Positions 1-64,000 of a DNA stretch of 64,000 bases are shown one piece after another. Numbering within the stretch: the stretch's first letter is position 1; the number at the start of each line of letters is the position of its first letter. Made by a program: the position numbers and the translations under genes. The stretch is from assembly GCA_025998675.1 (NCBI GenBank), contig AP024673.1:2860562-2924561 (forward strand), in the 5' to 3' direction. Source of the DNA: Fimbriimonadales bacterium (GTDB taxonomy: Bacteria > Armatimonadota > Fimbriimonadia > Fimbriimonadales > GBS-DC). The notes beneath the pieces are model-generated. The model was not told where the DNA came from, searched no databases, and saw only the letters and a list, made by a program, of their open reading frames with translations.

Positions 1-1
1 C

Positions 2-2536
2 AACGCGCGGGGGAATGTGATTAGTTGGACGGATCGGTTGGGAAATACCTGGCAGTACGGCTATGTGTCGTCCACGAGCGACGCGCTGAAGTGGTTCCAG
101 GACCCGATGGGGCATCGGTGGACGGTACTGTATTCGCGCGCGGTGGCGGCGATTGGGATTGGCTCAGGCAGCGTGTCCGAGACGGGCAGTGCGCGTTGGG
201 TGGATCCGACGCAAGTGTGGGTAGAGTACGGTTTTGCAGAGGCTTTGGCGGTGCGTATCGCGCAGGGCGGCAACGCGACTTCGGAGCGGCTGACGACGCG
301 GCTGTGGTACAACGGGCAGTATCAGGTGGTCAAGCGTCAGGATACGGCGGGTCTGGTGTGGGAATGGAGTTATGACCCTCAGGGCAACCTGCTCTGGAGC
401 AAGGAGCCGAACGGGGCGATGACGACTTACATTTACTATCAGGGGACAGACCGTGTATGGAAGGTGACGGACGCGCTGGGGCATGTGTGGGAGTATACCT
501 ACACCAGCGGGTATGGGGATGTGAAGAGTGTGAAAGACCCTGAAGGGGGTGTGGTGCAGTATGTGTATGATTACGAGTTGAATGAGCCTGTGTACGGCTT
601 GGTGCGCCAGGTGATAGATGCGATGGGGCGTGCGACGGAGTATCAGTATTACGCAGCGGATGAGGCGAATCTGGCGCGCCGGGGTCAGGTGCGGCGGGTG
701 ATAGTACCTGGCGGATTCTGGCGGGAAATGGATTACAGTGGTCTGGGTTGGCTGGTGTCGCGCACGGTGCAGACAGCCAACGGGAGTGAGACGACGACCT
801 ATACTCATGATGCGTGGGGTCGGTTGCGGGAGATAGACTACCCGCGCAGTGCCGATGTGCGCATGGGCTGGGACGGTGAGAACCGTCGGGTGTGGGTGCA
901 GGACGGTGCAGGTCGGCGCGACTACACCTACGATGCGTGGGGGCGTGTTGTTTTGCAGGAGGGCTGTTGTGGCAGCAGTGAAGGAATAGAGGTTGTGGCG
1001 GTTTCGGCGGAGTACGACACGGCGGGCAGGAAGCGGTTTGAGCGGGAGCGTCGGTCGGATGGGAGTGTCGTGCGCACGGTTGAGTACACCTATGATGCGC
1101 TGGGACGGTTGCAAAGTGTGGGCGATGATCGGGGCGCTGTGGGGTACAGTTATGAGCTGGGCACGGGGCGGCTGCAGCGAGAGGATTACCCGAACGGGAG
1201 TTTTGTGGCGTACACCTACTATGGGACAAGCCATCCGTTGCAGGTTGGTCAAGTATGGAAGGTGGAGCACAAGCGCGCCAATAGTGACAGCTTGTTGATC
1301 GGGTATGAGTACACCTACGACCTGCTGGGTCGGGTGGTGCAAAGCGTGGAGCGTCCGAGTGGGGACACAACGGTTTACACCTACACGCCTGCGGGTCGGT
1401 TGGCAAGCGAAGTGCGCACGGGTCAGGTGGCGTATCGTCGGGAGTACGAGTACAATTCCGACGGTAGTCGGCGTTATGTGGAGCGGGCGGACGCGGTGAA
1501 CGGGTTTCATCAAGACGAGTATGTGTATGATGCGGTGTCGGGTCGTTTGGTGAGCGTGATTGATCGGGCGCCTGAGCCTGATGTGGTGTATAGCTTTAGT
1601 TGGAACCCCGAAGGCACGCTGGCGCGGTGGAGCAATAATCAGCCGAACAGTTATGCGCGTGTGTTTGGGTATGACGAGGAGGGTCGTCTGACGCGGATAG
1701 AGCGGGATTACGGTGACAGAGTGGAGGCAGTGTATGAGTATGGGTACAATAGTGATGGTGTGCAGGTATGGAAGCGGGATGGTCTGGCTCAGCAGGAGTA
1801 TCGGTATGTGTGTCGTATTGGCTGTGGGGGTGTGCCGATGCGGGTGTATAGTCGGGCGATAGGGAGCGAGGGCTGGGATACGCTGGAGGAGTATATGGCA
1901 GGGTTGAGCAGTGTGTGGTATGGTACAGGTGCTGAGAGTGCCCAGGACTATGGGTGGTTAGCGGGGCACTGGTTGAGTGGGCTGACACCGCCGCCTGCAG
2001 GTGTGATGCTGTATCAGGACTGGTTTGGCGTGCGGGTCGGCGGGGAGTTTGAGCCGACAGCTGTGCACAAGCGCGTGCCTGATTATTTGGTAGGCAACCC
2101 TGATCTGCCCGATGGGCGTTTTGCGTTGCTGGGGTTTCAAATTCCTGCTATATGTGCCATTCCTTGCGGTGTGGCTGGTTTGTGTATGGCAGCGGGGCTG
2201 GCTTATCTCGCTGGATGCATGGTGGGATGCCGCGGAAGTAGCGACTACTGGGGATGTGTTGCGACATGCTTGGGGAACATTCCTGGATGGATTCTGGCTC
2301 TTTGCGGGGTTGCGATACTGGCGTGCATACTATGTGTTTTATGGCCTTTTCTACCAAGGATAAACGATGCGCTACAAAAATTGTGTCCTGGATACCCGGG
2401 GATTATTGCCAAATGCATGCGCGAAGCTGGTAAGGACTTGGTAAAATTAGTGGGGTGCATCGCTGAAGAGTGTATGAAAGCTCGCAAGCCACCGATTATT
2501 ATTCCGGGTAGACCGAGCATGGGGGTGGCTTTATGA
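2..2536 (+). CDS. Rhs/YD-repeat protein with cysteine-rich C-terminal tip (5' partial)
   Basis: The reading frame is already open at the window edge, so the true start lies outside; 844 residues are visible. About 600 residues are tandem YD repeats, recognisable by recurring YTYDAWGR-, YEYTYD- and GRL-type motifs. Rhs/WapA proteins use such repeats to build a hollow shell around a toxic tip. A pre-tip segment follows (IGCGGVPMRVYSRAIG to DWFGVRVGG, about 1803-2043). From about 2045 the sequence becomes unrelated to the shell. This tip has some 14 cysteines, hydrophobic stretches and a paired CX3C motif (CMVGC...CVATC). The stop overlaps the next gene by ATGA. The sense strand is unusually rich in G and T compared with the rest of the window. 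A secreted or surface polymorphic toxin is inferred; the activity of the tip is unknown. Confidence 0.85.
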   Translation, partial: NARGNVISWTDRLGNTWQYGYVSSTSDALKWFQDPMGHRWTVLYSRAVAAIGIGSGSVSETGSARWVDPTQVWVEYGFAEALAVRIAQGGNATSERLTTRLWYNGQYQVVKRQDTAGLVWEWSYDPQGNLLWSKEPNGAMTTYIYYQGTDRVWKVTDALGHVWEYTYTSGYGDVKSVKDPEGGVVQYVYDYELNEPVYGLVRQVIDAMGRATEYQYYAADEANLARRGQVRRVIVPGGFWREMDYSGLGWLVSRTVQTANGSETTTYTHDAWGRLREIDYPRSADVRMGWDGENRRVWVQDGAGRRDYTYDAWGRVVLQEGCCGSSEGIEVVAVSAEYDTAGRKRFERERRSDGSVVRTVEYTYDALGRLQSVGDDRGAVGYSYELGTGRLQREDYPNGSFVAYTYYGTSHPLQVGQVWKVEHKRANSDSLLIGYEYTYDLLGRVVQSVERPSGDTTVYTYTPAGRLASEVRTGQVAYRREYEYNSDGSRRYVERADAVNGFHQDEYVYDAVSGRLVSVIDRAPEPDVVYSFSWNPEGTLARWSNNQPNSYARVFGYDEEGRLTRIERDYGDRVEAVYEYGYNSDGVQVWKRDGLAQQEYRYVCRIGCGGVPMRVYSRAIGSEGWDTLEEYMAGLSSVWYGTGAESAQDYGWLAGHWLSGLTPPPAGVMLYQDWFGVRVGGEFEPTAVHKRVPDYLVGNPDLPDGRFALLGFQIPAICAIPCGVAGLCMAAGLAYLAGCMVGCRGSSDYWGCVATCLGNIPGWILALCGVAILACILCVLWPFLPRINDALQKLCPGYPGIIAKCMREAGKDLVKLVGCIAEECMKARKPPIIIPGRPSMGVAL

Positions 2537-2970
2537 CAGAAACGCAGCATCGTATCGAGGCGCGGAAGCTATGCCCGATTCTGGGCTTTGTTGCTGTACT
2601 GTCCGCTCTGGGCGGGACAGCGGTGGTCTGGGATTGGGTTTTTGCCTCTGAGGCAAATAGGGAAGAGCGAATCTGGATAGGGCTGCTATTGACAGCAGTG
2701 CTCTGGAACAGGTCGTGGGAGTTATTAACCGAAACTTTCACGTTATACATGGACTATAGAGAATATTACTTTCCTCTTAGGGTCGTTACTTTCCCAATGT
2801 TATTTCTATGTTTCGTCTGTGCAGGATGTGCACTTTTCTTTTGGCTTTCAGGGGTTACTCCTGCCAAGTTCTTCGTACATTATACTTTTGCTTTTTCATA
2901 TTTGATTTCCGCTTTTGGTACGATGAGTGCATTCATGGCTAAGCGTTCTGTTTCGGATACTTTGCCATAG
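2533..2970 (+). CDS. Small polytopic membrane protein, candidate immunity protein for tip 1
   Basis: The 145-residue product has about four hydrophobic helices (around residues 15-37, 48-62, 82-106 and 112-133) and no family I recognise. Its ATG overlaps the rhs stop codon by four bases (ATGA), so the two genes are translationally coupled. Polymorphic-toxin immunity genes normally sit directly after their toxin in this way. The second half of the gene is clearly more AT-rich than the rhs gene, which suggests separate ancestry. An inner-membrane immunity protein would fit a membrane-active tip, but this is inference from position and topology only. It could also be an unrelated membrane protein. 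Confidence 0.6.
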   Translation: MTETQHRIEARKLCPILGFVAVLSALGGTAVVWDWVFASEANREERIWIGLLLTAVLWNRSWELLTETFTLYMDYREYYFPLRVVTFPMLFLCFVCAGCALFFWLSGVTPAKFFVHYTFAFSYLISAFGTMSAFMAKRSVSDTLP

Positions 2971-3006
2971 AACAGTACCCGACAGAACGACAGCGCGCCA
3001 AGCGCG

Positions 3007-3729
3007 ATGGGATTTCGGGATTGTCAGATAGGGTGTGGCGGTGTACCGATGCGGGTGTATGGGCGCGAGATAGGCGGTGGAACCTGGACGACTGTGGAGG
3101 ATTACCTGCCTGCAGGGAACGCGCTGGGGTATAATGGGAACTGGCGGTATGCGCACAGTGGGGGTACTTTGCTGATGATGACGCAAGCGGGTGAGCCGTG
3201 GGGTTATTATCCGCAGGACAGCAACGGGCTGGCGGTGCAGAGTGCGCCTGCCGAGCCGTGCGCGTGCCCTGTGTTTGCACCGACGAATGTAGCGGTGTGT
3301 TCTCCGCTGGTGGATGGAGGATGTGGAGGTAGTGTGTGTGACGTTTCTCCTGCCACTTTTGGAATTGATATAACTAAATGTCTCGGTGGAAAAAAAGACA
3401 AGAAGAAAACCTATCAGATGTGTGTTGATTTTTGTAAGGTTTTTGCGAATGCTTACTGCAAAGGAGCAGGGTTTGGTATCGATCCACGAGTGGGTAGAAT
3501 CTGCGACCTTATTTCCAAGAAGGGATGTGAAGCCATTTGCAAAGACATTCATGATAGAAAATACTTTACCGACTGTTGGACTCCTTGCCTTGAAACAACC
3601 CAGCCTGGTAGTCCGAAATGCGCCGAATGTTGCAATGAACTATGCAAGGATAAGGAGGGAGGTGATGTGCAAAAGGGAGGTTTAGCTATATGCTACAAAA
3701 GATGCGCCACTGCACCAGAACGTGATTAG
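3007..3729 (+). CDS. Displaced Rhs C-terminal cassette 2 (orphan tip)
   Basis: The 240-residue frame opens directly in the Rhs pre-tip motif (QIGCGGVPMRVYGREIGG), which matches the complete rhs gene at about 1803-1870. It then diverges into a different linker and a cysteine-rich, mostly hydrophilic tip with about 18 cysteines. CX3C pairs are visible (CVDFC; CEAIC...CWTPC). There is no YD-repeat shell, signal peptide or convincing ribosome-binding site. An rhs-like KRDG codon run lies just upstream in another frame (about 3000-3011). This is how displaced orphan tips look in other Rhs loci, where recombination through the conserved pre-tip can place them on the main gene. It may not be translated where it lies. 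Confidence 0.6.
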   Translation: MGFRDCQIGCGGVPMRVYGREIGGGTWTTVEDYLPAGNALGYNGNWRYAHSGGTLLMMTQAGEPWGYYPQDSNGLAVQSAPAEPCACPVFAPTNVAVCSPLVDGGCGGSVCDVSPATFGIDITKCLGGKKDKKKTYQMCVDFCKVFANAYCKGAGFGIDPRVGRICDLISKKGCEAICKDIHDRKYFTDCWTPCLETTQPGSPKCAECCNELCKDKEGGDVQKGGLAICYKRCATAPERD

Positions 3730-3744
3730 AGGGGGTCAGCAGAA

Positions 3745-4329
3745 ATGAAGGGCGACAGAATCGGGCGATGGACAAAGTGGTTGACGATTAGTGGATTAAT
3801 ACTGACGCTGGGAGGTCTGTCCACTATATCTCTCAAAGGTTACCTGTTCCCTAATGACATTGGTTCAGACGTGATGAAATCAATTACTCACATCGGAGGC
3901 GAACCTCTCGGTACACAGCTTAGTCTACCAGTAGATGCTCGACTGGTAGGTCTTTCTATAACCTCCGACGGGCAGGGGCGAGGAAGATGGGATGTGGCTT
4001 ACATTTTCAAGACAGATATAGACCTGAAAGTTTTGAGAGATACTTATCGCAAGAATTTTATCGGCAAAAATGTAAAGTGGATAGTCGACACATCAGATAC
4101 ACTCTCTTTTACGGTTTTTCGTGGTGATTCGACTGGTTCGTGTTCATCACAGGTGATCTACTCTGTGTCTGCTTTTCGAGGTATCTCAGAATCTGAGGGT
4201 GAGGTACTGGGACTGCTCCCGAGAGAGTATCGCGAGAAGGTTTTTATTTACTTTTTGGTAGATGAGCCAACCTTAGATCGGGTAGCTGAAGAAGGAGGCG
4301 GTATAACTTTGCCGATTTTAGTACGTTGA
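3745..4329 (+). CDS. Membrane-anchored protein, candidate immunity protein for tip 2
   Basis: The 194-residue protein has one N-terminal hydrophobic helix (about residues 12-32, after a basic RIGRWTKW start) and a soluble remainder predicted to lie outside the cytoplasm. It starts 15 bases after cassette 2 and has an AGAGGGGGT-like ribosome-binding site. The gene is AT-rich compared with the rest of the window, as expected for an acquired module. I recognise no family. Its place directly after an orphan tip suggests an immunity role, but nothing in the sequence proves this. Confidence 0.5.
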   Translation: MKGDRIGRWTKWLTISGLILTLGGLSTISLKGYLFPNDIGSDVMKSITHIGGEPLGTQLSLPVDARLVGLSITSDGQGRGRWDVAYIFKTDIDLKVLRDTYRKNFIGKNVKWIVDTSDTLSFTVFRGDSTGSCSSQVIYSVSAFRGISESEGEVLGLLPREYREKVFIYFLVDEPTLDRVAEEGGGITLPILVR

Positions 4330-4375
4330 CTCCCCACAGTGTTTCACGAGATGTAGTAGTGCAAATTTGCAACTG

Positions 4376-5131
4376 GTATACGAGTATGGGTACAATAGTG
4401 AGGGTGTGCGGGTATGGAAGCGGGATGGTCTGGCTCAGCAGGAATATCGGTATGTGTGTCGTATTGGCTGTGGGAGTGTGCCGATGCGGGTGTATAGTCG
4501 GGCGATAGGTGGAGAAAGCTGGAACACGCTGGAGGAGTATGTGGCGGGGCTGAGCAGCGTGTGGTACCGAACGGGCGCCGAGAGTGCCTAGGATTATGGG
4601 TGGTTAGCGGGGCATTGGTTGAGTGGGCTGACACCGCCGCCTGCAGGCGCGATGCTGTATCAGGACTGGTTTGGCGTGCGGGTCGGCGGTACTTTTGAAT
4701 CGACCGACGAGTCGGCGTACTTACCAAAGTATCTTGAAGAAGTACGAGATCTGCCATACCTGTATATTGGGGAATCTGAATACGTCCCGATGGGTATTGG
4801 CGTTGGTGCATGTGTTGTTGCCTGCGCATGTGGCGCATTTTGCTTGTATTATCTGCTCTCGTGTATAAGCGATTGCCAGAGGTCGATGAACCCATTTGAG
4901 TGTGCTCGTGTCTGTTTAGAGTCGCTACCTGGATGGGTTCAATTTCTGTGTGGCGCTTGTTTGTCTGCTTGCTTGTTTTGTATCCAGAGGAATCTTTGCC
5001 GTCCGTCGGTCATAGTAGACTGCACCTTGCACTGCCTTGGAAGAGGATTGATCGGTTATTGTGTCTTCGGCAAGTGCGTGTGCCTTCCAATACGTTTCTT
5101 CCCTCGCCCTATCCCTAAACCGATTCTTTAG
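4376..5131 (+). pseudogene. Displaced Rhs C-terminal cassette 3, interrupted by in-frame TAG
   Basis: From about 4382 to 4690 the DNA matches the complete rhs gene at 1736-2044 with a constant offset of 2646 bases and no indel. One codon that is CAG (Gln) in the main gene is TAG here (4589-4591), between AESA and DYGW. Reading past it gives a tip of about 140 residues with about 18 cysteines. That tip aligns with tip 1: both contain CX3C, eight residues, CX3C, then a PGW, all at the same spacing. A short downstream frame could start inside the fragment (4619). The cassette could become functional by recombination with the main gene upstream or downstream of the stop, or by suppression. As it stands it is an untranslated reserve or a decaying copy. 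Confidence 0.7.
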
Positions 5132-5142
5132 GAGGTAACAGC

Positions 5143-5697
5143 ATGCATCAGCAGATACAACTTGGGCAGTTCGCACAGCTTACGATTGATGTCCCCAAGC
5201 CTCTGAAACCGATGCGCGCGAAAGAACGAGCGGTTCACGCGCTTTCACCAGAGGTTCGTCATTGCTGGTATTCGCTACGGGGAGGATGGGTAAGTACAAA
5301 CGCCTACCTTATTCTCGACTGGCGACTTCTGAACGTATCCGACGAAGCCGAGGCGCTAAGACACACCGTTCACTACCGACCCGGAATATGGCGATATCTG
5401 GAACAGACTCAAGTCGCAGATGAAACATATCCTTTCGCGAGGGTGGAGCTGGGTGGTACGGCAGGCATCTGTTTGCAGAGGGGGATAAGATTCAGCAACG
5501 GAGTGACAGAATTTGTTCACAAGCGCGCGGACTTGATAACACTCAATAACGAGTTCTCTATTCACCTTTATGTGGAGGTAATCGGACTGGTCGGTCTTTT
5601 TGACCGTCTCTTGCTGAGGGGTAAACAATACCGTCTGGTTCAGGACGAGCTGGAGCGGGTGTTGTCTTCAATACTCCGCAGCTGGATATGGCTGTGA
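5143..5697 (+). CDS. Hypothetical soluble protein, candidate immunity protein for tip 3
   Basis: The 184-residue product has no signal peptide or obvious membrane helix, apart from a mildly hydrophobic stretch near residues 150-162. A strong AGGAGGT ribosome-binding site ends just before the ATG (about 5131-5137). It begins 11 bases after the third Rhs cassette, the same toxin-then-small-gene layout seen twice upstream. I see no known family. Tips 1 and 3 look related, yet this protein does not resemble the four-helix protein after tip 1. Either immunity has been replaced or one of the two genes has another function. Confidence 0.55.
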   Translation: MHQQIQLGQFAQLTIDVPKPLKPMRAKERAVHALSPEVRHCWYSLRGGWVSTNAYLILDWRLLNVSDEAEALRHTVHYRPGIWRYLEQTQVADETYPFARVELGGTAGICLQRGIRFSNGVTEFVHKRADLITLNNEFSIHLYVEVIGLVGLFDRLLLRGKQYRLVQDELERVLSSILRSWIWL

Positions 5698-5842
5698 ACT
5701 GAGCGGGTACACTCCTTTATTGCTATGGCAAAGACGGCGTCCACACAGGAGAAGGCGCACCAACGCGCCCGCGCGGGGAGGGCGGAACCGCCCCCGTGGG
5801 TGGCGATGCCAGAGGGGGAGTAACGCATTCGCGTCGCACACA

Positions 5843-5953
5843 CGGTTCCTCTCGCCCGCCGCGCGGGAGAGGGGCTGGGGGTGAGGGCAACAGGGCGCGT
5901 GGCTCCAGCTGCAGACGCACGGCAATTACGAAGTCTGACGCGCTGATTGGTAT
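5843..5953. repeat. Dispersed element, family B (right end)
   Basis: This copy contains a GC-rich hairpin of the CTCTC...CGCGCGGGAGAGG type followed by a GGGGGTGAGGGCAA segment. It ends with GCAATTACGAAGTCTGACGCGC and a terminal ATTGGTAT at 5946-5953 (read as two pieces). Closely related copies lie at 25473-25935, and ends of the same type occur at 15446-15482 and 20405-20572. The end overlaps the last codons of the nuclease gene at 5926. The rest of 5698-5842 holds GC-rich inverted segments but no gene. Confidence 0.7.
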
Positions 5954-7023
5954 CCGCCTGACGCCACAACGCCCCGCAGGTCGCCGACACGTTCCAGGGC
6001 GGAGCGCAGCACGGCTTCGCTGGGCGCGCGGCTACGCAAGTGCTGCTCGCACATACGGAACGGGTACAGCAGGCGGTCGTAGCGCGGGTCCGGCAGGCTG
6101 ATGGGGCGCGTCTCCTGCAGCAGCCATGCCGAGATTTTATTCGCCCATTCGCGCGTGTCGTCGGGCGTGGTTAACACGGGCGTCTCCACCCGCACGAGCC
6201 CGTAGGTGGGCGAGGCGCCCTCCTGCCAGCGCAGGCGCAGATACCAGCTGTAGACCTCGCTCTGACCTTCGCGCACGGGGCGAAACACGCTGCTGCGGTA
6301 GCCCGCCTGCATACTCAGCACCTTCAGCATCCAGTTAATCTCCAGATAGCTGGTGCGATGCGACTTGGAGACGCCCACCACATTCACCAGCCGTCGCTGC
6401 TGCAACGCGCTCATCAGGTCGGCAATCGAGCCGTCCACCAGCAACCAGTCTGTTGAGTCGGGCGTCTGCTGCTCAATCCACTGCAGGGCAAGTTTGCGCT
6501 CCAGCTGGTCGCGCACACGCGCCACCGTCGCCCCCGCGCGCACCAGCATCGTCTGGAAGGAGGTCTTCTCCAGCTCGCGCGCTTCCAGCGAGTCGTGAAC
6601 CGTGACGCCTGCCTGCTCAAACAGGCGCGCGTCGAACGCCTTCAGGGGCAGGTAGAGCGCCTCCTGCGACTCGGTGAGTTCCGCAACGGGATGCAACTCG
6701 CGATTGCGCCGCTCCAGCACCATCGCCGCCACATAGCCGTACACAACGGGCATGACGCCGTACCGGGTCTGCTGGTAATAGAGCAGTTGCGAGTGCTGGA
6801 TGCCGTCGATGAAATGTGTGAATTGCGTCTCTTCGTCGCTTCGGGGCACTTCGAACACGCCAAACTCTTTCTGGTTCGGTTCGGGCACGAGCAGGGCGCG
6901 ACTGAAGCCCCCCTCCTCTTCGGGCGGTTCAATCGTGTCTTCCGAGCTAATCTGGCGCACGACCTGCACGCCTTCGGGGTGCGCCTGCAGAAACTCCGCG
7001 ACTTTTCTCAGAAAAGGTGTCAT
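5926..7023 (-). CDS. NurA domain nuclease-like protein
   Basis: The 365-residue protein resembles the NurA family, Mn2+-dependent 5'-3' nucleases that usually work with HerA in double-strand break end processing. Visible motifs are FIDGIQHS (the first acidic motif), DWLLVDGSI in mid-protein and VGVSKSHRT after it, in the family order. No herA lies in this window. I chose ATG 7023 because the residues upstream of MTPFLRK look untranslated and the divergent aldo/keto reductase promoter lies there. The last nine codons and the TAA stop fall inside a family B repeat end, so the natural C-terminus has probably been replaced. Confidence in nuclease activity is moderate. Confidence 0.65.
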   Translation of the reverse strand: MTPFLRKVAEFLQAHPEGVQVVRQISSEDTIEPPEEEGGFSRALLVPEPNQKEFGVFEVPRSDEETQFTHFIDGIQHSQLLYYQQTRYGVMPVVYGYVAAMVLERRNRELHPVAELTESQEALYLPLKAFDARLFEQAGVTVHDSLEARELEKTSFQTMLVRAGATVARVRDQLERKLALQWIEQQTPDSTDWLLVDGSIADLMSALQQRRLVNVVGVSKSHRTSYLEINWMLKVLSMQAGYRSSVFRPVREGQSEVYSWYLRLRWQEGASPTYGLVRVETPVLTTPDDTREWANKISAWLLQETRPISLPDPRYDRLLYPFRMCEQHLRSRAPSEAVLRSALERVGDLRGVVASGGYQSARQTS

Positions 7024-7125
7024 AGCAGTAGACAAGATTCGACTATTTCCCCGCGACTCCTGCTGATAGAGCAGGAAAATCGTCGCGGGCGTCGAAACGC
7101 GCGGCGTACAAGGAGGGCTATACGC

Positions 7126-8097
7126 ATGCACTATACGCATTTAGGTCGTTCGGGTCTGCTGGTGAGCCGCCTGTGCCTGGGCACGATGAACTTCGGTCCC
7201 AACACCAGCGAGGAAGACTCTTATCGGATTATGGATCGCGCCCTTGAGCTGGGCATCAACTTTTTTGACACGGCGAATGTGTACGGCTGGGTCAAGGGCG
7301 AGGGGATTACGGAGCAGATTATCGGGCGCTGGTGGGCGCAGGGCGGCGGGCGACGCGAGAAGGTGGTGATTGCCACCAAAGTGTACGGCGTGATGGGCGA
7401 CTGGCCCAACGAATCACGCCTGTCCGCGTTGCACATCAAACGCGCCTGCGAAGACAGCCTGCGCCGCCTCAAAACCGACTACATCGACCTGTATCAGATG
7501 CACCATGTCGACCGCGAGTGCCCGTGGGAGGAAATCTGGCAGGCGATGGAGCAACTCTACCGCGAGGGCAAGATTCTCTATGTCGGCAGCAGCAACTTCG
7601 CGGGCTGGCACATCACGCAGGCGCAGGAGAGTGCCAAACAGCGACACTTTATGGGGCTGGTCTCCGAGCAGAGCCTGTATAACCTGAACGCGCGCATGAT
7701 CGAGCTGGAGGTCATCCCCGCCTGTCTACACTACGGCGTGGGCATTATCCCGTGGAGTCCGCTGGCGAGCGGGCTGCTGGGCGGCATTCTCAAGGGCGTG
7801 CAGGAAGGACGCCGCGCCTCCGAAGGCGTGCAGCAGCGGCTGGAGCAGTATCGCGACCGCATCGAGCGCTACGAGGCGTTCTGCGAGGCGCTGGGCGAGG
7901 AGCCGGCGAATGTCGCGCTCGCGTGGCTGCTGCACCAGCCTGCCGTCACCGCGCCGATTATCGGACCGCGCACGCTGGAGCAGCTGGAACGCAGTATGCG
8001 CGCGCTGGAAATCCGCCTCGACGAGGACGCCCTCAAACGACTCGACGAAATCTTCCCCGGTCCGGGCGGTCCCGCGCCAGAAGCCTATGCGTGGTGA
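7126..8097 (+). CDS. Aldo/keto reductase
   Basis: This is a 323-residue NAD(P)H-dependent oxidoreductase of the TIM-barrel AKR superfamily, YghZ/Tas-like, acting on aldehydes or ketones in the cytoplasm. The conserved parts are visible: MHYTHLGRSGLLVSRLCLG start, GINFFDTANVYG with the catalytic Asp and Tyr, VVIATKVYG with the catalytic Lys, and YQMHHVD with the His. The C-terminal IGPRTLEQL motif binds the NADP phosphate. The ATG at 7126 follows an AAGGAGGG ribosome-binding site (7110-7117). It is divergent from the NurA-like gene and appears to be transcribed alone. The physiological substrate cannot be told from sequence. Confidence 0.92.
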   Translation: MHYTHLGRSGLLVSRLCLGTMNFGPNTSEEDSYRIMDRALELGINFFDTANVYGWVKGEGITEQIIGRWWAQGGGRREKVVIATKVYGVMGDWPNESRLSALHIKRACEDSLRRLKTDYIDLYQMHHVDRECPWEEIWQAMEQLYREGKILYVGSSNFAGWHITQAQESAKQRHFMGLVSEQSLYNLNARMIELEVIPACLHYGVGIIPWSPLASGLLGGILKGVQEGRRASEGVQQRLEQYRDRIERYEAFCEALGEEPANVALAWLLHQPAVTAPIIGPRTLEQLERSMRALEIRLDEDALKRLDEIFPGPGGPAPEAYAW

Positions 8098-8198
8098 GCG
8101 ACCTGGACACCACCGATTGCCTTCCCGAAGCGCTTCGCACGCTTCGGGGGGCAATCACGCCCGCGCAGGCAATTGCGTTCATCTAACCCGCGTTTCCG

Positions 8199-8352
8199 AG
8201 TGTCTGTATAGTGAATTTTCAGCGACTCCCCTGCCTGCGCATGCGCGTAATTTGGAGTGCTGAAGCGGGAGCTTCAGCGTCGCGGAAGCGCCGCTTCCGC
8301 ACTCCATACAGACGGAGCAGCGCGCATGTCGCAATTCTTGTGCAAAGGCACG
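8199..8352. repeat. MITE-like element, family A (decayed copy)
   Basis: It starts AGTGTCTGTATAGTG and ends TGCAAAGGCACG. In reverse orientation it matches the element at 44766-44925 over nearly its whole length. The 52-base core (8254-8305) is GGAGTGC...GCACTCC and contains two nested hairpins, GAAGCGGGAGCTTC and GGAAGCGCCGCTTCC. The terminal repeats have diverged and the flanking TA is missing, so this copy looks older than the one at 44766. Confidence 0.75.
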
Positions 8353-8451
8353 CAGAACGCTCTGAACAACTCTCCATTCGCCGCGTCCACAGGGGTGTAT
8401 GAACACATCGGTACAGAACCGCTGCGCCGAAACACATCGGGAGAGGCAACC

Positions 8452-9414
8452 ATGAAGATACACGCCATCACGCCTGCGATACTGCTTGGCTTCAGCGCCA
8501 CGATTTACATGGCGCTGGGGATACAACGCGAATCTTCGCCTGAGCTGGTGCGCTATACCCTTGTCTGGCAAAACAGGGAACGGGTGTACCATGTCCACTA
8601 TCCCAACAACGAGCGCCCGGACGCGCCGAAAGCACTGGTGTTTGTGCTACATGGAGGCGGAGGCGCCAGCGCGTATGAGATGGCGCGCCGCACGGGGATG
8701 AACCGCATCGCCGACCGTGAGGATTTCATCGTCGTGTATCCCGCAGGCGTCGATGGGTACTGGAACGACGGACGCGCCAAAAACTTCCGACGCGCCCAGA
8801 ACAGCGCCGATGTGGATGATGTCGGGTTCATCGCCGCGATTATCGACGCCCTTGTGCGTCAGGGGCATGCGGACTCAAAGAGAGTCTATGTGATGGGGGT
8901 GTCCAACGGCGGCATGATGGCTTACCGTCTGGGGATTGAGCTGGGGCATCGGCTGGCGGCGATTGCCCCTGTAATCGCCAACCTGCCTGAGAGTCTCTCC
9001 AGCAAAAAGCCCATGCGCCCGCTCCCTGTGCTGATGATGAATGGCACGGACGATCCAATCATCCCATGGAATGGGGGCGCGGTCGGCGTGTTCGGACGAG
9101 GACCCGGCGCCATGCTTTCCACCGACCGCACGGTGCAATACTGGGTCGATGCGGCGAACCTGCCCCGCAAGCCCGCGACCCGCGCGCTGGAGGACAGGGC
9201 GCCGCAGGATGGCTGCACGGTCGAGGTCGACGAGTACCGGGAGGCAGGCAATCCCGTCGAGGTCGTGCTGTATCGAATCAAAGGAGGCGGTCATTACTTG
9301 CCCGGCGGGAACACGCCCAATCGCTCAGGCTCGCTGGGCAAAAAGTGCATGGACATCAACGGCGCAGAGGTCATCTGGTCGTTTTTCAAGCGACACACAC
9401 TCCCCACGCGCTAA
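8452..9414 (+). CDS. Secreted esterase of the PHB depolymerase / feruloyl esterase type
   Basis: This is a 320-residue alpha/beta hydrolase with an N-terminal hydrophobic export signal (MKIHAITPAILLGFSATIYM). The family features are clear: the oxyanion-hole segment VLHGGGG, the nucleophile motif GVSNGGMM (GXSXG), a catalytic Asp in NGTDDPIIPW, and a His in GGGHYLPGG. These enzymes cleave ester bonds in polymers or plant-derived esters outside the cytoplasm. I chose ATG 8452, after GGGAGAGGC, because it gives a normal signal peptide; the frame upstream runs through a family A repeat. The gene appears to be monocistronic and its substrate is undetermined. Confidence 0.85.
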   Translation: MKIHAITPAILLGFSATIYMALGIQRESSPELVRYTLVWQNRERVYHVHYPNNERPDAPKALVFVLHGGGGASAYEMARRTGMNRIADREDFIVVYPAGVDGYWNDGRAKNFRRAQNSADVDDVGFIAAIIDALVRQGHADSKRVYVMGVSNGGMMAYRLGIELGHRLAAIAPVIANLPESLSSKKPMRPLPVLMMNGTDDPIIPWNGGAVGVFGRGPGAMLSTDRTVQYWVDAANLPRKPATRALEDRAPQDGCTVEVDEYREAGNPVEVVLYRIKGGGHYLPGGNTPNRSGSLGKKCMDINGAEVIWSFFKRHTLPTR

Positions 9415-9672
9415 GCGCCTCTGTGCAACATGGGTGTAAATTGCTGTTTCTATGGAGTGCGAAAGCTTTACCTCCGTACCCGATATAAACCGCGCTTCAC
9501 CAGTGTATTGTCGTTGCCAGACAAGAACGCGTAGTCGGGAGATGGCAAATGTTCAGAAAATGGGGCACAGGAACCGCCACTATGCTTGCGTGTGCAAGCT
9601 GTAGGCGAGCGGTCGCCGTACCTTGCTTGTCAGAGAAGCGGCGGCGGTGCGACGCCGTATCCGCCACACGCC
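9415..9672. other. Intergenic region between convergent genes
   Basis: There is no gene here. A half-copy of the family A core may begin at about 9454 (TATGGAGTGCGAAAGC). Two small hairpins occur, GCTTGC-GTGT-GCAAGC (9584-9599) and GGCGA-GCGG-TCGCC (9604-9617). They lie between the esterase and the oppositely transcribed ABC gene and may help terminate either transcript. Confidence 0.4.
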
Positions 9673-10401
9673 TCAATCCAGCACGGGAATCTTCTCCATT
9701 TCGCGGGCGGCTTCGCGCGGGTTGACGACCGGCTCGTCGGCGACGATTTTGCCGTCGCGGAAGCGGATGATGCGCTTGGCGTGTTCGGCGATGTCCGGCT
9801 CGTGCGTTACCAGCACAATCGTGCGCCCCTCGCGGTTCAGCCGCTGGAAAATCGCCATAATCTCTTCGCTGGAGCGCGAGTCGAGGTTGCCGGTCGGCTC
9901 GTCCGCCAGAATCAGCACGGGGTCTGTGACGATGGCGCGGGCAATCGCGACGCGCTGCTGTTGTCCCCCGGACAGCTCATTCGGCTTGTGGTGCAGGCGT
10001 TCGCCCAGCCCGACCATCTCCAGCGCGCGTTTGGCGCGTTCGGTGCGGTCGCGCACGCCCGCATACAGAAGCGGCAGCTCCACATTGCGCAGGGCGGTCA
10101 CGCGCGGCAGCAGGTTAAAGGTTTGAAACACGAATCCGATGTAGCGGTTGCGTATCTGCGCGAGTTGGGAGTCGCTCATCGCGCTTGCCAGCTCGCCGTT
10201 GAGGTAATACTCGCCGCTGGTGGGACGATCCAGGCAGCCGATGAGGTTCATAAAGGTCGACTTGCCCGACCCTGACGGTCCCATAATCGCCACGAACTCG
10301 CCGGGCATCACCGTCAGGTCTACCCCGCGCAGCGCGTGTACCACCACAGAACCCATCTTATAGTCCTTTTTCAGGTTGCGCACTTCGATAACGGGTTTCA
10401 T
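9673..10401 (-). CDS. ABC transporter ATP-binding protein (MacB/LolD-type)
   Basis: This 242-residue ATPase has Walker [10 protein letters not shown], a Q-loop in [10 protein letters not shown], signature [14 protein letters not shown], Walker [13 protein letters not shown] and an H-loop in LVTHEPD. The overall pattern is that of the MacB/LolD/FtsE group, which drives lipoprotein release or efflux through MacB-type permeases. No such permease is adjacent, so the partner must be encoded elsewhere. A TATACT box lies on the same strand at 10412-10417, inside the frame that runs further upstream, so translation starts at 10401 (MKPVIE) or at 10407 (MPMKP). There is no ribosome-binding site. Confidence 0.88.
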
Positions 10402-10429
10402 AGGCATGGGTAGTATACCCATAGACGCC

Positions 10430-12145
10430 TCAGCCTGCCCTGAGTTCGACGCGCAGGGTCTTTTCGTGGGTGTAGAGGGCGAATCCCTGCGGCGCGCCTT
10501 TCGGCTTGCGCACATATTTGCGGAGCGTGTAATCCACCTCCACGACGCGGGCGTGTTTGTCCGCGCTGTTTTGCGCCGCCAGCCGCGCAGCGAATTCGAG
10601 CGTGCTGCGTGGCACGCGCTGGGGCTGGTTCTCGGCGCGGATAATCACATGCGCGCCTGTGCCCGTGCGCACATGGAGCCACCAGTCGTTCGGTTTCGCG
10701 AGGCGGGTGAGCAGGAAGTCGTTCGCGGCGGCGTTCTCGCCGACCAGCACCTGATAACCATCGGGGCTGAGGTGGGTGCGGATTTTGTGCCCCTCGAAGG
10801 GGTCTTTCTCGGCGCGTCGGGCGGGCGCGCCGCGTGCGGGCGTCTCGCGCAGCCAGCCGTACGACTTTGCCTGCGCGTGCAGTTTCTGGAGGGCGTCGGG
10901 GTCGGCGGCTTGCTCCGCCTGAAACAGCGCGTGTCGGAGTTGGTCCGCCTCTTCGGTCAGGCGTTGCAGGCGCGCGTTCAGTTCGGCGCGGCTCTCGCGG
11001 GCGCGGCGCGCTTTTTGAAAGTAGCGCTCGGCGTTCTCGGCGAGCGTCCTGTCGGGGTCGATGGCGATGGCGACTTCGGGCGCGTCGGGCTGGGTGTAGT
11101 CGGGCGCGTGCAGCACGGTCGCACCTGCAGGCAGGCTGTGCCCAAAGGCGAGGATTAGCTCGCCGTAGAGTTGCCAGCGGTCGGCGTGCTGGCTCTCCTG
11201 CAGGGCGCGTTGAAGGTCGGCTGCGGCGCGTTCGCGCGCCTGAAGCGCACGACGCAGGTTCGGCAGCAGGCTCTGGCGCAGGGCGTCGGTACGCGCGTGC
11301 TGCATGCGCTCCTGAAAGACCTGTTCCCATGCGAGGTTCACGCTGGCGCGCGGGTGTTGCCAGCTGTCGGGATAGCGCAGGCTGGGGAATGGGTACGCGC
11401 CGAGGGCGCGACGGGTCTGCGGGTCGCGAATCCGCACGGGTTGCCACGCGCCCGTGCGCAGGCGGTGCGCCCAGCGCAGCACGCCCTCCGTCCCCTGCGT
11501 GCGGAACACTGCTTCCAGTTCGTCCGCTGTGAAGCGGCTCAGCCCCTCCAGATACGCCTGCCAGTCGCGCGACTCGCCCATCTGTTCGATGAGCGCGCGC
11601 CAGTCGTCGTCGGTCATCACGAGCGGGTTGCGCAGCCCCTCCACGCGCGTGGGGGGCAGGCGATAGGGTTCGCCCGCGCGGATGGGGCGCGCCTCGCTCT
11701 GACGCGGCGAGACCCACTTCATCGCGCTGCGCACCAGACCCGTCGGCTCAACCAGAATGATATTCGAATGCTTGCCCATCAGCTCGACCATCAGCCGATA
11801 GACGCCCTCGCGCGTCTGTACCGCCATCTGCACGATTCGGTCGAATCCGAGCATTTGCGCCTCGCGCACAATCCCGCCTGCCAGATGCTTGCGCAGGCTC
11901 TGCAGGAACGGGGGTGGGGTGGACGCGTTGGGGACTCTGGCGCTTATAGTGTGCATCCGCGCGAACTGGGCGTCCGCGCTGATGAGCAGCTGATGCTCCG
12001 TGCGCTGGGTATACAGAGACAGCACAATCGTCAGCGGCTCAGGCTGACGGATGTCCTGAATACGCGCGCCGGCGAAAAACGCGCGCTCCTGCAGCACGGC
12101 GTAGAGGTTCAGGCTGTCGAACGGGATCGGCTTCGAATCGGGCAT
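10430..12145 (-). CDS. rqcH: RqcH / NFACT family ribosome quality-control protein
   Basis: The 571-residue protein is the bacterial Rqc2/NEMF homologue, also annotated as fibronectin-binding protein A. RqcH binds obstructed 50S subunits and recruits tRNA-Ala to add C-terminal alanine tails to stalled chains. The NFACT-N domain fills the first 200 or so residues, with the [11 protein letters not shown] start and [10 protein letters not shown] coiled-coil middle (about 280-420) follows, then the NFACT-R domain with DNDFLL- and [16 protein letters not shown]-like motifs around residues 490-520. ATG 12145 lies six bases after a TATAAT box at 12152-12157 on the reverse strand, which indicates a leaderless mRNA. 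Confidence 0.9.
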
Positions 12146-12151
12146 GGAGTA

Positions 12152-12157
12152 ATTATA
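12152..12157 (-). promoter_or_regulatory. -10 box of leaderless rqcH
   Basis: TATAAT on the reverse strand with exactly six bases to the ATG of rqcH. No ribosome-binding site could fit between them. Confidence 0.7.
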
Positions 12158-12303
12158 CAGGAGTTGCCGGCGGGGGACATCTTTTGGACCAATCATGATG
12201 TGTCGCGCGCGTGGCAGCCTCGAACGCCGTCGAATTGCGGCAAATTCCCCGAAAATTGCCGAATTCGCTGTCCGGTTTTGACGCGGTTTCGAGTCTTAAT
12301 AGG

Positions 12304-12330
12304 GTGGAATGCCCTGCAAGGGCGTTCCAC
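12304..12330 (-). terminator. Strong hairpin downstream of the 15187-12398 operon
   Basis: GTGGAATGCCCT pairs with AGGGCGTTCCAC (one G-T wobble) around a three-base loop. It lies between the end of the reverse-strand operon at 12398 and the rqcH promoter at 12152. It has no run of T, so termination is inferred from position and stability. The rest of 12158-12397 holds no gene. Confidence 0.5.
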
Positions 12331-12397
12331 AGGGCGAATTGATAGATGTCAGCGGCGCTGGGCTTTGATCCTCCTTTCGACAGCGTCGCTCATTTTT

Positions 12398-12949
12398 TTA
12401 AAACCCCTCAATCTGTCGGCGGAATCGGGTGAAGCTCTCGCGCGCCTGCTGCTCCCACATCTGGCGCACAGCGTACAAGCCCTGCATGGCGACCTCGAAG
12501 TTGTCGGACAGGCGACGGAACATGGGGGCTTCCTCGCGCCACTCGCCGATATCGAACAGCGACACCAGCCGATACGACTGCTTGCCCTGCTGCACATAGT
12601 CGATGAGCGCGTCTTTGCGCAGGGTGGCGCGCAGTCTGGGCAGCGCTTCGGGGTACACGCCCGCCCAGAACAGCGTGAAGTCGCCGATGTGCCGATGCAC
12701 CTCGCGCTCCTGATAGAACGACTGCGCGCCCAGCCGCACATCGGCGTAATAGAGCATCTCCGCCACCTCCTGCAGCGGGCGACCGTTCACATCGCGCAGG
12801 CGATAGAGGCTATCGATGTGCGCGAACTCGGTCAGCAGGTTCGTCAGATAGCCCATCACCTGCCGATCGTCCCAGCGCAACGACAGCGCAAACGCGCGCT
12901 CCACTAACTCCCCAAACAGTTCCTGCAGCGATAGGTCTCGCCGTAGCAT
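12398..12949 (-). CDS. Conserved-looking hypothetical protein
   Basis: The 183-residue, mostly helical soluble protein has no signal peptide and is rich in Arg, Glu and Leu. I recognise no family. It starts 18 bases after the stop of the large membrane protein gene upstream and has a GAGGTGA ribosome-binding site, so the two are probably co-transcribed. Codon use is typical of the window. The function may relate to the membrane partner, but nothing in the sequence indicates how. Confidence 0.7.
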   Translation of the reverse strand: MLRRDLSLQELFGELVERAFALSLRWDDRQVMGYLTNLLTEFAHIDSLYRLRDVNGRPLQEVAEMLYYADVRLGAQSFYQEREVHRHIGDFTLFWAGVYPEALPRLRATLRKDALIDYVQQGKQSYRLVSLFDIGEWREEAPMFRRLSDNFEVAMQGLYAVRQMWEQQARESFTRFRRQIEGF

Positions 12950-12967
12950 CGCCAGGTCACCTCTTAA

Positions 12968-15187
12968 TTAAGATATTCCATATCGGCGGGAAAGTTCCCC
13001 AGGCGCGCGCGCCATGCGATGGAGCGCGAGGGTGCTTTGCGAGGCGTAGATGGGCAGCCCAATCAGCAGGAACGGCGCGAGCGGCGCACAGCAGCCCAGC
13101 ATGGCGAACACGCCCGCCTGCAGCGTCGTGCGCGGAGTGAGAATCGGCGCGGGCGCGCGCAGCTGATTCAGCATGTCGCGCACCGCGGCGGGCGCGGCAA
13201 TCAGCCACGCGCACGACCAGAACCCCAGATACGCCAGCACAAACGCCGCCCCTGTTGTAAGCACGAAGAACAGCAGTTGCGCCGCGTTCCAGCCCATCCC
13301 ACCGCCTCCCATCGTCAGTACGCCTGCCATCCAGCCCAGCACGACTCCGCCGAACACAGCCAGCAGAATGCGCATCTGCTGATACCATGCGCCGTACACC
13401 CAGCCCCAGAAAATCTGGGTCGGCGTCAGCCCGGCAAGGAACGCGCTGGTCAACTCGCCCGAATCGATCCAGCGGCGCACGCGCTTCGCCGTTGTGTGGT
13501 AGCCCCACAGCCACAGAAACACGCCCAGTGGGACCATCAGGAGTAGCACAACGCCCCAGTTGCCAGCGCCGGAGGCGAGCATGACAATGCAGAGCGCCGT
13601 TATGCCTGCGAGGGGCGCAAACGGCGGTTGCCGCTCGGCAATCGTGATGCGCGAGATAGGGTTCACTGCATACCGCCGCGCCAGCCAGTCCAGCATGGGG
13701 TAGAGCAACGGCAGGGCGAGCCAGCCCCACGCCGAATTCGGTCGTGCTGCAGGCTGAGTCGCACGCCCGAAACGAATCGCCAGCGTTAGTACGCCCAGCA
13801 CCAGCGCGTAGCGCACGATGGGCAACAACAAGCACGCCTCCAGGGGCGGCTGCGCCGCAAGCCGTGTCATCTGCCAGACGCTGGACGCCATCGTCAGCGC
13901 ATAGGTCGGGCTGAGCGCGCCCAGCGCAAAATGGAGCGGCGCAAACGCGAACACCAGCGCAGGCGCGAACCCCAGCGCGAGCGCCAGATACACTCCCCCG
14001 CGGGCGCGACTGTGCGCCCGTTGCAGTGCCCAGCGTGTCAGCGCGCTTCCGAGCCACTCCACCGCGCTCAGCCACGCCAGCGCCTGCCAGAACGCCGCCG
14101 CCCCTGTCGGCAGCCCCCACACCAGCACTGCGCCGCCCGTCAACAGCAGGCTTATCACACGCAGTAGCCCCGTCTCCACAAGGTGCGCGCGCAGCGGTTG
14201 CGCAACAGGCTCCGCCTGACGCCGCAGCGTCAACAGCAGCAGATTCAGGTAGCCCACCATGCCGAACATCGCCAGCGCCATGCTCTGCGTCGCCTCCGCG
14301 CCGACGCGCCCCTGCAGCGCCGCTCCATGCCAGACGGTCAACCCCATCCACGTCAGCAGCGCCGCGCTCGGCAGCAGGTAGAACCCGCGCCAGACGCCCG
14401 ACGGCGCGTTCACCCAGCGCGCCAGCCGCTCAAAGCGCAACGCCTCGATAATCAGCCATGTGAGCGCAAACCCTGTGAGGTCGGGCAGCGGCGCGGCGAT
14501 AGGCGTCGGCAGCAGCACGCGCCCGACAATCGGCAGCGCGAGCATCACGGCGAACAGGCTACTGCTCGCAACTGCCGTGCGCACGCGCCCGCCATCCAGC
14601 AACAAGGCGTAGCTCAAAAGTCCGACACTCAACCCAAAGGCAATCGCCTCCCACGCGGGCGCCAGCAGCGCGATGGAGACCAGCCCCAGCACGAAGTAGC
14701 TGGCGAAGCTGAACAGCAGCCACAGCACGCATGCATCCAGAAGGCTCGCGCCGAGCGCGCCCGCCACCAGCGCGTACACAGGCAGCCACATCGCCTGCGT
14801 CGCCGCGCGGAACATCATATCGGGCAAGCCACGCTGGAGCAGCAGCCCGTGCGCGGTAAAGGGTGTAAGGCGCAGCTGTTCGAAGTTGCCTGTGCGCACA
14901 TCCGCGGCGAACGATGGGTCGGGCAGGCGTCGCTCGAGCCAGCCGCGCGCCAGCAGATGCAACGCCACAACCCACCCCAGGATCAGGTACAGCCCCGCGC
15001 CGCCCTTCGCCTGCGCCAGCACCGGCGCGAGAAACACAGCCGTCAAGCCCGCCCACAGCGCGAAAAACCACACCCCACGCGCCAGCTCCACCAGCGACAG
15101 GCGACGGTACTGCACCCCCCAGAACATCAGCCCATCCCCGACAGGCGCACGCGACTCCGAAAATTCCCGTTCCCCCAGAACTGCCAT
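12968..15187 (-). CDS. Large polytopic membrane protein, possible fused double ABC-2-type permease
   Basis: The 739-residue protein has roughly 16-18 hydrophobic helices. Two segments look like the cytosolic loop typical of ABC-2 permeases: RTGNFEQLRLTPFTAHG (near residues 98-114) and DSGELTSAFLAGLTPTQ (near residue 552). This suggests two permease halves fused end to end. No ATPase gene is adjacent; the nearest is 2.6 kb downstream at 9673. It is followed by a small gene at 12949, probably in one operon. The ABC-2 assignment is inference from the loop pattern and topology, and a generic membrane protein remains possible. Confidence 0.6.
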   Translation of the reverse strand: MAVLGEREFSESRAPVGDGLMFWGVQYRRLSLVELARGVWFFALWAGLTAVFLAPVLAQAKGGAGLYLILGWVVALHLLARGWLERRLPDPSFAADVRTGNFEQLRLTPFTAHGLLLQRGLPDMMFRAATQAMWLPVYALVAGALGASLLDACVLWLLFSFASYFVLGLVSIALLAPAWEAIAFGLSVGLLSYALLLDGGRVRTAVASSSLFAVMLALPIVGRVLLPTPIAAPLPDLTGFALTWLIIEALRFERLARWVNAPSGVWRGFYLLPSAALLTWMGLTVWHGAALQGRVGAEATQSMALAMFGMVGYLNLLLLTLRRQAEPVAQPLRAHLVETGLLRVISLLLTGGAVLVWGLPTGAAAFWQALAWLSAVEWLGSALTRWALQRAHSRARGGVYLALALGFAPALVFAFAPLHFALGALSPTYALTMASSVWQMTRLAAQPPLEACLLLPIVRYALVLGVLTLAIRFGRATQPAARPNSAWGWLALPLLYPMLDWLARRYAVNPISRITIAERQPPFAPLAGITALCIVMLASGAGNWGVVLLLMVPLGVFLWLWGYHTTAKRVRRWIDSGELTSAFLAGLTPTQIFWGWVYGAWYQQMRILLAVFGGVVLGWMAGVLTMGGGGMGWNAAQLLFFVLTTGAAFVLAYLGFWSCAWLIAAPAAVRDMLNQLRAPAPILTPRTTLQAGVFAMLGCCAPLAPFLLIGLPIYASQSTLALHRMARAPGELSRRYGIS

Positions 15188-15248
15188 CGAGATTCAATTA
15201 CTGCCCCGCGCGTGCAACTCCTGCCAGCCTTCGGGTATTGTATAGCGT

Positions 15249-15407
15249 ATGGACGCCAAGACGATGCTGGAGCAACTCGCCGTGCCTGAGCTGCCGCTGC
15301 GAGTCGACGAGCGAGGCTTCCTGAGGGTCGGGAACACGCGCGTTGGACTGGATACGGTGCTTCTCTACTTTCAACAGGGCGCAACGTATGGAGTGCTGAA
15401 GCGGTAG
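15249..15407 (+). pseudogene. DUF433-type antitoxin remnant truncated by a repeat element
   Basis: The 52-codon frame starts MDAKTMLEQLAVPELPLRVD and contains GFLRVGNTRVGLDTVLLYF followed by QQGAT. That is the core of DUF433 proteins, VapB-like partners of PIN toxins, which continue for another 25 or so residues. Here the frame runs straight into the family A core at 15390 and stops at a TAG inside it (15405-15407). A TATTGT box seven bases before the ATG resembles the leaderless promoters of this genome. No toxin gene follows. The gene is best read as disrupted by insertion of the repeat. Confidence 0.6.
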
Positions 15408-15482
15408 CTTCAGCGTCGCGGAAGCTCCGCTTCCGCACTCCATAAATTGCCACTTTGCGAACTATGACCCGCCGATTGGTAT
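15390..15482. repeat. Composite element: family A core with family B right end
   Basis: A 52-base GGAGTGC...GCACTCC core (15390-15441) is followed by a family B end, TTTGCGAACTATGACC to GATTGGTAT (15454-15482). The core is nearly identical to those at 8254, 20486 and 44817. The left boundary coincides with the loss of homology in the DUF433 remnant. Confidence 0.7.
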
Positions 15483-15522
15483 TAGATTGATCAACGCGAC
15501 AACGCTATTCAGGCGAAGTCCT

Positions 15523-16413
15523 ATGGGGCTAACCGACCGCCAGTGGCTGCTGTTTCTGACGCTGCTGCCCGACATGGGGCGCAAGACGCTGCGCCATGTG
15601 CTGGAGCGGCAGCAGGTGCGCCGCGAGACGCCCGCCGAGATTCTGCGCCTTCCCGATGACACGCTGCACGCGGTCTATTGCCTGCCCCCACGCGCGCTGC
15701 GTGCGTTGCGTGAGGAGTACCCCGCGCGCATGGAAGAGACCGAACGACTGGATGCGCACCTGACCCGCTGCGGCGTGCGCTGGCTCAGCTTTCAGGACGC
15801 CGCCTATCCCCCCGCGCTGGAGGCGATGCCCGAACCGCCCCCCGTGCTATTTTTGTACGGCAACCACGCGCTGCTGGAGGGGCTGACCGTTGCGCTGCTG
15901 GGGTCGCACACCATCTCGGCGCAGGGGCTGCAGGCGCTGGAGAGGCTCGCCGAGAGCCTGATCCCGCAGGGGGTGACCCTGCTCACCAGCGCGACCCAGC
16001 CCGCGTATCAGCGCGCACTGCTGTGCGCCGTGCGCAACGGCGCGCCCTATGTGCTGGCGCTCGACAAAGGGCTACTCCGGGCGTTTGGGGATGACCTGCG
16101 CAGGGAACCGTTCAAACAGGCGCGCATCTGGCAGGCGGAGTTTGACCCCGCGCACGCGCTCGCCCTCAGCCCGTTCCGCCCCCGCGACGGCTGGCTCGCC
16201 TCCAGTGGCAGGTATCGCGACGCGCTGATTGGCTACCTCGCCAGCGCGGTGATTGTCGTCGAGGCGCGCCCCGACGGCTACATCGTGCAGCTCTGCCGCG
16301 AGCTGCTCCAGCACGGGCGCACGGTCTATGTGCTGACCCAGCCTCTGGAGCAGGCGCCGGGCAACCGCCAGATTCTGGAGGCGGGCGCGACGCCCTTCAC
16401 GCCCAGCGCGTGA
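15523..16413 (+). CDS. Divergent DprA/Smf-like protein
   Basis: DprA loads RecA on incoming single-stranded DNA during transformation. This 296-residue protein follows the DprA layout. Residues 1-80 form a helical N-terminal region. YPPALEAMPEPPPVLFLYGN comes next, then a Rossmann-like start (TVALLGSHTIS) and a late RPRDGWLASSGRYRDALIG...ASAVIVVEA segment that parallels the family's PRPGNFPRRNRIIAGLS...VVVEA. The usual GIDAAAH-type motif is not recognisable and the central GSR is GSH, so function may be altered. I chose ATG 15523 (MGLTDRQWL); the frame is open back to the repeat element. The gap to purC is 42 bases. Confidence 0.7.
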   Translation: MGLTDRQWLLFLTLLPDMGRKTLRHVLERQQVRRETPAEILRLPDDTLHAVYCLPPRALRALREEYPARMEETERLDAHLTRCGVRWLSFQDAAYPPALEAMPEPPPVLFLYGNHALLEGLTVALLGSHTISAQGLQALERLAESLIPQGVTLLTSATQPAYQRALLCAVRNGAPYVLALDKGLLRAFGDDLRREPFKQARIWQAEFDPAHALALSPFRPRDGWLASSGRYRDALIGYLASAVIVVEARPDGYIVQLCRELLQHGRTVYVLTQPLEQAPGNRQILEAGATPFTPSA

Positions 16414-16455
16414 TTTTGGCAGGAAACGCGCCCCCCGACGCGAACGAATCGCCCG

Positions 16456-17376
16456 ATGACGCCCCTGTTCGAGACCCAGCTGCCGCTGCCGCTGCATGCG
16501 CGGGGCAAGGTGCGCGACACTTACGCGCTGGGCGACGCGCTGCTGATGATTGCGACCGACCGCCTCTCGGCGTTCGATGTCGTGCTGCCGACGCCCATCC
16601 CCGACAAGGGGCGCGTGCTGACCCAGCTGAGCGCCTTCTGGTTCCGCAAGTTCGAATCGTGGATGCCCCATCACCTCATCAGCGCGGAGTGGGCAGTGAT
16701 TGCCGACGCGCTGGCGCAGGCGGGTCTGAACCCCGACGCCTATCGCGAGGCGCTGGAGGGGCGCACGATGCTGGTCAAGCGGGCGACGCCCCTCCCGATC
16801 GAGTGCGTCGCGCGGGGCTACATCGCAGGCTCGCTCTGGAAGGAGTACCGCGCCGCGCGGGAGCAATCCGACGGCGCGACGGTGCGCCTGCATGGGCTGG
16901 AGCTGCCCGCCGACCTGCAGGAGGCGTCCCCGCTGCCTGAGCCGATTTTCACGCCTGCGACCAAAGCGCACACAGGGCACGATGAGAACATCAGTTTCGA
17001 GCAGGCGTGCGCGATTGTGGGGCGCGAGACGGCAACCTATCTGCGCGATTGCACCCTGCGCCTGTACCGCGCGGCGCACGAGTACGCCCGCACGCGCGGA
17101 CTCCTGCTCGCCGACACCAAGTTCGAGTTCGGCTACGACGCGCAGGGGCAAATCATGCTGATTGATGAGGCGCTCACGCCCGATTCGTCGCGCTTCTGGG
17201 ACGCCGCGCAGTATCGCATCGGGAGTTCGCCGCCCAGCTTCGACAAGCAGTTCGTGCGCGACTACCTGGAGGCGATTGGCTGGGACAAGCAACCGCCTGC
17301 GCCCGCGCTGCCCGACGCGATTGTGGAACAGACCGCCGCGCGCTACCGCGAGGCGCTGCAACGATTGCGGGAATAA
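16456..17376 (+). CDS. purC: Phosphoribosylaminoimidazole-succinocarboxamide synthase
   Basis: PurC (SAICAR synthetase) joins aspartate to CAIR with ATP in purine synthesis. The 306-residue length fits the longer form of the family. Motifs include GKVRDTYALGDALLMIATDR, SAFDVVLPTPIPDKG, the SAICAR motif ECVARGYIAGSLWKEY, and LADTKFEFGYDAQGQIMLIDEALTPDSSRFW. It lies 42 bases after the DprA-like gene and may be co-transcribed with it. A strong hairpin follows at 17381. Confidence 0.96.
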   Translation: MTPLFETQLPLPLHARGKVRDTYALGDALLMIATDRLSAFDVVLPTPIPDKGRVLTQLSAFWFRKFESWMPHHLISAEWAVIADALAQAGLNPDAYREALEGRTMLVKRATPLPIECVARGYIAGSLWKEYRAAREQSDGATVRLHGLELPADLQEASPLPEPIFTPATKAHTGHDENISFEQACAIVGRETATYLRDCTLRLYRAAHEYARTRGLLLADTKFEFGYDAQGQIMLIDEALTPDSSRFWDAAQYRIGSSPPSFDKQFVRDYLEAIGWDKQPPAPALPDAIVEQTAARYREALQRLRE

Positions 17377-17380
17377 ACAA

Positions 17381-17417
17381 GCGCCTCCCTGGACCTCGGC
17401 ACGCAACAGGGAGGCGC
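17381..17417. terminator. Bidirectional terminator hairpin
   Basis: GCGCCTCCCT (17381-17390) pairs perfectly with AGGGAGGCGC (17408-17417). It sits between purC and the oppositely transcribed PEP-CTERM gene and can serve both. Confidence 0.65.
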
Positions 17418-17442
17418 TCGGTGGTGGGAGGTGAGGGGAAGG

Positions 17443-18375
17443 TTAAGCCGTTCGGCGGCGGCGCAGACCCATCAGACCCGCCAGCCCCGCGCCCAGCGCA
17501 ATCACGCTCGCAGGCTCAGGCACAACCACCGTGAAATACTGGTCGCCGTCGATGTTCGCGAAGTTCACATTGCGCGGCTCGCCCAGATTGCCCAAGCCGC
17601 CGACGCCGCCCAGTACCTGATTCGACAGGAAGTCGTGCCCAGCGCCGTTGATGAACGCGCTGATTTTGATGACTGTGTTGCTGCCAATGCCGATAGCCGC
17701 GAAGGGGATTGCCAGCTCGACGCCTGTTGTGACCGCGGCGGCGGCAAGCGGGTCAGCCGCGCTGCTCGTCACGCCAGCCGTGTTGCTGTTGTTGATGGTG
17801 ATGCGGATATTGTTCGGATTCGTCCCGCCTGTGAGGGTTCCATCCGAAGCGGCGCCCGTTGTGCCCAGGTAGTCGCCCGGTCCGCCGCCGCTCGTCAGCA
17901 ACTGCGCCCAGTTCGCATACAGGGCATACGGACCGCCGCCGCCCGTAACGCCAATCCAGTAGTCCGCCTCGAAGCCTGAATCGAAGGTCAAGCCGTTGCC
18001 AGAGCCGTCGTCGCCCATGCGGTTGAGACCGTTGAAGTCCACATTCGGGTTGTCCCCGCGCAGGCGGTTCTGCCCTCCTGCAACCGTGTCGAAGAAGATT
18101 TCGAGCTTGTTGAAGTTCGATTCCAGATTGCCTGTGAGCATCAGGTACAGCACCTGATTGGTCATATCCACATAGGCGTAGGCGGCGTTCAGCTCCGAGC
18201 CGTTCGCGTAGTCGACCTGCCCCAGATTGCTGTCGCCGAAGCCCGTCGGGGTGTTCTGCACGACAATCGGCGCGCCGTAGTCGCCGTCGCGCGTGCCATC
18301 GATAGTCGGTTGCGCCAGCGCCGCGCTGCTCAGCAGCGCCGTCGCGCCTAACAGGTTCCATTTCATCATACGCAT
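17443..18375 (-). CDS. PEP-CTERM sorting domain protein
   Basis: The 310-residue exported protein has a signal peptide (MRMMKWNLLGATALLSSAALAQ) and ends with VPEPASVIALGAGLAGLMGL then RRRR. This is a classic PEP-CTERM signal processed by an exosortase, so the protein is expected on the cell surface or in the matrix. The body is Gly-, Asn- and Asp-rich and beta-type, with no catalytic motif that I recognise. The ATG at 18375 follows an AGAGGAGGT ribosome-binding site. The mRNA has a structured leader of about 150 bases (see 18376-18531). No exosortase gene is in the window. Confidence 0.85.
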   Translation of the reverse strand: MRMMKWNLLGATALLSSAALAQPTIDGTRDGDYGAPIVVQNTPTGFGDSNLGQVDYANGSELNAAYAYVDMTNQVLYLMLTGNLESNFNKLEIFFDTVAGGQNRLRGDNPNVDFNGLNRMGDDGSGNGLTFDSGFEADYWIGVTGGGGPYALYANWAQLLTSGGGPGDYLGTTGAASDGTLTGGTNPNNIRITINNSNTAGVTSSAADPLAAAAVTTGVELAIPFAAIGIGSNTVIKISAFINGAGHDFLSNQVLGGVGGLGNLGEPRNVNFANIDGDQYFTVVVPEPASVIALGAGLAGLMGLRRRRTA

Positions 18376-18531
18376 CGTTGCAGACCTCCTCTAAAGTGTT
18401 CGGGAGGGCGGGACAACCCGCCCCAAACACGGCGAGAAATCGTATTCTCGCCTTAAGCCCCCCGTAGGGGGCAGGGTACAACAGGGCGAAAGTAATAGAT
18501 TCAGCGGCAAATGATCCTCGCGTCTATTATA
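18376..18531 (-). promoter_or_regulatory. Promoter and three-hairpin 5' leader of the PEP-CTERM gene
   Basis: A TATAAT box lies on the reverse strand at 18526-18531. The transcript would then pass three separate hairpins before the ribosome-binding site: GCCCCC-CGTA-GGGGGC (18457-18472), GGCGAGAA/TTCTCGCC (18431-18452) and GGGCGGG-ACAA-CCCGCCC (18406-18423). Most genes here lack leaders, so this region is probably regulatory. It matches no riboswitch class I know. Confidence 0.55.
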
Positions 18532-18692
18532 GCACATCTCGCGCCGAAATGCCAACCCCGCACACGAAAACTGGTGAAAGTGCGGGGTATGCCTGTGCAA
18601 GTGAAACTGCGGTATTACGCACTTCATCCCTCTTACGAAATCTTCGCATAGCAGCAGGGGGCTCGCCCGCAGGCACGTGCACACAGGTGGGG

Positions 18693-18698
18693 TATAAT
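18693..18698 (+). promoter_or_regulatory. -10 box of the lamin-tail/dockerin gene
   Basis: GGGGTATAATAGG contains a perfect TATAAT. The start codon at 18748 is about 50 bases away and has its own AAAGGAGGA ribosome-binding site, so this mRNA has a conventional leader. Confidence 0.65.
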
Positions 18699-18747
18699 AG
18701 GCGCGGCGTGAGCCACTCACGCACACACCCGAAAGGAGGAGGATGCG

Positions 18748-20352
18748 ATGAAGCGATATCTGGGCTTTACCCTCGCGCTTGCACTGGCAAGCGGCATGGC
18801 GATGGCGCAACCGCGCGTGGTCATCAACGAATTCGCCTACGACGACACGGGCGCCGACAACCTCGAGTTTATCGAACTCTACAACGCGGACACAGAAGCT
18901 GTAAATATTACCGGCTGGATTGTCGACTGCGGCGACCAGCTCACGGGCGACAACAATCGCGACTTCGTGATTGGCGACCTCGACGGCGACGGCGTCGCGG
19001 ACACAACCGTCGTTCTTCAACCAGGTCAATACTATGTCATCGGCACGGCTGCACTGAACACCCGCTGCGGGGGCTGTGTAAACCAGACTTTCGATCCCGG
19101 AACGGCTGGCGTGATCGAGAACGACAACGAGTGGATTGCGCTGATTATTCCGGGCGAACCGCGAACGGTGGTCGACGCCGTAGTGTACGAGGCGAACCGA
19201 TCGGCGCTGGCGAACTGGGTTCCTGCGGACATTATTCCCCAGCTGGGCGGCGGCTTGTGGGGCAACTACCAGAGCCTGGAAGCGGGCACGACCACAGACG
19301 ACGCCTTTCTGAGCATTGGACGCTGGCGCGACGGGCTGGACACGAATGTGAACGGGCGCGATTTCGGGCACTTTCGCCCCACACCGGGCGCGTCGAACGA
19401 CCTGCCCGCATTGCAAGCTCGCCTCTGCCTGAATTTTGACGGCTACAACCTCGGAGATATACCCGACGAGTTCACTGGCTCGTACCGTGAGCCGCGCGTG
19501 ATTGACCCCACGCAGGCGGACAACACGGTTGCCACCGCCTTCAACCCGAACGCGCTGCCTGCCTCCCCGCAGGGCGGCAATGCGATGATGGTGCGCGACT
19601 GGGCAGGCGGCGGCAATGTCGCTGTGTCCAACTTCGTCTACGAAGGCAACGCCGCCTACGACCTGTATGTCTACATCAACCCCAACACCAGTGAATTTAC
19701 CGCAGGTCAGGTGGAAACATGGATGATTGGGATTGGCGGCGCGGAGTCGGTGCATAACCATCCGCTGCTCCTCGAAAGCGCCACGACGGGCAGCGCGAAC
19801 GGCATGACGGGCGTCGCGTGGGCGTTCCGCCGATCCGTCTCAGCGACGACCAATCCTGTGCATCCTACGGAGACCAAGCTCCGCTTGGTGGACGCAGGCA
19901 AAGGCGGCGACAGCCGCATCAGCGGACCGAACAACACATGGACCATCTACGGCGAGATTGACCTCTCGGGCTACAGCGCGGGCTGGTATCGCCTCCGCCT
20001 GGAGGTCGCCAACGGCGCTGTGAAGGGCTATTTCTACGGCGACCCGAACAACCCGATTGTCGTCTGCGGTACGACCGAAACGGGCTGGGTGGGCGGCTTC
20101 TACATCGGCTACCGTGAGACGCTGGGCAACAACGCCGCGCGTATCAACCCGGTGCGCATCGACGACGCGTGCTTCTATGTGCCTGTGGAAGGCGATGTGG
20201 ACGGCAACGGCTGCGTCGATGACGCCGATCTGCTGCAGGTGCTGTTTGCGTTCGGGTCGTCCGACTGCTCGCCTGCGGATGTGAACGGCGACAGCGTGGT
20301 CGACGACGCGGACCTGCTGGTGGTGCTGTTCAACTTCGGCGGCGGCTGCTAA
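18748..20352 (+). CDS. Secreted lamin-tail domain protein with dockerin-like C-terminus
   Basis: The 534-residue protein has a signal peptide (MKRYLGFTLALALASGMAMA). Residues 22-160 form a lamin-tail (LTD) domain: VVINEFAYDDTGADNLEFIEL, ITGWIVDC, and PGQYYVIG. A beta-rich middle (about 230-480) may be a concanavalin-like sandwich. The C-terminus carries two calcium-binding dockerin-type repeats, GDVDGNGCVDDADLLQVLF and DVNGDSVVDDADLLVVLFNF. The protein encoded at 56496 ends with almost the same module. Dockerins bind cohesins in cellulosomes, but no cohesin is in the window, so the binding partner is unknown. A surface or extracellular location is inferred. Confidence 0.82.
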   Translation: MKRYLGFTLALALASGMAMAQPRVVINEFAYDDTGADNLEFIELYNADTEAVNITGWIVDCGDQLTGDNNRDFVIGDLDGDGVADTTVVLQPGQYYVIGTAALNTRCGGCVNQTFDPGTAGVIENDNEWIALIIPGEPRTVVDAVVYEANRSALANWVPADIIPQLGGGLWGNYQSLEAGTTTDDAFLSIGRWRDGLDTNVNGRDFGHFRPTPGASNDLPALQARLCLNFDGYNLGDIPDEFTGSYREPRVIDPTQADNTVATAFNPNALPASPQGGNAMMVRDWAGGGNVAVSNFVYEGNAAYDLYVYINPNTSEFTAGQVETWMIGIGGAESVHNHPLLLESATTGSANGMTGVAWAFRRSVSATTNPVHPTETKLRLVDAGKGGDSRISGPNNTWTIYGEIDLSGYSAGWYRLRLEVANGAVKGYFYGDPNNPIVVCGTTETGWVGGFYIGYRETLGNNAARINPVRIDDACFYVPVEGDVDGNGCVDDADLLQVLFAFGSSDCSPADVNGDSVVDDADLLVVLFNFGGGC

Positions 20353-20365
20353 TCCCCATGTGCCC

Positions 20366-20400
20366 GCGCCCTCTCCTCCAGACGCAGGGGGAGAGGGCGC
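20366..20400 (+). terminator. Terminator-like hairpin after the dockerin gene
   Basis: GCGCCCTCTCC (20366-20376) pairs with GGAGAGGGCGC (20390-20400) just after the stop codon. There is no T-run. Similar CCCTCTCC stems occur inside family B elements, so it may be repeat-derived. Confidence 0.5.
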
Positions 20401-20404
20401 CTCG

Positions 20405-20572
20405 AATCCCAATCGGCGTATCAGACTTCGTAAATGCCTCGCGCTCACCTGCAGAGGCATATTGTTTTCTGCAACTTGCTACTTTGGAGTGCTGAAGCGG
20501 GAGCTTCAGCGTCGCGGTAGCTCCGCTGCCGCAAGCCACATAAGTCGCCGCATTACGAAAGAGTACCGCAGA
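20405..20572. repeat. Composite element: family B ends around a family A core
   Basis: The left end CCCAATCGGCGTATCAG-ACTTCGTAA starts near 20408 and the right end GCATTACGAAAG lies near 20550. Between them is the 52-base core at 20486-20537, whose last arm has decayed (GCAAGCC instead of GCACTCC). There is no coding sequence. Confidence 0.65.
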
Positions 20573-20626
20573 TGGATATGACTGCAATCGCGCTCGCCCC
20601 CCTTGATATTTAGCCACGCTAAGGGG

Positions 20627-20632
20627 TATACT
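20627..20632 (+). promoter_or_regulatory. -10 box of the feo operon
   Basis: GGGGTATACTT provides TATACT, with eight bases to the feoB ATG and no ribosome-binding site. No Fur box could be recognised by eye. Confidence 0.6.
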
Positions 20633-20640
20633 TATAGAAA

Positions 20641-21207
20641 ATGGCGACTGGAACCGTAGCAGAGCCTATGCGCAGGCAAGCGCACCCGAACCGCACGCCC
20701 ACTGTGCTGATTGTAGGCAACCCGAATGTGGGCAAGAGCGTGCTGTTCCATAAACTGACAGGACGCTATGTGACGGTCTCTAACTATCCGGGCACGACTG
20801 TGGAGGTTGCGCGGGGGGTGATGCGCTATCGCGGGCGCGAGTTTGCGATTATCGATTCGCCGGGCATGTATTCGCTGACGCCCATCACGGACGAGGAGCG
20901 CGTGGCGCGGCGCATCCTGCTGCGCGACCGCCCCGACCTGGTGTTGCATGTGGTGGACGCCAAGAACCTCGCCCGCATGCTGCCGCTGACCGCCCAGCTC
21001 ATCGAGACGGGCGCGCCCGTGATGCTGGTGCTGAACATGATGGACGAGCTGGAGCGCGCCGGGCTGAGCATTCAGGTGGACGCGCTGGCGCATCAGCTGG
21101 GCGTGCCCGTGCTGCCGACGGTGTGCCTGACGGGCGCAGGCGTCGACGCGCTGAAGGAGCAGATTTATGAGCGTCTCACCGCCGCCGACCTACCCCGCCG
21201 CGATTGA
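20641..21207 (+). CDS. feoB: Ferrous iron transport protein FeoB, GTPase part
   Basis: The 188-residue G protein corresponds to the N-terminal half of FeoB, which drives Fe2+ uptake. Visible motifs are G1 GNPNVGKS, G2 NYPGTTVE, G3 DSPGMYSL, and G4 NMMDE; a VCLTGAGVDAL segment fits the G5 region. The membrane half is in the next gene, which overlaps this one by 41 bases in another frame, so feoB is split in two. Translation is probably leaderless from 20641. The two parts presumably reassemble at the membrane. Confidence 0.92.
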   Translation: MATGTVAEPMRRQAHPNRTPTVLIVGNPNVGKSVLFHKLTGRYVTVSNYPGTTVEVARGVMRYRGREFAIIDSPGMYSLTPITDEERVARRILLRDRPDLVLHVVDAKNLARMLPLTAQLIETGAPVMLVLNMMDELERAGLSIQVDALAHQLGVPVLPTVCLTGAGVDALKEQIYERLTAADLPRRD

Positions 21208-22627
21208 GCAAGCCATCGCCGCGATTGGCGAACAGCTGCGCGGCGACTACGCCCTCAGCCATCGCACGCTCGCCCTGCTGCTGCTGCAGGACGACCCCGA
21301 AATCTGGGACGAAGTAGAGGCGCAGGAGACGCCCGCCGCACTGAACGCCATCCGCGCTGTCAAAGAGCAACTGGAACACGCAGGCGAAACCCCGCTGGCA
21401 TGGCAAATCGAGCAGCGCCGCCAGCAGTGGAGCCAGCAACTTGCCGCGCAGGTGACGCAGGCGACTGCGCCCCCGCGCCCCAACACGCTCGCCGAGTGGG
21501 TCGGCTGGCTCTGCATGAACCCGTGGACGGGATTCCCCATCCTCGCACTGGTGCTTTACTTCGGGCTGTACCAGTTCGTGGGCGTGTTCGGCGCAGGCAC
21601 GGTCGTCGGGCTGATTGAGGAAACCCTGTTCGGCGAGTATATCAATCCGTTCGTGGAGCAGGCGGTGCGCGCGGTTGTGCCGTGGGCGGCGATTCAGGAG
21701 CTGCTGGTGGGCGAGTACGGCGTGTGGACGCTGGGCGTCACCTACGCGATTGCGCTCATCCTGCCGATTGTGACTTTCTTCTTCCTGGTGTTCGCGATTC
21801 TGGAGGACACGGGCTATTTGCCGCGTCTGGCGATGCTGATTGACCGCGCGTTCAAGGCGCTGGGGCTGAACGGGCGGGCGGTGATTCCGATTGTGCTGGG
21901 CTTTGGCTGCGACACGATGGCGACGGTGGTCACGCGCGTGCTGGAGACGCGGCGCGAGCGGGTGATTACGACGCTATTGCTGACGCTGACCATCCCCTGT
22001 TCGGCGCAGCTGGGCGTTGTGCTGGCGTTGCTGGCGGCGTATCCGCTGGGGCTTGCCATCTGGGGCGGCGTCATTCTCGGCGTGTTCCTGCTGGCGGGCT
22101 GGCTGGCGGCGCAGGTGTTGCCCGGACGCGCGACGCCGTTCTACATGGAGATTCCCCCCATGCGCCTGCCGAGCCTGTCGAATGTGCTGCTCAAGACGCT
22201 GGCGCGTTTGCAGTGGTACTTTCTGGAGGTGCTGCCCCTGTTCCTGATTGCGAGCGTGCTGATCTGGGTGGGGCAGCTGACGGGGCTGTTTGACCTTGCG
22301 TTGCGCGTGCTGACGCCGCTCACGCGCGCGCTGAGCCTGCCCGCGGAGGCGAGCGTCGCGTTCCTGTTCGGCTTTTTCCGGCGCGACTACGGCGCGGCAG
22401 GGCTGTACGACCTGCACGAGAAGGGCGCGCTATCGGGCAACGAGATGCTGATTACGGCGGTCGTACTGACGCTGTTTGTGCCGTGCGTGGCGCAGTTTCT
22501 GGTGACGATTCGGGAGCGCGGCTGGAAGACCGCGCTGGCGATGTTCGCGATTGCCGTCACGGTCGCGTTCGGGACAGGATTCCTGCTGAGCCGCGCGCTG
22601 AGCATGCTGGGGGTGAACCTCGGATGA
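21167..22627 (+). CDS. feoB: Ferrous iron transport protein FeoB, membrane part
   Basis: The 486-residue protein begins with about 110 soluble residues and continues with about nine or ten helices. Two Gate domains are evident: LPRLAMLIDRAFKALGLNG then VIPIVLGFGCDTMAT and TIPCSAQLGVVLALLA in the first, and FLFGFFRRDYGAAGLYDL with PCVAQFLVTIRERG in the second. It is the permease half of FeoB and needs the GTPase encoded just upstream. The start at 21167 lies inside the GTPase gene, so translation is probably coupled. Its stop overlaps the next ATG (ATGA at 22624). Confidence 0.92.
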   Translation: MSVSPPPTYPAAIEQAIAAIGEQLRGDYALSHRTLALLLLQDDPEIWDEVEAQETPAALNAIRAVKEQLEHAGETPLAWQIEQRRQQWSQQLAAQVTQATAPPRPNTLAEWVGWLCMNPWTGFPILALVLYFGLYQFVGVFGAGTVVGLIEETLFGEYINPFVEQAVRAVVPWAAIQELLVGEYGVWTLGVTYAIALILPIVTFFFLVFAILEDTGYLPRLAMLIDRAFKALGLNGRAVIPIVLGFGCDTMATVVTRVLETRRERVITTLLLTLTIPCSAQLGVVLALLAAYPLGLAIWGGVILGVFLLAGWLAAQVLPGRATPFYMEIPPMRLPSLSNVLLKTLARLQWYFLEVLPLFLIASVLIWVGQLTGLFDLALRVLTPLTRALSLPAEASVAFLFGFFRRDYGAAGLYDLHEKGALSGNEMLITAVVLTLFVPCVAQFLVTIRERGWKTALAMFAIAVTVAFGTGFLLSRALSMLGVNLG

Positions 22628-22830
22628 GATGCAGTTTTTGCGGGCACGAGTTGACCGAAGAGGGTATTCAGAAGGCGTGTCGCGGGTGCGCGGCGTTCGG
22701 CGGCTGTCGCCTGGTCAAGTGCCCGCGCTGCGGCTACGAGCAACCACAGGAGCCACGATGGATCCAGAGCTTAGTCAACTGGGCAAAGCGGAAGCGAGCG
22801 GGGACGACGCACAAAACGCCGTCCCCCTGA
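22624..22830 (+). CDS. Small zinc-ribbon protein of the feo operon
   Basis: The 68-residue product has seven cysteines, in RCSFCG, KACRGCAAFGGC and KCPRCGY, that could form a zinc ribbon or bind an Fe-S cluster. It overlaps the feoB stop by ATGA and overlaps feoA in another frame, so it is firmly within the operon. Small Cys-rich proteins accompany FeoB in several lineages, where they are thought to assist iron uptake or regulation. That role here is inference. Residues after 48 are basic and low in complexity. Confidence 0.7.
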   Translation: MRCSFCGHELTEEGIQKACRGCAAFGGCRLVKCPRCGYEQPQEPRWIQSLVNWAKRKRAGTTHKTPSP

Positions 22831-23039
22831 CCCAACTCCCAACAGGGCGCCAGGCGCGCATCGTCCGGGTCGTCCATGACCACGATGGGCACTGGCGCAA
22901 GCTCAGCGCGCTGGGCATCGTGCCCGGCGCAATCGTTGTTTTGCAGCAGCGCTTCCCGACCTACGCCATGCGGGTCGGCATGTCCACCGTCGCGGTGGAC
23001 AAACAACTGGCGCAACTCATCTGGGTCACCCCGCTGTGA
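22758..23039 (+). CDS. feoA: FeoA domain protein
   Basis: The 93-residue protein is a small SH3-like FeoA. Family features are LTQLPTGRQARIVRV at the start of the domain, WRKLSALGIVPGAIVVLQQRFP, and the final VGMSTVAVDKQLAQLIWV. FeoA is a cytosolic accessory to FeoB. The first 28 or so residues are an extra hydrophilic tail. The ATG at 22758 follows CAGGAGCC. It is the last gene of the feo operon, and its order after feoB is less common than feoA-feoB. Confidence 0.88.
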   Translation: MDPELSQLGKAEASGDDAQNAVPLTQLPTGRQARIVRVVHDHDGHWRKLSALGIVPGAIVVLQQRFPTYAMRVGMSTVAVDKQLAQLIWVTPL

Positions 23040-23048
23040 ACCCAGCGT

Positions 23049-23180
23049 CTACCAGACCTCGTCTAAGGCGTCGCGCAGCAGGCTGTACGCGCCTACCACG
23101 CACGCAACGGCGAGCGCAATTGCGATTGCCGAGAACATTCCTTTCCACCTCCCCGTCTGGGCTATGAGAGATTCTGCCAT
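23049..23180 (-). CDS. Possible small single-helix membrane protein
   Basis: The frame encodes MAESLIAQTGRWKG, then a hydrophobic helix (MFSAIAIALAVACVVGAYSL) and a short acidic tail, 43 residues in all. A start at the internal ATG 23135 would leave 29 residues. A CAGAAT box lies upstream on the same strand, as in the exported paralogs at 57671. The gene fills the gap between feoA and pyrH. Support is weak: only hydrophobicity and position. Confidence 0.3.
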   Translation of the reverse strand: MAESLIAQTGRWKGMFSAIAIALAVACVVGAYSLLRDALDEVW

Positions 23181-23241
23181 CACACGCGGCGATTCTGTAC
23201 CGTAGCCTTGCGGGATTTGGGCGTGCAGGCGTCCCGACGGG

Positions 23242-23247
23242 TATACT
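23242..23247 (+). promoter_or_regulatory. -10 box of pyrH-frr-uppS
   Basis: GGGTATACTTG holds TATACT, nine bases from the pyrH ATG and without a ribosome-binding site. Confidence 0.6.
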
Positions 23248-23256
23248 TGTGCTGCC

Positions 23257-24003
23257 ATGATAGGCTCCGACTCATCACCGCGCTGGCGGCGGGTGCTGAT
23301 TAAACTCAGCGGGGAGGCGTTCGCAGGCGAGCAGGGGATTGGCTTGAACCCCGACGCCATCGACTACCTCGCGCGCGAGGTAATTGCGGTTCACCATCTG
23401 GGCGTGCAGACGGCGGTGGTGGTGGGCGGCGGGAACATCGTGCGCGGTTCCGCCATCGCCCCCACCGGCATCGAACACGCGACCGCCGACTACATGGGCA
23501 TGCTGGCGACGGTGATTAACGCGCTCGCGTTGCAAGCCGCCATCGAGCGGCACGGCGTGGACACGCGCGTGCAGTCGGCAATCACCATGCAGGCGGTCGC
23601 CGAGCCGTTCATTCGGCGGCGCGCCATCCGCCATCTGGAGAAAGGGCGCGTCGTGATTCTGGCGGCAGGCACAGGCAACCCGTTTTTCACGACCGACACC
23701 GCCGCCGCCCTGCGCGCCGTCGAACTCAACGCCGACGCGCTGCTCAAAGCGACCAATGTGGACGGCGTCTACGACCGCGACCCGCGCAAACACGCCGACG
23801 CCGTCAAGTTCCAGACGCTCTCGTTCGAAGAGGCGCTCCAGCGCCAGCTGCGCGTGATGGATCTGACCGCCTTCACCCTGTGTATGGAGCGCACGATGGA
23901 AGTCGTCGTGTTCAATATCTGGGAGCCGGGCAGCCTGCGCCGAATCGCTTTGGGCGAACCCATCGGCACCACCGTTCGCCACACCGAATGGAAGGAGGTA
24001 TGA
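23257..24003 (+). CDS. pyrH: Uridylate kinase
   Basis: The 248-residue amino-acid-kinase-fold enzyme phosphorylates UMP to UDP. Motifs include VLIKLSGEAFAG, VVVGGGNIVRG, ADYMGMLATVINALALQ, the ILAAGTGNPFFTTDTAAALRA region and ALLKATNVDGVYDRDP. It is the first gene of a pyrH-frr-uppS operon, an order found in many bacteria. Its stop overlaps an ATG just before frr. It is probably translated from a leaderless mRNA. Confidence 0.96.
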   Translation: MIGSDSSPRWRRVLIKLSGEAFAGEQGIGLNPDAIDYLAREVIAVHHLGVQTAVVVGGGNIVRGSAIAPTGIEHATADYMGMLATVINALALQAAIERHGVDTRVQSAITMQAVAEPFIRRRAIRHLEKGRVVILAAGTGNPFFTTDTAAALRAVELNADALLKATNVDGVYDRDPRKHADAVKFQTLSFEEALQRQLRVMDLTAFTLCMERTMEVVVFNIWEPGSLRRIALGEPIGTTVRHTEWKEV

Positions 24004-24005
24004 GT

Positions 24006-24593
24006 ATGTCCAAACACGAAACGAACCCATCCATGACCCCCGACGCGCTCTTCAAAGACGCAGAGACGCGCATGAAACACGCGATTGAACACCTGCAGCA
24101 GGACCTCGCGGGCTATCGCACGGGACGCGCGAACCCCGCGATGGTCGAACGCATCACCGTCGACTATCACGGCACGCCGATGCAACTGCAACACCTGGCG
24201 TCGATCACCGTGCCCGAACCGCGCCAGCTGCTGATCCAGCCCTGGGACCAGTCCGCAGTGCCCGCCATCGAGAAGGCGATTCAGCGATCCGAGCTGGGCG
24301 TGAACCCCGTGAGCGACGGGCGCACGCTGCGCATCACCCTGCCGCCGCTGACCGAAGAGCGACGCAAAGACCTCATCAAGCAGGTGCATAAACGCGCGGA
24401 GGAGGGGCGCATCGCCGTGCGCAACATCCGACGCGACCTGCACGAACACCTGCGCCAGCTGCAGAAAAACAAGCAAATCTCCGAAGACGACCTCAAGCGC
24501 TACGAGCAGCAGATGGAGAAGCTCACGCACAAATATATCGAAGAGGTTGACCGCATTCAGAAGGCGAAAGACGCCGAGTTGATGGAGGTCTGA
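24006..24593 (+). CDS. frr: Ribosome recycling factor
   Basis: RRF splits post-termination ribosomes together with EF-G. The 195-residue protein shows the family's YRTGRANPAMVERITVDYHG, PEPRQLLIQPWD, LPPLTEERRKDLIKQ and VRNIRRD segments, and the final basic helix with DDLKRYEQQMEKLTHKYI. I chose ATG 24006 over 24000 because the AAGGAGGT site ends right at 24000. The protein has about ten extra N-terminal residues compared with typical RRF. Confidence 0.96.
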   Translation: MSKHETNPSMTPDALFKDAETRMKHAIEHLQQDLAGYRTGRANPAMVERITVDYHGTPMQLQHLASITVPEPRQLLIQPWDQSAVPAIEKAIQRSELGVNPVSDGRTLRITLPPLTEERRKDLIKQVHKRAEEGRIAVRNIRRDLHEHLRQLQKNKQISEDDLKRYEQQMEKLTHKYIEEVDRIQKAKDAELMEV

Positions 24594-24602
24594 GGCGCAG
24601 GG

Positions 24603-25373
24603 ATGCAACTGACCGATTGGCGCGCGGAGGCGGCGGAGCGGGGGGTAGACCTTGCGCGCCTGCCCCGCCATATCGCGATGATTATGGACGGCAACGGGCG
24701 CTGGGCGCGGGCGCGCGGGCAACACCGCCTCGTCGGACACGCGAACGGGCACAGCACCGTGCGCCGCATGGTGCTGGGCTGCGCCGAACTGGGCATCGAG
24801 GCGCTCTCGCTCTACACCTTCAGCACGGAAAACTGGCGACGCCCGCAGGAAGAGGTGCAGGGACTCATGCGCCTGCTGGAGCGCTCGGCACGCGAAGAGC
24901 TGCCCGTGATGATGCGCAACGGCGTGCAAATCCGCTTCAGCGGGCGCATTGACGAACTGTTGCCCGAGCTGCAGACCATCCTGCGCCGCGCGGAGCAGCT
25001 GACGGCGCACAATCAGCGCATCATCCTGCACTTAGCCATTAACTACGGCGGGCGCGCCGAGATTGTGGACGCCATGCGCGCGATTGCCCGCGAGGTGCGC
25101 GCGGGACGCCTCGACCCCGACGCCATCGACGAGGCGACCGTGCAGGCGTTCCTCTATCAGCCCGACCTGCCCGACCCCGACCTGCTGATCCGCACCGCCG
25201 GCGAACGACGCACCAGCAACTTCCTACTCTGGCAGACCGCCTACACCGAGCTGTATATCACGCCCGTGCTGTGGCCCGACTTCACGATGGAGCATCTGAT
25301 CGAGGCGATTCTCGACTACCAGCAGCGGCAGCGCAAGTTCGGCGGCGTGCTGGAGCCTGCCGGGAGCGGCTAA
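24603..25373 (+). CDS. uppS: Isoprenyl (undecaprenyl) diphosphate synthase
   Basis: The 256-residue cis-prenyltransferase makes the C55 lipid carrier for peptidoglycan and surface polysaccharides. Motifs are HIAMIMDGNGRWA with the catalytic Asp, GHANGHSTVRR, SLYTFSTENWRRP, and the PDPDLLIRTAGERRTSNFLLWQ region with the Ser/Arg ligands. It begins nine bases after frr. The carrier is recycled by UppP, whose gene lies 1.6 kb downstream on the other strand. Confidence 0.96.
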   Translation: MQLTDWRAEAAERGVDLARLPRHIAMIMDGNGRWARARGQHRLVGHANGHSTVRRMVLGCAELGIEALSLYTFSTENWRRPQEEVQGLMRLLERSAREELPVMMRNGVQIRFSGRIDELLPELQTILRRAEQLTAHNQRIILHLAINYGGRAEIVDAMRAIAREVRAGRLDPDAIDEATVQAFLYQPDLPDPDLLIRTAGERRTSNFLLWQTAYTELYITPVLWPDFTMEHLIEAILDYQQRQRKFGGVLEPAGSG

Positions 25374-25472
25374 TCCCCCAAGGCGAAAAGCGTCAAACGC
25401 ATATTGAACTCTGCTCCTGCGCGGGAGGAGGGCGCATCCTGAGTGCGCCACAGTGGGAGTATATCCAGCATT

Positions 25473-25615
25473 ATACCAATTCGCGCATCAGACTTCGTAA
25501 TTGCCTTGCATCTAAAGCCAGAGCCACGCGCGTTTTGCCCTCACCCCCAGCCCCTCTCCCGCGCGGCGGGAGAGGGGAACCGTGCAAGCCTTGCGCGACG
25601 CGCTATCCCCCTCTC
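25473..25615. repeat. Family B element, unit 1 (left part)
   Basis: It begins TATACCAATTCGCG-CATCAGACTTCGTAA and contains the CCCCTCTCCCGC/GCGGGAGAGGGG hairpin. It ends where unit 2 begins, so the right end is missing and the two are in tandem. Bases 25374-25472 before it hold no recognisable feature. Confidence 0.75.
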
Positions 25616-25841
25616 ATACCAATCTGCGCATCAAACTTCGTAATTGCTGTGCGCCTACAGCCAGAGCCACGCGCTTTGTTGCCCTCACCCCCAGCCCCTC
25701 TCCCGCGCGGCGGGAGAGGGGAGCCGTGCAAGCGGCGCACGATGCGCTATCCCCCTCTCCCGAACCTTCGGGAGAGGGGGACAAAGGGGGTGAGGGCTGC
25801 AAGCGTCGCTGATTTACGAACTATGACGCGCAGATTGGTAT
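25616..25841. mobile_element. Family B element, complete copy with inverted ends
   Basis: The 226-base unit starts ATACCAATCTGCGCATCA and ends with the near-exact inverse TGACGCGCAGATTGGTAT; the match extends inward to TTCGTAA/TTACGAA, giving terminal inverted repeats of about 28 bases. It contains two strong hairpins: CCCCTCTCCCGC/GCGGGAGAGGGG, and CCCCCTCTCCCGAA/TTCGGGAGAGGGGG (25751-25780). There is no coding capacity, so it is a MITE-like element that needs a transposase from elsewhere. Confidence 0.7.
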
Positions 25842-25935
25842 CACAACGGGTTGGGAGAGGGGGACAAAGGGGGTGAGGGCTGCAGACAGCACTGATTTAC
25901 GAACTCTGATTGCGCAGTTGATATGATATCTAAAG
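25842..25935. repeat. Family B element, partial third unit
   Basis: It repeats GGGAGAGGGGGACAAAGGGGG-TGAGGGCTGCA and a decayed right end (GATTTACGAACTCTGA...GTTGATAT) directly after unit 2. It looks like an internal duplication of the right half. Confidence 0.65.
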
Positions 25936-26101
25936 CATCGATAGCACTCCTGTCAATCGCCCAGCTATCTTTCTTTCCAGTTGTTCGAGAGGATGATGGC
26001 GAGCGCGCTCAGGATAATCGTAACGCAAGCAAATACCGCCGCCCCCACAGCTACGCCCGTCGCCCCCAGACAAGACTATGAGATTCCATCGCATGCGCCT
26101 C
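25936..26101. other. Intergenic region with a possible tiny membrane peptide
   Basis: There is no clear gene. On the reverse strand a frame ending at about 25976 encodes a hydrophobic stretch (GAAVFACVTIILSALAII) and then SNNWKER. Its only start would be a GTG with no ribosome-binding site. It may be a decayed small membrane protein. Confidence 0.25.
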
Positions 26102-26977
26102 CTATTGCGGTTGGTTCATAGCCCGCAAAAACCGCCGCATCGCGTCGCGCCAGGGGGGCATCGGGGGCAGCCCTGCCCAGCGGAGTCGCCACGAGATGAG
26201 CGCGGAGTAGGCGGGACGCGGCGCGGGCGTCTGCCAGTGCGCCATCGGCAGCGGCGTCGGCGCAACTGAGAGCCCCGCCGCCTCCAGCAGCGCGCAGGCG
26301 AACTCATAGCGCGACACGGGCGGCGGGTTCGTCAGGTGATAGACGCCGTAGCACTCGGTCGGTATCAGCATCCGCAGCCACTCGGCGACATCGGCGACAT
26401 AGGTCGGCGAGCCAATCTGGTCGGCAATCACCGTTGGCGACTGACCCTGCCGCGCCCCCTCCAGCACGAACTGGGGGAAGGTCTTGCGTCCCACCCCGTA
26501 GAGCCACGCGACGCGGGCGATGTAGTGGCGCGGACACAACGCCTGCACCGCCTGTTCGCCCAGATACTTGGAGCGCCCGTAGACGCTGATGGGGTTGGGC
26601 GTGTCGTATTCATGGTAGGGCGCGCGCTTGACGCCGTCGAACACATAGTCGGTCGAGATATAGACGCACGCCGCGCCGATGCGCTGGCAGTTGGCGGCGA
26701 TAACCTCCGCGCCGAAGGCGTTCACCCGGTACGCCTCCTGCGGGTCGCGTTCGCAGGCGTCCACATGCGTCATTGCGGCGCAGTGAACCACCACCTCGGG
26801 TCGGAAGGCGTCAAACAGCGCGCGCGTCTGGTCGGGGTCTGTGATGTCCAGCGCGGCGTGCTGGCTGTCGGGCGTAAATGAGCGCGCCGCGCCCAGCGTC
26901 TGCCAGCCCGCTTCTCGAAACCGTCGCACGACCTCCGCGCCCAGCAAGCCGCTCGCGCCCGTAATCAGCGCCCGCAT
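26102..26977 (-). CDS. rmlD: dTDP-4-dehydrorhamnose reductase family protein
   Basis: The 291-residue short-chain dehydrogenase has MRALITGASGLLGAEVVRRF (NAD(P) binding), VVHCAAMTHVDACE, the VYISTDYVFDG motif with the catalytic Thr/Ser, and YGRSKYLGEQ with the Tyr-Lys pair. It would reduce dTDP-4-keto-L-rhamnose to dTDP-rhamnose for surface polysaccharide; rmlABC are not adjacent, so another NDP-sugar is possible. It starts three bases after the stop of uppP and is the last gene of the perM-like/uppP/rmlD operon. Confidence 0.88.
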   Translation of the reverse strand: MRALITGASGLLGAEVVRRFREAGWQTLGAARSFTPDSQHAALDITDPDQTRALFDAFRPEVVVHCAAMTHVDACERDPQEAYRVNAFGAEVIAANCQRIGAACVYISTDYVFDGVKRAPYHEYDTPNPISVYGRSKYLGEQAVQALCPRHYIARVAWLYGVGRKTFPQFVLEGARQGQSPTVIADQIGSPTYVADVAEWLRMLIPTECYGVYHLTNPPPVSRYEFACALLEAAGLSVAPTPLPMAHWQTPAPRPAYSALISWRLRWAGLPPMPPWRDAMRRFLRAMNQPQ

Positions 26978-26980
26978 CGG

Positions 26981-27796
26981 CTACCCCCAGAACACCTTGC
27001 CCAGCGTCGCCAGCCCAATCACGACGCGATAGACCACAAACGGCATCAGCGAGCGCGTGCGCAGGTAGCGTATCAGGAACGCGATACAGAGCCAGCCGAC
27101 CACCATCGCCGCCGCGCCGCCCGCCAGCATCGGCGCAATCATCTCCGCAGGTACGCCCCCCTTGAACAGATTGCGAAACGACCAGACCGCCGCGCCGAAG
27201 GTGATAGGCGTCGCCAGCAGGAACGAGAAGCGCGCCGCCGCCTCGCGCTGCAAGCCCAGCGTCAGCCCCGCAATCATCGTGATGCCCGACCGCGAGAAGC
27301 CCGGAATCAGCGCCAGCGACTGCGCCACGCCAATCAGCAGCGCGTCCACAATCCCCACCGACTCCAGCGCGCGCTCCTTGCGACCCAGCCGATCCACCAC
27401 CGCCATCAGCAGCCCCACGCCAATCAGCAGCCCCGCAATCAGCGCGTACTGCGCGCGGAACGACTCTTCAATTACATCCTCGAACAGCACGCCCACCAGC
27501 GCGGCGGGGATACAGCCGACGGCGATGCCCCACGCGAGCCGCTTGTCGATGGCGCGTTCGGGATCGTTGCTGAACGCCGCGCCCGCGATGCGAGTCAAAT
27601 CGCGCCAGAAGTAGACCACGATTGCCGTCAGCGTGCCCACATGCAACGCGACATCGAACACCAGCTCGGTCTGCGGGTCGCCAATCTCCCAGCCGAACCA
27701 GAAGCGCATCAGAATCAGGTGCGCCGAGCTGGAAATCGGCAGGAACTCGGTCAGCCCCTGCAGCACGCCCAACCAGATTGCCTGTAAAATATCCAT
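26981..27796 (-). CDS. uppP: Undecaprenyl-diphosphatase
   Basis: UppP (BacA) dephosphorylates undecaprenyl diphosphate to recycle the lipid carrier at the membrane. The 271-residue protein has about eight helices. Signature segments are GLTEFLPISSSAHLIL and LALIPGFSRSGITM, where the Glu and Ser/Arg residues form the active site. The ATG abuts the TAG of the upstream gene (TAGATG) and has an AGGAGGT site inside that gene. Confidence 0.95.
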   Translation of the reverse strand: MDILQAIWLGVLQGLTEFLPISSSAHLILMRFWFGWEIGDPQTELVFDVALHVGTLTAIVVYFWRDLTRIAGAAFSNDPERAIDKRLAWGIAVGCIPAALVGVLFEDVIEESFRAQYALIAGLLIGVGLLMAVVDRLGRKERALESVGIVDALLIGVAQSLALIPGFSRSGITMIAGLTLGLQREAAARFSFLLATPITFGAAVWSFRNLFKGGVPAEMIAPMLAGGAAAMVVGWLCIAFLIRYLRTRSLMPFVVYRVVIGLATLGKVFWG

Positions 27797-28975
27797 CTAT
27801 TGACCTCCTGTCCCGGTGCGCGGCGGGGCGTCCGCCGCCGCGGACACCAGCAGCCGATGCACTCTGGGGCGCGTCCGTGCGCGCCGCGATTGAGTCAGCA
27901 ACACATTGCGCACAATCACCGCCACAGGCACGCCGAAAAACATGCCCATCAGCCCGAAAAACTTGCCGCTAATCAACAGCACCACAATCACCAGCACGGG
28001 GTGCAAATCCACACGGTCGCCGATGATTTTGGGCATAATCATCTTGTGTTCTACCACGAACAGCGCGGTGATGAACAGCGTCAGCTTCAGCCCCAGCCCG
28101 ACGCCGCCCTGAATCAGCCCGATCAGCACAATCGGCGCGCCCGCAATCGCGGGTCCAATCACGGGGATGGCGCGGGCAATCCCGGCGAACATTGCGAGCG
28201 TCGCCGCATAGCGCACGCCCATCAGTTGCAGCCCGACCCATGTCGCTACGCCTGCAATCACGCCCAGAATCAGCTGCGCCGCGAGGTAGCCGCGCATCAC
28301 GCGATTGGTCTCCTGCATCAGCGTCAGCGTCAGGCGCACATAGCGCGGCGGCGTCCAGCGCAGCGTCTCCCGCTTGAGCCGATGCGAATCGAACAGCAGG
28401 TAGAACACAATCACGGGAATCAGGAACAGCTCCACCAGCAGGTTAATCAGCTGCCCCGTTTGCTGGAGCGCGCCCTGCAGGGTCGCCTGCAGGTCTTCGG
28501 TCGTGCGGTTGAGTGAGCGCAGGAGCGACTCGCGCTGGGCGTCCAGCCACTGCTGCGCCTGCGGGGTCAGGCTCTCGTACCAGGCGTTGTAGGCGGCTTG
28601 CCAGTCGGCGGCGGTTGCGCTGATGCGTTCCTGATAGCGGGGCAAATCGCGCAGGAAGTCGCGCGCTTCGTTCACGAACGGCGTGAGGAACGCCGCCGTC
28701 GCCCCAATCACCAGCGCCAGAAAGCCCAGCGTCACGCCCAGGCTCACCACCCCGCGCCACGCCAGCGCGCTCACCCAGCGCGGGCGACGATTCGACAGCC
28801 AGTCCACCAGCGGGATGAGCAGGTAGGCAATCGCGCCGCAGACGAACATCAGGCTAATCACATGGCGCACGGACCAGACCACATAGAGCGCGAGCGCCGC
28901 CAGCGCCAGCGTTGCAAGCAGCCACAGGAACCGCGACGCCCAGTCGCCTGTCGGGGATGCCGTTCTCCGCTCCAT
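27797..28975 (-). CDS. AI-2E family transporter (PerM/YdiK-like)
   Basis: This 392-residue membrane protein belongs to the AI-2E exporter/PerM superfamily. It has about eight helices with a large soluble insertion (about residues 95-190), then the typical LFIPVIVFYLLFD-like and YLAAQLILGVIAG segments, GVRYAATLAMFAGIARAIPVIGP and the final IGDRVDLHPVLVIVVLL. A TATAAT box is at 28989-28994 on the reverse strand, 13 bases before the ATG. It leads a three-gene operon with uppP and rmlD. The substrate is unknown. Confidence 0.88.
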   Translation of the reverse strand: MERRTASPTGDWASRFLWLLATLALAALALYVVWSVRHVISLMFVCGAIAYLLIPLVDWLSNRRPRWVSALAWRGVVSLGVTLGFLALVIGATAAFLTPFVNEARDFLRDLPRYQERISATAADWQAAYNAWYESLTPQAQQWLDAQRESLLRSLNRTTEDLQATLQGALQQTGQLINLLVELFLIPVIVFYLLFDSHRLKRETLRWTPPRYVRLTLTLMQETNRVMRGYLAAQLILGVIAGVATWVGLQLMGVRYAATLAMFAGIARAIPVIGPAIAGAPIVLIGLIQGGVGLGLKLTLFITALFVVEHKMIMPKIIGDRVDLHPVLVIVVLLISGKFFGLMGMFFGVPVAVIVRNVLLTQSRRARTRPRVHRLLVSAAADAPPRTGTGGQ

Positions 28976-28989
28976 CCTGTCGGGGGGGA

Positions 28990-29892
28990 TTATACCTGCT
29001 GGATCTGGAGTATCTGGAGCAACACAACCGTGATATTATCGCGTCCGCCGTTGGCGAGCGCGCGATCCATCAGCCGCCACGCGGCGCGGGTCGGCGGCTC
29101 GGCGCGCAGAATCGCCTCAATCTCCGAATCGTCCACCATATCGGTCAGCCCATCGGAGCAGAGCAGGTACAAATCGCCTTCCTGCAGGGGGAAGGTTTCG
29201 ATGTCTGGCTCCAGCGGCTCCGTCGGGTCGGCGACGCCCACCGCCTGGCGAATCACATTCCGATGGGGGTGATACTTCGCCTGTTCCGGGGTCAGGATGC
29301 CCTGCTCGATGAGGCGCGCGACGAGCGTATGGTCGCGCGAGAGCGGTTCGAACACGCCGTCGCGCAGGCGGTAGCAGCGGCTGTCGCCCACATGCGCGAG
29401 GATTCCCTCGTCCTGCTTGAGGATGAGCGCGGTGAGCGTTGTGCCCATGCCGTAGCGGGAGGGGATTTTGCTCGCCATCTCGGCGATGTAGTGATGCGCT
29501 TGCAGCACGGCGTTGCGCGCCGCCTCCTGCGCCGCGCCCCCCATATGATAGTAGGCGTGCAGGAACTGCTTGGCAGCCAGCTCGCTGGCGATTTGCCCTG
29601 CGTTGTGCCCGCCCATCCCGTCGCACACCAGATAGACGCTGCCGCGCGCCGCCAGCGCCGCCGCTTCGTCTGGCTCGTAGAAGTCGAACTTGTCCTCGTT
29701 GTTCTCGCGGGCATGTCCGATTTCGGAGCGGGCGACGAATTTGACGCGCGGGACGATGCGCAACGGCTCTTCGGGGAGCGCGCCGCCCAACTCGTCCGCG
29801 CTGAACTCGGCGGTAATCTCCTGCATGGGCGTGTGCGTTCGCGGTTCGGCGTCGCTTTCCTGCCTACGCGCCCAGAATCTCCTGAATAACAT
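28990..29892 (-). CDS. PP2C-family protein serine/threonine phosphatase
   Basis: The 300-residue PPM phosphatase has all the metal-binding motifs: SEIGHARENNEDKF, VYLVCDGMGGHNAG, GMGTTLTALIL, AHVGDSRCYRLRDG, LLCSDGLTDMVDD and GGRDNITVVLL. Such enzymes counteract Hanks-type Ser/Thr kinases, but none is in this window. The first 45 residues are an extra hydrophilic tail. The gene start overlaps the end of the preceding gene by 29 bases, so it belongs to the rhodanese/rng operon. Confidence 0.93.
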   Translation of the reverse strand: MLFRRFWARRQESDAEPRTHTPMQEITAEFSADELGGALPEEPLRIVPRVKFVARSEIGHARENNEDKFDFYEPDEAAALAARGSVYLVCDGMGGHNAGQIASELAAKQFLHAYYHMGGAAQEAARNAVLQAHHYIAEMASKIPSRYGMGTTLTALILKQDEGILAHVGDSRCYRLRDGVFEPLSRDHTLVARLIEQGILTPEQAKYHPHRNVIRQAVGVADPTEPLEPDIETFPLQEGDLYLLCSDGLTDMVDDSEIEAILRAEPPTRAAWRLMDRALANGGRDNITVVLLQILQIQQV

Positions 29893-30496
29893 CGTTCAGC
29901 TCGCCCTGCAGTCGGTTCAGCCAGCCCGCCACATCGCCCACAATCGCGTCCAGCGACTGCACGGTCTGCTGCGAGCCTGCGTTGAACTGAATGAAAAAGT
30001 AGGCAGGGTCGCTGAAGAGCGGCTCGATGCGCAAATCGCAGATGTAGGGCAGCTCTTCGAAGGTGATGCGCAGTCCCAGTCCGCGCAAGCCGGGGAAGTA
30101 GCCGCGCAGGGTGTTCGGCGGGATGGGCGTGAAGGCTTCCACCGTGCGCTCGAACGCCGAGCCGTTCGCATCCTGATGCGCGATAACCTGCAGAATCATT
30201 GGGAAGCGGTCTTCCAGCAGCAGCGTATCGCGCACCGCGCCGAGCAGGTTCTCCACACGCGACGCCGAGAACTGCGCGGGCATCCCGTCGCTGGTGTATT
30301 GAATCTGGCTCTCGTTCAAAAAGACCGCCTCGCGCGTCATCGGGTTCACCAGCGCGAGCGCGCCCGCGATGGGCACTGGCTGCGGGTTGAAGCCCTCGCC
30401 AATCGCGTCCATAATCCGCATGCGCCGCACATCGTTCAACGGACCGACGGGCGCGTTCAGGTTCAGCTGAATCTGTCGAAACTCCATTAGGCTCAT
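29864..30496 (-). CDS. Hypothetical protein between rng and the PP2C gene
   Basis: This is a 210-residue soluble protein without signal peptide or recognised domain. I chose ATG 30496 (MSLMEFRQIQLN) because GGAGA lies nine bases upstream. The frame upstream would overlap the rng stop. It overlaps the phosphatase gene by 29 bases. The context (rng upstream, PP2C downstream) gives no clear clue. It may be a forkhead-unrelated partner of the phosphatase or an orphan. Confidence 0.7.
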   Translation of the reverse strand: MSLMEFRQIQLNLNAPVGPLNDVRRMRIMDAIGEGFNPQPVPIAGALALVNPMTREAVFLNESQIQYTSDGMPAQFSASRVENLLGAVRDTLLLEDRFPMILQVIAHQDANGSAFERTVEAFTPIPPNTLRGYFPGLRGLGLRITFEELPYICDLRIEPLFSDPAYFFIQFNAGSQQTVQSLDAIVGDVAGWLNRLQGELNDVIQEILGA

Positions 30497-30518
30497 AGTC
30501 GGCGTCTCCAAAAAGATG

Positions 30519-32255
30519 TTATACAACTTCCGATTTTTTCAGTTTGCCTTCGTAGACAGGCTCGGCGAAGGCGAACGAGCGGCGCGCCTCGCTGATTTTG
30601 ACCTTCGTGATGGGGCGCATCGGCGGCTCGTTCTCCCACAGAATCAGATACCCGTCTTTCGTGAAGGCGACTTTGGCGTCCTCGTCGATGGCGGAGGGCG
30701 TCAGCTGGCACTCGACCACCTGCAGCAGCTTGTAGGGCAGGTGCTGGCGCTTGAGCGTTTCGAGCGCGCCGCCCTGAATGCGATACTCGTCGATGGGCAG
30801 CTCAGGTCGCGCGCGTGCGAACAGCCCCACCTCCAGCTGATGCTCCAGCAGGTCGATGTTCACGCCGTCCTCACCGACGAGGTGTTCAATCACGCTGGGG
30901 TGCGCCTCAATCAGGTAGGCTTCCACCTGCTCTTTGAGGGCGCGCGCGGCGAGGTCGCGCTCGATCCACAGGCTCACGGTATCAGGCGCGGGGATGCGCC
31001 CGCGTCCATGGCAGGTCGGGCAGGGGCGCGTGAGGCTCTCGGTCACCGACTCGCCCGTGCGCTTGCGCGTCAGCTCCACCAGCCCCAGCGAGCTGATACG
31101 CCCGATTCGGAAGCGGGCGCGGTCGCGTTTGAGCGTGCGCTGCAACGCCTGCATCACCAGCCGATGGTCGCTCTTGCGTCCCATATCGATGAAGTCCACC
31201 ACAATAATCCCGCCGATGTCGCGCAGGCGCAACTGGCGACACACCTCTTCCACCGCCTCGAGGTTCGTTTTGAGAATCGTCTCCGCCAGCGAGGTCTTGC
31301 CCGTGAACTTGCCCGTGTTCACATCAATGGCGGTGAAGGCTTCCGTCTCATCGATGGTCAGGTAGCCGCCCGACTTGAGCCACACCTTGCGGCGCATCAG
31401 GCGCTCCATCTCCTTCTCGATGTTGAAGTGTTCGAACATCGGGGTCGTTTTGTCGTAGAGCATCACGCGCGTGCGCAGCGCGGGGGCAATCACCTTCAGC
31501 ACTTCATGCACCTTTTCGTACTCTTCGGGGTCGTCGATCCACAGGCGGTCGACTTCCGAGGAGAACACATCGCGCAGCACGCGGTAGAGCAGGGTCGCGT
31601 CGCGATGCACCAGCGCCGGCGCGTGCGCCCCCTCAATATTCTCGCGAATCTGTTGCCAGAGCTGGGTCAGGTACTCGATGTCCTGCCCAATCTCTTTCTC
31701 GGTTTTGCCTTCCGATTCGGTGCGCAGGATGAGCCCGAAGCCTGGGGGGTGCAGTTTCTGTCCGATCTGGCGCAGGCGTTCGCGTTCGGCGCGGTCTTCG
31801 ATTTTGCGCGAGACGCCGAGCGCGCCTCCGTCAGGCATCAGCACCACATAGCGTCCGGGCAGGGTGATTCGGGTCGTGACGCGCGCGCCTTTCGTGCCGC
31901 GCGGCGCCTTGACCACCTGCACCAGTATCTCCTGCCCGATTTTGAGCAGCTCGCCGATGTTGCGCTTGCGCAGTTCGGAGCGTTTCGGGGTCGGGGCTGG
32001 TTCGTCGGCGTCGCCCGCTTCAGGCAGGATGTCGCCCACATACAGAAAGGCGTTGCGCTCCAGCCCGATGTTCACGAACGCCGCGTCCATGCCGGGCAGC
32101 ACATTCTGCACCAGCCCCTTGTAGATATTGCCCACCACGCGCTCGCCCCGCTCGAAGCGCAGCTCCATCAGCTGCCCGTTCTCCAGCACGGCGATTCGCG
32201 TCTCGCGGGGCGAGACATTCACCAGAATCTCGCGAATAACTTTGTCGTTAGCGAT
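30519..32255 (-). CDS. rng: Ribonuclease G/E with probable ATC start codon
   Basis: The 578-residue endoribonuclease acts in 5S/16S rRNA maturation and mRNA decay. Homology begins at ANDKVIREILVNVSPRETRIAVL, which precedes any ATG or GTG in the frame. The order is an S1 domain (about residues 40-125), the catalytic FTAIDVNTGKFTG and DIGGIIVVDFIDM with the metal-binding Asp residues, and the zinc-link CPTCHGRGR. An AGGAGGTG site (32260-32267) is correctly spaced only for the ATC codon at 32253-32255. Starting at the first in-frame GTG (32222) would lose 11 conserved residues. It follows the rhodanese gene by 21 bases. There is no RNase E-type C-terminal scaffold. Confidence 0.93.
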   Translation of the reverse strand: MANDKVIREILVNVSPRETRIAVLENGQLMELRFERGERVVGNIYKGLVQNVLPGMDAAFVNIGLERNAFLYVGDILPEAGDADEPAPTPKRSELRKRNIGELLKIGQEILVQVVKAPRGTKGARVTTRITLPGRYVVLMPDGGALGVSRKIEDRAERERLRQIGQKLHPPGFGLILRTESEGKTEKEIGQDIEYLTQLWQQIRENIEGAHAPALVHRDATLLYRVLRDVFSSEVDRLWIDDPEEYEKVHEVLKVIAPALRTRVMLYDKTTPMFEHFNIEKEMERLMRRKVWLKSGGYLTIDETEAFTAIDVNTGKFTGKTSLAETILKTNLEAVEEVCRQLRLRDIGGIIVVDFIDMGRKSDHRLVMQALQRTLKRDRARFRIGRISSLGLVELTRKRTGESVTESLTRPCPTCHGRGRIPAPDTVSLWIERDLAARALKEQVEAYLIEAHPSVIEHLVGEDGVNIDLLEHQLEVGLFARARPELPIDEYRIQGGALETLKRQHLPYKLLQVVECQLTPSAIDEDAKVAFTKDGYLILWENEPPMRPITKVKISEARRSFAFAEPVYEGKLKKSEVV

Positions 32256-32267
32256 GGGACACCTCCT
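32253..32267 (-). promoter_or_regulatory. Ribosome-binding site and ATC initiation codon of rng
   Basis: Read on the reverse strand this is AGGAGGTG, then TCCC, then ATC GCT AAC. The spacing is optimal for ATC and no ATG, GTG or TTG lies in range in this frame. Rare initiators of this kind (AUU in infC) are used for autoregulation in other bacteria. Confidence 0.6.
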
Positions 32268-32276
32268 GTACCTGTT

Positions 32277-33152
32277 TCATCCCTGCGGGCAGGGCGCGAG
32301 TTGCTCGCCGCCGTGCGTCTGGGTAGGCGCGTCGCGTTCAATCGGCGCGGCGACCATGTTGCCCCACTCGGTCCAGCTCCCGTCGTAGTTGCGCACATGC
32401 GGGTAGCCCAGCAGGTACTTCAGCACGAACCATGTGTGCGACGACCGCTCGCCGATGCGGCAGTAGGCAACCACCTGCTTGTCGGGGGTGATTCCCTGCG
32501 CCTCGTAAAGCGCGCGCAGTTCTTCGGGCGATTTGAAAGTGCCGTCCTCGCGCACGGCTTGCGCCCACGGGATGTTGCGTGCGCCTGGAATGTGCCCGCC
32601 GCGCTGCGCGGTCTCCATCATGCCCGGCGGCGCAATCAGCTCGCCCGTGTATTCCTGTGGGGAGCGCACATCGACCAGCGCGAACTCCGGCTTGTGCAGG
32701 CTCTCCAGCACCTGCGGGAAGAACGCCCGCAGCGACATGTCGGGATCCTTCGCGCGGTACTGGGTCGGCGGGTAGCTGGGAACCTCCGTCGTGGTGGGGC
32801 GTCCCTCCGCCAGCCACTTCTTGCGCCCGCCGTCCATGATGCGCACATCCTCATGACCATACACTTTCAGCACCCAGAACGCGTAGGCGGCGAACCAGTT
32901 GTTGTTGTCGCCGTACAGCACAATCGTATGTGCGTCGCTGACGCCCAGCCCGCCCAGAATCGACTCCAGTCGCTCTCGGGACGGGATGTCGCGTCGGATG
33001 GGGTCTTGCAGCTGTGTCTGCCAGTTCAGTCCAATTGCGCCCGGAATATGCCCTTGTTCATACGCCGTTGTGTCCACATCCACCTCAATCAGGCGAATAT
33101 TCGGATTGCTCAGATTCTCCTGTACCCAGTCGGTCGAAACGAGAACACTCAT
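32277..33152 (-). CDS. Two-domain thiosulfate/3-mercaptopyruvate sulfurtransferase
   Basis: The 291-residue protein has tandem rhodanese domains. The N-terminal domain (about 1-135) is inactive and carries [10 protein letters not shown] and the IMDGGRKKW linker. The C-terminal one (about 155-275) has [23 protein letters not shown] and the active loop [12 protein letters not shown] with the catalytic Cys. It moves sulfane sulfur to cyanide or thiol acceptors. A TACAAT box and a GGAGG site precede the ATG. It heads the operon with rng and lies back to back with purM. Confidence 0.93.
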
Positions 33153-33186
33153 AGGGACACCTCCGTATCAATTGTACCCGCTGGGG

Positions 33187-33192
33187 TATACT
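33187..33192 (+). promoter_or_regulatory. -10 box of leaderless purM
   Basis: GGGGTATACTCGCGCT-ATG has TATACT six bases before the start. This settles the purM start at 33199, because the longer upstream frame would read through the promoter and into the rhodanese gene. Confidence 0.7.
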
Positions 33193-33198
33193 CGCGCT

Positions 33199-34233
33199 AT
33201 GCCTGAAGCGTTCACCTATCGGGATGCGGGCGTGGACATCGATGCGATGAACCGCGCGCTGGAGTCGATCAAGGAGAGCGTCCATCGCACCTTCACCCCT
33301 GCGGTGCTGTCGCAGATGGGGTCGTTCGGGGGGATGATGGCGCTGGATGTGAGCGGCTATCGGCAACCTGTGCTGGCGGCAAGCATCGATGGGGTGGGCA
33401 CGAAGGTGCGCGTCGCGCGGATGATGAACCAGTATCGTGTGCTGGGGCACGATCTGGTGGCGCATGGGGTGAACGACTTGCTGGTGCAGGCAGCCAAGCC
33501 GCTCTTCTTTCTGGACTATCTGGCGATGTCCCGGCTGGAGCCGCAGGTGCTGCAGGAGGTCGTCGAGGGCGCGTCGGAGTTGTGCCTGCAGCTGGGAATC
33601 GTGTTGCTGGGCGGCGAGACAGCGGAGATGCCCGATGTGTACCTGCCCGGCGAGGTGGATGTCGCCGGGTGTATCGTGGGGCTTGCCGAGTTTCAGCAAA
33701 TCCCGACGCCCAGCCGCGTGGAGGTCGGCGACGCGGTGATAGGCATCGCTTCCAACGGGCTGCACACGAACGGCTACACGCTGGCGCGGCGCGTCTTCTT
33801 CGAGATTGCCAACATGCGGCTGGACGAGCCGCTGCCTGAAATGGGCATGACGCTGGGTGAGGCGCTGCTGCTGCCCCATCGCCCGTACCTGAACGCAGTG
33901 CTGCCGTTGCTGGAGACCGATGTGATTCACGGCATGGCGCATATCACGGGCGGGGGCTTCTACGACAATATCCCGCGCGCGTTGCCGAGCGACATGCGCG
34001 TGGTGATTGACCGCCGCAGCTGGGAGACGCCGCCGCTGTTCGCGCTGATCCAGCAGCTGGGCAATGTGCCCGACGCCGAGATGTTCCGCGTGTTCAATAT
34101 GGGCGTCGGCTATGTGTTGATTGTGGCGCGCGAGCGGGCGCAGGATGTGCTGACCAGCCTGCAGATTTCGGGCGAGCAAGCGTGGCTGATTGGCGAGGTG
34201 CAGCGCGGCTCGCGCGAGGTGCAGATTATCTGA
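33199..34233 (+). CDS. purM: Phosphoribosylformylglycinamidine cyclo-ligase
   Basis: PurM (AIR synthetase) closes the imidazole ring in step five of purine synthesis. The 344-residue protein begins MPEAFTYRDAGVDIDAMNRA and shows ASIDGVGTKVRVARM, the Asp-rich LVAHGVNDLLVQAAKPLFFLDY, GGETAEMPDVYLPGEVDVAG, IGIASNGLHTNGYTLAR and HITGGGFYDNIPR, all standard. A leaderless start at 33199 is supported by the -10 box. Its TGA overlaps the ATG of the PAP2 gene. Confidence 0.96.
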   Translation: MPEAFTYRDAGVDIDAMNRALESIKESVHRTFTPAVLSQMGSFGGMMALDVSGYRQPVLAASIDGVGTKVRVARMMNQYRVLGHDLVAHGVNDLLVQAAKPLFFLDYLAMSRLEPQVLQEVVEGASELCLQLGIVLLGGETAEMPDVYLPGEVDVAGCIVGLAEFQQIPTPSRVEVGDAVIGIASNGLHTNGYTLARRVFFEIANMRLDEPLPEMGMTLGEALLLPHRPYLNAVLPLLETDVIHGMAHITGGGFYDNIPRALPSDMRVVIDRRSWETPPLFALIQQLGNVPDAEMFRVFNMGVGYVLIVARERAQDVLTSLQISGEQAWLIGEVQRGSREVQII

Positions 34234-34793
34234 TGCAGGAGCTGGATACGCGCCTGTTCTATTGGATTTTCGAGGGCTGGCGGGCGGACTGGCTCACGCC
34301 GGTCATGGTTTTTTTCTCGGACGCGCTAAAGACGCTGCCAGGGCGGATTGGCGCGGTGCTGCTGTGGGGCTACCTGCTGTGGCGCGGGGGCAAATCGCGC
34401 GCGTTCGCCCTGTGGCTGATTCCCGTGCTGATTCTGACCAACGAGACCTGCGACTTTCTGAAGGCGTGGGTGGGGCGCGAGCGTCCGTGCGTCGCTTTGC
34501 CGATTGAAGCCATCACGGGCAAGCTCACTTCGGGTTCGTTTCCGTCGGCGCACGCCGCCAACATGGGCGCGCTGGTGGGCACAGCGACCGCCGTGTGGGG
34601 GCGTCGCGCGCTGCTGTATCTGTTCTGGCTGCCGCTGGTGGTGGGGCTGTCGCGTATCTATGTGGGCGTGCATTACCCGTCGGATGTGCTGGCGGGCTGG
34701 ACGCTGGGCGGGCTGTACGGTTGGGGCGGGGTACGCCTTGTGCTCTGGGCGTGGCGTGCGCGGCGCGCGCGGAGGGCAGAAGAGGAGGTATAA
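34233..34793 (+). CDS. PAP2-family membrane phosphatase
   Basis: The 186-residue membrane protein carries the three-part acid phosphatase motif: KAWVGRERPC (KX6RP), GSFPSAHAANMG (PSGH-like with catalytic His) and SRIYVGVHYPSDVLAG (SRX5HX3D). About five helices are present. It probably dephosphorylates a lipid pyrophosphate such as undecaprenyl- or phosphatidylglycerol-phosphate in the envelope. The start overlaps the purM stop (TGATG), so the two are coupled, although their pathways are unrelated. Confidence 0.9.
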   Translation: MQELDTRLFYWIFEGWRADWLTPVMVFFSDALKTLPGRIGAVLLWGYLLWRGGKSRAFALWLIPVLILTNETCDFLKAWVGRERPCVALPIEAITGKLTSGSFPSAHAANMGALVGTATAVWGRRALLYLFWLPLVVGLSRIYVGVHYPSDVLAGWTLGGLYGWGGVRLVLWAWRARRARRAEEEV

Positions 34794-34794
34794 T
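34789..34794 (+). promoter_or_regulatory. -10 box before the small membrane protein genes
   Basis: GAGGTATAATGCTATT-ATG has a perfect TATAAT six bases before the ATG at 34801. It overlaps the end of the PAP2 gene. Confidence 0.65.
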
Positions 34795-34800
34795 GCTATT

Positions 34801-35046
34801 ATGCCGCGCAATAAGGCAATCTACATCGGGGTGCTGGTCGTGGCGGCGTCCGCGCTGCTGTATATCGGCGGACAGATTATCCGCACGATCGAGTGGTTCC
34901 TGCCGTGGGCGGCAGGCGCGGGTGTGGCGCTGATTCTAATCGGGCTGTTCGTGGAGATGCAGAAGAGCCGCAAACCGAAGCCTGTCGCGTCGGAGACCGC
35001 CGCCGCGCAGACCGAGACGCCTGTGGGCGCAGAGGAGAAACGATGA
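34801..35046 (+). CDS. Small two-helix membrane protein
   Basis: The 81-residue protein has two hydrophobic helices (about residues 6-24 and 32-50) and a charged, Pro/Ala/Glu-rich tail. I recognise no family. A leaderless promoter sits directly before it. Its stop overlaps the next ATG (ATGA), so it is coupled to the following small membrane gene and probably also to the DinB-like gene. Confidence 0.7.
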   Translation: MPRNKAIYIGVLVVAASALLYIGGQIIRTIEWFLPWAAGAGVALILIGLFVEMQKSRKPKPVASETAAAQTETPVGAEEKR

Positions 35047-35255
35047 ACCGCTGGGTACGGCTGGGCGTCGCCATCCTGCTGCTGGCAATCCTGCTGCGCG
35101 TGGGGCTGGCGATTTTCGTGGTGGGGCTGCGCGTCGTGCTGGCGCTGTTCCCGCTGCTGATTCTGGTGGGCGCGGGCTTCGTGGTGTACGGACTGTACCG
35201 CAACTGGCGTCGGCGCGCAATCGAGCGCAGCGCGCCCTACGAACTGGACGACTGA
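35043..35255 (+). CDS. Small hydrophobic membrane protein
   Basis: The 70-residue protein is almost entirely hydrophobic from residue 7 to 52 (two closely spaced helices), followed by a basic YRNWRRR segment and an acidic end. It overlaps the preceding gene by four bases. No family is recognised. It may form a complex with its neighbour. Confidence 0.7.
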   Translation: MNRWVRLGVAILLLAILLRVGLAIFVVGLRVVLALFPLLILVGAGFVVYGLYRNWRRRAIERSAPYELDD

Positions 35256-35256
35256 G

Positions 35257-35745
35257 ATGAGCGAGCTGGCAACTGTCTGGCGCTTCACGCGCCGTCGGCT
35301 GGCGCAGGCGATTGAGGGACTAACCGACGCGCAACTCACATGGCGCATGTTCGACGGGGCGCACTCCATAGCCGAGTATCTGTACCATGTGGCGGGCGTG
35401 GAACTCTACTGGGCGCATCATCTGCGCGGCTGGCAGCCTGCGGACGATTTCGAAGCGGGCGTGCTGCAGTGTACCTGCGACTCGTTTCTGAACGCGCAAC
35501 CGTTCCCCCTGTCGCAGGCGCAGTGCAACGCGGCGGATGTCGAGCGCGCACTGCAACTGGCGTATGCGCAGCTCGCCCCATTGATTGAGTCGCCGACGCC
35601 TGAGCAGCTTGCCAAGCCTGTGCGCAGCCCGATTGGCGACCCCATCGACGGGCGCGAGGGGCTAATCCGCGCCGCTCAGCACGCGGCGTATCACACGGGG
35701 CAAGTCTGGCTGATGCGCATGCATCCCAAGTTTCCGACGGAATAG
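35257..35745 (+). CDS. DinB-like four-helix metal-binding protein
   Basis: The 162-residue protein has the DinB/YfiT layout: a four-helix bundle with three metal-binding His residues, seen here in HSIAEYLYHVAGVE, YWAHHL and HAAYHTGQVWLMR. Many DinB-family proteins are thiol-dependent S-transferases (for bacillithiol, mycothiol and similar thiols). It starts one base after the small membrane gene and probably ends that operon. The substrate is unknown. Confidence 0.82.
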   Translation: MSELATVWRFTRRRLAQAIEGLTDAQLTWRMFDGAHSIAEYLYHVAGVELYWAHHLRGWQPADDFEAGVLQCTCDSFLNAQPFPLSQAQCNAADVERALQLAYAQLAPLIESPTPEQLAKPVRSPIGDPIDGREGLIRAAQHAAYHTGQVWLMRMHPKFPTE

Positions 35746-35754
35746 CGCCTCGTT

Positions 35755-37566
35755 TTACCCATAGAGCGCGCCGTAGGCGGCGCAGGCGCGATAGTCCGCG
35801 CTCTCCATGTCTTCCGCGCCGAACATGCCCCACTGATGCGGGCGAAAGACGCGCTCTGCTGGCACATTGTGCATCGCGACGGGAATACGCAGCATCGAGC
35901 AGAGCGTAATCAGCGCGTCGCCGATGTGTCCCGCGCTCAGCACGCAGTGGTTCGCGCCCCAGTGCGCCATCACGGTATACACATCCCGAAATGCGCCGCG
36001 TCCCGTCGTGCGGGGCGCAAACCAGGTGGTGGGCCATGTGGGGTTCGTGCGCTCGTCCAGCGCGGCATGCACGGCGTCGGGCAGTTCAATCGTGTAGCCC
36101 TCCGCAATCTGCATCACGGGACCCAGCCCGTCCACCAGGTTCAGGCGGAACATGGTCGCGGGCATCCCGCCGCGCGTGCGGAAGCGCGTACTCCAGCCCC
36201 CGCCGCGGAAGTATTCGAGCATCCCGCAGTGCCATGTGGTCGCCTGCAGGCAGCGCGCCGCCTCGTCGGGCGACACCTCCCACCACGCTTTGATGGTGGG
36301 GCTGCCGTCGGGCGCGGTCTGCTCGCCTGTGCCGTCCAGCGCGGCGGGACCTGAATTAATCAGGTGCAGGAATCCGCCTTCCGCCGCGCCTGTGGGCGTC
36401 CAGCCCGCCACGCGGCGCACCGCTTCGGGCGACCAGTAGGTGCGCACATCGGCGAACACCTGCGCCGCGCCCGTCAGCAAGTGCCCGAACAGCATGCAGA
36501 CCCCGTTCAAGTAGTCGTTTTCCGTCGCCACGATGTACGGCTGGCGAATGCCGTCCCAGTCGAAGCTGGAACACAGAATCGCCTCCAGAAAGTCGCCGTT
36601 GGGCAGATGATCCGTCCACTGGCGCTGCCCCTGAAAGCCACCCGCGATTCCGTTGAAGCCGAGCGCCTCCTCCGCGTAGCCCATCTCGGCGAGCTTCGGG
36701 TTGCCCACCATCAGGTCGCGGGCAATCAGCGCCATCTGAATGCTCTGTCGCCAGGTGCGCTCTTTCTGTTCCGGCGTGAGCTGTTTCTCGGGCGGGTTGT
36801 AGTCTTTGCCCTCCGTGCAGTAGCGCTTCACCCACTGGTACGCGCGTTCGAACTCGTCGGGGTCGTAAATCCCGCGCTCCATGCGACGCACGAACTCCAC
36901 CATGTCCACGGTCATTGTACGCATGCCGAGATAGCGCTGCAGGAAGCCCTGATCGACCAGCGAGCCGACGATGCCCATCGAGACATTGCCCATCGACACA
37001 TAGGTTTTCTCGCGCATCGTTGCGACGGCGATTCCCGCCTGCACGAACTGCACGATTCGCTCGGCGACATCGGCGGGGATGGTGAAATCGTCGGCGTCCT
37101 GCACTTCGCGCCCGTAGATGCTGAAGGCGGGCAGTCCTTTGCTGGCGTGCGCCGCCATCGCCGCCGCAAGGAACACCGCGCCGGGGCGCTCCGTGCCGTT
37201 GAAGCCCCAGATGGCTTTCGGGCGCGTGGGGTGCATGTCCATCACCTCGTAGCCGTAGCACCAGCTGCGTGACACGGTCAGGCTGACCCCGACGCCTTCG
37301 CGTTCGAATTTCGCTTCACATGCGGCGGCTTCCGCAATCCCGCCGATACAGGTATCCGCAATCACGCACTCCACAGGCAGCCCGCAGGCGTGGCGCACGC
37401 GCTCGGTAATCAGTTGCGCGGCGGCGCGCGCCATCGCCAGCGTCGCCGACTCCATGCTCTCGCGCACCCCCTGACGCCGCCCGTCAATCACAGGGCGAAT
37501 GCCCACCTTCGGCAGTGCGCCCTGTAGCCGATTCACTGGCGGATTCACACGAAACTCCGTTTGCAT
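35755..37566 (-). CDS. fucI: L-fucose isomerase-like protein
   Basis: The 603-residue length matches FucI (about 590), which converts L-fucose to L-fuculose. Supporting segments are [19 protein letters not shown] at the start, the [21 protein letters not shown] region with the metal-binding Glu/Asp, NYL-type and [16 protein letters not shown] segments near the end, and the extensive conserved DMHP...[18 protein letters not shown]. The ATG at 37566 follows a GAGGTGAC site. No fuculokinase or aldolase is nearby, so it may act alone on D-arabinose or related sugars. Confidence 0.88.
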
Positions 37567-37703
37567 CGTCGCGTCACCTCGCGCCTGAGATTCCCTGCAC
37601 GGCGTGCGCCTCCTGCCAGTCTGTTCGCTGCAGGAAAACTCCGCAAAAATGCGGGAACTTTCACTGGAGAATATCAGTATATGGTCTACTGGTGGTAAAT
37701 GGG
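37567..37703. other. Divergent promoter region
   Basis: This stretch separates fucI (reverse) from the nuclease candidate (forward). Around 37674 the bases GAATATCAGTATATGG could supply a -10 box for the forward gene. There is no repeat or operator that I can identify. Confidence 0.35.
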
Positions 37704-38615
37704 ATGACAGAGGAGAATCTTCAGAGCTATCTGCAGCAGATTCTGGACGAGTTGCGCGCGATTCGACGCCTGTTGGAACATGGGGGCGCAACGCCGCACG
37801 AGCAGCCGCTTGCGGAAGTGTCCGAGACGCGCTCGACGCCCCAGACGCGCGCGGCTCTGCCGACGGAGCTATCGTCCCTCGTGGCGGAGCAGTTTCTGTG
37901 TCGGTACCTGCGGGGACGCGAGCTGACGCTGGTCGAAGCGGACGATTTGACGCCGAGCAATCCCACAATGCGCGAGCGGATGCATCTGGCGTATTTCATC
38001 GGGGAACACTATGCCCTCGCGCGCGGGATGCTGGGCGAATTGCGCGCCACGCTGCAGAGTCCGCGCAACATCGTTATTAGCACGCAGGGGCTGGGTGAGC
38101 GCGAGCTATGCACACTTACCAACATCGCCACGCGCCTGCACAATCTGCATATGCTGGAGTTTTACCAGTACCAGCGCGATTCGAAACGGCTGGTGATGCG
38201 GGTGCGCCGTCAGCCCTACGCGCACAACTACCTGTCGGGTGAGTGGTTCGAGTGGTATGTGGCGCAGGCGGTGCGCAAAATTCTGGGCGATCAGGCGCCG
38301 CTCGTGCTGCGGAATGTGAAGCTGCAGACCACTTCAGGCATCCTATGTGAGGTCGATGTGCTGTTCGTGGTGCAGCGGGGCAACGAACTCGACATCGGCG
38401 TGCTGGAGTGCAAAAGCGCGAACGCGATTTACGGCGATGAGTTCGCCCAGATTAAGCGCATGGCGTCGCTGCTGAATCGGGGGATGCTCCGCACGGCGGT
38501 GGTGATGCCCGACGCGCCGTCGCCTGCGTTCGCGGATCAGTGGACGGAGCAGTGTGGGGCGCAGTTCATCGGGCGGAGCGCGCTGGAAGCGTTCCTGCGC
38601 GAGATGGCGCGTTAG
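37704..38615 (+). CDS. PD-(D/E)XK nuclease-like protein with Card1/DUF1887-like C-terminus
   Basis: The 303-residue protein begins with a probable coiled coil ([20 protein letters not shown]). A region of unknown fold follows (about 55-170). From about residue 178 it reads [20 protein letters not shown], then [25 protein letters not shown]. The Glu, EVD and ECK elements match the Glu-Asp-ExK core of restriction-like nucleases, as arranged in the C-terminal domain of DUF1887/Card1/Can2 proteins. Those proteins are CRISPR-associated, but neither a CARF domain nor cas genes are seen here. DNA or RNA cleavage is inferred; the biological role is unknown. Confidence 0.55.
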
Positions 38616-38684
38616 CGGGCGCGCCTGTCTCGATGCGGCGTCTGTGTGCGTTGAGCCAACGAGTCTGTTCAGGCGGCGTTCGGC

Positions 38685-39773
38685 TCACTCGGCGGCGCTG
38701 TAGGCGCGGATGATGGAGCCTGCGCCCAGCACGGCGTTGCGCAGGCGCACATGCGGCTCAATCACCACCTCGTCGTCGAGGATGCAGTCGATGAGCTGGC
38801 AGCCGTCGCCGATTTGCACGCGCTCGCCCAGCACGCAGCCGTGCAGCTGGCTGCCGCCGCCAATCGCACACCCTGCGCCGACGACCGTGTAGCCGCTCAG
38901 TTGCACACGCGCCTCGATACAGGCGCTGTCGCCAATCTGGCAGCCCGCTTCGATTTCTGCGTCGGGTTCAATCGCTACCTCCGCGCCGACCCAGTAGCCC
39001 TGCTCGGTGCGGCGTCCTGCGGGGGGCAGGGCGGTCTTGACCACGCCGCTGAGCAGGGCGCGCGTGGCGCGCAGGTACTGCGCGGGGCGACCGATATCCA
39101 GCCAGAAACCATGCCCCTCGACCCCGTACACGCGCGCGCCCGCCGCCAGAATCTGCGGGTAGAACTCACGCTCAATCGAGCAGGGGCGCAGGGGAATCTG
39201 GGCAATCACCTCTGGCTCCAGAATGTAGATGCCCGCGTTGATCAAATCGCTCCCTTCCATCGGCTCGCCGCGGTCGGCGGCGCGTTTCTGCTCTTCGGTC
39301 GGCTCGAGGAACGCCTGCACGCGCCCATCGTCGCCAATCGGGATGACGCCGTAGGGGTGCGGACGGTTCACACGGTACAGCGTCAGCGTGACCTCTGCGC
39401 CGCGCTGCAGATGTTGGCGCACAATCGCGCCGATGTCGAAATCGGTCAGGATGTCGCCGTTGAACACAATCGCGCGGTCGGGCGGCAGCCCCTCAACGGC
39501 GTTGCGGATGGCGCCCGCTGTGCCCAGCGGCTCGGTCTCGACGGCGTAGCGCATGCGCACGCCGAATCGGCTGCCGTCGCCGAAGTGCGCCTCGATGCGC
39601 TCCGCCAGATAGTTCGTTGCAAACACAATCTCGTCCGCGCCCGCCGCCTTGAGCTGGGCGACCTGATACTCCAGAAACGCGCGGTTCGCCACAGGCATCA
39701 GCGGCTTCGGGCGGCGCAGGGTCAGCGGTCTCAAGCGCGTCCCAAATCCGCCAGCGATAATCACGCCTCGCAA
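38685..39773 (-). CDS. NDP-sugar pyrophosphorylase with left-handed beta-helix
   Basis: The 362-residue nucleotidyltransferase resembles mannose-1-phosphate guanylyltransferase and RmlA-like enzymes. The N-terminal Rossmann domain has VIIAGGFGTRLRPLTLRRPK, ETEPLGTAGAIRNA and VFNGDILTDFD. INAGIYILEPEV follows, then LDIGRPAQYLRA. From about residue 258 hexapeptide repeats form a beta-helix. The start is TTG 39773, supported by GAGGAGGT upstream and a TACACT box at 39800-39805. It provides activated sugar for envelope glycans; the exact sugar cannot be told. Confidence 0.88.
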   Translation of the reverse strand: MRGVIIAGGFGTRLRPLTLRRPKPLMPVANRAFLEYQVAQLKAAGADEIVFATNYLAERIEAHFGDGSRFGVRMRYAVETEPLGTAGAIRNAVEGLPPDRAIVFNGDILTDFDIGAIVRQHLQRGAEVTLTLYRVNRPHPYGVIPIGDDGRVQAFLEPTEEQKRAADRGEPMEGSDLINAGIYILEPEVIAQIPLRPCSIEREFYPQILAAGARVYGVEGHGFWLDIGRPAQYLRATRALLSGVVKTALPPAGRRTEQGYWVGAEVAIEPDAEIEAGCQIGDSACIEARVQLSGYTVVGAGCAIGGGSQLHGCVLGERVQIGDGCQLIDCILDDEVVIEPHVRLRNAVLGAGSIIRAYSAAE

Positions 39774-39806
39774 AATCTGCCTACCTCCTCGCGGCGTAGA
39801 GTGTAC

Positions 39807-41558
39807 CTAACTGGGGCGTGGGAAACTCAGCGTCGCCGTCGTCTGTCCCTCGCCGCTAACCATCGTGAACCTGCCGCGCAGCGTGCCCCGCGTCAGGTTG
39901 TCGATAATCTTCAGCCCCAGCGTGTTGCTCTTGCTGGGGTCGAAGTCGGGGGGCAACGGCGCGCCGTCGTTGGACACAATCAGCGTCACCTGCCCGTCGC
40001 TATCCTGCACCTGCACGCCGATTTGCCCCGACTCCTGCCCGCGAAAGCCGTGTTCGATGGCGTTTTGAATCAGCTCGTTGAGAATCAGCGCGACGGCGGT
40101 CGCCTGTTGCAACGGCAGCAGCACATCGTCGCCCTCGACGCGCGAATGGATTTGCTTGCCAGGGGGCGTCAGCGCCTGCTTCGTGTTGTGCAAAATGCCC
40201 GACGCAATCTTGCGCAGGCTCACCATGTCCAGGTCTTCGCGCGAGAGCAGCTCATGCACTTGCGCAATCGCCAGAATGCGGCTGAGGCTGTCGTGAATCA
40301 CCTCCTCGATGGTCTTGTAGCGCGAGTAGTGCATCTGCAGGCGCATCAGGCTGGCGATTTGCTGCAGGTTGTTTTTGACGCGATGGTGCATTTCCTGCAG
40401 GATTGCGCTGCGCACCATCAGTTTGGCGTGGTCGATGGCGAGCGCGGCCTGGCTGGCGACGGCTTCGAGGGCGCGCAGCTCCTCGTCGCTGAACAGGTGT
40501 GGGCGGTCGGTGTAGCAGTTCAGCACGCCAATCACCTTTTCGCGCACGCGCATGGGCACGCAGACCATCGAGTGCAGTCCCTCGCGCTGGGCGAGGTCAG
40601 GGAATCGGTAGTCGGGGTGGGCGCGTACATCGGGCACGACGACGATACGGTCCTCGGCGACGGCGCGCCCCGCGATGCTCTCGCCGATGCGCAGCGGGGG
40701 CTTCTTGCGATACTCCTCACTCTCCGCCTGCGTCGCTTTCACCTCCAGCACGCCGCGCTCCTCGTCCAGCAGCATCACCGTCACGATTTTGTAGCCCATC
40801 GTGCGGGCGGTCATATGCACCAGCAGTTGCAGCACCTCTTCCAGATAGAGGTTGCCTGTGAGCGTGCGGCTGATTTCGGAAAGCGTCGCGGCTTGCGTCG
40901 CCGTGCGCTCCAGCTGCTCGATGCGGCTGAGCTGGTTCAGCGCGCCTGCAAGGTGACTGGCAATCCCCGACAGCAGGCGGATTTCGTCCTGCTGGTACTC
41001 TTTGGGCGCGCGCGTGCGCACGCTGATAACCCCGAACACCTCGTTGCGGGCGAGCAGGGGCACGGCGAGCATGCTCTCGTATTCCTCCTCGCGCAGGTCG
41101 GGATAGAGTTTGAAGCGCGGGTGGCGGTACGCCTCGCGGGGGATGGCGATGGGCTTGCGCTCCTGCGCGACCCAGCCGACGATGCCCTCGCCGGGCTGGA
41201 GCCGTATCTGGTTCACGAAGCGGGCGTCGTCGCCGGTGGCAGCGCGCAGCACGAGTTCCGCCCGCGTCTCGTCGTACAGAAAGATGTGGCAGATGTCGGT
41301 CTCCGTGATGCGCGTGGCGATTTCGGCGATGGACTGCAGCATGCTCTCGGAGGCGAGCGCGCTGCCCGCCGCCTCGCTGATTCGGCGCAACGCTTCTACC
41401 TCCGCCTCGCGGTCGGCGAGCCGATGCTCTAAGATGTGAATCGTGCGTCGCGCCTCCTGCAGTTCCAGCTCGCGTTGCTGGAGGGCGAGCTTGAGCGCGT
41501 TGGGGTCGTCGATGTTCAGCGGGGCGCGCCGCCGCTTCCACGAACGCAGGTATCGCAT
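39807..41558 (-). CDS. GAF-domain sensor histidine kinase (HisKA_2 type)
   Basis: The 583-residue cytoplasmic kinase has a coiled coil (about residues 25-55), two GAF domains (about 65-210 and 230-375), a HisKA_2 dimerisation helix with the phospho-accepting His in LQEMHHRVKNNLQQIASLM, and an HATPase domain (LILNELIQNAIEHGF, TLGLKIIDNL). The PdtaS/HWE-like class often partners with antitermination regulators. No response regulator is adjacent. ATG 41558 sits six bases after a TATACT box (41565-41570), so the longer upstream frame is rejected. Confidence 0.9.
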   Translation of the reverse strand: MRYLRSWKRRRAPLNIDDPNALKLALQQRELELQEARRTIHILEHRLADREAEVEALRRISEAAGSALASESMLQSIAEIATRITETDICHIFLYDETRAELVLRAATGDDARFVNQIRLQPGEGIVGWVAQERKPIAIPREAYRHPRFKLYPDLREEEYESMLAVPLLARNEVFGVISVRTRAPKEYQQDEIRLLSGIASHLAGALNQLSRIEQLERTATQAATLSEISRTLTGNLYLEEVLQLLVHMTARTMGYKIVTVMLLDEERGVLEVKATQAESEEYRKKPPLRIGESIAGRAVAEDRIVVVPDVRAHPDYRFPDLAQREGLHSMVCVPMRVREKVIGVLNCYTDRPHLFSDEELRALEAVASQAALAIDHAKLMVRSAILQEMHHRVKNNLQQIASLMRLQMHYSRYKTIEEVIHDSLSRILAIAQVHELLSREDLDMVSLRKIASGILHNTKQALTPPGKQIHSRVEGDDVLLPLQQATAVALILNELIQNAIEHGFRGQESGQIGVQVQDSDGQVTLIVSNDGAPLPPDFDPSKSNTLGLKIIDNLTRGTLRGRFTMVSGEGQTTATLSFPRPS

Positions 41559-41564
41559 AGCTAA

Positions 41565-41570
41565 AGTATA
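41565..41570 (-). promoter_or_regulatory. -10 box of the leaderless histidine kinase gene
   Basis: GGTATACTTTAGCT-ATG on the reverse strand: TATACT, then six bases, then the start codon. Confidence 0.7.
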
Positions 41571-41608
41571 CCGACGCGCCGTCAGGGAGCGGCGGCGCCT
41601 GCTTCGGC

Positions 41609-42217
41609 TCAGTCGTGCGTCTCGACGCCCCACTCGGGCACGAGTTTCTGCTCCACACCGAGCGCCTGCAGCGTGCGCGCGACGACGGTGTCCACCGCCT
41701 CCTCCAATGTCTGCGGGCGGTTGTAAAACGAGGGGTTCGCGGGCAGAATCACCGCGCCCGCCTCCGCCGCCTGCACCATGTTGCGCAGATGAATGAGGTT
41801 GAACGGCGTCTCGCGCACGACCAGTATCAGCGGGCGACGCTCCTTGAGGCACACATCGGCGGCGCGGGTCATCAGGTCGTCCGAGACGCCCTGCGCCACA
41901 CGCCCCAGCGTGCCCATCGAGCAGGGAATCAGCACCATCCCATCATGGCGGAAGCTGCCGCTGGCGGGCGGTGAGAAGTAGTCGCGCGGGTTCAACACCT
42001 TCAGCCCCGCCCACGGATAGCCCAGCAGCGTCTCGGCGCTGAGCGTCTCGCGCGTGATGTTCAGCCCCAGCTCGGTCTGCATTACCTGAATCGCCTGCTC
42101 GGAGCAGATGAGGTAAATCTCCTGAAAATAGCGCGTCGCCTGCTTGAGGAACCGATTCGCGTAAATCCCGCCGCTCGCGCCCGTGACGCCCACCACCAGC
42201 CGACCTGTGCGAGTCAT
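41609..42217 (-). CDS. ubiX: Flavin prenyltransferase UbiX
   Basis: UbiX makes the prenylated FMN cofactor used by UbiD-type decarboxylases. The 202-residue protein has LVVGVTGASGGIYANRFL (FMN/phosphate binding), LIPCSMGTLGRVAQGVSDDLMTRAADV, ILVVRETPFNLIHLRNM and ILPANPSFYNRPQTLEE, all standard for the family. No ubiD lies nearby. ATG 42217 is six bases after a TACACT box (42224-42229), another leaderless start. Confidence 0.95.
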   Translation of the reverse strand: MTRTGRLVVGVTGASGGIYANRFLKQATRYFQEIYLICSEQAIQVMQTELGLNITRETLSAETLLGYPWAGLKVLNPRDYFSPPASGSFRHDGMVLIPCSMGTLGRVAQGVSDDLMTRAADVCLKERRPLILVVRETPFNLIHLRNMVQAAEAGAVILPANPSFYNRPQTLEEAVDTVVARTLQALGVEQKLVPEWGVETHD

Positions 42218-42223
42218 GGCAGG

Positions 42224-42229
42224 AGTGTA
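42224..42229 (-). promoter_or_regulatory. -10 box of leaderless ubiX
   Basis: On the reverse strand GGTACACTCCTGCC-ATG places TACACT six bases before the start codon. Confidence 0.6.
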
Positions 42230-42305
42230 CCTCGCGCGCGGCGACAGGCTCCGTGATTGGCATCACAGAGCAGGAAGCGTGCGCGGGGGCGCGAATCGGC
42301 GAGCT

Positions 42306-43706
42306 ATGCATGTGCAGGTCGCCGACATCTCGTTTGCGCGGTTCATACATCCATTTGTGTTCAGAGACGCCGACGCCAACGCGCTGGCAGCAATTGTGGA
42401 TCGGCTGCGACCGATGGGCTGGGTGCAGGGCACATTCCCAGAAGGCGACCTGCTGCCCCATGTGCGCGACTATCTGAATCCTCATGAGGGCGGCGAGGCG
42501 ACGGCGTACCTGCTGCAGATGGGTTCGGAGACGCTGGCGCGCTTTGCCCAGCAGACGCTACACTCTGCGAACGACTCGAACGCCCAGTGGCGCATGCAGC
42601 TGGGCGATCGGCAACTGCCTTTTGTGCTGGACGGGGCGCAGCTGGCGATTTTTCGCGGCGGCGTCGCCCTGCTCACGCTCGATGCACGCCCCCTATCGCA
42701 CGCGCTGGACGACTGGCTCGATTTCGTGTATCACTTCCGCGCCTTCGCAGGGAAGGCTGGAGATGCGCAGGATCTCAGCGCGCCTGAACTCCACTACGGC
42801 GACGCGACGATTCAGGGAATCCAGCCGTTAATTGATTGCCTGCTTGAGCCTGCATACGCCCACGCCGCTGAAGAGCTCTTCATGCGCAACCTGATGCTGC
42901 CGTTCACTGCGCTCTATTTGGACGGTGAGCTGACCGAACAGGAGAAGTATCTGTTGTTATATCGCGTGCGTCTGTGTTTCGGCAGTCGGCACGAGTTGCA
43001 TCCGCCGTGCGCCGAGCTGCGCCCCGACCATCCCTGCCTGCTGGAGTACGCGCATGAGATGTGGTTCACCTTCGCGCAGCAGGCGGCGGGCTTCGTCGCC
43101 CTCAACGCGCCGGGCAGCTGCGACGGATTCTTTCGGGGCGATCTGCCCCGACGCCTGCGCAACCGCTACTTCCTGCTCTATCAGCTCGTGTTGCACCAGA
43201 AGTTCATGCTGATGCATTTCTCCGACCAGGTCTCCGAGTCGTGGCTGCGGGGCGACGAGGATGTGCGCATGCGGACCTTCACGCGCATTCGCGACGCGCT
43301 GCTGGAGTTCACTGCGCGCGGCTACTTCGCGCAGGTGATGCAGTTAGAGCAACACCACCGCTACTATTGTCGCTGGCGCGAGACGCTCCAGCTGGAGACG
43401 CTCTATCAGGAGGTCAGCGACGAGGTGCGCGAGATGCACGACTACCTGCAGCTGCAACTGGAGCGGCGGCGCGTGGAGCAGTCCGAGCAGCTGAACCGTG
43501 TGGTACTCTGGCTTACGGGTGTGACGGTCTTTTTCGCGTTGCCGAGCCTGTTCGTGAGTTTTCTGGGGGCGAATGTGCGCCAGCTGGAGGCGTGGGACAG
43601 CCGCCTGCCCGCTCTCTGGTGGCTCTGGACGGTAGGCGCGTTCGCGCTGGCAGGTGTGATTATTGTATTCGCCATCACGCGCATGTCGCGGGTGCGGCGT
43701 CGTTGA
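42306..43706 (+). CDS. CorA-superfamily-like membrane protein without GMN motif
   Basis: The 466-residue protein has a long soluble N-terminal part, a helical stalk (about residues 360-405) and two C-terminal helices. Topology and the segment before the first helix (EVREMHDYLQLQLERRRVEQ, then LNRVVLWLTGVTVFFALPSLF) match CorA-type Mg2+ channels, where GMN follows the first helix. Here the corresponding residues are GAN. The N-terminal domain is longer than usual and unlike standard CorA. An ion-channel or ZntB-like role is inference. I chose ATG 42306, since the upstream frame shows no homology. Confidence 0.6.
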   Translation: MHVQVADISFARFIHPFVFRDADANALAAIVDRLRPMGWVQGTFPEGDLLPHVRDYLNPHEGGEATAYLLQMGSETLARFAQQTLHSANDSNAQWRMQLGDRQLPFVLDGAQLAIFRGGVALLTLDARPLSHALDDWLDFVYHFRAFAGKAGDAQDLSAPELHYGDATIQGIQPLIDCLLEPAYAHAAEELFMRNLMLPFTALYLDGELTEQEKYLLLYRVRLCFGSRHELHPPCAELRPDHPCLLEYAHEMWFTFAQQAAGFVALNAPGSCDGFFRGDLPRRLRNRYFLLYQLVLHQKFMLMHFSDQVSESWLRGDEDVRMRTFTRIRDALLEFTARGYFAQVMQLEQHHRYYCRWRETLQLETLYQEVSDEVREMHDYLQLQLERRRVEQSEQLNRVVLWLTGVTVFFALPSLFVSFLGANVRQLEAWDSRLPALWWLWTVGAFALAGVIIVFAITRMSRVRRR

Positions 43707-43720
43707 CGACGGACATACGC

Positions 43721-44698
43721 TCACTCGCCCGGATAGCGCACGCCCCACTGGGCGCGCAGCGCGTCCAGCGTGCGCATAATCGCCAGCGTTTCGTCCAACG
43801 GCATCCACGGGCTTTCGGTCCGCCCCTGCCGCAGGCAGTCATGCACATGGCGAATTTCAAACTGCAATCCGTCGCCTTCGTAGGGGTACAGCAGGTGTTC
43901 GGTCGTCCCATCGCGACGCACAAGATAGGCTTCCGAAGGCTTCCACCACGGGGCGGGCAGGTGAATGCGCGCCTGCGCGCCGCAGAGGTTCGCCTGCTTG
44001 GGCATCTCCACCTGCAGCGACGCGCTCAGCACCGCCTGCGCGCCGCTGGCGTAGCGGAACAGTATGCTGCACAGCTCATCCACGCCCGTTGCGCCCAGCG
44101 TCGCCTGTGAGAGGATCTCCTGCGGTTCTCCCAGCACCATAAACGCCAGCGCGACGGGGTAAACGCCGACATCGAGCAGAGCGCCGCCGCCCAGCTCGGG
44201 CGCAAACAGTCGGCTGGCGGGGTTGAACTCGGGTTGGAAGCCGAAGTCCGCCTGCAGGTATCGAATCTCGCCCAGCTCGCCCGCTTCGATGCGGCGCACA
44301 ATCTCGCGCACGACAGGGAAACAGCGCGTCCACATCCCCTCCATCACGAACTTGCCCGCCGCGCGCGCCGCCTGAATCACCGCTTCGGCTTGCGCTGCGT
44401 TGACCGTGAAGGGCTTCTCACACAGCACATGCTTGCCTGCCTGAAGCGCGGCGAGGGTGTTCTCCGCGTGCAGTGTGTGCGGCGTCGCCACATACACGAT
44501 TTCTACTTCGGGGTCGCTCAGCACGGCGTCGTAGCTACCGTAGCGTTTGGGGATGCCGTACTGCGCGCCGAACTGCTCGGCGGTGCGCAACTCGCGCGAG
44601 CCGACGGCGACCACCTGCGCGTCGGGCACATAGAACGCCGCCTGCATAAACCGCTTCGCAATCTTGCCCGTGCCCAGAATACCCCACTTCACTGGCAT
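43721..44698 (-). CDS. Gfo/Idh/MocA family oxidoreductase
   Basis: The 325-residue NAD(P)-dependent enzyme begins VKWGILGTGKIAKRF (Rossmann), continues with VYVATPHTLHAENTLAALQAG and HVLCEKPFTVN (the EKP motif with catalytic Lys), and has a C-terminal domain with GGGALLDVGVYPV. Similarity to the dihydrodiol/glucose-fructose oxidoreductase group is apparent. ATG 44698 follows a TATCCT box (44706-44711) by seven bases. It is probably monocistronic, and the sugar substrate is unknown. Confidence 0.9.
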   Translation of the reverse strand: MPVKWGILGTGKIAKRFMQAAFYVPDAQVVAVGSRELRTAEQFGAQYGIPKRYGSYDAVLSDPEVEIVYVATPHTLHAENTLAALQAGKHVLCEKPFTVNAAQAEAVIQAARAAGKFVMEGMWTRCFPVVREIVRRIEAGELGEIRYLQADFGFQPEFNPASRLFAPELGGGALLDVGVYPVALAFMVLGEPQEILSQATLGATGVDELCSILFRYASGAQAVLSASLQVEMPKQANLCGAQARIHLPAPWWKPSEAYLVRRDGTTEHLLYPYEGDGLQFEIRHVHDCLRQGRTESPWMPLDETLAIMRTLDALRAQWGVRYPGE

Positions 44699-44710
44699 AG
44701 GAGAGAGGAT

Positions 44711-44760
44711 ACCCATTCGGGAAGAACAATTAAGCCGTCTTTCACACAATGGGTATACTC
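44711..44760. repeat. Duplicated promoter segment, copy 1
   Basis: GAAGAACAATTAAGCCG and the following bases up to GGGTATACTCGC match 46246-46295 at about four of every five positions. It holds a reverse-strand promoter for the oxidoreductase and a forward TATACT (44751-44756). A family A element is inserted just downstream. Confidence 0.6.
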
Positions 44761-44765
44761 GCTTT

Positions 44766-44925
44766 TAAGTGTCTTTGCACGAGAATTGCGACATGCGCAT
44801 GCAGCACCGCCTTTATGGAGTGCGGAAGCGGAGCTTCCGCGAGGCTGAAGCTCCCGCTTCAGCACTCCAAATTACGCGCATGCGCGGACAGCGGAGTCGC
44901 TGAAAATTCACTGCAAAGACACTTA
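44766..44925. mobile_element. MITE-like element, family A, with perfect terminal inverted repeats
   Basis: The 160-base element starts TAAGTGTCTTTGCA and ends TGCAAAGACACTTA, a perfect 14-base inverted repeat including a TA at each edge. A TA duplication is what IS630/Tc1-mariner-type transposition produces. Inside is the 52-base GGAGTGC...GCACTCC double-hairpin core (44817-44868). There is no coding capacity. It separates the forward promoter at 44751 from the gene at 44973. Confidence 0.75.
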
Positions 44926-44972
44926 GTCCGTGCCGCTTTCGCAGCGATCCAAACTAATGACGGGAGGCAACT

Positions 44973-46190
44973 GTGAGAATCATAGCATGTTTGGCGATTC
45001 TGTTCACAGGGCTGCTTGCCGAATCTCAGACATCCGAAACGCCTGTGGCAAGTTCCCTGCCCACGCCTGCGTCCACCGTTCTGTTCACGATTCCCTACGG
45101 CAGCGCCGAGAACCAGATTTACATCGAGTCTACACCGGGTCCAGGTGAAGGCGAGTTTGGACTCGGATTAGCCCCCGTTGGATTCTGTGTGCTGGCAGAC
45201 GACAGTGTTGCGCTTGTGGGAGGTCGTCCTGCGAGTTCTTCACACGAATTGGCGGTTCAGGTCTTTGCACAGGATGGACAGTTGAAACGATTTGTACCCC
45301 ACCCTAGTGTGTACACATTTGATAGAACATCGGTGCTTTTACATCATGACGGGAGTGTCTATTATATCGCGAGCAATGTGTTCGTGGACTATCTCTATGA
45401 GCGTCCGTCCAGTGCGCCTGACCCCGATCACAATCACCCTGACTCATCCGATACGAAAGACAAGCCTCTTTCGGAGAAAACCCTCGCTATATCACGGTTG
45501 CTCACAGTCGTCGACGCGAAAGGTAAGGTGGATGCCACGCTTACTGAGGCTCTGCGCGACCAACTGCGTTCCCTGCTTAGCGCACGGGACGACCTCTGGT
45601 CGTTCGGAGACTATGCAGTGGTGGACGGGCGTGGAACGGTGTATATTTCTGTTCTCCTGGCTTCGCGTGCGGGCGAGGAGTATGCAAAGACTCCACTGGC
45701 AAAGCTATCGCCAACAGGTGCGGCGGAATGGGTTGAGGAGCCACCTGGACGGTTGGTACGCTCGTACGATGGAAGTATGGCATATGTGAAGTTTGAACGG
45801 CATGAAAATCCTCGCGACGAAGCGTGGGTATCAGCATATACCTTTGTGGATACAGGTGGGAAGCAGATAGCACGTTTTCAAGCGCCGCCCAGAGCGAGTC
45901 GCCGCTCGCTTATCACACTTGATCCTGTATTGATTCGCCGTGACCGATTGGCGATTGTGTCCTTTGAGGGTACGCCGCCAGACAAGCCGAATCGCGCTGC
46001 CCAAATCCCCTTGCCTTTCCAAGCGTATTACCGATTGATGGTAATCACCCCTGAGGGCAAGATTGTGCATGAGGATTGGGTGCAGGGACCGCCTGTAGCG
46101 GGTTCGTGCGCAACAGATGGCAAGGGAAACCTGTACTATCTGAACTTCACCGACGAGGGAGTGGAGGTAAAGAAGATTTCGGTTCCGTAG
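44973..46190 (+). CDS. Hypothetical exported protein
   Basis: The 405-residue protein starts at GTG 44973 after GGGAGG and has an N-terminal export signal (MRIIACLAILFTGLLAESQ). The remainder is beta-rich with repeated patterns such as DDSVALVGG, HDGSVYYIAS, GRGTVYISVLLAS and GKGNLYYLNFTDEGVEV, which suggest a beta-propeller. I recognise no specific family or catalytic residue. It is somewhat less GC-rich than its neighbours. The promoter is probably at 44751, now separated by the MITE. Confidence 0.7.
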   Translation: MRIIACLAILFTGLLAESQTSETPVASSLPTPASTVLFTIPYGSAENQIYIESTPGPGEGEFGLGLAPVGFCVLADDSVALVGGRPASSSHELAVQVFAQDGQLKRFVPHPSVYTFDRTSVLLHHDGSVYYIASNVFVDYLYERPSSAPDPDHNHPDSSDTKDKPLSEKTLAISRLLTVVDAKGKVDATLTEALRDQLRSLLSARDDLWSFGDYAVVDGRGTVYISVLLASRAGEEYAKTPLAKLSPTGAAEWVEEPPGRLVRSYDGSMAYVKFERHENPRDEAWVSAYTFVDTGGKQIARFQAPPRASRRSLITLDPVLIRRDRLAIVSFEGTPPDKPNRAAQIPLPFQAYYRLMVITPEGKIVHEDWVQGPPVAGSCATDGKGNLYYLNFTDEGVEVKKISVP

Positions 46191-46223
46191 CTCGTGAACA
46201 CCCGCGCATTTCCGTCGCTGGAA

Positions 46224-46297
46224 CGCCTCCTGCGGCTGGGCGGCAATTCGGAAAGAACAATTGAGCCGCCGTTCACACGGTGGGTATACTCGCGTTC
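46224..46297. repeat. Chimeric duplicated segment: folC fragment plus promoter copy 2
   Basis: Bases 46224-46254 (CGCTGGAACGCCTCCTGCGG and following) repeat part of folC at 46728-46757. Bases 46246-46295 repeat the promoter segment at 44713-44760. The join suggests that the mntA module arrived together with flanking DNA copied from both neighbours. Confidence 0.5.
46285..46290 (+). promoter_or_regulatory. -10 box of mntA-like gene
   Basis: GGGTATACTCGCGTTC-GTG contains TATACT seven bases before the GTG start. Confidence 0.6.
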
Positions 46298-46633
46298 GTG
46301 AGACAGTGCGAGCCTGAACCACGCGATTTTGCAGACGCGATACAGCAACGCGAGCATATCGTTGCTGTGCTTCAGCGCTATTTGCCTGAGCTTCAACAGC
46401 GCTACCATGTGCGTGCGCTGTGGCTATTTGGGTCGCACGCTCGCGGCGAGCAACGACGCCGGAGCGACATCGATATACTCGTGGAGTTCCGCGAGACGCC
46501 GTCTCTGCTAAAGCTGGCGCGCCTGCAACACGAGTTGACTCAACTTCTGGGCAAGCGCGTCGACCTCGCCCTGAAAGATGCCCTCAAGCCGAACATCGCC
46601 AGACGAATTCGTGAGGAAGCAATTCCGATATGA
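46298..46633 (+). CDS. MntA-type minimal nucleotidyltransferase (antitoxin), orphan
   Basis: The 111-residue protein has a minimal nucleotidyltransferase fold with GSHARGEQRRRSDIDILVEF, the GSX10DXD motif, and a C-terminal GKRVDLALKDALKPNIARRI. MntA antitoxins AMPylate and silence HEPN RNase toxins encoded directly after them. Here the ATGA overlap for a HEPN gene is present (46630) but that gene is cut to 14 codons. The GTG at 46298 is set by the promoter; the frame upstream reads through the -10 box. Confidence 0.8.
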   Translation: MRQCEPEPRDFADAIQQREHIVAVLQRYLPELQQRYHVRALWLFGSHARGEQRRRSDIDILVEFRETPSLLKLARLQHELTQLLGKRVDLALKDALKPNIARRIREEAIPI

Positions 46634-46674
46634 AACGCCAACGCACCTACCCCTGCCACGCGCCCACGAGATAG
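46630..46674 (+). pseudogene. HEPN toxin remnant (first codons only)
   Basis: An ATG overlapping the mntA stop begins MKRQRTYPCHAPTR and stops at TAG 46672-46674. The first residues and the ATGA overlap are what HEPN toxins of MNT-HEPN pairs show. From about 46647 the DNA is the end of folC on the other strand, so the rest of the toxin has been lost at this junction. Identity as HEPN is inferred from context only. Confidence 0.4.
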
Positions 46675-47972
46675 AAGGAGCCCGTAATCAGCACGAGGTC
46701 ATCAGCGTCGGCGAGGCTAATCGCGCGCTGGAACGCCTCCTGCGGGCGGGCGGCAACGAGTAGCGTGCGCGGGGCGCGAGTCGGCTTGCTCGCCATCCAC
46801 GCCTGCGCGCTCTCAAGCAGCGTCTCCGCTTTGTGCGAGCGCGGATGCTCAATCGGCGTGAACACAACGGCATCGGCGAGGGGCAGCAGATGGCGCAGGG
46901 TATCAGCAGGCTCGTGGGGCGTGAGCATGCCCAGCACCAGAATCAGCCGCTGGTACTTGAACAGGCGGGGCAGCGACTGCGCCAGCACGGCGGCGGCGTC
47001 GGGATTGTGCGCGCCGTCCAGCACCACGCGCGGCGATTCGGCGACCATCTGCAGGCGTCCGGGCAGGCGCGCCTCGTGGATGCCCTGCTCAATCGCCGTG
47101 TCAGGAATCGTGTAGCCCCGCTCGCGCAGCAGCGTCGCCGCCGCGACCGCGCATGCCGCATTGTGGCGCTGGTAGTCGCCAATCAGCGCGGGCTGCACCG
47201 CCAGCTCCCAGACGCCCCGACGCACGCGCACCGCCGAATCGGTCGGCGAAGGCAGCGGGGTATACGAAAACTCCGCGTCGCGGGGCACATCAGAAGACTC
47301 CGCGCGCATCACACAATAGAGCGGGGCGCGCTGGGCGGCGGCGACCTGCGCAATCATCGCCACTGCGTCGGGGTGCGCCGCGCCGCTCACCACAGGACGC
47401 CCCCACTTGATGATGCCCGCCTTCTCGTAGGCAATATCGCGATGCGTCGGTCCCAGGCGGTCCTGATGGTCCAACCCGATGCTCACAATCACGCTCACTT
47501 CGGGCGTGATGACATTCGTGGCGTCCATGCGTCCGCCCAGCCCGACCTCCAGCACGGCGATATCGACCTCCGCCTGCGCGAACGCCCAGAACGCCAGCGC
47601 GGTCTTGATTTCGAACTCGGTGGTCTGCCCGTACTCGGTGTCCGCCAGCCGCTGAATCGCGTCGCGCAGGGAGGCGACGCCTTCCGTGAACAGTTCACGG
47701 CTGATGGGCGCGCCGTCTATCCCGATTCGCTCGCGAATATCGAACACATGGGGCGAGGTGTAGGCTCCGACCCGATAGCCCGCCGCGCGCAGAATCGCGC
47801 TAACCATCGCCGTCGTGGAGCCTTTGCCGTTGGTGCCCGTGATGTGAACGCAGGGGTAGCGCAGGTGGGGGTCGCCGATTTGCCTCAAGAGCGCCTCGAA
47901 ACGGGCGTTGCCCAGCCGCCAGCCCTGAATCGAGAGGCTCTCGATATACCGCACCGCGTCCTGAAAGTCCAT
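46647..47972 (-). CDS. folC: Folylpolyglutamate synthase / dihydrofolate synthase
   Basis: This 441-residue Mur-ligase-family enzyme adds glutamate to folates, and often dihydropteroate as well. Motifs are VHITGTNGKGSTTAMVSAI (P-loop), YTSPHVFDIRERIGIDG, LEVGLGGRMDATNVI, IGLDHQDRLGPTHRDIAYEKAG and VLDGAHNPDA. I chose ATG 47972. A TATAAT on the reverse strand (47988-47993) lies 15 bases upstream, back to back with the bamA promoter. The gene is complete at its 3' end, where it meets the toxin remnant. Confidence 0.95.
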   Translation of the reverse strand: MDFQDAVRYIESLSIQGWRLGNARFEALLRQIGDPHLRYPCVHITGTNGKGSTTAMVSAILRAAGYRVGAYTSPHVFDIRERIGIDGAPISRELFTEGVASLRDAIQRLADTEYGQTTEFEIKTALAFWAFAQAEVDIAVLEVGLGGRMDATNVITPEVSVIVSIGLDHQDRLGPTHRDIAYEKAGIIKWGRPVVSGAAHPDAVAMIAQVAAAQRAPLYCVMRAESSDVPRDAEFSYTPLPSPTDSAVRVRRGVWELAVQPALIGDYQRHNAACAVAAATLLRERGYTIPDTAIEQGIHEARLPGRLQMVAESPRVVLDGAHNPDAAAVLAQSLPRLFKYQRLILVLGMLTPHEPADTLRHLLPLADAVVFTPIEHPRSHKAETLLESAQAWMASKPTRAPRTLLVAARPQEAFQRAISLADADDLVLITGSFYLVGAWQG

Positions 47973-48003
47973 CGCCGCGCCTATAGAATTATAGCGCATG
48001 GGC

Positions 48004-48009
48004 TATAAT
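48004..48009 (+). promoter_or_regulatory. -10 box of leaderless bamA
   Basis: GGCTATAATAAAGGC-ATG has TATAAT six bases before ATG 48016. An ATG at 47998 lies upstream of this box and cannot be the start for this promoter. Confidence 0.7.
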
Positions 48010-48015
48010 AAAGGC

Positions 48016-49482
48016 ATGCGGGTCTTCGGGTGTTTCGTAGCGATGGTGTGGCTGGGGTGTCTGTTCGCGCAGACGACAATCCGCTCCGTTCAAGTGCAGG
48101 GCGTGTCGGTCGCGCCGCCGGAGCAGGTGGGCGCGTCGCTCTACGCGCTGATAGGAACCGCCCCCTCTGACGAGCAACTGCGCGCCGCCATTCAGCAGGT
48201 CGAGGCGTGGTATCGCGCGCGGGGCTACACGCTGGCGCGGGTGGTGGACTACACGCTGGACGAGTCGGGCGCGCTGACCATACAGATTGCGGAGGGCGTC
48301 ATCGAGCAGATTGAGGTGCGGGGCAACACGCGCACGCGCACGGAGGTGTTGCGTCGGCTGATTGGCGTGCGCCCGGGCGAGGTCTACAACGAGGAGCGGT
48401 TGCAGCGTATCCGCCAGCGCATCGGGCGGTTCCCGTTCCTGCGCGACGCCAAGCTCGGCGCGGAAGCGGGCGAGCAGGTCGGCTCGACGAACCTGCTGCT
48501 GCAAATTGAGGAGGAGCAGTCGTTCGACTTCGCGGTTGCGGCGGGCTACAACAGCGAGCAGGGCTTCGTGGGCTATGCGGAGCTGGTGGAGACGAATGTC
48601 GGCGGGCTGGGGCATCGCGCACGGGTGCAGTGGCAGCGGGAGCAGGTGCGCAATCCCCTCACGGGCGAGTACGAGGCGCTGCGCCCGTCCTATGCGCTGA
48701 GCTACGAAGCGCCGCGCGCGCTGCCCGGCGCGTTCAACTTTGGCGTGGAGCTGTACGACCGCGCGCCGTTCTATCCCGTGTTCTACGCGGACATCGACAC
48801 CGTGCGCCGCTACGAGCGACGGCGCGGGTTCACCGCCTATCTGGGCTACGACTGGCGCGAGCTGTTCGAACTGCGCCTGCGCTATCGAGCCGATCGGGTG
48901 GACTACGACGACGCGCCCGCCGCGTTGCTACCAATCTCGCTGCGGGCGGCGAATCGCGGGCGGTTCGACGCGGTGGGCGTGCAGGTGATTTACGACACGC
49001 GCGAGGGACGCTTCCCGCGCGCGGGGTTGTACGCGAGCGTGCTGGCGGAGCGCGCCCTGTCGGGCGATTTCCGATTCACCCGCGCGATTGGCGAGGCGCG
49101 CTACTACATCCCCCTGCGCCGTGAGCAGACGCTTGCCCTGCGCGGGGTCGCGGGCGTCGCCTCCGACGATGCGCCCCTGAGCGAGCTGTTCTGGATTGGC
49201 GGCTACGACCTGCTGCGCGGCTACGCCCAGGACGAGTTTCGGGGCAACCGCCTCGTGGTCGGCAGCGCGGAGTATCTGTTCCCCGTGCTGGAGGCGGTGC
49301 AGGCGGCGGTGTTCGTGGATGTCGGCGCGGTGTGGAGTCAGGGCACGGCGCTGGCGGATGTGCCTGTGCGGGCGGGCGTTGGCGCGGGACTGCGGTTCGC
49401 CTCCCCCATCGGGCTGATACGGCTCGACCTCGCCTATGGCAAGCGCGGGTTCGTGTACCTGAGCCTTGCAGGCGCGTATTGA
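48016..49482 (+). CDS. Omp85/BamA-family outer membrane protein
   Basis: The 488-residue protein has a signal peptide (MRVFGCFVAMVWLGCLFAQ), two POTRA-like domains (about 20-95 and 96-165, with IEQIEVRGNTRTRTEVLRRL and RPGEVYNEERLQRI) and a C-terminal beta-barrel ending in an aromatic-rich strand. A G(Y)DLLRGY motif near residue 395 matches the conserved VRGF/Y loop of Omp85 proteins. It inserts or exports beta-barrel proteins and marks this organism as diderm. It has fewer POTRA domains than proteobacterial BamA (five). Confidence 0.88.
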   Translation: MRVFGCFVAMVWLGCLFAQTTIRSVQVQGVSVAPPEQVGASLYALIGTAPSDEQLRAAIQQVEAWYRARGYTLARVVDYTLDESGALTIQIAEGVIEQIEVRGNTRTRTEVLRRLIGVRPGEVYNEERLQRIRQRIGRFPFLRDAKLGAEAGEQVGSTNLLLQIEEEQSFDFAVAAGYNSEQGFVGYAELVETNVGGLGHRARVQWQREQVRNPLTGEYEALRPSYALSYEAPRALPGAFNFGVELYDRAPFYPVFYADIDTVRRYERRRGFTAYLGYDWRELFELRLRYRADRVDYDDAPAALLPISLRAANRGRFDAVGVQVIYDTREGRFPRAGLYASVLAERALSGDFRFTRAIGEARYYIPLRREQTLALRGVAGVASDDAPLSELFWIGGYDLLRGYAQDEFRGNRLVVGSAEYLFPVLEAVQAAVFVDVGAVWSQGTALADVPVRAGVGAGLRFASPIGLIRLDLAYGKRGFVYLSLAGAY

Positions 49483-49485
49483 AGG

Positions 49486-49491
49486 TACAAT
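49486..49491 (+). promoter_or_regulatory. -10 box of leaderless HIT gene
   Basis: AAGGTACAATAGCGTT-ATG has TACAAT six bases before the start at 49498, right after the bamA stop. Confidence 0.6.
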
Positions 49492-49497
49492 AGCGTT

Positions 49498-50016
49498 ATG
49501 CAGGAGCGTCTGTGGGCGCCGTGGCGGATGGCGTATGTGAGCGAGGCGGGCACGCCCAGCGCGGAGTGCATCTTCTGCGCCAAGCCCGCCGAAGACGCCG
49601 ACGCACGCAACCTCATCGTCTGGCGCGGGCGCGACTGCTTTGTGATTCTGAACCTGTTCCCCTACACCAGCGGGCATCTGATGGTTGCGCCATATCGCCA
49701 TACGCACGACCTGGCGAGCCTGACCGACGCCGAGTGGGGGGAGATGGGCGCGCTGATGCGGCTGTGCCTGCGCGCGCTGGAACGCGAGTACCGCCCCGAC
49801 GGGTTCAATGTCGGCTTCAATCTGGGGCGGGCGGCGGGCGCAGGGATTGAGGCGCACCTGCACCTGCACATCGTACCCCGCTGGCACGGCGACACGAACT
49901 TTATGGCGACCATCGGCGAGACGCGCGTGCTGCCCGAAAGCCTCGAGCAGACCTACACGCGCATGGTGAACGCCCTGCAGGAGGTGAGCGCATCCGATGA
50001 CGGAGCTGCCCGTTGA
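49498..50016 (+). CDS. HIT-family nucleotide hydrolase/phosphorylase (Ap4A-type)
   Basis: The 172-residue HIT protein has a Cys pair in CIFCAKP, FVILNLFPYTSGHLMVAPYRH, and the histidine triad HLHLHIVPRWHGD. The length and ending match the diadenosine-tetraphosphate phosphorylase subgroup, which clears signalling dinucleotides. It overlaps the following uracil-DNA glycosylase gene by 20 bases, so the two are co-transcribed. Confidence 0.93.
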   Translation: MQERLWAPWRMAYVSEAGTPSAECIFCAKPAEDADARNLIVWRGRDCFVILNLFPYTSGHLMVAPYRHTHDLASLTDAEWGEMGALMRLCLRALEREYRPDGFNVGFNLGRAAGAGIEAHLHLHIVPRWHGDTNFMATIGETRVLPESLEQTYTRMVNALQEVSASDDGAAR

Positions 50017-50668
50017 GGAGCAACTCGCGGCGGTGGAGGCGCGCGCGAAGCAGTGCGTCGCCTGCCCGCTGGCGCGCACGCGCACGAATGTCGTGTTCGG
50101 CGAGGGCAACCCGCGCTCGCCGCTGGTGATTGTCGGCGAGGGACCGGGCGAGCAGGAAGACGCGACGGGACGCCCCTTCGTGGGCAGGGCAGGCGCGCTG
50201 CTCGACAAAGCGCTGCGCGACGCAGGTATGCTCCGCCGCCATGTCTACATCTGTAACATCGTCAAGTGTCGCGCGTGCATTATCGAGAACGGGCGCGCGC
50301 GCAACCGCCCGCCCGCACAGGATGAGATTCAGGCGTGCTACCCGTGGCTCGATCAGCAGCTGACGATTATCAAGCCGCTGGTGATTGTCTGTCTGGGGTC
50401 GCCGTCCGCCTCGACGCTGATTCACAAGAACTTCAAAATCATGCAGGAGCGCGGGCTGTGGTTCAGCAACCGCTACGCGCCCGCCGTGATTGCCTCGCTG
50501 CACCCTGCGTATATCCTGCGTCAGGCGGGCGAAGCCTACGAGCGGGCGTACCAGTCGCTGGTGGACGACCTGACCGCCGCGCGCGAACGCGCCCGCGAAC
50601 TGCGCCGCCTGCAGGAGCAACTCCAGCCCCTCACGCCCGAAGGCGACGACCAGCTGCGCCTCTTTTAG
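49997..50668 (+). CDS. Uracil-DNA glycosylase, family 4 (Fe-S)
   Basis: The 223-residue enzyme removes uracil from DNA. It has CVACPL and the later KCRAC and ACYPW cysteines, which bind a 4Fe-4S cluster, the GEGPGEQEDATGRPFVGRAG active-site motif, and HPAYILR near the end. Family-4 enzymes are typical of thermophiles and many free-living bacteria, consistent with repair of heat-driven cytosine deamination. It is translated in overlap with the HIT gene. Confidence 0.94.
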   Translation: MTELPVEEQLAAVEARAKQCVACPLARTRTNVVFGEGNPRSPLVIVGEGPGEQEDATGRPFVGRAGALLDKALRDAGMLRRHVYICNIVKCRACIIENGRARNRPPAQDEIQACYPWLDQQLTIIKPLVIVCLGSPSASTLIHKNFKIMQERGLWFSNRYAPAVIASLHPAYILRQAGEAYERAYQSLVDDLTAARERARELRRLQEQLQPLTPEGDDQLRLF

Positions 50669-50717
50669 CCCCTGCGCTGTCCGCTTTTGCCCGATTCATG
50701 AGTCTTATGCATGCGGT

Positions 50718-51680
50718 ATGCATAGGAGCAGGCTATTCTGGGCAATTCTTGGCGCGGTGGGGGCGTTGCGCCTCGCGCCCGCGCAGCTGTATGACTTCAG
50801 CGTTGTCGCGCCCCCCAGCGGGATTAGCGGAAACCTTTCCATCTCCGCCCGCACGCAGGGTACACTCGTCGGCAACTACGACCAGAACACGAACCCGACA
50901 GGCACGCGCACCAAACCGGGCATCAATCCTTTTGATCCGTTCGGTCCGACGGAGAATGTACCTGTAAATGTAAGCCTCGGCGCGGCGATTGGCGGGACCA
51001 TCAACCGCCAGGCAGGGGGAACCTTCCGCGCAACTGTAGACGGCGGCGCGAACACGATTACCTTCGAGAACCTGTCGCTAAACTTTCTGGCGAACGGTCC
51101 CGCGTCGCTGCCCGTGACGCTGACGCTGGCAGGGGAGTCGTTCCGCACGCGCAACCCAACCTCCACTTATATTCTCCCGTCACAGGGAATCACTTTTCCC
51201 ATAGGCGCGGTGAACCTGAGCCAGTTCACGGCGGTGCAGACGGGCGTGGGCGCGGGCGTGCTGACCCCTGTGGGCGTCGATACCTACGACTTCACGGCGG
51301 CAGTGGCGGTTGACCTCACCCTCGCCGCAGACCTGCTGGGCAATCCCTTCGCGCAGACGATTCCCTTCGTGCTGCCGTTGCAGGGGCAGGTGGTCGTGCT
51401 GGGCAACTCGGCGGTGATTACCTCGCTGCAGCAGCTGAACTTCTCGCAGGCGTTCAACCCGAACCTGGATCTGCCGCCGTTCGAGCTGCCTGTACCGACC
51501 ATCCTGCCGCCGGGCAGTACGGCGAACCTGATTTTTGACCTGACGCTGGAGGAGCTTGGCTTCGAGGTCGATCTGGATGTCAATCTCCGTGCGGAGGGGA
51601 CGCTTGTGCCCGAACCTGCGAGTCTGACCGCGCTGGGCGTCGGGCTGGCGGCGCTGATACGGCGTCGGCGCGAAGTGTAG
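50718..51680 (+). CDS. PEP-CTERM sorting domain protein
   Basis: The 320-residue exported protein starts MHRSRLFWAILGAVGALRLAPA and ends in LVPEPASLTALGVGLAALI followed by RRRR. The mature part is predicted all-beta, with Asn-, Thr- and Pro-rich patches and no catalytic motif. An exosortase should cut at PEP and anchor it at the surface. A near-palindromic ATGCATGCGGTATGCAT covers the start region. It faces another PEP-CTERM gene across a shared terminator. Confidence 0.82.
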   Translation: MHRSRLFWAILGAVGALRLAPAQLYDFSVVAPPSGISGNLSISARTQGTLVGNYDQNTNPTGTRTKPGINPFDPFGPTENVPVNVSLGAAIGGTINRQAGGTFRATVDGGANTITFENLSLNFLANGPASLPVTLTLAGESFRTRNPTSTYILPSQGITFPIGAVNLSQFTAVQTGVGAGVLTPVGVDTYDFTAAVAVDLTLAADLLGNPFAQTIPFVLPLQGQVVVLGNSAVITSLQQLNFSQAFNPNLDLPPFELPVPTILPPGSTANLIFDLTLEELGFEVDLDVNLRAEGTLVPEPASLTALGVGLAALIRRRREV

Positions 51681-51707
51681 TGATACAGTCTCGGTTATGG
51701 CAGGCTG

Positions 51708-51731
51708 TGCAGCGGCGTCTTTGCCGCTGCA
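51708..51731. terminator. Bidirectional terminator between two PEP-CTERM genes
   Basis: TGCAGCGGC (51708-51716) pairs perfectly with GCCGCTGCA (51723-51731) around a six-base loop, between two converging genes. Confidence 0.65.
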
Positions 51732-51741
51732 TAGCGGGGAT

Positions 51742-52593
51742 TTACTGTCGACGGCGCAGGCGCGCCAACCCCACAAGCCCGACGCTCAACGCCAGCAAGC
51801 TGGCAGGCTCTGGTACGACATAGAAGTCCAGGTAGAACACACCCGAGTCGCGGATGGGCGTGTAGCCCTGACTGGTGTTCAGGTCCAGCAGGCGGAACCC
51901 GACCGAGTAGACGCCTTCAGGCGCGCCGTCCGCCACCCAGAACACGGGGTTGAACGCCCAGTCGGCGCCTGTACCCAGCGTCAGCACCTGTCCGAGCGCG
52001 AGATTGATGGGCGTGCCGTCGCTGTGCGCGAGGTTCAGCCCGTCGCTGATCTCCATCAGCTGCAGCCCGACGACCGCGTTGGTCGGCAGGAGGGTGCGCC
52101 AGCGTCCGCGCGAGCTGTTAATCAGGCGGTCTACCCGCTCGTCGCTCTGGAAGCCGAACAGGTAATCGAAGGGGCGCGTCGCGAGGTTGCTGTATTCACC
52201 GCCGTCCTGTCCGCTAATCCACTTGCCTGCGAAGACGCCGCTGCCCGGGCGCAGTCGCAGGTAATCCTGCCCATAGGAACGCTGGTGCAGTTCGGGTATG
52301 CGGTTGTTGGGGTTCGTGTTGCGCACAATCGGGTTGTCGCGGCTGCCGCTGTAGCTCCACGCGCCGATGGGGTGAAAGTGTTCTGTGCCGGGCGTGTAGT
52401 GTGCATATAGCAGAGTCAGCCGCCCATAGTTGGGGTTGGGCAAGCCAGCGTAAGTACCACTGGTAAGGGTCGTCAGCGAGTCGACGCCGATGATATAAAT
52501 ATCGGTAGGCGCGTCGCCGTCCGCCAGCGCAGCCGTTGTTAGCGCCAGCGCCGCCGCGCCTGTCCACCACAAACGCTTCAGTGTGTTGAACAT
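51742..52593 (-). CDS. PEP-CTERM sorting domain protein
   Basis: The 283-residue exported protein begins MFNTLKRLWWTGAAALALTTAALA and ends VVPEPASLLALSVGLVGLA then RLRRR. The mature region contains LTLLYAHYTPGTEHFHPIGAW and is rich in aromatic and Asn residues. I recognise no family for it. ATG 52593 follows AAAGGAGGA, and a TATTAT-type -10 box lies near 52624. Expected location: cell surface. Confidence 0.82.
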   Translation of the reverse strand: MFNTLKRLWWTGAAALALTTAALADGDAPTDIYIIGVDSLTTLTSGTYAGLPNPNYGRLTLLYAHYTPGTEHFHPIGAWSYSGSRDNPIVRNTNPNNRIPELHQRSYGQDYLRLRPGSGVFAGKWISGQDGGEYSNLATRPFDYLFGFQSDERVDRLINSSRGRWRTLLPTNAVVGLQLMEISDGLNLAHSDGTPINLALGQVLTLGTGADWAFNPVFWVADGAPEGVYSVGFRLLDLNTSQGYTPIRDSGVFYLDFYVVPEPASLLALSVGLVGLARLRRRQ

Positions 52594-52674
52594 ACAGATC
52601 CTCCTTTCCCTTGCGGGCGTGTGTATAATACCCCATCTAATACACACGGTGTCAAGGGGGGAGGATTCAGAGAG

Positions 52675-53013
52675 CTACTCGCTCACCAGAGTCTGAGCGC
52701 AGTCGCTGCACTCCAGCCACTGCTCGCGGGGGAGGTACTGAAGCGCTTTTGAGGCGCGTCCTTTGCGAAATACGGGGCGATAGAGCGTCTCGCCGGGCGC
52801 AAAATGGCGATGACAGGTATGGCACTCAGAGTCCGAATCGACCTCGACAGGTACGAAGCCCGCAATTACCCAGCCTTCGTGTCCCAGATGCGTCGCCAGC
52901 GATTCGACTGCCGCCCGCACCGCCAGCGACTTGTTGCCGTGATAATATTGTTCGGCAATCCGATTCAGCAGCTCGATTGTCTCGTCGTCCAGTGTGAAGT
53001 TAAGGCGTTTCAC
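52675..53013 (-). CDS. Ribbon-helix-helix regulator with zinc-binding C-terminus
   Basis: The 112-residue protein starts with a CopG-like ribbon-helix-helix segment (VKRLNFTLDDETIELLNRIAE, then KSLAVRAAVESLATH). It continues with two cysteine pairs, CHTCH and CSDC, that could bind one zinc. A DNA-binding, metal- or redox-responsive regulator is inferred. The GTG start at 53013 is seven bases after TATAAT (53021-53026), so the longer frame upstream is rejected. No obvious target is linked. Confidence 0.72.
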   Translation of the reverse strand: MKRLNFTLDDETIELLNRIAEQYYHGNKSLAVRAAVESLATHLGHEGWVIAGFVPVEVDSDSECHTCHRHFAPGETLYRPVFRKGRASKALQYLPREQWLECSDCAQTLVSE

Positions 53014-53020
53014 GGTGTGT

Positions 53021-53026
53021 ATTATA
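53021..53026 (-). promoter_or_regulatory. -10 box of the leaderless ribbon-helix-helix gene
   Basis: TGCTATAATACACACC-GTG on the reverse strand: TATAAT seven bases before a GTG start. Confidence 0.65.
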
Positions 53027-53099
53027 GCATACGACGGCAACTGTGTCCCCTCCGCGCGTGTGGGAAGGGCAGCAGTGGAGGGAACACAGTTTCGCACGC

Positions 53100-54029
53100 T
53101 TACCGTCTCCAGCTGAACGATCGAGGCGCCGGGCGCGCCCCGGTGCTGGCGGCAGGGCGCGACGCGCCGCCCGTGCGCAGCGCACTCTGCGCCAGCGACA
53201 GCAGATAGCCCTTCAGTCGCTCCAGGTCGCGCAGCTCCACAATCGCCAGATACTGCACGCCCTGATTGAATCGCACGCCGCTCACCCGGTTGCGACGGCA
53301 GAGCTTCGCCAGCTTGCCCGCAATCACCCAGTCGGCGGTTTTCTCGTCAATCTCGTCGCTCAACAGCGGCCCGATGCGCCGAATCCATGTATCTACCGGC
53401 TGCAGGTAGTGATAGTCGCCCGCGTCAATCGTGCTTTCCAGATCGTACAGCGCGACCATATCGCGCAGCACCAGCGCGCCGACTTTGGGACCGATGCCCT
53501 TGATTTCGGTGATTTTCTGATAGATTGGCTCCACGCGCCCCGATTGCACAATCGCCTGCTGGATGTCCATCCAGATGTTGCCGATTTCGTCTTCGGCGTA
53601 CAGGCGCGCGGCGTAGCCCGCCAGCCCTTCAATCAGCCCGCGGTTCAGCTGCTCGTTGATTTTGCGCTGATTCTCCTGGCACACCGCCACGAAGGCGTCC
53701 CAGAGTTGCTGGGGCGCGTTCCCCGACGCCAGAAACTTGCTGAAGTTTGCCTTATTCCCATGCAACACCTTGTCCAGCGCCTGCAGGGCAAAGCCCGAAT
53801 ATTCGGCGCGGTCGTTGCCCCGCTTCGCGAAGGCGTAGTAGCCCAGCATCACGCGAAAGGCGTAATAGGGGTCCGCCAGCGCGTCGCGCACCGCCTGACT
53901 ATCGGGCAGCTGGATGCGCATCGCGCGCGCCATCTGCGGATACAGCACCTCGTGCTGGAACTTCTCCGCCTTCTCACCTGCCAGGCGGTTCAGTATCGCC
54001 TCAACCTCCATCATCGTCAACTTAGCCAT
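53100..54029 (-). CDS. Helix-hairpin-helix (HhH-GPD-like) protein
   Basis: The 309-residue, mostly helical protein contains a helix-hairpin-helix motif in ITEIKGIGPKVGALVLRDM (about residues 178-196), followed 30 residues later by PVDTWIRRIG. This is the HhH-then-PVDT order seen in endonuclease III-type DNA glycosylases. Neither the catalytic Lys nor an Fe-S cluster is evident. DNA binding is likely; enzymatic activity is uncertain. The last 30 residues are basic and low in complexity. ATG 54029 follows AACAGGAGGC. Confidence 0.6.
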   Translation of the reverse strand: MAKLTMMEVEAILNRLAGEKAEKFQHEVLYPQMARAMRIQLPDSQAVRDALADPYYAFRVMLGYYAFAKRGNDRAEYSGFALQALDKVLHGNKANFSKFLASGNAPQQLWDAFVAVCQENQRKINEQLNRGLIEGLAGYAARLYAEDEIGNIWMDIQQAIVQSGRVEPIYQKITEIKGIGPKVGALVLRDMVALYDLESTIDAGDYHYLQPVDTWIRRIGPLLSDEIDEKTADWVIAGKLAKLCRRNRVSGVRFNQGVQYLAIVELRDLERLKGYLLSLAQSALRTGGASRPAASTGARPAPRSFSWRR

Positions 54030-54160
54030 TTGGCGCCTCCTGTTAATTTTTGATAGTTGTTGCCCATAAGTAAAAATCTCAGAAGCTACTCCTTAGACGG
54101 CTGGAACCATCATGAGGTTAGGCTGAAACCCCATCCGTTGGGGTTCCCATAATTATTATA
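54030..54160 (-). promoter_or_regulatory. Promoter and structured 5' leader of the HhH gene
   Basis: TATAAT on the reverse strand (54155-54160) is followed by a leader of about 120 bases. It can form GGAACC/GGTTCC enclosing CCCC-AACGGAT-GGGG. The leader is more AT-rich than its surroundings. It matches no riboswitch class I recognise. Confidence 0.4.
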
Positions 54161-54180
54161 CGGAAAATCGGGCGAAAAAT

Positions 54181-55302
54181 TCACCCGTAGCGCAGAAATT
54201 GCTCGCGTCGGCGTCGAAAGGCGTCCTCGTCGCGGGCGCAGCGTTGCAGGATTCGCTCGGGCTCCGCGCCGTCCATCACCATCGCGTGTACCTCGCGGTT
54301 CGCCAGCAAGCCCAGCGATTTGTGCGCCTCCCACTCGCGCGGGTAGAGTTTGCGCAAACAGTAGCCCAGTCCAATCCCGAAGGCGAAGGGGCGCAACTGC
54401 TCGCGATTTGTGATGAAAATAGAGACGCCCTGACACTCGACGCCCCTGTAGACGCTGCTGGTAGGCATGAAGACCATCGGCACGGCGCGCACGCCCGCGC
54501 TGGTCGGCAGTTCGTTCAGCATCCCTGCCAGCGCGCGCCCGTCGATCCACGGCGCGCCCACCAGCTCGAAGGGGGTGTCCGTGCCGCGCCCAACCGACAG
54601 GTTCGTGCCCTCCCACACGCCCACGCCGATATACAGAAACGCCTGCTGCAGGCGGCGCATGTTCGGCGATGGGTTCGTCCAGTAGAAGCCGCAGGCGTCG
54701 TAGGTCATGCTCCGCTTCCAGCCCTCGCAGGGAATCACAGTTAGCTGCGCGCCAATCCCGCGCTCGGTGTTGAACATCTGCGCCAGCTCCCCGACGGTCA
54801 TCCCGTGCCGCAGGGCAATCGTATGGTAGGCGGTGAACGACAGGCGGTCAGGGTCGGCTAAGGGACCCTCCACCTGCCCGCCGATGGGGTTCACCCGATC
54901 CAGCACATAGAACGGGATTCCGCGCTCGGCGGCGGCTTCCATCGCCAGCCCCATCGTCGAGATGTAGGTGTAGTAGCGCGCGCCGATGTCCTGAATGTCA
55001 AACATCAGCGCGTCGAGGTTCGCCAGCTGCTGCGGCGCAGGCTTTTTGCGCTCGCCGTAGAGGCTGTAAATCGGCAAGCCTGTGCGTTCGTCGACGCCGT
55101 CGGGCACATTCTCATCAAGTTGCCCACGGATGCCGTGTTCAGGGCTGAACAGCGCGCCGATGGAGACGCCCAGCCGCCGCAGCAGGTCTATCAAAGGCTC
55201 GCGCGTCGCGGTCAGCCCGGTGTGATTCGTAATCACGCCCACCCGCGCGCGGCGGAGCGGCTCCAGATGCGACTCCAGTCGATCAATTCCGTTGCGTATC
55301 AT
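54181..55302 (-). CDS. DUF1343 protein, NamZ-like exo-beta-N-acetylmuramidase
   Basis: The 373-residue protein belongs to DUF1343, whose studied member NamZ removes terminal MurNAc from peptidoglycan fragments. Typical parts are RVGVITNHTGLTATREPLIDLL, IGALFSPEHGIRGQLDENV, DALMFDIQDIGARYYTYISTM, VLDRVNPIGGQVEGP, and GVWEGTNLSVGRGTDTPFELVGAPW. There is no signal peptide with ATG 55302 (after GGGAGGCGC), so it may work on imported cell-wall fragments. No other recycling gene is adjacent. Confidence 0.88.
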   Translation of the reverse strand: MIRNGIDRLESHLEPLRRARVGVITNHTGLTATREPLIDLLRRLGVSIGALFSPEHGIRGQLDENVPDGVDERTGLPIYSLYGERKKPAPQQLANLDALMFDIQDIGARYYTYISTMGLAMEAAAERGIPFYVLDRVNPIGGQVEGPLADPDRLSFTAYHTIALRHGMTVGELAQMFNTERGIGAQLTVIPCEGWKRSMTYDACGFYWTNPSPNMRRLQQAFLYIGVGVWEGTNLSVGRGTDTPFELVGAPWIDGRALAGMLNELPTSAGVRAVPMVFMPTSSVYRGVECQGVSIFITNREQLRPFAFGIGLGYCLRKLYPREWEAHKSLGLLANREVHAMVMDGAEPERILQRCARDEDAFRRRREQFLRYG

Positions 55303-55401
55303 GCCTGCGCCTCCCTGCCGATTGCGTCGCGAATCCCTGCGCGAACGGCAGGAACAGTATACCCCCGCGCGAATCGGGGGCGCATCGGGGAGGTGTGCGC
55401 C

Positions 55402-55812
55402 ATGACGGATCAGAAATTCGCCGCGCTGAAGACCAAACTCCAGCAGGAGCCGAACCACGCCGATGTGATGTACTACTTTTTCGATCACTTTGCCGACCAT
55501 CAGGCGTTTATCAAGATGAGCCAGCCCGTCACGGACGAGGAGCGTTTGAAACCGATTCACGCGGTGCTTCTGCTCAATCTGCAGCTACTGCTGGGCAAGC
55601 GGCAGGTTGCGCTGATTGCTCCGATGGTGCTGTCTGTACCCAAACATAAGTTGCTGCACGGGAGTTTCCTCACGGAGGGGATGAGCGTCGGCGCGTTTTT
55701 CTACTACGAGGACATCGACATGGGGCTGGTGGGCGTCACGGGCGGGCGACTGGGCGACCAGCTCCTGTCCGCGCGGTTTCAGCTTGCCATCGGCGCGCCT
55801 AATAGCGAATAG
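55402..55812 (+). CDS. Hypothetical protein
   Basis: The 136-residue soluble protein (MTDQKFAALKTKLQQEPNHA...) has no recognised domain; the C-terminal half is hydrophobic and beta-rich, possibly a barrel. ATG 55402 follows GGGAGGTG, and a TATACC box lies about 45 bases upstream (near 55358). Its end overlaps the converging DUF429 gene by 14 bases. Confidence 0.68.
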   Translation: MTDQKFAALKTKLQQEPNHADVMYYFFDHFADHQAFIKMSQPVTDEERLKPIHAVLLLNLQLLLGKRQVALIAPMVLSVPKHKLLHGSFLTEGMSVGAFFYYEDIDMGLVGVTGGRLGDQLLSARFQLAIGAPNSE

Positions 55813-56533
55813 CCATCTGCAGTCCGCGGGCGTCGTGTGTGGGGTCGCCAATACACAGTTCCGATTCGCCCTGCAGATGGCGGCGCGTGCTCCAGGCGAG
55901 GGCGCAGGCGTCGAGCAGGTCGTCCACGCCCGCCTGTCGGGGCGGAATTGTTGCACGGAACGCCGTCAGCAGCTCGTTGACCGACTCGCCCAGCGCGCGC
56001 GACAGAGCCTCTCGCCGCGCGTTCTGACCTGCCGCCGTGCGCTTGGGCTGCGGGATGGGCGCGCCTGTGAGCGCCATGAAGCTCAGCTCCGGGTGCGATT
56101 CCCACACGCGCGTTTGCAGGTCAGGCGTCAGTTGCGCGTCCAGCTCGCGAATGCGCGGAATCAGGTGATACGCCTGCACGCTCAAGCCCAGCGTACGCAG
56201 GGGCGTGTACGATTCGGCGTCGAGCATTTCGCGCGTCGGCGGGATGAACACGCAGCAGGCGCGTCTGCCGAGCCGCTGGCGAGCAACCTTATCGCAGGGG
56301 CGCATCCGCGCGCGCCCCGACTCGTACAGACCGATGGGCATATCGACAGCGATTGCCCCCGCGTCGGGATGCGCCTCCAGCGCCGCTGCGAAGCTGGGGT
56401 AGAGCGCGTACTCCAGCGCGAGGCGTTCGCCATTATCGGTCAGGCGCACCGCCAGCCAGCCCGCCCGACAGCCGTCCACGCCCAGCGCGACGCGCCTATT
56501 CTCCGCAGCCACTGCCGAAGTTGAACAGCACAA
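55799..56533 (-). CDS. DUF429 family protein (RNase H-fold)
   Basis: The roughly 240-residue protein matches DUF429, predicted RNase H-like nucleases. Seen are VALGVDGCRAGWLAVRL (first acidic strand), AIAVDMPIGLYESG (second), ARQRLGRRACCVFIPPTREML, WESHPELSFMALTG and the final GVDDLLDACALAW. The function is not established for the family. The start is uncertain: ATG 56533 or GTG 56512; both overlap the end of the upstream LamG/dockerin gene, so the two may be co-transcribed. Confidence 0.82.
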   Translation of the reverse strand: MCCSTSAVAAENRRVALGVDGCRAGWLAVRLTDNGERLALEYALYPSFAAALEAHPDAGAIAVDMPIGLYESGRARMRPCDKVARQRLGRRACCVFIPPTREMLDAESYTPLRTLGLSVQAYHLIPRIRELDAQLTPDLQTRVWESHPELSFMALTGAPIPQPKRTAAGQNARREALSRALGESVNELLTAFRATIPPRQAGVDDLLDACALAWSTRRHLQGESELCIGDPTHDARGLQMAIRY

Positions 56534-57557
56534 TCAGCAGGTCGGCGTCGTCCACGAGGCTGTCGCCGTTCACATCGGCGGGATTGCTCCCCGACGCGCC
56601 GAAGTTAAAGAGTACCTGCAACAGGTCAGCGTCGTCCACGCAGCCGTCGCCGTCCACATCGCCCGCCCTGCGGAACGGGGTGTCGGTCGTCCACACGGGT
56701 CCCGCGGGGGCGCCCCCATAGCGCAGTTCGCCGTGGCTGGGTCCGCCCGCCGCGCCTGAGCTGTCCAGAATCTGCGTCCCGCCGCCTTCGTCGAAGTGAT
56801 AGAGCGCGGCGGTGTGCGCATCGGGCGTGAAGGGCTGACCTGGCGGGGTGAAGGCGCCGCTGTAGCGCAGGGTCGTCGACAGGCGCACCTCGTCCAGATA
56901 GCCGCTGAACGAGGGGTAGTTGCTGGGGTCGTAGTCGTGCTTCTCCGCGCCGAACACCAGAAATGGGTCGCTGAAGGCGCACGACTGCCCGCCCAGGTAG
57001 CCGCAGCAGTCGCTGCAAGGCATGCCGTTGTCGGGGTAGGAGATGTCGCCGTTGGGTCCGTCGCCCTGCGCCTCCAGCACGCCGTCCACATAGAGCCACA
57101 AGTAGCCGTCCGAGCGGCGGCGCTGCACGGCGATGTGATGCCACGCGCCGTCCAGCACGTTCGAGGTTCCGCAAATCGTGAAGTCGCCCGTGCCGTCGCC
57201 GCTGACCCCGAATACAATCCGCCCGCCAGCAACCGAGATACCAAACTTGCGGTCCTGATTGAAGCGGTCGCGGTCGATAATGATGTTGCCGTAAATCCAG
57301 TCCACATTCGCGCCGCAGGAGACGGGGCTGGTCGGGTTGTCGGCGAGCGTTCCCTTTAGCCAGAACTCAATCGTGAAATCCGTCGCGCCGATGTCCGCAG
57401 GCGGTCCGGGCAGGTTATTGGCTGGGTCGTCGATGCGGATTTTGACACGATCGATATCGTCTCTGCCGTTGCCGTAGAATCGGAACGAGTAGCCCTGCGC
57501 GTACACACTCGTATACGCGAGCAGCGCGCTCCACACACAGAATGTCAGGCGTCGCAT
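56496..57557 (-). CDS. Secreted LamG-domain protein with dockerin-like C-terminus
   Basis: The 353-residue protein has a signal peptide (MRRLTFCVWSALLAYTSVYA). A LamG/concanavalin-like domain follows (about 40-270): FTIEFWLKG, DGAWHHIAVQRR, LWLYVDGVLEAQGDG, FSGYLDEVRLS, and ALYHFDEGGG. The C-terminus holds two dockerin-type repeats, GDVDGDGCVDDADLLQVLF and DVNGDSLVDDADLLIVLF, nearly the same as in the protein encoded at 18748. It probably binds glycans outside the cell and docks to an unknown cohesin-like partner. A TATAAT box precedes it near 57582. Confidence 0.85.
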   Translation of the reverse strand: MRRLTFCVWSALLAYTSVYAQGYSFRFYGNGRDDIDRVKIRIDDPANNLPGPPADIGATDFTIEFWLKGTLADNPTSPVSCGANVDWIYGNIIIDRDRFNQDRKFGISVAGGRIVFGVSGDGTGDFTICGTSNVLDGAWHHIAVQRRRSDGYLWLYVDGVLEAQGDGPNGDISYPDNGMPCSDCCGYLGGQSCAFSDPFLVFGAEKHDYDPSNYPSFSGYLDEVRLSTTLRYSGAFTPPGQPFTPDAHTAALYHFDEGGGTQILDSSGAAGGPSHGELRYGGAPAGPVWTTDTPFRRAGDVDGDGCVDDADLLQVLFNFGASGSNPADVNGDSLVDDADLLIVLFNFGSGCGE

Positions 57558-57658
57558 AGCGGTCTCTCCGTTCACGGGGCTATTATAGCCCAGTTTGGCG
57601 CGCCGTTGCATCTGTGAAAACAGGTATTTTTTCTGTGATTCAACCGATTGACATAAGG

Positions 57659-57664
57659 CAGAAT
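57659..57664 (+). promoter_or_regulatory. -10 box of exported paralog 1
   Basis: AAGGCAGAATAGCGCT-ATG has CAGAAT six bases before the start. The whole upstream segment (about 57620-57670) is repeated before paralog 2. Confidence 0.5.
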
Positions 57665-57670
57665 AGCGCT

Positions 57671-58459
57671 ATGAGAACTCTATGGCTGTTAGCGGGACTG
57701 CTGTTGATGGGCGCAAACGCGCAAACTAATGCTGAAGACATCTATCTTGCCGACGATGGCGCGCCCAGTTTCTACACAATGCCGATGCCAGAAAGCCGTT
57801 CGTTTAAGATTGAGCGGAATTTCGCCAAGGGCGAGAAGTATTGGCTGTTATTCATGTCAGACACCGACCTCAAAGTTCCGCTCAAGGCGACTGTGTCCGA
57901 TTCTGATGGGAAAGTCGTTGCCCGCACTGCTGAAGCGGAAGCCGCAACTGTGGTCGAGCTTGTCCCTGAACAGAGCGGAACCTATACCATCCAGTGTAGT
58001 ACGGACACGAAGAGAAGCGGCTTCACAGTACTTGTCTCTGTATTTACCCCGGAAAAGAAATCTCCGAAAAACCTTGAAGACGCGCTCCAGTTTCTCACGG
58101 CGGTTAAGGAGTTCCGCGTAAAGATGATGCAAGGATTGGAGGAAGACGGTGTGTCGATGACTTTTCACTCGCAACGTGCGAGCATCGTTCATCGGGGAAA
58201 ACCACACACCTGGACGATAGATGTGCCTGCTGGCGTCTATTCTATCTCCATCTTTGTTGATGGCACGAAATCCCCTGTTCGGGCACAGGTGGTCGCAGAG
58301 GGCGGTGAAGTCCATGAGGGAAGGACAGAACCTGGACGATGCATTTATGCCTTAATGCTGCAGAAACCCACCCGTGTCCGTGTGACTCTTGACGCCAACC
58401 TGGAAGGCTCCAACGCCTATGCTGTCGTCTATGTAGACTCTATCGCCTCTAAAAAGTAA
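57671..58459 (+). CDS. Exported hypothetical protein, tandem paralog 1
   Basis: The 262-residue protein has a signal peptide (MRTLWLLAGLLLMGANAQ). The next 120 residues resemble a bacterial pre-peptidase C-terminal (PPC)-like beta-sandwich: SFKIERNFAKGEKYWLLF, then VVELVPEQSGTYTIQCSTD. A second beta-domain carries HRGKPHTWTIDVPAGVYSISIF and LQKPTRVRVTLDANLEG. It is closely similar along its whole length to the gene at 58748, a tandem duplication that includes the promoter. Role unknown. Confidence 0.72.
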   Translation: MRTLWLLAGLLLMGANAQTNAEDIYLADDGAPSFYTMPMPESRSFKIERNFAKGEKYWLLFMSDTDLKVPLKATVSDSDGKVVARTAEAEAATVVELVPEQSGTYTIQCSTDTKRSGFTVLVSVFTPEKKSPKNLEDALQFLTAVKEFRVKMMQGLEEDGVSMTFHSQRASIVHRGKPHTWTIDVPAGVYSISIFVDGTKSPVRAQVVAEGGEVHEGRTEPGRCIYALMLQKPTRVRVTLDANLEGSNAYAVVYVDSIASKK

Positions 58460-58485
58460 TAGTCTACTGAGTCTCATAACACGCC

Positions 58486-58700
58486 TGGTTGCACCCGTTC
58501 GTGAGGGCGGTGAGGATTGAAGTTTATTGCACATCCGCCCCACGGACGGGTGAAGCCTCGAAACAGACACACTATCTCCCGCAATCCGCAGCCCAACGGT
58601 TGCACCTCCTGGGGGGCGAGTGTTTCAGCGTTGTACCAGTCGGGCAGTCATCGTTTGTAAAATGGCTCCTCTTTCAAGTCGTCAGTGAAGAATTGAAACA
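58486..58700. repeat. CRISPR-repeat-like degenerate sequences
   Basis: GGTTGCACCCGTTCG and GGTGAGGATTGAAG (58487-58522) form the GTTGCAC...GAGGATTGAAAC outline of common CRISPR repeats. Imperfect relatives follow: ATTGCACATCC...GGGTGAAG-CCTCGAAAC (58526-58564), GTTGCACCTCC (58599) and GTGAAGAATTGAAAC (58685-58699). Spacing is irregular and no cas gene is present, so this may be a decayed array or coincidence. Confidence 0.25.
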
Positions 58701-58712
58701 GGTATTTTTTCT

Positions 58713-58741
58713 TGACATCGCCGATTGATATAAGGCAGAAT
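58713..58741 (+). promoter_or_regulatory. -35/-10 promoter of exported paralog 2
   Basis: TTGACA (58713-58718) and CAGAAT (58736-58741) are separated by exactly 17 bases, and the ATG follows six bases later. It is the clearest two-box promoter in the window. Confidence 0.7.
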
Positions 58742-58747
58742 AGTACT

Positions 58748-59539
58748 ATGAGAACTCTATGGCTGTTAGCGGGATTGTTGTCGCTGGGCGCATACGCGCA
58801 AACATCGGAAACTGAAAATCTCTATCTTGCCGACGATGGAGCGCCCAATTTCTACAATATGCCGATGCCGGAAAGTCGTTCGCTCAAGATTGAGCGGAAT
58901 TTCGCCAAGGGCGAGAAATACTGGCTGTTGGTTGTGTCGGACGGCGAATCTGAAGCTTCGCTCATGACGACTGTGTCTGATTCCGATGGGAAAGTTGTTG
59001 CTCGCGCTATTAAGGCGGAACCCGCAACTGTAGTCGAGCTTGTCCCTGAGCAGAGCGGAACCTACACCATCCAGTGTACTACAGACGCGCAGAGAAGCGA
59101 CACCAAAGTACTTATTTCTGTATACACTCCCGACAAGAAATCTCCGAAAGATTTTGAGGCTATGCTCAAATTTTTCAGGGAGATTACGGCGGCTCGCATG
59201 GAAGTGGCAGAAACGCTTTCCAAAGAAAATATATCTATGAATCTACACTCACAATATGCGAGCATCGTTCATCGGGGAAAGCCGCACACATGGACGATGG
59301 ATGTACCTGCAGGCGTCTATTCTGTCTCCATCTTTGTTGATGACATGAAGTCCCCTATTCGGGCACAGGTGGTTGCAGAGGGGGGTGAAGTCAAAGAGGC
59401 AGCGAGAAATCCCGGAGGCTGTTCTTATGCCTTAGTGCTGCAGAAACCCACTCGCGTCCGTGTGACTCTTGACGCCAACCTGGAAGGCTCGAATGCCTAT
59501 GCTTCTATCTACATCGATGCAGTCACGCACAAAGAGTAA
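58748..59539 (+). CDS. Exported hypothetical protein, tandem paralog 2
   Basis: The 263-residue protein begins MRTLWLLAGLLSLGAYAQ and matches paralog 1 throughout, with most differences between residues 125 and 165, where the charged helix-like linker varies (EAMLKFFREITAARMEVAET here). The strongest conservation is in IERNFAKGEKYWLL, VVELVPEQSGTYTIQC, SIVHRGKPHTWT and RVTLDANLEGSNAYA. The duplication is recent enough that upstream DNA is also shared. Function unknown; a secreted or periplasmic beta-sandwich protein is inferred. Confidence 0.72.
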   Translation: MRTLWLLAGLLSLGAYAQTSETENLYLADDGAPNFYNMPMPESRSLKIERNFAKGEKYWLLVVSDGESEASLMTTVSDSDGKVVARAIKAEPATVVELVPEQSGTYTIQCTTDAQRSDTKVLISVYTPDKKSPKDFEAMLKFFREITAARMEVAETLSKENISMNLHSQYASIVHRGKPHTWTMDVPAGVYSVSIFVDDMKSPIRAQVVAEGGEVKEAARNPGGCSYALVLQKPTRVRVTLDANLEGSNAYASIYIDAVTHKE

Positions 59540-59556
59540 GACCAGTTCGCGCGGTA

Positions 59557-59735
59557 GACTTCGGGATTATCGTGCGCATCGAGCAAGAGCCGCGCGTTTT
59601 GTAGCCCTCACTTCAGCCCCCTCCCGAACCTTCGGGAAGGGGCTGAAGTTTGTCGCTTCTCGTGCCAGTGGACGGGTCATAGTCCGTAAAGCGGCGATTT
59701 ATGGGGTGCGTCGCGCACGCCCTACCGACAGTGGC
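59557..59735. repeat. Degenerate family B remnant
   Basis: GTTCGCGCGGTAGACTTCG resembles the family B left end. It is followed by GCGCGTTTTGTAGCCCTCAC and a hairpin, CCCTCCCGAA-CC-TTCGGGAAGGG (about 59619-59642). Then comes ATGGGGTGCG/CGCACGCCC, an eroded version of the family A core. There is no gene in 59540-59803. Confidence 0.5.
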
Positions 59736-59803
59736 GCGGTTGAACTTGGAGCGCAAAAGCACTGAAGACAGGAACCCCGCATTCCCTCGCGAATCCATAT
59801 CAT

Positions 59804-61432
59804 ATGCGCTTTGCGTCTCTATGGCTTACCGCGTTGCTTCTGCTGGGCGCGACGCTGCGTTCGCCCGCGCCGGTTGCCGTCGAGAGCCACATGCTGCCCA
59901 TGCGCGACGGCGTGCGCTTGGCGACCGATGTGTACCTGCCGCAGGGGCAGCCGCCGTTCCCCGTGATTCTCATCCGCACGCCCTACGACAAAACCGCGCT
60001 CAAGCCCATCGGCGAGGACGGCGCACGGCGCGGCTACGCCGTCGTGGTGCAGGACACGCGCGGGCGATTCGCCTCCGAAGGCGCGAACCTGCCATTTGAG
60101 GGCGACGGCTGGTGGGAGAACCGCGCCGACGGCGTCGATACCGTGCAGTGGATTGCCCGCCAGCGCTGGTGCAACGGCAAAATCGGCACATGGGGCGGCT
60201 CCGCGCTGGGGATTAATCAGCTGATGCTCGCGGGCGCAGGGGCGCGACCGCTCGCGTGCCAGCACATCACCGTCGCCGAGCCGAACCTGCATCAGGCGCT
60301 GTTTCCGGGCGGGGTGTTCAAAAAGTCGCTGGTGGAGGACTGGCTGCGGGTCACCCAGCATGCGCCCGACGCGCTGGCGCACTGGACGCGCCACCCCGCC
60401 TACGACGCCTTCTGGCAGGCGCGGGATGTGAGCCGCCGCTATCGGCTGGTGGGCGCGCCTGCCGTGCATATCGGCGGCTACTACGACATCTTCGCGCAGG
60501 GCACGATTGACGCCTTTGTTGGCTACCAGACGCGCGGCGGACCGAACGCGCGCGGCAAGCAGAAGCTGCTAATGGGACCCTGGGCGCACGGCGTGCTACA
60601 AAAACGGGTCGGCGCGCTGGAGTTCCCCAACGCCGACCAGCCGCCATGCACTTTCCATGACCCGTGGCGCTGGTTCGAACGCTATCTGAAGGGCGTCGAC
60701 AACGGGGTAGACCGCGAGCCGACGGTGGTGTACTATGTGATGGGCGCAGTGGGCGAGCCGAACGCGCCGGGCAACGAGTGGCGCACGGCAGACCGCTGGC
60801 CGCCGCTGCCCACCCGTCCGACCGCGCTCTATCTGCACGGCGACCGCACGCTGGCGTTCCGCAAGCCCGCGCGCGGCGCGGCGCTGACCTACACCTACGA
60901 CCCGCAGAACCCCGCGCCAACGATTGGCGGACGCGAGTTGAGCCTGCCCGCAGGACCGCGCGACCAGCGCACGCTCGAATTGCGCCCCGATGTGCTGGCG
61001 TTCACCAGCGCGCCGCTCCAGCAGCCGCTGGAAATCGTCGGGCGGGTGAAGGCGGTGCTGTATGTTAGCAGCGACGCGCCCGACACCGACTTCATCGTGC
61101 GCCTGTGTGATGTCTACCCCGATGGGCGTTCCTTCAACATCGCGGAGGGCGCGCTGCGCATGCGCTACCGCGAGTCGCTCACGCGCGAGCGGCGGATGCG
61201 TCCGGGCGAGGTGTATCGGGTGGAGGTGGATCTGTGGACGACGGCGATGGTGTTCAACGCGGGGCATCGGTTGCGCGTGCATATTACCTCCAGCAGCGCG
61301 CCGGGCTACGACCCGAACCCGAACACGGGCGAACCGTTCCGCGCCAGCCCGCGCACACGCCCCGCACAGAACACCCTCTACTGCGACCCAATACGGGCGA
61401 GCCATCTCGTGCTGCCTGTGGTGAGGCGTTGA
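59804..61432 (+). CDS. CocE/NonD (S15) family hydrolase
   Basis: The 542-residue alpha/beta hydrolase of the X-Pro dipeptidyl-peptidase/cocaine-esterase type starts with a probable signal peptide (MRFASLWLTALLLLGATLRS). It has MRDGVRLATDVYLP, ILIRTPYDK, VVQDTRGRFASEG, the nucleophile motif GTWGGSALGINQ, LLMGPWAHG with the likely His, and a C-terminal jelly-roll domain (DFIVRLCDVYPDGRSFNIAEG, VHITSSSAPGYDPNPNTGE). It cleaves esters or amides such as acylated compounds or peptides; the substrate is not evident. Confidence 0.9.
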   Translation: MRFASLWLTALLLLGATLRSPAPVAVESHMLPMRDGVRLATDVYLPQGQPPFPVILIRTPYDKTALKPIGEDGARRGYAVVVQDTRGRFASEGANLPFEGDGWWENRADGVDTVQWIARQRWCNGKIGTWGGSALGINQLMLAGAGARPLACQHITVAEPNLHQALFPGGVFKKSLVEDWLRVTQHAPDALAHWTRHPAYDAFWQARDVSRRYRLVGAPAVHIGGYYDIFAQGTIDAFVGYQTRGGPNARGKQKLLMGPWAHGVLQKRVGALEFPNADQPPCTFHDPWRWFERYLKGVDNGVDREPTVVYYVMGAVGEPNAPGNEWRTADRWPPLPTRPTALYLHGDRTLAFRKPARGAALTYTYDPQNPAPTIGGRELSLPAGPRDQRTLELRPDVLAFTSAPLQQPLEIVGRVKAVLYVSSDAPDTDFIVRLCDVYPDGRSFNIAEGALRMRYRESLTRERRMRPGEVYRVEVDLWTTAMVFNAGHRLRVHITSSSAPGYDPNPNTGEPFRASPRTRPAQNTLYCDPIRASHLVLPVVRR

Positions 61433-61493
61433 GAGGCTGTCTGATGCCACTTGGGTGCGTGTGGACGACTCGCATTAGTCCAATAAAGCCCGC

Positions 61494-61544
61494 AACTGCA
61501 TACCGCTTGACCCATGCACTGGGATCGAGGTAAATAGCTTTCAT
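61494..61544 (-). pseudogene. PIN-domain (VapC-like) toxin remnant
   Basis: Seventeen codons, MKAIYLDPSAWVKRYAV, reproduce the start of PIN-domain toxins, including the first catalytic Asp. After this the frame (open to 61284) shows no PIN homology and runs into the end of the CocE-type gene on the other strand. The other acidic residues needed for RNase activity are missing, so it is a truncated, inactive toxin. The ATG overlaps the antitoxin stop by four bases. Confidence 0.55.
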
Positions 61545-61795
61545 CGCAGGGATCTCTGTCGCTTGAGAAGGCGGCTTCCCCAGTTCGTCGGTAAGCCCTG
61601 CGCTAACCGCTTGCGCGCTTCGGACAGAGAGAGCGGGGCAGCCTCAGAAGACTCAATTCCCCAGAGTTCGGCAAGCTGTTGCAACGCGACAGTGGGCGGC
61701 TGGTGCGTGAGTAAGAAGCGAAGCTGCTGTTTGACCTCGCTCAGCTCCTGCTCAACGCGCGCCAGTCGTTCCCGAATCTCCTGCTCAGCTTTCAT
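61541..61795 (-). CDS. Antitoxin-like coiled-coil protein
   Basis: The 84-residue protein has an N-terminal heptad-repeat helix (MKAEQEIRERLARVEQELSE then VKQQLRFLL) and a C-terminal segment rich in Arg and Leu (SLSEARKRLAQGLPTNWGSR). It sits directly before the PIN remnant with an ATGA overlap, as antitoxins do. A TATACT box (61803-61808, reverse strand) lies seven bases before the ATG. I recognise no defined antitoxin family, so the role is inferred from context. Confidence 0.6.
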   Translation of the reverse strand: MKAEQEIRERLARVEQELSEVKQQLRFLLTHQPPTVALQQLAELWGIESSEAAPLSLSEARKRLAQGLPTNWGSRLLKRQRSLR

Positions 61796-61837
61796 AGCAC
61801 GGAGTATACCTTTCAGGCAAGGGCAGCCAGAAAAGCT

Positions 61838-62956
61838 CTAACGATTCCGATTCGTTTCCAGTTGTTTGCGGCGCAGGCGGCGCGGCTTGAGGTACTGACG
61901 GTTCCACGCGAAAATCAGCGTCAACACAAGCGCAATCCCCGTCAGCGGCAGCACAAAATAGCCCATCGCCAGCGTATACTCGTCCAGCGCGTCGTGATGG
62001 CTGGAGTAGAGAACCAGATAGATGGTGTAGGCGAGGTAGTAGCCCACAAACAGCGCGCCCTCCCAGCGTTTAATCTGGAAGCCGTTGAAGAAGACGGGGA
62101 AGCACGCCAGCGAGACGGCAATCATCACCAGCGCGTCAAACCGCAGCACAGCGGGGGCGACTGTCATCCCATCGGGCGCCACGAGGCTGCTGAAGCCCAG
62201 CACCGACAGGATGTTGAAGATGTTGCTGCCGACCACATTGCCCACCGAGATGTCGCGTTCGCCGCGCATGCTGGCAATCACGGAGGTCGCCAGTTCGGGC
62301 AGGGAGGTGCCGACCGCCACAACCGTCAGCCCAATCACCAGTTCACTCACGCCGAAGGCGCGCGCCGCCGCGACCGCGCCCTGAATGAGCCATTCCGACC
62401 CCAGCACCAGCCCTGCCAGCCCCGCGACAATCAGCCCCGTGAGCTTGAGATAGGTCCAGCCGTTGCGCGGAATCGCGCCCGCCTCTTCCAGCTCCTCCTC
62501 CAGCAGCGTTTCCGAGCGCGCCGTGCGCGCCATCCAGACCAGATACGCGGCGAAGATGCCCACCAGCACCCCGCCGTCCAGACGCGTGAGCTTGCCGTCA
62601 TACGCCAGCGCGAAAAACAGAAGCGCCGTGCCAATCATCATCGGCACTTCGATTTTGATGAGGCGCACGCTCACCGCCAGCGGCGCGACCACCGCCGATA
62701 AGCCCAGAATCAGCAAAATGTTCACGATGTTGCTGCCGACCACATTCCCGACAGCAATATCGGGCTGCCCGCGATAGGCGGAGAGGACCGACACGGCAAG
62801 CTCGGGCGCGCTCGTGCCAAACGCGACCACGCTCAGCCCAATGACTACGGGCGGCACGCCCAGCAGCGACGCGAGCCTCGACGCGCCCCGCACCAGCCAC
62901 TCGCCGCCGCCAATCAGTAGCAGCAGCCCCGGCAGAATCAGCCAGATTTTCTCCAA
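61838..62956 (-). CDS. Calcium/sodium antiporter (CaCA family, YrbG-like)
   Basis: The 372-residue membrane protein has about ten or eleven helices and two alpha-repeats: VVAFGTSAPELAVSV...GNVVGSNIVN and VVAVGTSLPELATSV...GNVVGSNIFN, whose Glu and Asn/Ser residues coordinate Ca2+ and Na+. The two halves are separated by an acidic loop (LLEEELEEAG). The start is TTG, with AGGAGG about 11 bases upstream. It lies 15 bases after nuoL and may be read from the same transcript, although it is not part of complex I. Confidence 0.93.
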   Translation of the reverse strand: MEKIWLILPGLLLLIGGGEWLVRGASRLASLLGVPPVVIGLSVVAFGTSAPELAVSVLSAYRGQPDIAVGNVVGSNIVNILLILGLSAVVAPLAVSVRLIKIEVPMMIGTALLFFALAYDGKLTRLDGGVLVGIFAAYLVWMARTARSETLLEEELEEAGAIPRNGWTYLKLTGLIVAGLAGLVLGSEWLIQGAVAAARAFGVSELVIGLTVVAVGTSLPELATSVIASMRGERDISVGNVVGSNIFNILSVLGFSSLVAPDGMTVAPAVLRFDALVMIAVSLACFPVFFNGFQIKRWEGALFVGYYLAYTIYLVLYSSHHDALDEYTLAMGYFVLPLTGIALVLTLIFAWNRQYLKPRRLRRKQLETNRNR

Positions 62957-62971
62957 CGCCCTGTGCGCCTC

Positions 62972-64000
62972 CTAACGCAAGCCATACACGAACGCCGCCG
63001 CCAGCAGCAGCAACGCGCCCAGCATCATCACAAACGCATACGAACGCACATAGCCGCTCTGCAGCGGACGGAGCCAGTTGCCCACGCTCCGCGCCAGCGC
63101 GCCCACTGCATTCACCACCAGGTCAATCAGACTCTCCACAATCACCGACAGCACGAGCGCGAACGCGCCGCCGAGATTGACCCCAACGGCGCGCATCACG
63201 CCGTCGTAGCCCCACTGCTTGTGCGCCGCGCCCCACACGCCCGCCAGACGCGCCTCTGGCTCGGGAACCCCGCGCCGATACCGCGCCACGCCAAACAGGA
63301 TGCCCAGCACCGCCGCGCCCAGCGCAATCCCGAACACCAGCCCCTTGCCCGCCGCCTCGCTGAAAAAGAGCTGCTCCTGCGTCAGAATGCTCGGCTCGGC
63401 GACGGGCTTGAGGAACTCATGGAACGCCTTCTCGCTCGGCAGCAGCCAGCCGAACAGCACCGACCCCAGCGCCAGCAAGCCCAGCACACTCAGCACCGTC
63501 GCGTACCGCTCGCGCACAGGCGCATGGTGTTCCTGATGCGCAGGCGGCGCGAAAAAGACCAGCCACACCATGCGCGTCATATACGCCGCCGTCAGTCCCG
63601 CCGTCAGAATGCCCACGCCAAACAGCACGGGCGCGAAGGTCACCAGCTTCGCGTTGTAGACGCTGAGCAGCACCGCCTCTTTCGACCAGAAGCCCGACAG
63701 GGGCGGGATGCCCGCAATCGCCAGCCAGCCGACAAGCATCGTAGCGGCGGTGATGGGCAACGCTCTCGCCAGCCCCCCCATCGCGCGGATGTCGCCCTGA
63801 TGGTGCAGCGCAATCAGCACGGAGCCTGCGCCCAGAAACAGCAGCGCCTTGAAAAACGCATGCGTCGCCACATGGAACATCCCCGCCCAGAACGCGCCGA
63901 CCCCGCACGCCAGAAACATGTAGCCCAGCTGGCTCACCGTCGAGTACGCCAGCACGCGCTTGAGGTCGGTCTGCGCAATCGCAATCGTCGCGGCGAACAG
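62972..64000 (-). CDS. nuoL: NADH-quinone oxidoreductase subunit L (5' part outside window)
   Basis: The last 342 or so codons of nuoL are visible, and the reading frame is open to the window edge. Segments LFAATIAIAQTDLKRVLAYS then TVSQLGYMFLACGVGAF, THAFFKALLFLGAGSV, DIRAMGGL and GIPPLSGFWSKEAVL are those of the proton-pumping NuoL/ND5 antiporter-like subunit, including the key Lys residues of the channel. The C-terminal part includes the lateral-helix region. nuoM and nuoN would be expected beyond the window or elsewhere, as the next gene here is an exchanger. Confidence 0.95.
   Translation of the reverse strand: MFAATIAIAQTDLKRVLAYSTVSQLGYMFLACGVGAFWAGMFHVATHAFFKALLFLGAGSVLIALHHQGDIRAMGGLARALPITAATMLVGWLAIAGIPPLSGFWSKEAVLLSVYNAKLVTFAPVLFGVGILTAGLTAAYMTRMVWLVFFAPPAHQEHHAPVRERYATVLSVLGLLALGSVLFGWLLPSEKAFHEFLKPVAEPSILTQEQLFFSEAAGKGLVFGIALGAAVLGILFGVARYRRGVPEPEARLAGVWGAAHKQWGYDGVMRAVGVNLGGAFALVLSVIVESLIDLVVNAVGALARSVGNWLRPLQSGYVRSYAFVMMLGALLLLAAAFVYGLR

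What the first reader, a model, noticed from the sequence alone, without database searches (positions are those of the whole stretch)
1700..5700. Rhs C-terminal cassette array: one loaded tip and two displaced tips, each followed by a different small gene
Three copies of a pre-tip motif (IGCGGVPMRVY- type) occur in the same direction, each followed by a different cysteine-rich tip and then a small gene with its own coupling or ribosome-binding site. Only the first is joined to the YD-repeat shell. The layout matches toxin-tip switching by recombination in Rhs/CDI systems (established). The cysteine-rich tips and this particular pre-tip, which lacks the usual hyperconserved PxxxxDPxG boundary as far as I can see, appear unlike described ones (inference).
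Basis: partly seen in the sequence, partly recalled or inferred. Interest (0 to 1): 0.85.

Follow-up and report, generated by a model that had tools for sequence, protein, structure and literature searches.

The report
Disulfide-rich Rhs toxin-tip cassette array
A bacterium from an uncultured group known from hot springs carries a secreted "YD-repeat" toxin with one cysteine-packed toxin tip attached and two spare tips parked behind it, each with its own probable antidote gene, and relatives carry the same tips in swapped positions; it is a new variant of a known weapon system.

Summary
Window 1-5697 carries a Sec-secreted YD-repeat (Rhs) shell joined to tip 1, then two displaced pre-tip+tip modules (the third broken by a TAG), each followed by a different small gene. 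Across the same family of Fimbriimonadales the pre-tip recurs in 11 of 18 genomes (up to 16 copies) in front of about 23 tip families. Tips and followers travel together: all 15 homologous follower pairs have homologous tips. Tips change position: tip 1 is shell-joined here but displaced, behind tip 2, in a relative; a syntenic locus carries other tips. So toxin-tip switching is supported comparatively; toxicity and immunity are inferred. What is new: the pre-tip replaces the Rhs core/aspartyl-protease boundary (absent in 39 of 39 modules), although the same genome also holds ordinary PxxxxDPxG Rhs arrays. The tips are about 8% cysteine against 1% in ordinary arrays, with even cysteine counts in 33 of 39, pointing to disulfide-locked toxins acting outside the cytoplasm. 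Some have a phospholipase A2 motif. Tips 1 and 3 are two-part: a shared cysteine-rich hydrophobic hairpin plus an unrelated end. New variant of a known kind.

The parts
2..1729 (+). YD-repeat (Rhs) shell; the gene starts 940 bases left of the window with a Sec-type signal peptide
   Evidence: PF05593 E 1.3e-30; full protein P0006 with hydrophobic N-terminus ending ...APAVASA; no PAAR or Rhs core match
1730..2050 (+). Pre-tip copy 1 (YEYGYNSDG...CRIGCGGVPMRVY...), joined to the shell
   Evidence: repeat D1; profile E 1.6e-45
2141..2341 (+). Tip 1, part a: cysteine-rich hydrophobic hairpin
   Evidence: shared with tip 3, G004, G014 and G111 tips, shuffle z 8-27
2342..2536 (+). Tip 1, part b: terminal segment, probably the specificity or toxic part
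   Evidence: unrelated to the ends of other hairpin tips except the G004 homologue
2533..2970 (+). P0003, probable immunity gene 1, membrane protein, translationally coupled (ATGA)
   Evidence: weakly similar to the gene behind the same tip in G004 (z 5.3)
3007..3320 (+). Displaced pre-tip copy 2; no signal peptide and only a weak ribosome-binding site
3321..3729 (+). Tip 2, soluble, about 17-20 Cys, predicted helical
   Evidence: 63% identical homologue in G004; model mean pLDDT 69
3745..4329 (+). P0004, probable immunity gene 2, N-terminal hydrophobic segment
   Evidence: 46% identical homologue behind the same tip in G004
4373..4690 (+). Displaced pre-tip copy 3, 91% identical to copy 1 over 300 nt, broken by TAG at 4589-4591
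4790..4987 (+). Tip 3, part a: same cysteine-rich hydrophobic hairpin as tip 1
   Evidence: z 12.2 to tip 1
4988..5131 (+). Tip 3, part b: terminal segment, unrelated to that of tip 1
   Evidence: z 1.4
5143..5697 (+). P0005, probable immunity gene 3, with a strong ribosome-binding site (AGGAGGT)
   Evidence: no relative found

Best explanation
This is a YD-repeat (Rhs-type) polymorphic toxin locus with a reservoir of silent toxin/immunity cassettes. The shell is exported by Sec (signal peptide; the genome lacks a T6SS Hcp). Its last YD hairpins have become a CxxxC-bearing pre-tip that replaces the usual Rhs core with its plug and self-cleaving aspartyl protease. The pre-tip carries a cysteine-rich toxin that becomes disulfide-bonded outside the cytoplasm and acts on the envelope of neighbouring cells. 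In tips 1 and 3 a shared cysteine-rich hydrophobic hairpin probably inserts into or crosses a membrane and the unrelated end carries the specificity. The gene after each tip encodes the matching immunity protein. Displaced tips are not expressed as secreted proteins, but their immunity genes can be. Recombination between pre-tip copies moves a tip together with its immunity gene onto the shell. Shown by comparison: array, conserved pre-tip, variable tips, tip/follower co-travel, changed positions, missing core, cysteine excess and parity. Inferred: toxicity, immunity, export, disulfides, hairpin role, recombination route.
For: Pre-tip in 11 of 18 family genomes in arrays, followed by about 23 tip families. 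The shell is conserved at 53-92% per 50-aa bin up to about residue 950 and then collapses. All 15 homologous follower pairs have homologous tips: 14 (permutation mean 0.45, maximum 6 in 20,000) plus tip 2/P0004. Same tip joined to shell in one genome and displaced in another: tip 1 G000/G004, L045/L050, PLA2 L043/L053. Syntenic G016 locus with other tips. No Rhs core motif in 39 of 39 modules, while 12 canonical matches exist elsewhere in the genome. Cys 8.1% vs 1.2% in canonical tips of the same family and order, p 2e-12; even Cys count in 33 of 39, and 19 of 23 families (p 0.0013). PLA2 Ca-loop and catalytic motif in four tips. VKOR present, Hcp absent. Followers have ribosome-binding sites and displaced tips do not. 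Displaced tips stay under purifying selection (pN/pS 0.22-0.34).
Against: No toxicity or immunity was tested. The window's three tips have no known domain and the models are weak, with no fold match. The followers are not more often membrane-associated than those of the canonical arrays (23/39 vs 21/33), so immunity location does not itself support envelope action. Tip 1 and tip 3 share a hairpin but have unrelated followers, which needs the two-part reading. No exchange was caught between strains of one species; G004 is broken at the pre-tip, so whether its tip 2 is on a shell is unseen. If the group is thermophilic, cytoplasmic disulfides cannot be excluded.
Confidence: 0.78

Rival explanations
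1. Ordinary Rhs array whose pre-tip has merely decayed: the cassettes are dying fragments of canonical Rhs genes with no function of their own.
For: Many displaced modules are truncated or carry stops; the third module here has a TAG.
Against: The pre-tip is conserved with invariant CxxxC across the genera aligned, no module has the core, displaced tips are under purifying selection, and followers keep ribosome-binding sites.
Confidence: 0.08
2. The variable C-termini are not toxins but variable surface domains (adhesion or recognition), with the follower as chaperone or anchor.
For: Cysteine-rich, secreted, highly variable domains are also typical of adhesins; the window tips match no toxin family.
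Against: Several tips in the same slot look like enzymes that damage cells: phospholipase A2 and an HExxH metallopeptidase motif. Followers differ with each tip rather than being one common chaperone.
Confidence: 0.08
3. The cysteines bind metal (zinc ribbons or knuckles) rather than form disulfides, and the tips act in the target cytoplasm.
For: Some spacings are CxxC; metal sites would also favour even numbers.
Against: CxxxC in hydrophobic helices and PLA2-like tips whose relatives are disulfide-bonded fit disulfides better; VKOR is present; canonical tips in the same genomes are cysteine-poor.
Confidence: 0.15

Closest known systems
Rhs orphan rhs-CT/rhsI modules (Poole et al. 2011, PMC3150448) and polymorphic toxin cassettes (Zhang et al. 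2012, PMC3482391)
   Same: Conserved shell, variable C-terminal tip, gene behind each tip, downstream array of displaced tip/immunity modules lacking start signals, interchange between genomes.
   Different: Those Rhs tips are marked off by PxxxxDPxGL; here the boundary is a CxxxC pre-tip without the Rhs core, and the tips are cysteine-rich, disulfide-type.
Canonical Rhs arrays of the same genome (L089, L091)
   Same: Displaced pre-tip/tip/follower arrays in tandem.
   Different: They keep RWYDPxxGRF...PxxxxDPxG and have cysteine-poor tips (0.6% against 11% in this genome).
T6SS Rhs effectors such as Photorhabdus Rhs1 (PMC8636562)
   Same: YD-repeat shell and variable toxin tip.
   Different: No PAAR region, no aspartyl-protease C-terminal plug; signal peptide instead; no Hcp in the genome.
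Bacterial teneurin-like proteins (PMC13018210)
   Same: YD-shell with a variable C-terminal toxin and a downstream immunity gene; a disulfide links toxin and plug in the solved example.
   Different: The solved example keeps the Rhs core cleavage site; here it is missing.
Secreted phospholipase A2 (PF00068; PDB 3v9m)
   Same: Four tips of the family have WCGxGHPP and DxLDxCCxxHDxC[YF].
   Different: Below Pfam cut-off; fused to a YD shell. Not one of the three window tips.

Membership tests
Rhs/YD-repeat polymorphic toxin | YD-repeat shell | tested here: met
   PF05593 E 2.1e-30, TIGR01643
Rhs/YD-repeat polymorphic toxin | Rhs-associated core with PxxxxDPxG and aspartyl protease before the tip | tested here: not met
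   No TIGR03696 in the shell; motif absent from 39 of 39 modules, one chance match at a tip end aside
Rhs/YD-repeat polymorphic toxin | Conserved body, variable tip | tested here: met
Rhs/YD-repeat polymorphic toxin | Tip-specific gene downstream that travels with the tip | tested here: met
Rhs/YD-repeat polymorphic toxin | Orphan tip modules without translation start, exchange between genomes | tested here: met
Rhs/YD-repeat polymorphic toxin | Toxic tip neutralised by the following protein | not testable with these tools
   needs expression
T6SS Rhs effector | PAAR N-terminus and a T6SS in the genome | tested here: not met
   no PAAR in the Pfam scan of the full protein; no Hcp
CdiA (CDI) | Two-partner haemagglutinin body and VENN pretoxin | tested here: not met
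   only RHS_repeat and a sub-threshold DUF6531 match in the full protein
Phospholipase A2 (for tips in L043, L053, L058, L065, not the window's) | Ca loop and CCxxHD catalytic motif | tested here: met
   invariant in the alignment; PDB profile E 0.0015; Pfam below cut-off
Any Pfam or NCBIfam family for tips 1-3 and P0003-P0005 | score above cut-off | tested here: not met

The most novel reading that the evidence does not exclude
A second architecture of YD-repeat polymorphic toxin in which the cage's self-cleaving plug has been lost and replaced by a redox-type pre-tip. The toxin would not be threaded unfolded and cut free inside a closed shell, but fold outside it as a disulfide-locked domain on the cell surface, with interchangeable envelope-targeting tips such as phospholipase A2 or membrane hairpins with exchangeable ends.
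Probability: 0.35. Interest if true: 0.72.

Novelty: new variant of a known kind. Interest (0 to 1): 0.56.

Why it matters
The structurally studied Rhs toxins named here use the core's aspartyl protease to free the tip. A whole array family without it, in the same genomes as ordinary Rhs arrays, gives a natural comparison for asking how a tip is released and why. It also points to a class of disulfide-rich interbacterial toxins with many unnamed families and paired immunity genes, from a lineage for which the papers searched describe no such weapons.

Tried and rejected
Pfam, NCBIfam and PDB searches of window tips and followers gave nothing convincing. Structure models of tips 1 and 2 were mediocre (pLDDT 69) and matched no fold. 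Follower membrane location does not separate this type from canonical arrays. The first co-travel test was contaminated by pre-tip connector left on the tips; repeated after trimming, though some connector probably remains in a few tips, so the number of 23 tip families is approximate. In one search the extra tip-2 module of G004 was entered in a wrong frame; searches cover it. A tblastx synteny run was unreadable; blastn replaced it. The G184 hit is a 9.1 kb contig nearly identical to G004 and probably a contaminant; its duplicated tip with a breakpoint inside the pre-tip may be a misassembly and is not used as proof. Halocin-C8-like bacteriocins were considered from memory for tips 1 and 3; NCBIfam gave no match. 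No plasmid record holds the pre-tip. No Rfam match in the window.

Full report
What is there. The window lies at 2,860,562-2,924,561 of a single-contig 2.99 Mb genome. Its named relatives are Bacterium HR15 and Fimbriimonadales bacterium KatS3mg016, so it belongs to an uncultured family (f1) of Fimbriimonadales. The first 5.7 kb hold one array in one direction: a YD-repeat shell with tip 1 (ORF to 2536), gene P0003 (2533-2970), displaced tip 2 (3007-3729), gene P0004 (3745-4329), displaced tip 3 (about 4373-5131, with an in-frame TAG at 4589-4591) and gene P0005 (5143-5697). Copies 1 and 3 of the pre-tip are 91% identical over 300 nt, with exact tracts of up to 39 nt. The full shell-tip gene is 1158 aa and starts with a Sec-type signal peptide (read from the sequence, not from a predictor).

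The pre-tip is a family-wide module. A 107-aa query finds it in 11 of 18 genomes of the family and in none of 43 other Fimbriimonadales. A profile over 291 genomes of the phylum adds only weak YD matches and one contig, in G184, that looks like contamination from a G004 relative. G014 has 16 copies, G004 8 and G006 7, in tandem arrays. After it come about 23 unrelated tip families. Aligned with other shell-joined proteins, the window's shell is 53-92% identical per 50 residues up to about residue 950, then identity collapses.

Tips and followers travel together. All-against-all comparison of 44 modules gave 15 homologous follower pairs. Fourteen also have homologous tips by the same test; the expected number under 20,000 permutations is 0.45 and the largest seen 6. 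The fifteenth is tip 2/P0004 and its G004 counterpart, whose tips are 63% identical. Examples: phospholipase-A2-like tips with beta-propeller followers in G014, G016 and G017; a tip 81% identical over 183 residues with a 94-aa follower in G014 and G006.

Tips change place. Tip 1 is on the shell here. Its 66% identical homologue in G004 sits in a displaced module behind the homologues of tip 2 and P0004, the reverse of the order here. The G004 contig starts inside tip 2's pre-tip, so whether that tip is shell-joined is not seen. The L045 tip is joined to at least 220 aa of shell in G014 and displaced in G006; PLA2 is joined in G014 and displaced in G016. In G016 the same upstream sigma-factor gene and a remnant of the same shell signal peptide precede a PLA2 tip and another tip, neither of them one of the window's.

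Displaced modules are kept. Followers have a ribosome-binding run of 5 or more nt in 26 of 39 cases, displaced tips in 1 of 20 (more start codons were allowed for followers, a mild bias). Tip comparisons give pN/pS of 0.22-0.34, including a pair displaced in both genomes, while followers give 0.53-0.58 (synonymous sites are saturated in some pairs). So displaced tips are constrained and are not merely dead.

What differs from described Rhs. Rhs proteins are demarcated by PxxxxDPxGL and released by an aspartyl protease in the C-terminal plug (PMC3150448, PMC8636562). Neither the profile TIGR03696 (three shells scanned) nor the motif RWYDPxxGRF (39 modules) occurs in this type, whereas this genome has 12 TIGR03696 matches elsewhere, several in tandem arrays of displaced tips with the normal boundary. 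Tips behind the new pre-tip average 8.1% cysteine (39 tips), against 1.2% in 33 canonical tips taken mostly from the same genomes (p 2e-12); in this genome 11.0% against 0.6%. Their cysteine number is even in 33 of 39, and in 19 of 23 family representatives (p 0.0013), as expected if nearly all are paired. The genome has a VKOR-type disulfide-forming enzyme and no T6SS Hcp. I infer disulfide-bonded tips that work outside the cytoplasm. Followers are not more often membrane-associated than canonical ones, so that line of evidence is neutral.

Two-part tips. Tips 1 and 3, the G004 homologue, a G014 protein and one from another family of the phylum (G111) share a hydrophobic hairpin of about 65 residues with conserved cysteines (shuffle z 8-27), but their ends are unrelated (z below 2.3) except tip 1 and its G004 homologue. 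In G111 the hairpin follows what reads as an ordinary Rhs core end, and in G014 a third kind of pre-tip. The hairpin therefore moves between shell types and probably serves entry or membrane insertion, with the end carrying specificity. That would explain why tips 1 and 3 have unrelated followers (z 0.7). The role of the hairpin is inference.

Known-kind comparison. The cassette organisation and switching are established for CDI and Rhs (PMC3150448, PMC3482391). Papers searched gave no description of such arrays in this phylum or of a cysteine-rich Rhs tip class; absence from an open-access library is weak evidence. I therefore rate it a new variant of a known kind.

Confidence by step: array and pre-tip family 0.98; tip/follower modules that exchange 0.9; tips are toxins and followers immunity proteins 0.85; disulfide-bonded and acting outside the cytoplasm 0.65; release without the usual protease, tip outside the shell 0.35.

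Noticed in passing
G000:C1:1340154-1344498, 1430323-1436208, 1861024-1864829 (L089, L090, L091): Further arrays with canonical Rhs core matches in the same genome, several with displaced tips; 28 of 31 genomes searched have Rhs core matches, up to 30 per genome.
   Followed up: partly
L045 reverse-complement positions 514-2226 (571 aa) and L119 (G111): YD proteins carrying the same cysteine-rich hairpin behind a third kind of pre-tip and behind an apparently ordinary Rhs core end.
   Followed up: partly
L094 (G184:C21): An identical tip and follower occur twice, once shell-joined and once displaced, with the identity beginning inside the pre-tip; possibly a real duplication, possibly misassembly.
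   Followed up: partly
window 20191-20350: Short coding repeat (D.[ND]G[ND]..VDDADLL..LF.FG, dockerin-like by eye) with DNA matches in several relatives' loci.
   Followed up: partly
window 5926-7140 (-): Protein with a NurA-domain match (E 1.1e-4, just above the Pfam cut-off) right behind the array.
   Followed up: no
L036:8483-8959: Sigma-70-like factor gene directly upstream of the shell, conserved at the same place in G016; a possible regulator of the array.
   Followed up: partly
L044:918-1970 (-), L045:8494-9228 (-): Displaced tips with an HExxH metallopeptidase motif (TIVHEMAH) and related followers; no PDB match, and no Pfam match for the L044 copy.
   Followed up: partly

Follow-up and report, generated by a model that had tools for sequence, protein, structure and literature searches.

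What is the 160-bp element at positions 44766-44925 of the 64-kb window (the whole stretch of DNA analysed, genome positions 2860562-2924561), and do its ends and its centre belong to one replicator or to two? The features on which the answer rests are the following.

44766..44925, + strand: complete copy of MITE-A carrying a REPIN; at least 42 unique genomic places, TA at both ends
44766..44767, no strand: left copy of the TA target site; where another copy is inserted, five relatives have an empty site with a single TA
44924..44925, no strand: right copy of the TA target site; same evidence as for the left copy
44766..44778, + strand: left terminal inverted repeat of MITE-A; the A1 arm is 44766-44816
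44913..44925, - strand: right terminal inverted repeat of MITE-A; the A2 arm is 44869-44925
44817..44868, + strand: REPIN core, made of a G-type REP (from 44817) and an inverted T-type REP (ending at 44868)
8199..8352, - strand: decayed MITE-A copy, with its REPIN at 8254-8305

The first-pass annotation had described a mobile, non-coding element with perfect 14-base inverted ends and TA borders. These ends were confirmed: positions 44766-44779 read TAAGTGTCTTTGCA, of which 44912-44925 are the exact reverse complement; as the ends include the self-complementary TA, 12 of the bases are informative. The TAAGTGYCNTTGC end pattern, with one mismatch allowed, yielded 62 + 62 matches in the genome, versus 9 + 13 for the reversed pattern. 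Thus, these ends are present genome-wide far beyond chance. The family, which we call MITE-A, has arms of approximately 51 and 57 bp terminating in the inverted repeat TAAGTGYCTTTGC. It occupies at least 42 unique places of the 2.99-Mb, single-contig genome, with identities from 100% down to 79%; this count is a minimum, 40 of 175 first-look candidates having been scored. The window element is therefore short, non-coding, bounded by terminal inverted repeats and present in many copies, as MITEs are defined. The decayed inverted copy also reported at 8199-8352 was recovered on the opposite strand, with 90% identity over query bases 4-158 and both TA ends lost. As a single strand, the window element folds far better than its shuffled versions (z scores of -8.25 for RNA and -8.87 for DNA). 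In the predicted structure, the ends of the element close a single long hairpin; the double hairpin proposed earlier holds as an alternative local fold of the REPIN core.

Evidence for transposition came from relatives, at copies other than that of the window. At the site of the copy at 1517102-1517262, all five aligned relatives (G008, G002, G004, G011 and G006) have an uninterrupted sequence with a single TA. Similarly, the site of the copy at 1304346-1304504 is uninterrupted in G008, with a small indel beside the TA, and two of seven joined-flank probes (L028 and L008) gave junction-spanning matches among the matches listed. Duplication of the target site is thus documented by empty sites for MITE-A, and the claim of mobility stands on these sites together with the genome-wide copy count. 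TA is found at both ends in 29 of the 39 MITE-A pairs in fetched DNA. At 1517102-1517262, the stop codon of the gene upstream begins with this TA; insertion of MITE-A there restores a stop because the element begins with TAA on both strands. We tested 22 complete copies: at 14 of their 44 ends, the TA of the element exactly terminates an open frame of 100 codons or more, versus 4 of 44 in each of the other two frames (Fisher p 0.0015 for 14/44 vs 8/88). As 20-26% of the window TA sites at large end an open frame in a given frame, this signal mainly reflects a deficit in the other two frames, and such a count cannot tell truncated genes from neutral insertions. Two MITE-A copies lie end to end with one TA in common (1435880-1436198), as expected if one copy lands in the TA of another.

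Some neighbourhoods of MITE-A deserve mention. At genome positions 2431491-2431652 (L016), a copy lies between genes read from their translations as ffh and purK, and its ends form both stop codons. No empty site was found there, since the ffh matches in relatives extend to the end of the gene but the purK matches are on other contigs, a separation that is perhaps a sign of rearrangement where the element lies. CRISPR-like repeats (GTTTCAATTAGCACCCACCCTTGGGGGTGAATGCTAC) adjoin several MITE-A copies (flanks of L012, L014 and L020), and at L012 the sequence right after MITE-A reads as the remainder of such a repeat.

The centre of the element had been overlooked by the first-pass annotation. Its 52 bp (44817-44868) consist of two inverted units, GGAGTGC(G/T)GAAGC...GCTTC(C/A)GC, of a separately mobile kind. 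The genome contains 132 + 125 such REP units (257), whereas the reversed pattern gave 0 + 0, and the fetched loci of this genome hold 94 inverted REP pairs, i.e. REPINs. Of the 172 halves scored, 81 have G-C at the variable stem position, 80 have T-A and 11 a mismatch; these figures in large part reflect the constant difference between one half of a REPIN and the other. A RAYT gene is present at 1509170-1509907 (minus strand), scoring 99.9 bits against the NF047646 model for REP-associated tyrosine transposases (cut-off 80), with REPs on both sides. Its counterpart in the sister species G008 has the same gene neighbourhood, scores 100.7 bits against that model and is preceded by four tandem T-type REPs and followed by four G-type REPs. 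The core thus has the features of a REPIN, namely an inverted REP pair, a hairpin and a high copy number, along with a RAYT gene that has the same REPs on its two sides. As its head is GGAG and not GT(A/G)G, we did not assign it to the GTAG-type REP superfamily.

A second family of ends surrounds REPINs in the same genome. MITE-B is bounded by TACCAATC...GATTGGTA, with 53 + 53 matches and none for the control. Among its 42 complete pairs in fetched DNA, 28 have identical 3-bp flanks of the form TNA. As the target duplications differ, TA for MITE-A and TNA for MITE-B, the two families probably use different transposition systems. By arm alignment against shuffled sequences, the 94 REPINs are distributed as 31 A/A, 19 B/B, 4 A/B, 19 with an A arm and an unrecognized one, 3 with a B arm and an unrecognized one, and 18 with neither; by end motif alone, 38 have MITE-A ends on both sides. 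The exact 52-mer core of the window element is found in eight A elements, itself included, and in three B elements. Cores differ by 5.2% between the families, versus 3.8-5.5% within them. Outside the search motif, the mean divergence of the cores is 7%, whereas that of the arms is 19% and 26% for MITE-A and 21% and 19% for MITE-B; because the REPINs were found by their REP motif, conserved cores are favoured, a bias that leaving out the motif reduces without removing it entirely, and the A figures omit two of the 31 A/A elements that have no end motif. With the same two elements left out, divergence of the right arm correlates with that of the core (Mantel r 0.53, p 0.001) and divergence of the left arm with that of the right (r 0.39, p 0.014), so copies have partly spread as one unit; no significant correlation was found between the left arm and the core (r 0.15, p 0.16).

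The outer and inner parts also come in other combinations. In the A/B hybrids, the junction between the two families is at the REPIN and arm 1 is always combined with arm 2, consistent with exchange within the REPIN, although the hybrids are few (4 of 94) and one of them, L146, passes the threshold by a single point (26 vs 25). MITE-A is found without a core in a 106-bp copy at 2118190, with a GTAGGGGC-type core at 918091, and with a core formed by a C-rich double hairpin in G008. Likewise, MITE-B also occurs with a quite different core (CCCTCACCCCC...), its left arm being unchanged up to the switch point. Based on the shared exact cores, the A/B hybrids and the lower divergence of cores than of arms, we consider that the window element is probably a composite of two non-autonomous replicators.

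MITE-B also occurs in particular arrangements. In the window, a complete MITE-B with TCA flanks (25617-25840) is apparently inserted in another MITE-B-like element, and a REPIN at 15390-15481 has a MITE-B end beside it. At genome positions 292140-293037 (L267), four MITE-B copies are arrayed in tandem with a period of 226 bp and share TTA between them.

The enzymes that could move the outer parts were searched for in the same genome. An IS630/mariner transposase had been suggested as a partner; however, PF13358 has no match in the genome at E <= 10, while 6 of 14 control genomes match. MITE-A thus has the TA duplication of IS630/Tc1-mariner derivatives but no PF13358 transposase in its genome, and we filed it as a MITE carrying a REPIN rather than as an IS630 MITE. 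The search found no transposase with A or B ends. The only two PF01609 transposases above the cut-off proved to be copies of an IS with other ends. Four pairings of A ends 0.4-4 kb apart were found among the 100 of 124 end sites listed, one of which is an IS-interrupted MITE. A 1.8-kb span between A ends (1112590-1114380) was discarded as a candidate, being an IS701-like IS inserted in a REP hairpin, and so was an IS4-like element of G008 (L260) with an A end on one side only. IS701-like ISs coding for proteins of 501-502 residues (L079-L083) are found in REP hairpins in four of five copies and in another hairpin in the fifth.

The element or its core was matched in 3 of the 61 genomes searched, namely this one (G000), G008 and G016, and searches of phage and plasmid collections returned no match. 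Over 291 genomes of the phylum, the A end pattern exceeds background in the same three genomes only (52 + 57 in G000, 5 + 10 in G008 and 4 + 5 in G016), the background being 0-2 per strand in the other phylum genomes and the control. G016, from a different genus of the same family, has a 95% identical composite copy close to a contig end. The REPINs of G008 recovered in the 61-genome search match almost only in the core, and the three of them that were read (L032, L033 and L035) lie in other sequence.

How the two parts came together can be read in several ways. One is that of an ordinary MITE: the palindromic middle would simply belong to the element and spread only together with its ends, and the REPIN would not be a separate replicator. 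The presence of the core in 37 of the 39 A pairs at loci of this genome and the joint divergence of right arm and core agree with this reading. We nevertheless consider it improbable, because the exact 52-mer is common to eight A and three B elements, the latter with a different target duplication, the G008 REPINs match almost only in the core, two REP types flank the RAYT gene, and MITE-A also exists with other cores or none. A tentative proposal, which we would not call probable, is that REPINs are exchangeable cargo in MITE middles: RAYT would insert or swap cores in two unrelated MITE families, the composites would gain two modes of spread, and the families would, through their shared core, recombine into hybrids and duplicate host genes. 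It is also conceivable, though again short of probable, that REPINs never enter MITEs alone and that the sharing between A and B reflects homologous recombination or gene conversion after one ancient capture. The invariable arm 1 + arm 2 structure of the hybrids, joined at the REPIN, argues for the latter. So does a tandem duplication at genome positions 956048-964390 (L280), in which a gene read from its translation as restriction-modification-like (1176 and 1181 residues) is repeated in units of ~4.1 kb with REPINs at the boundaries, that on the left being an A/B hybrid. However, the 18 of 94 REPINs without recognized arms (e.g. L102 and L127) and those of G008 in a different host repeat suggest independent insertions. 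Returning to the composite of two replicators, its outer part is the TA-target MITE-A, moved in trans by a putative cut-and-paste type transposase that may have been lost from the genome or be present in an unrecognized form. The inner 52 bp are a REPIN of a population presumably maintained by a RAYT, a single-strand HUH transposase encoded elsewhere in the genome. REPINs occupy the middle of MITEs of at least two families, whose target duplications differ. The composites would spread via the MITE ends. Cores may pass between the families or be homogenized through RAYT activity, or through recombination within the REPIN common to both, an event that could also yield the A/B hybrids; the sequences do not separate RAYT-driven exchange from gene conversion.

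An alternative of another kind concerns the window locus itself, where the element would have been retained because it serves the gene at 44973 as a regulatory RNA leader. The window copy sits between divergently oriented genes, a minus-strand GFO/IDH/MocA-family oxidoreductase gene and the ORF at 44973, so that it lies upstream of the latter, and its strong fold would suit an RNA leader. The ORF codes for a 405-residue protein that matches no family and has matches in 3 of 13 genus genomes, its own included, the best other one at 31% identity. The forward promoter placed at 44751 by the first-pass annotation was not recovered: our scan found no forward sigma-70-like site, only a -10-like TATACT being visible, and the single sigma-70-like site in 44500-45100 is on the minus strand (45006-44979). 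That the mRNA of this gene carries the hairpin is thus possible but unsupported, and any effect of the window copy on the gene is unproven. Since, in addition, dozens of copies occupy unrelated sites, some exactly at stop codons between convergent genes, and Rfam gave no match within the 64-kb window, we regard an RNA leader as very unlikely.

REPINs and RAYTs are already known (Bertels and Rainey 2011, PMC3116915; Nunvar 2010, PMC2817692), and the REPs described as linked to RAYTs have a GT(A/G)G head (PMC2817692). As in those systems, the REPs here form inverted pairs with a hairpin and number more than 100 units (PMC3116915, PMC2817692), and the RAYT gene is flanked by the same REPs, with two REP variants on its sides. 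In contrast, the head is GGAG and the REPINs are embedded in MITEs that have ends and target duplications of their own. REP dimers regularly found inside longer palindromes have been described in Anabaena variabilis and Halothiobacillus neapolitanus, where, according to the same account, the outer palindrome was not found without REPs (PMC3733652). The nesting is similar here, but the REPs lie within MITEs of two families, which duplicate different targets. Empty sites are seen for one of these families, and some outer copies have no REPs or have other cores. The elements also resemble RUP, NEMIS and ERIC in being short and non-coding, with inverted ends, a strong fold and frequent positions beside genes, the likeness being one of description; unlike in those, the core here can be exchanged and forms a repeat family that also occurs in other places. 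Like MITE-A, RUP, NEMIS and ERIC target and duplicate TA. They are classed as bacterial MITEs (PMC3733652). Finally, ISPpu9 is an IS that targets REPs (PMC8450116), and the IS701-like IS here sits in REP hairpins in four of five copies; here, some of these REPs are inside a MITE and the fifth copy is in another hairpin.

A literature search that covered few subscription journals retrieved no paper on REPINs inside MITEs of Armatimonadota. The present analysis adds that REPINs lie within two MITE families, each with a target duplication of its own and one with empty sites, and that there are core-free and alternative-core copies, exact cores common to both families, and hybrids. These elements bring together two kinds of replicator that have mostly been treated separately. 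A REPIN riding the ends of another transposon would depend less on its own RAYT and could cross species, and such crossing is suggested by the composite copy, 95% identical, of another genus. Two MITE families with exactly shared cores also make RAYT insertion into palindromic centres, a way for REPINs to reach new sites, testable.

Lastly, another Y1 transposase gene at 1525060, the first that we considered as the RAYT, was set aside, as it scores as IS200-like (76.7 bits, cut-off 55) and reaches only 40.5 bits as a RAYT (cut-off 80). At this locus (L088, 1378-2148), the Y1 transposase-like protein is joined to a sigma-70 region 4-like part. Y1 matches were found in all 13 genus genomes searched, and further second Y1 matches in the genus mates G006, G007 and G010, in a search without G013-G017; the check for the fusion covered this genome. 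The fusion protein is possibly domesticated.
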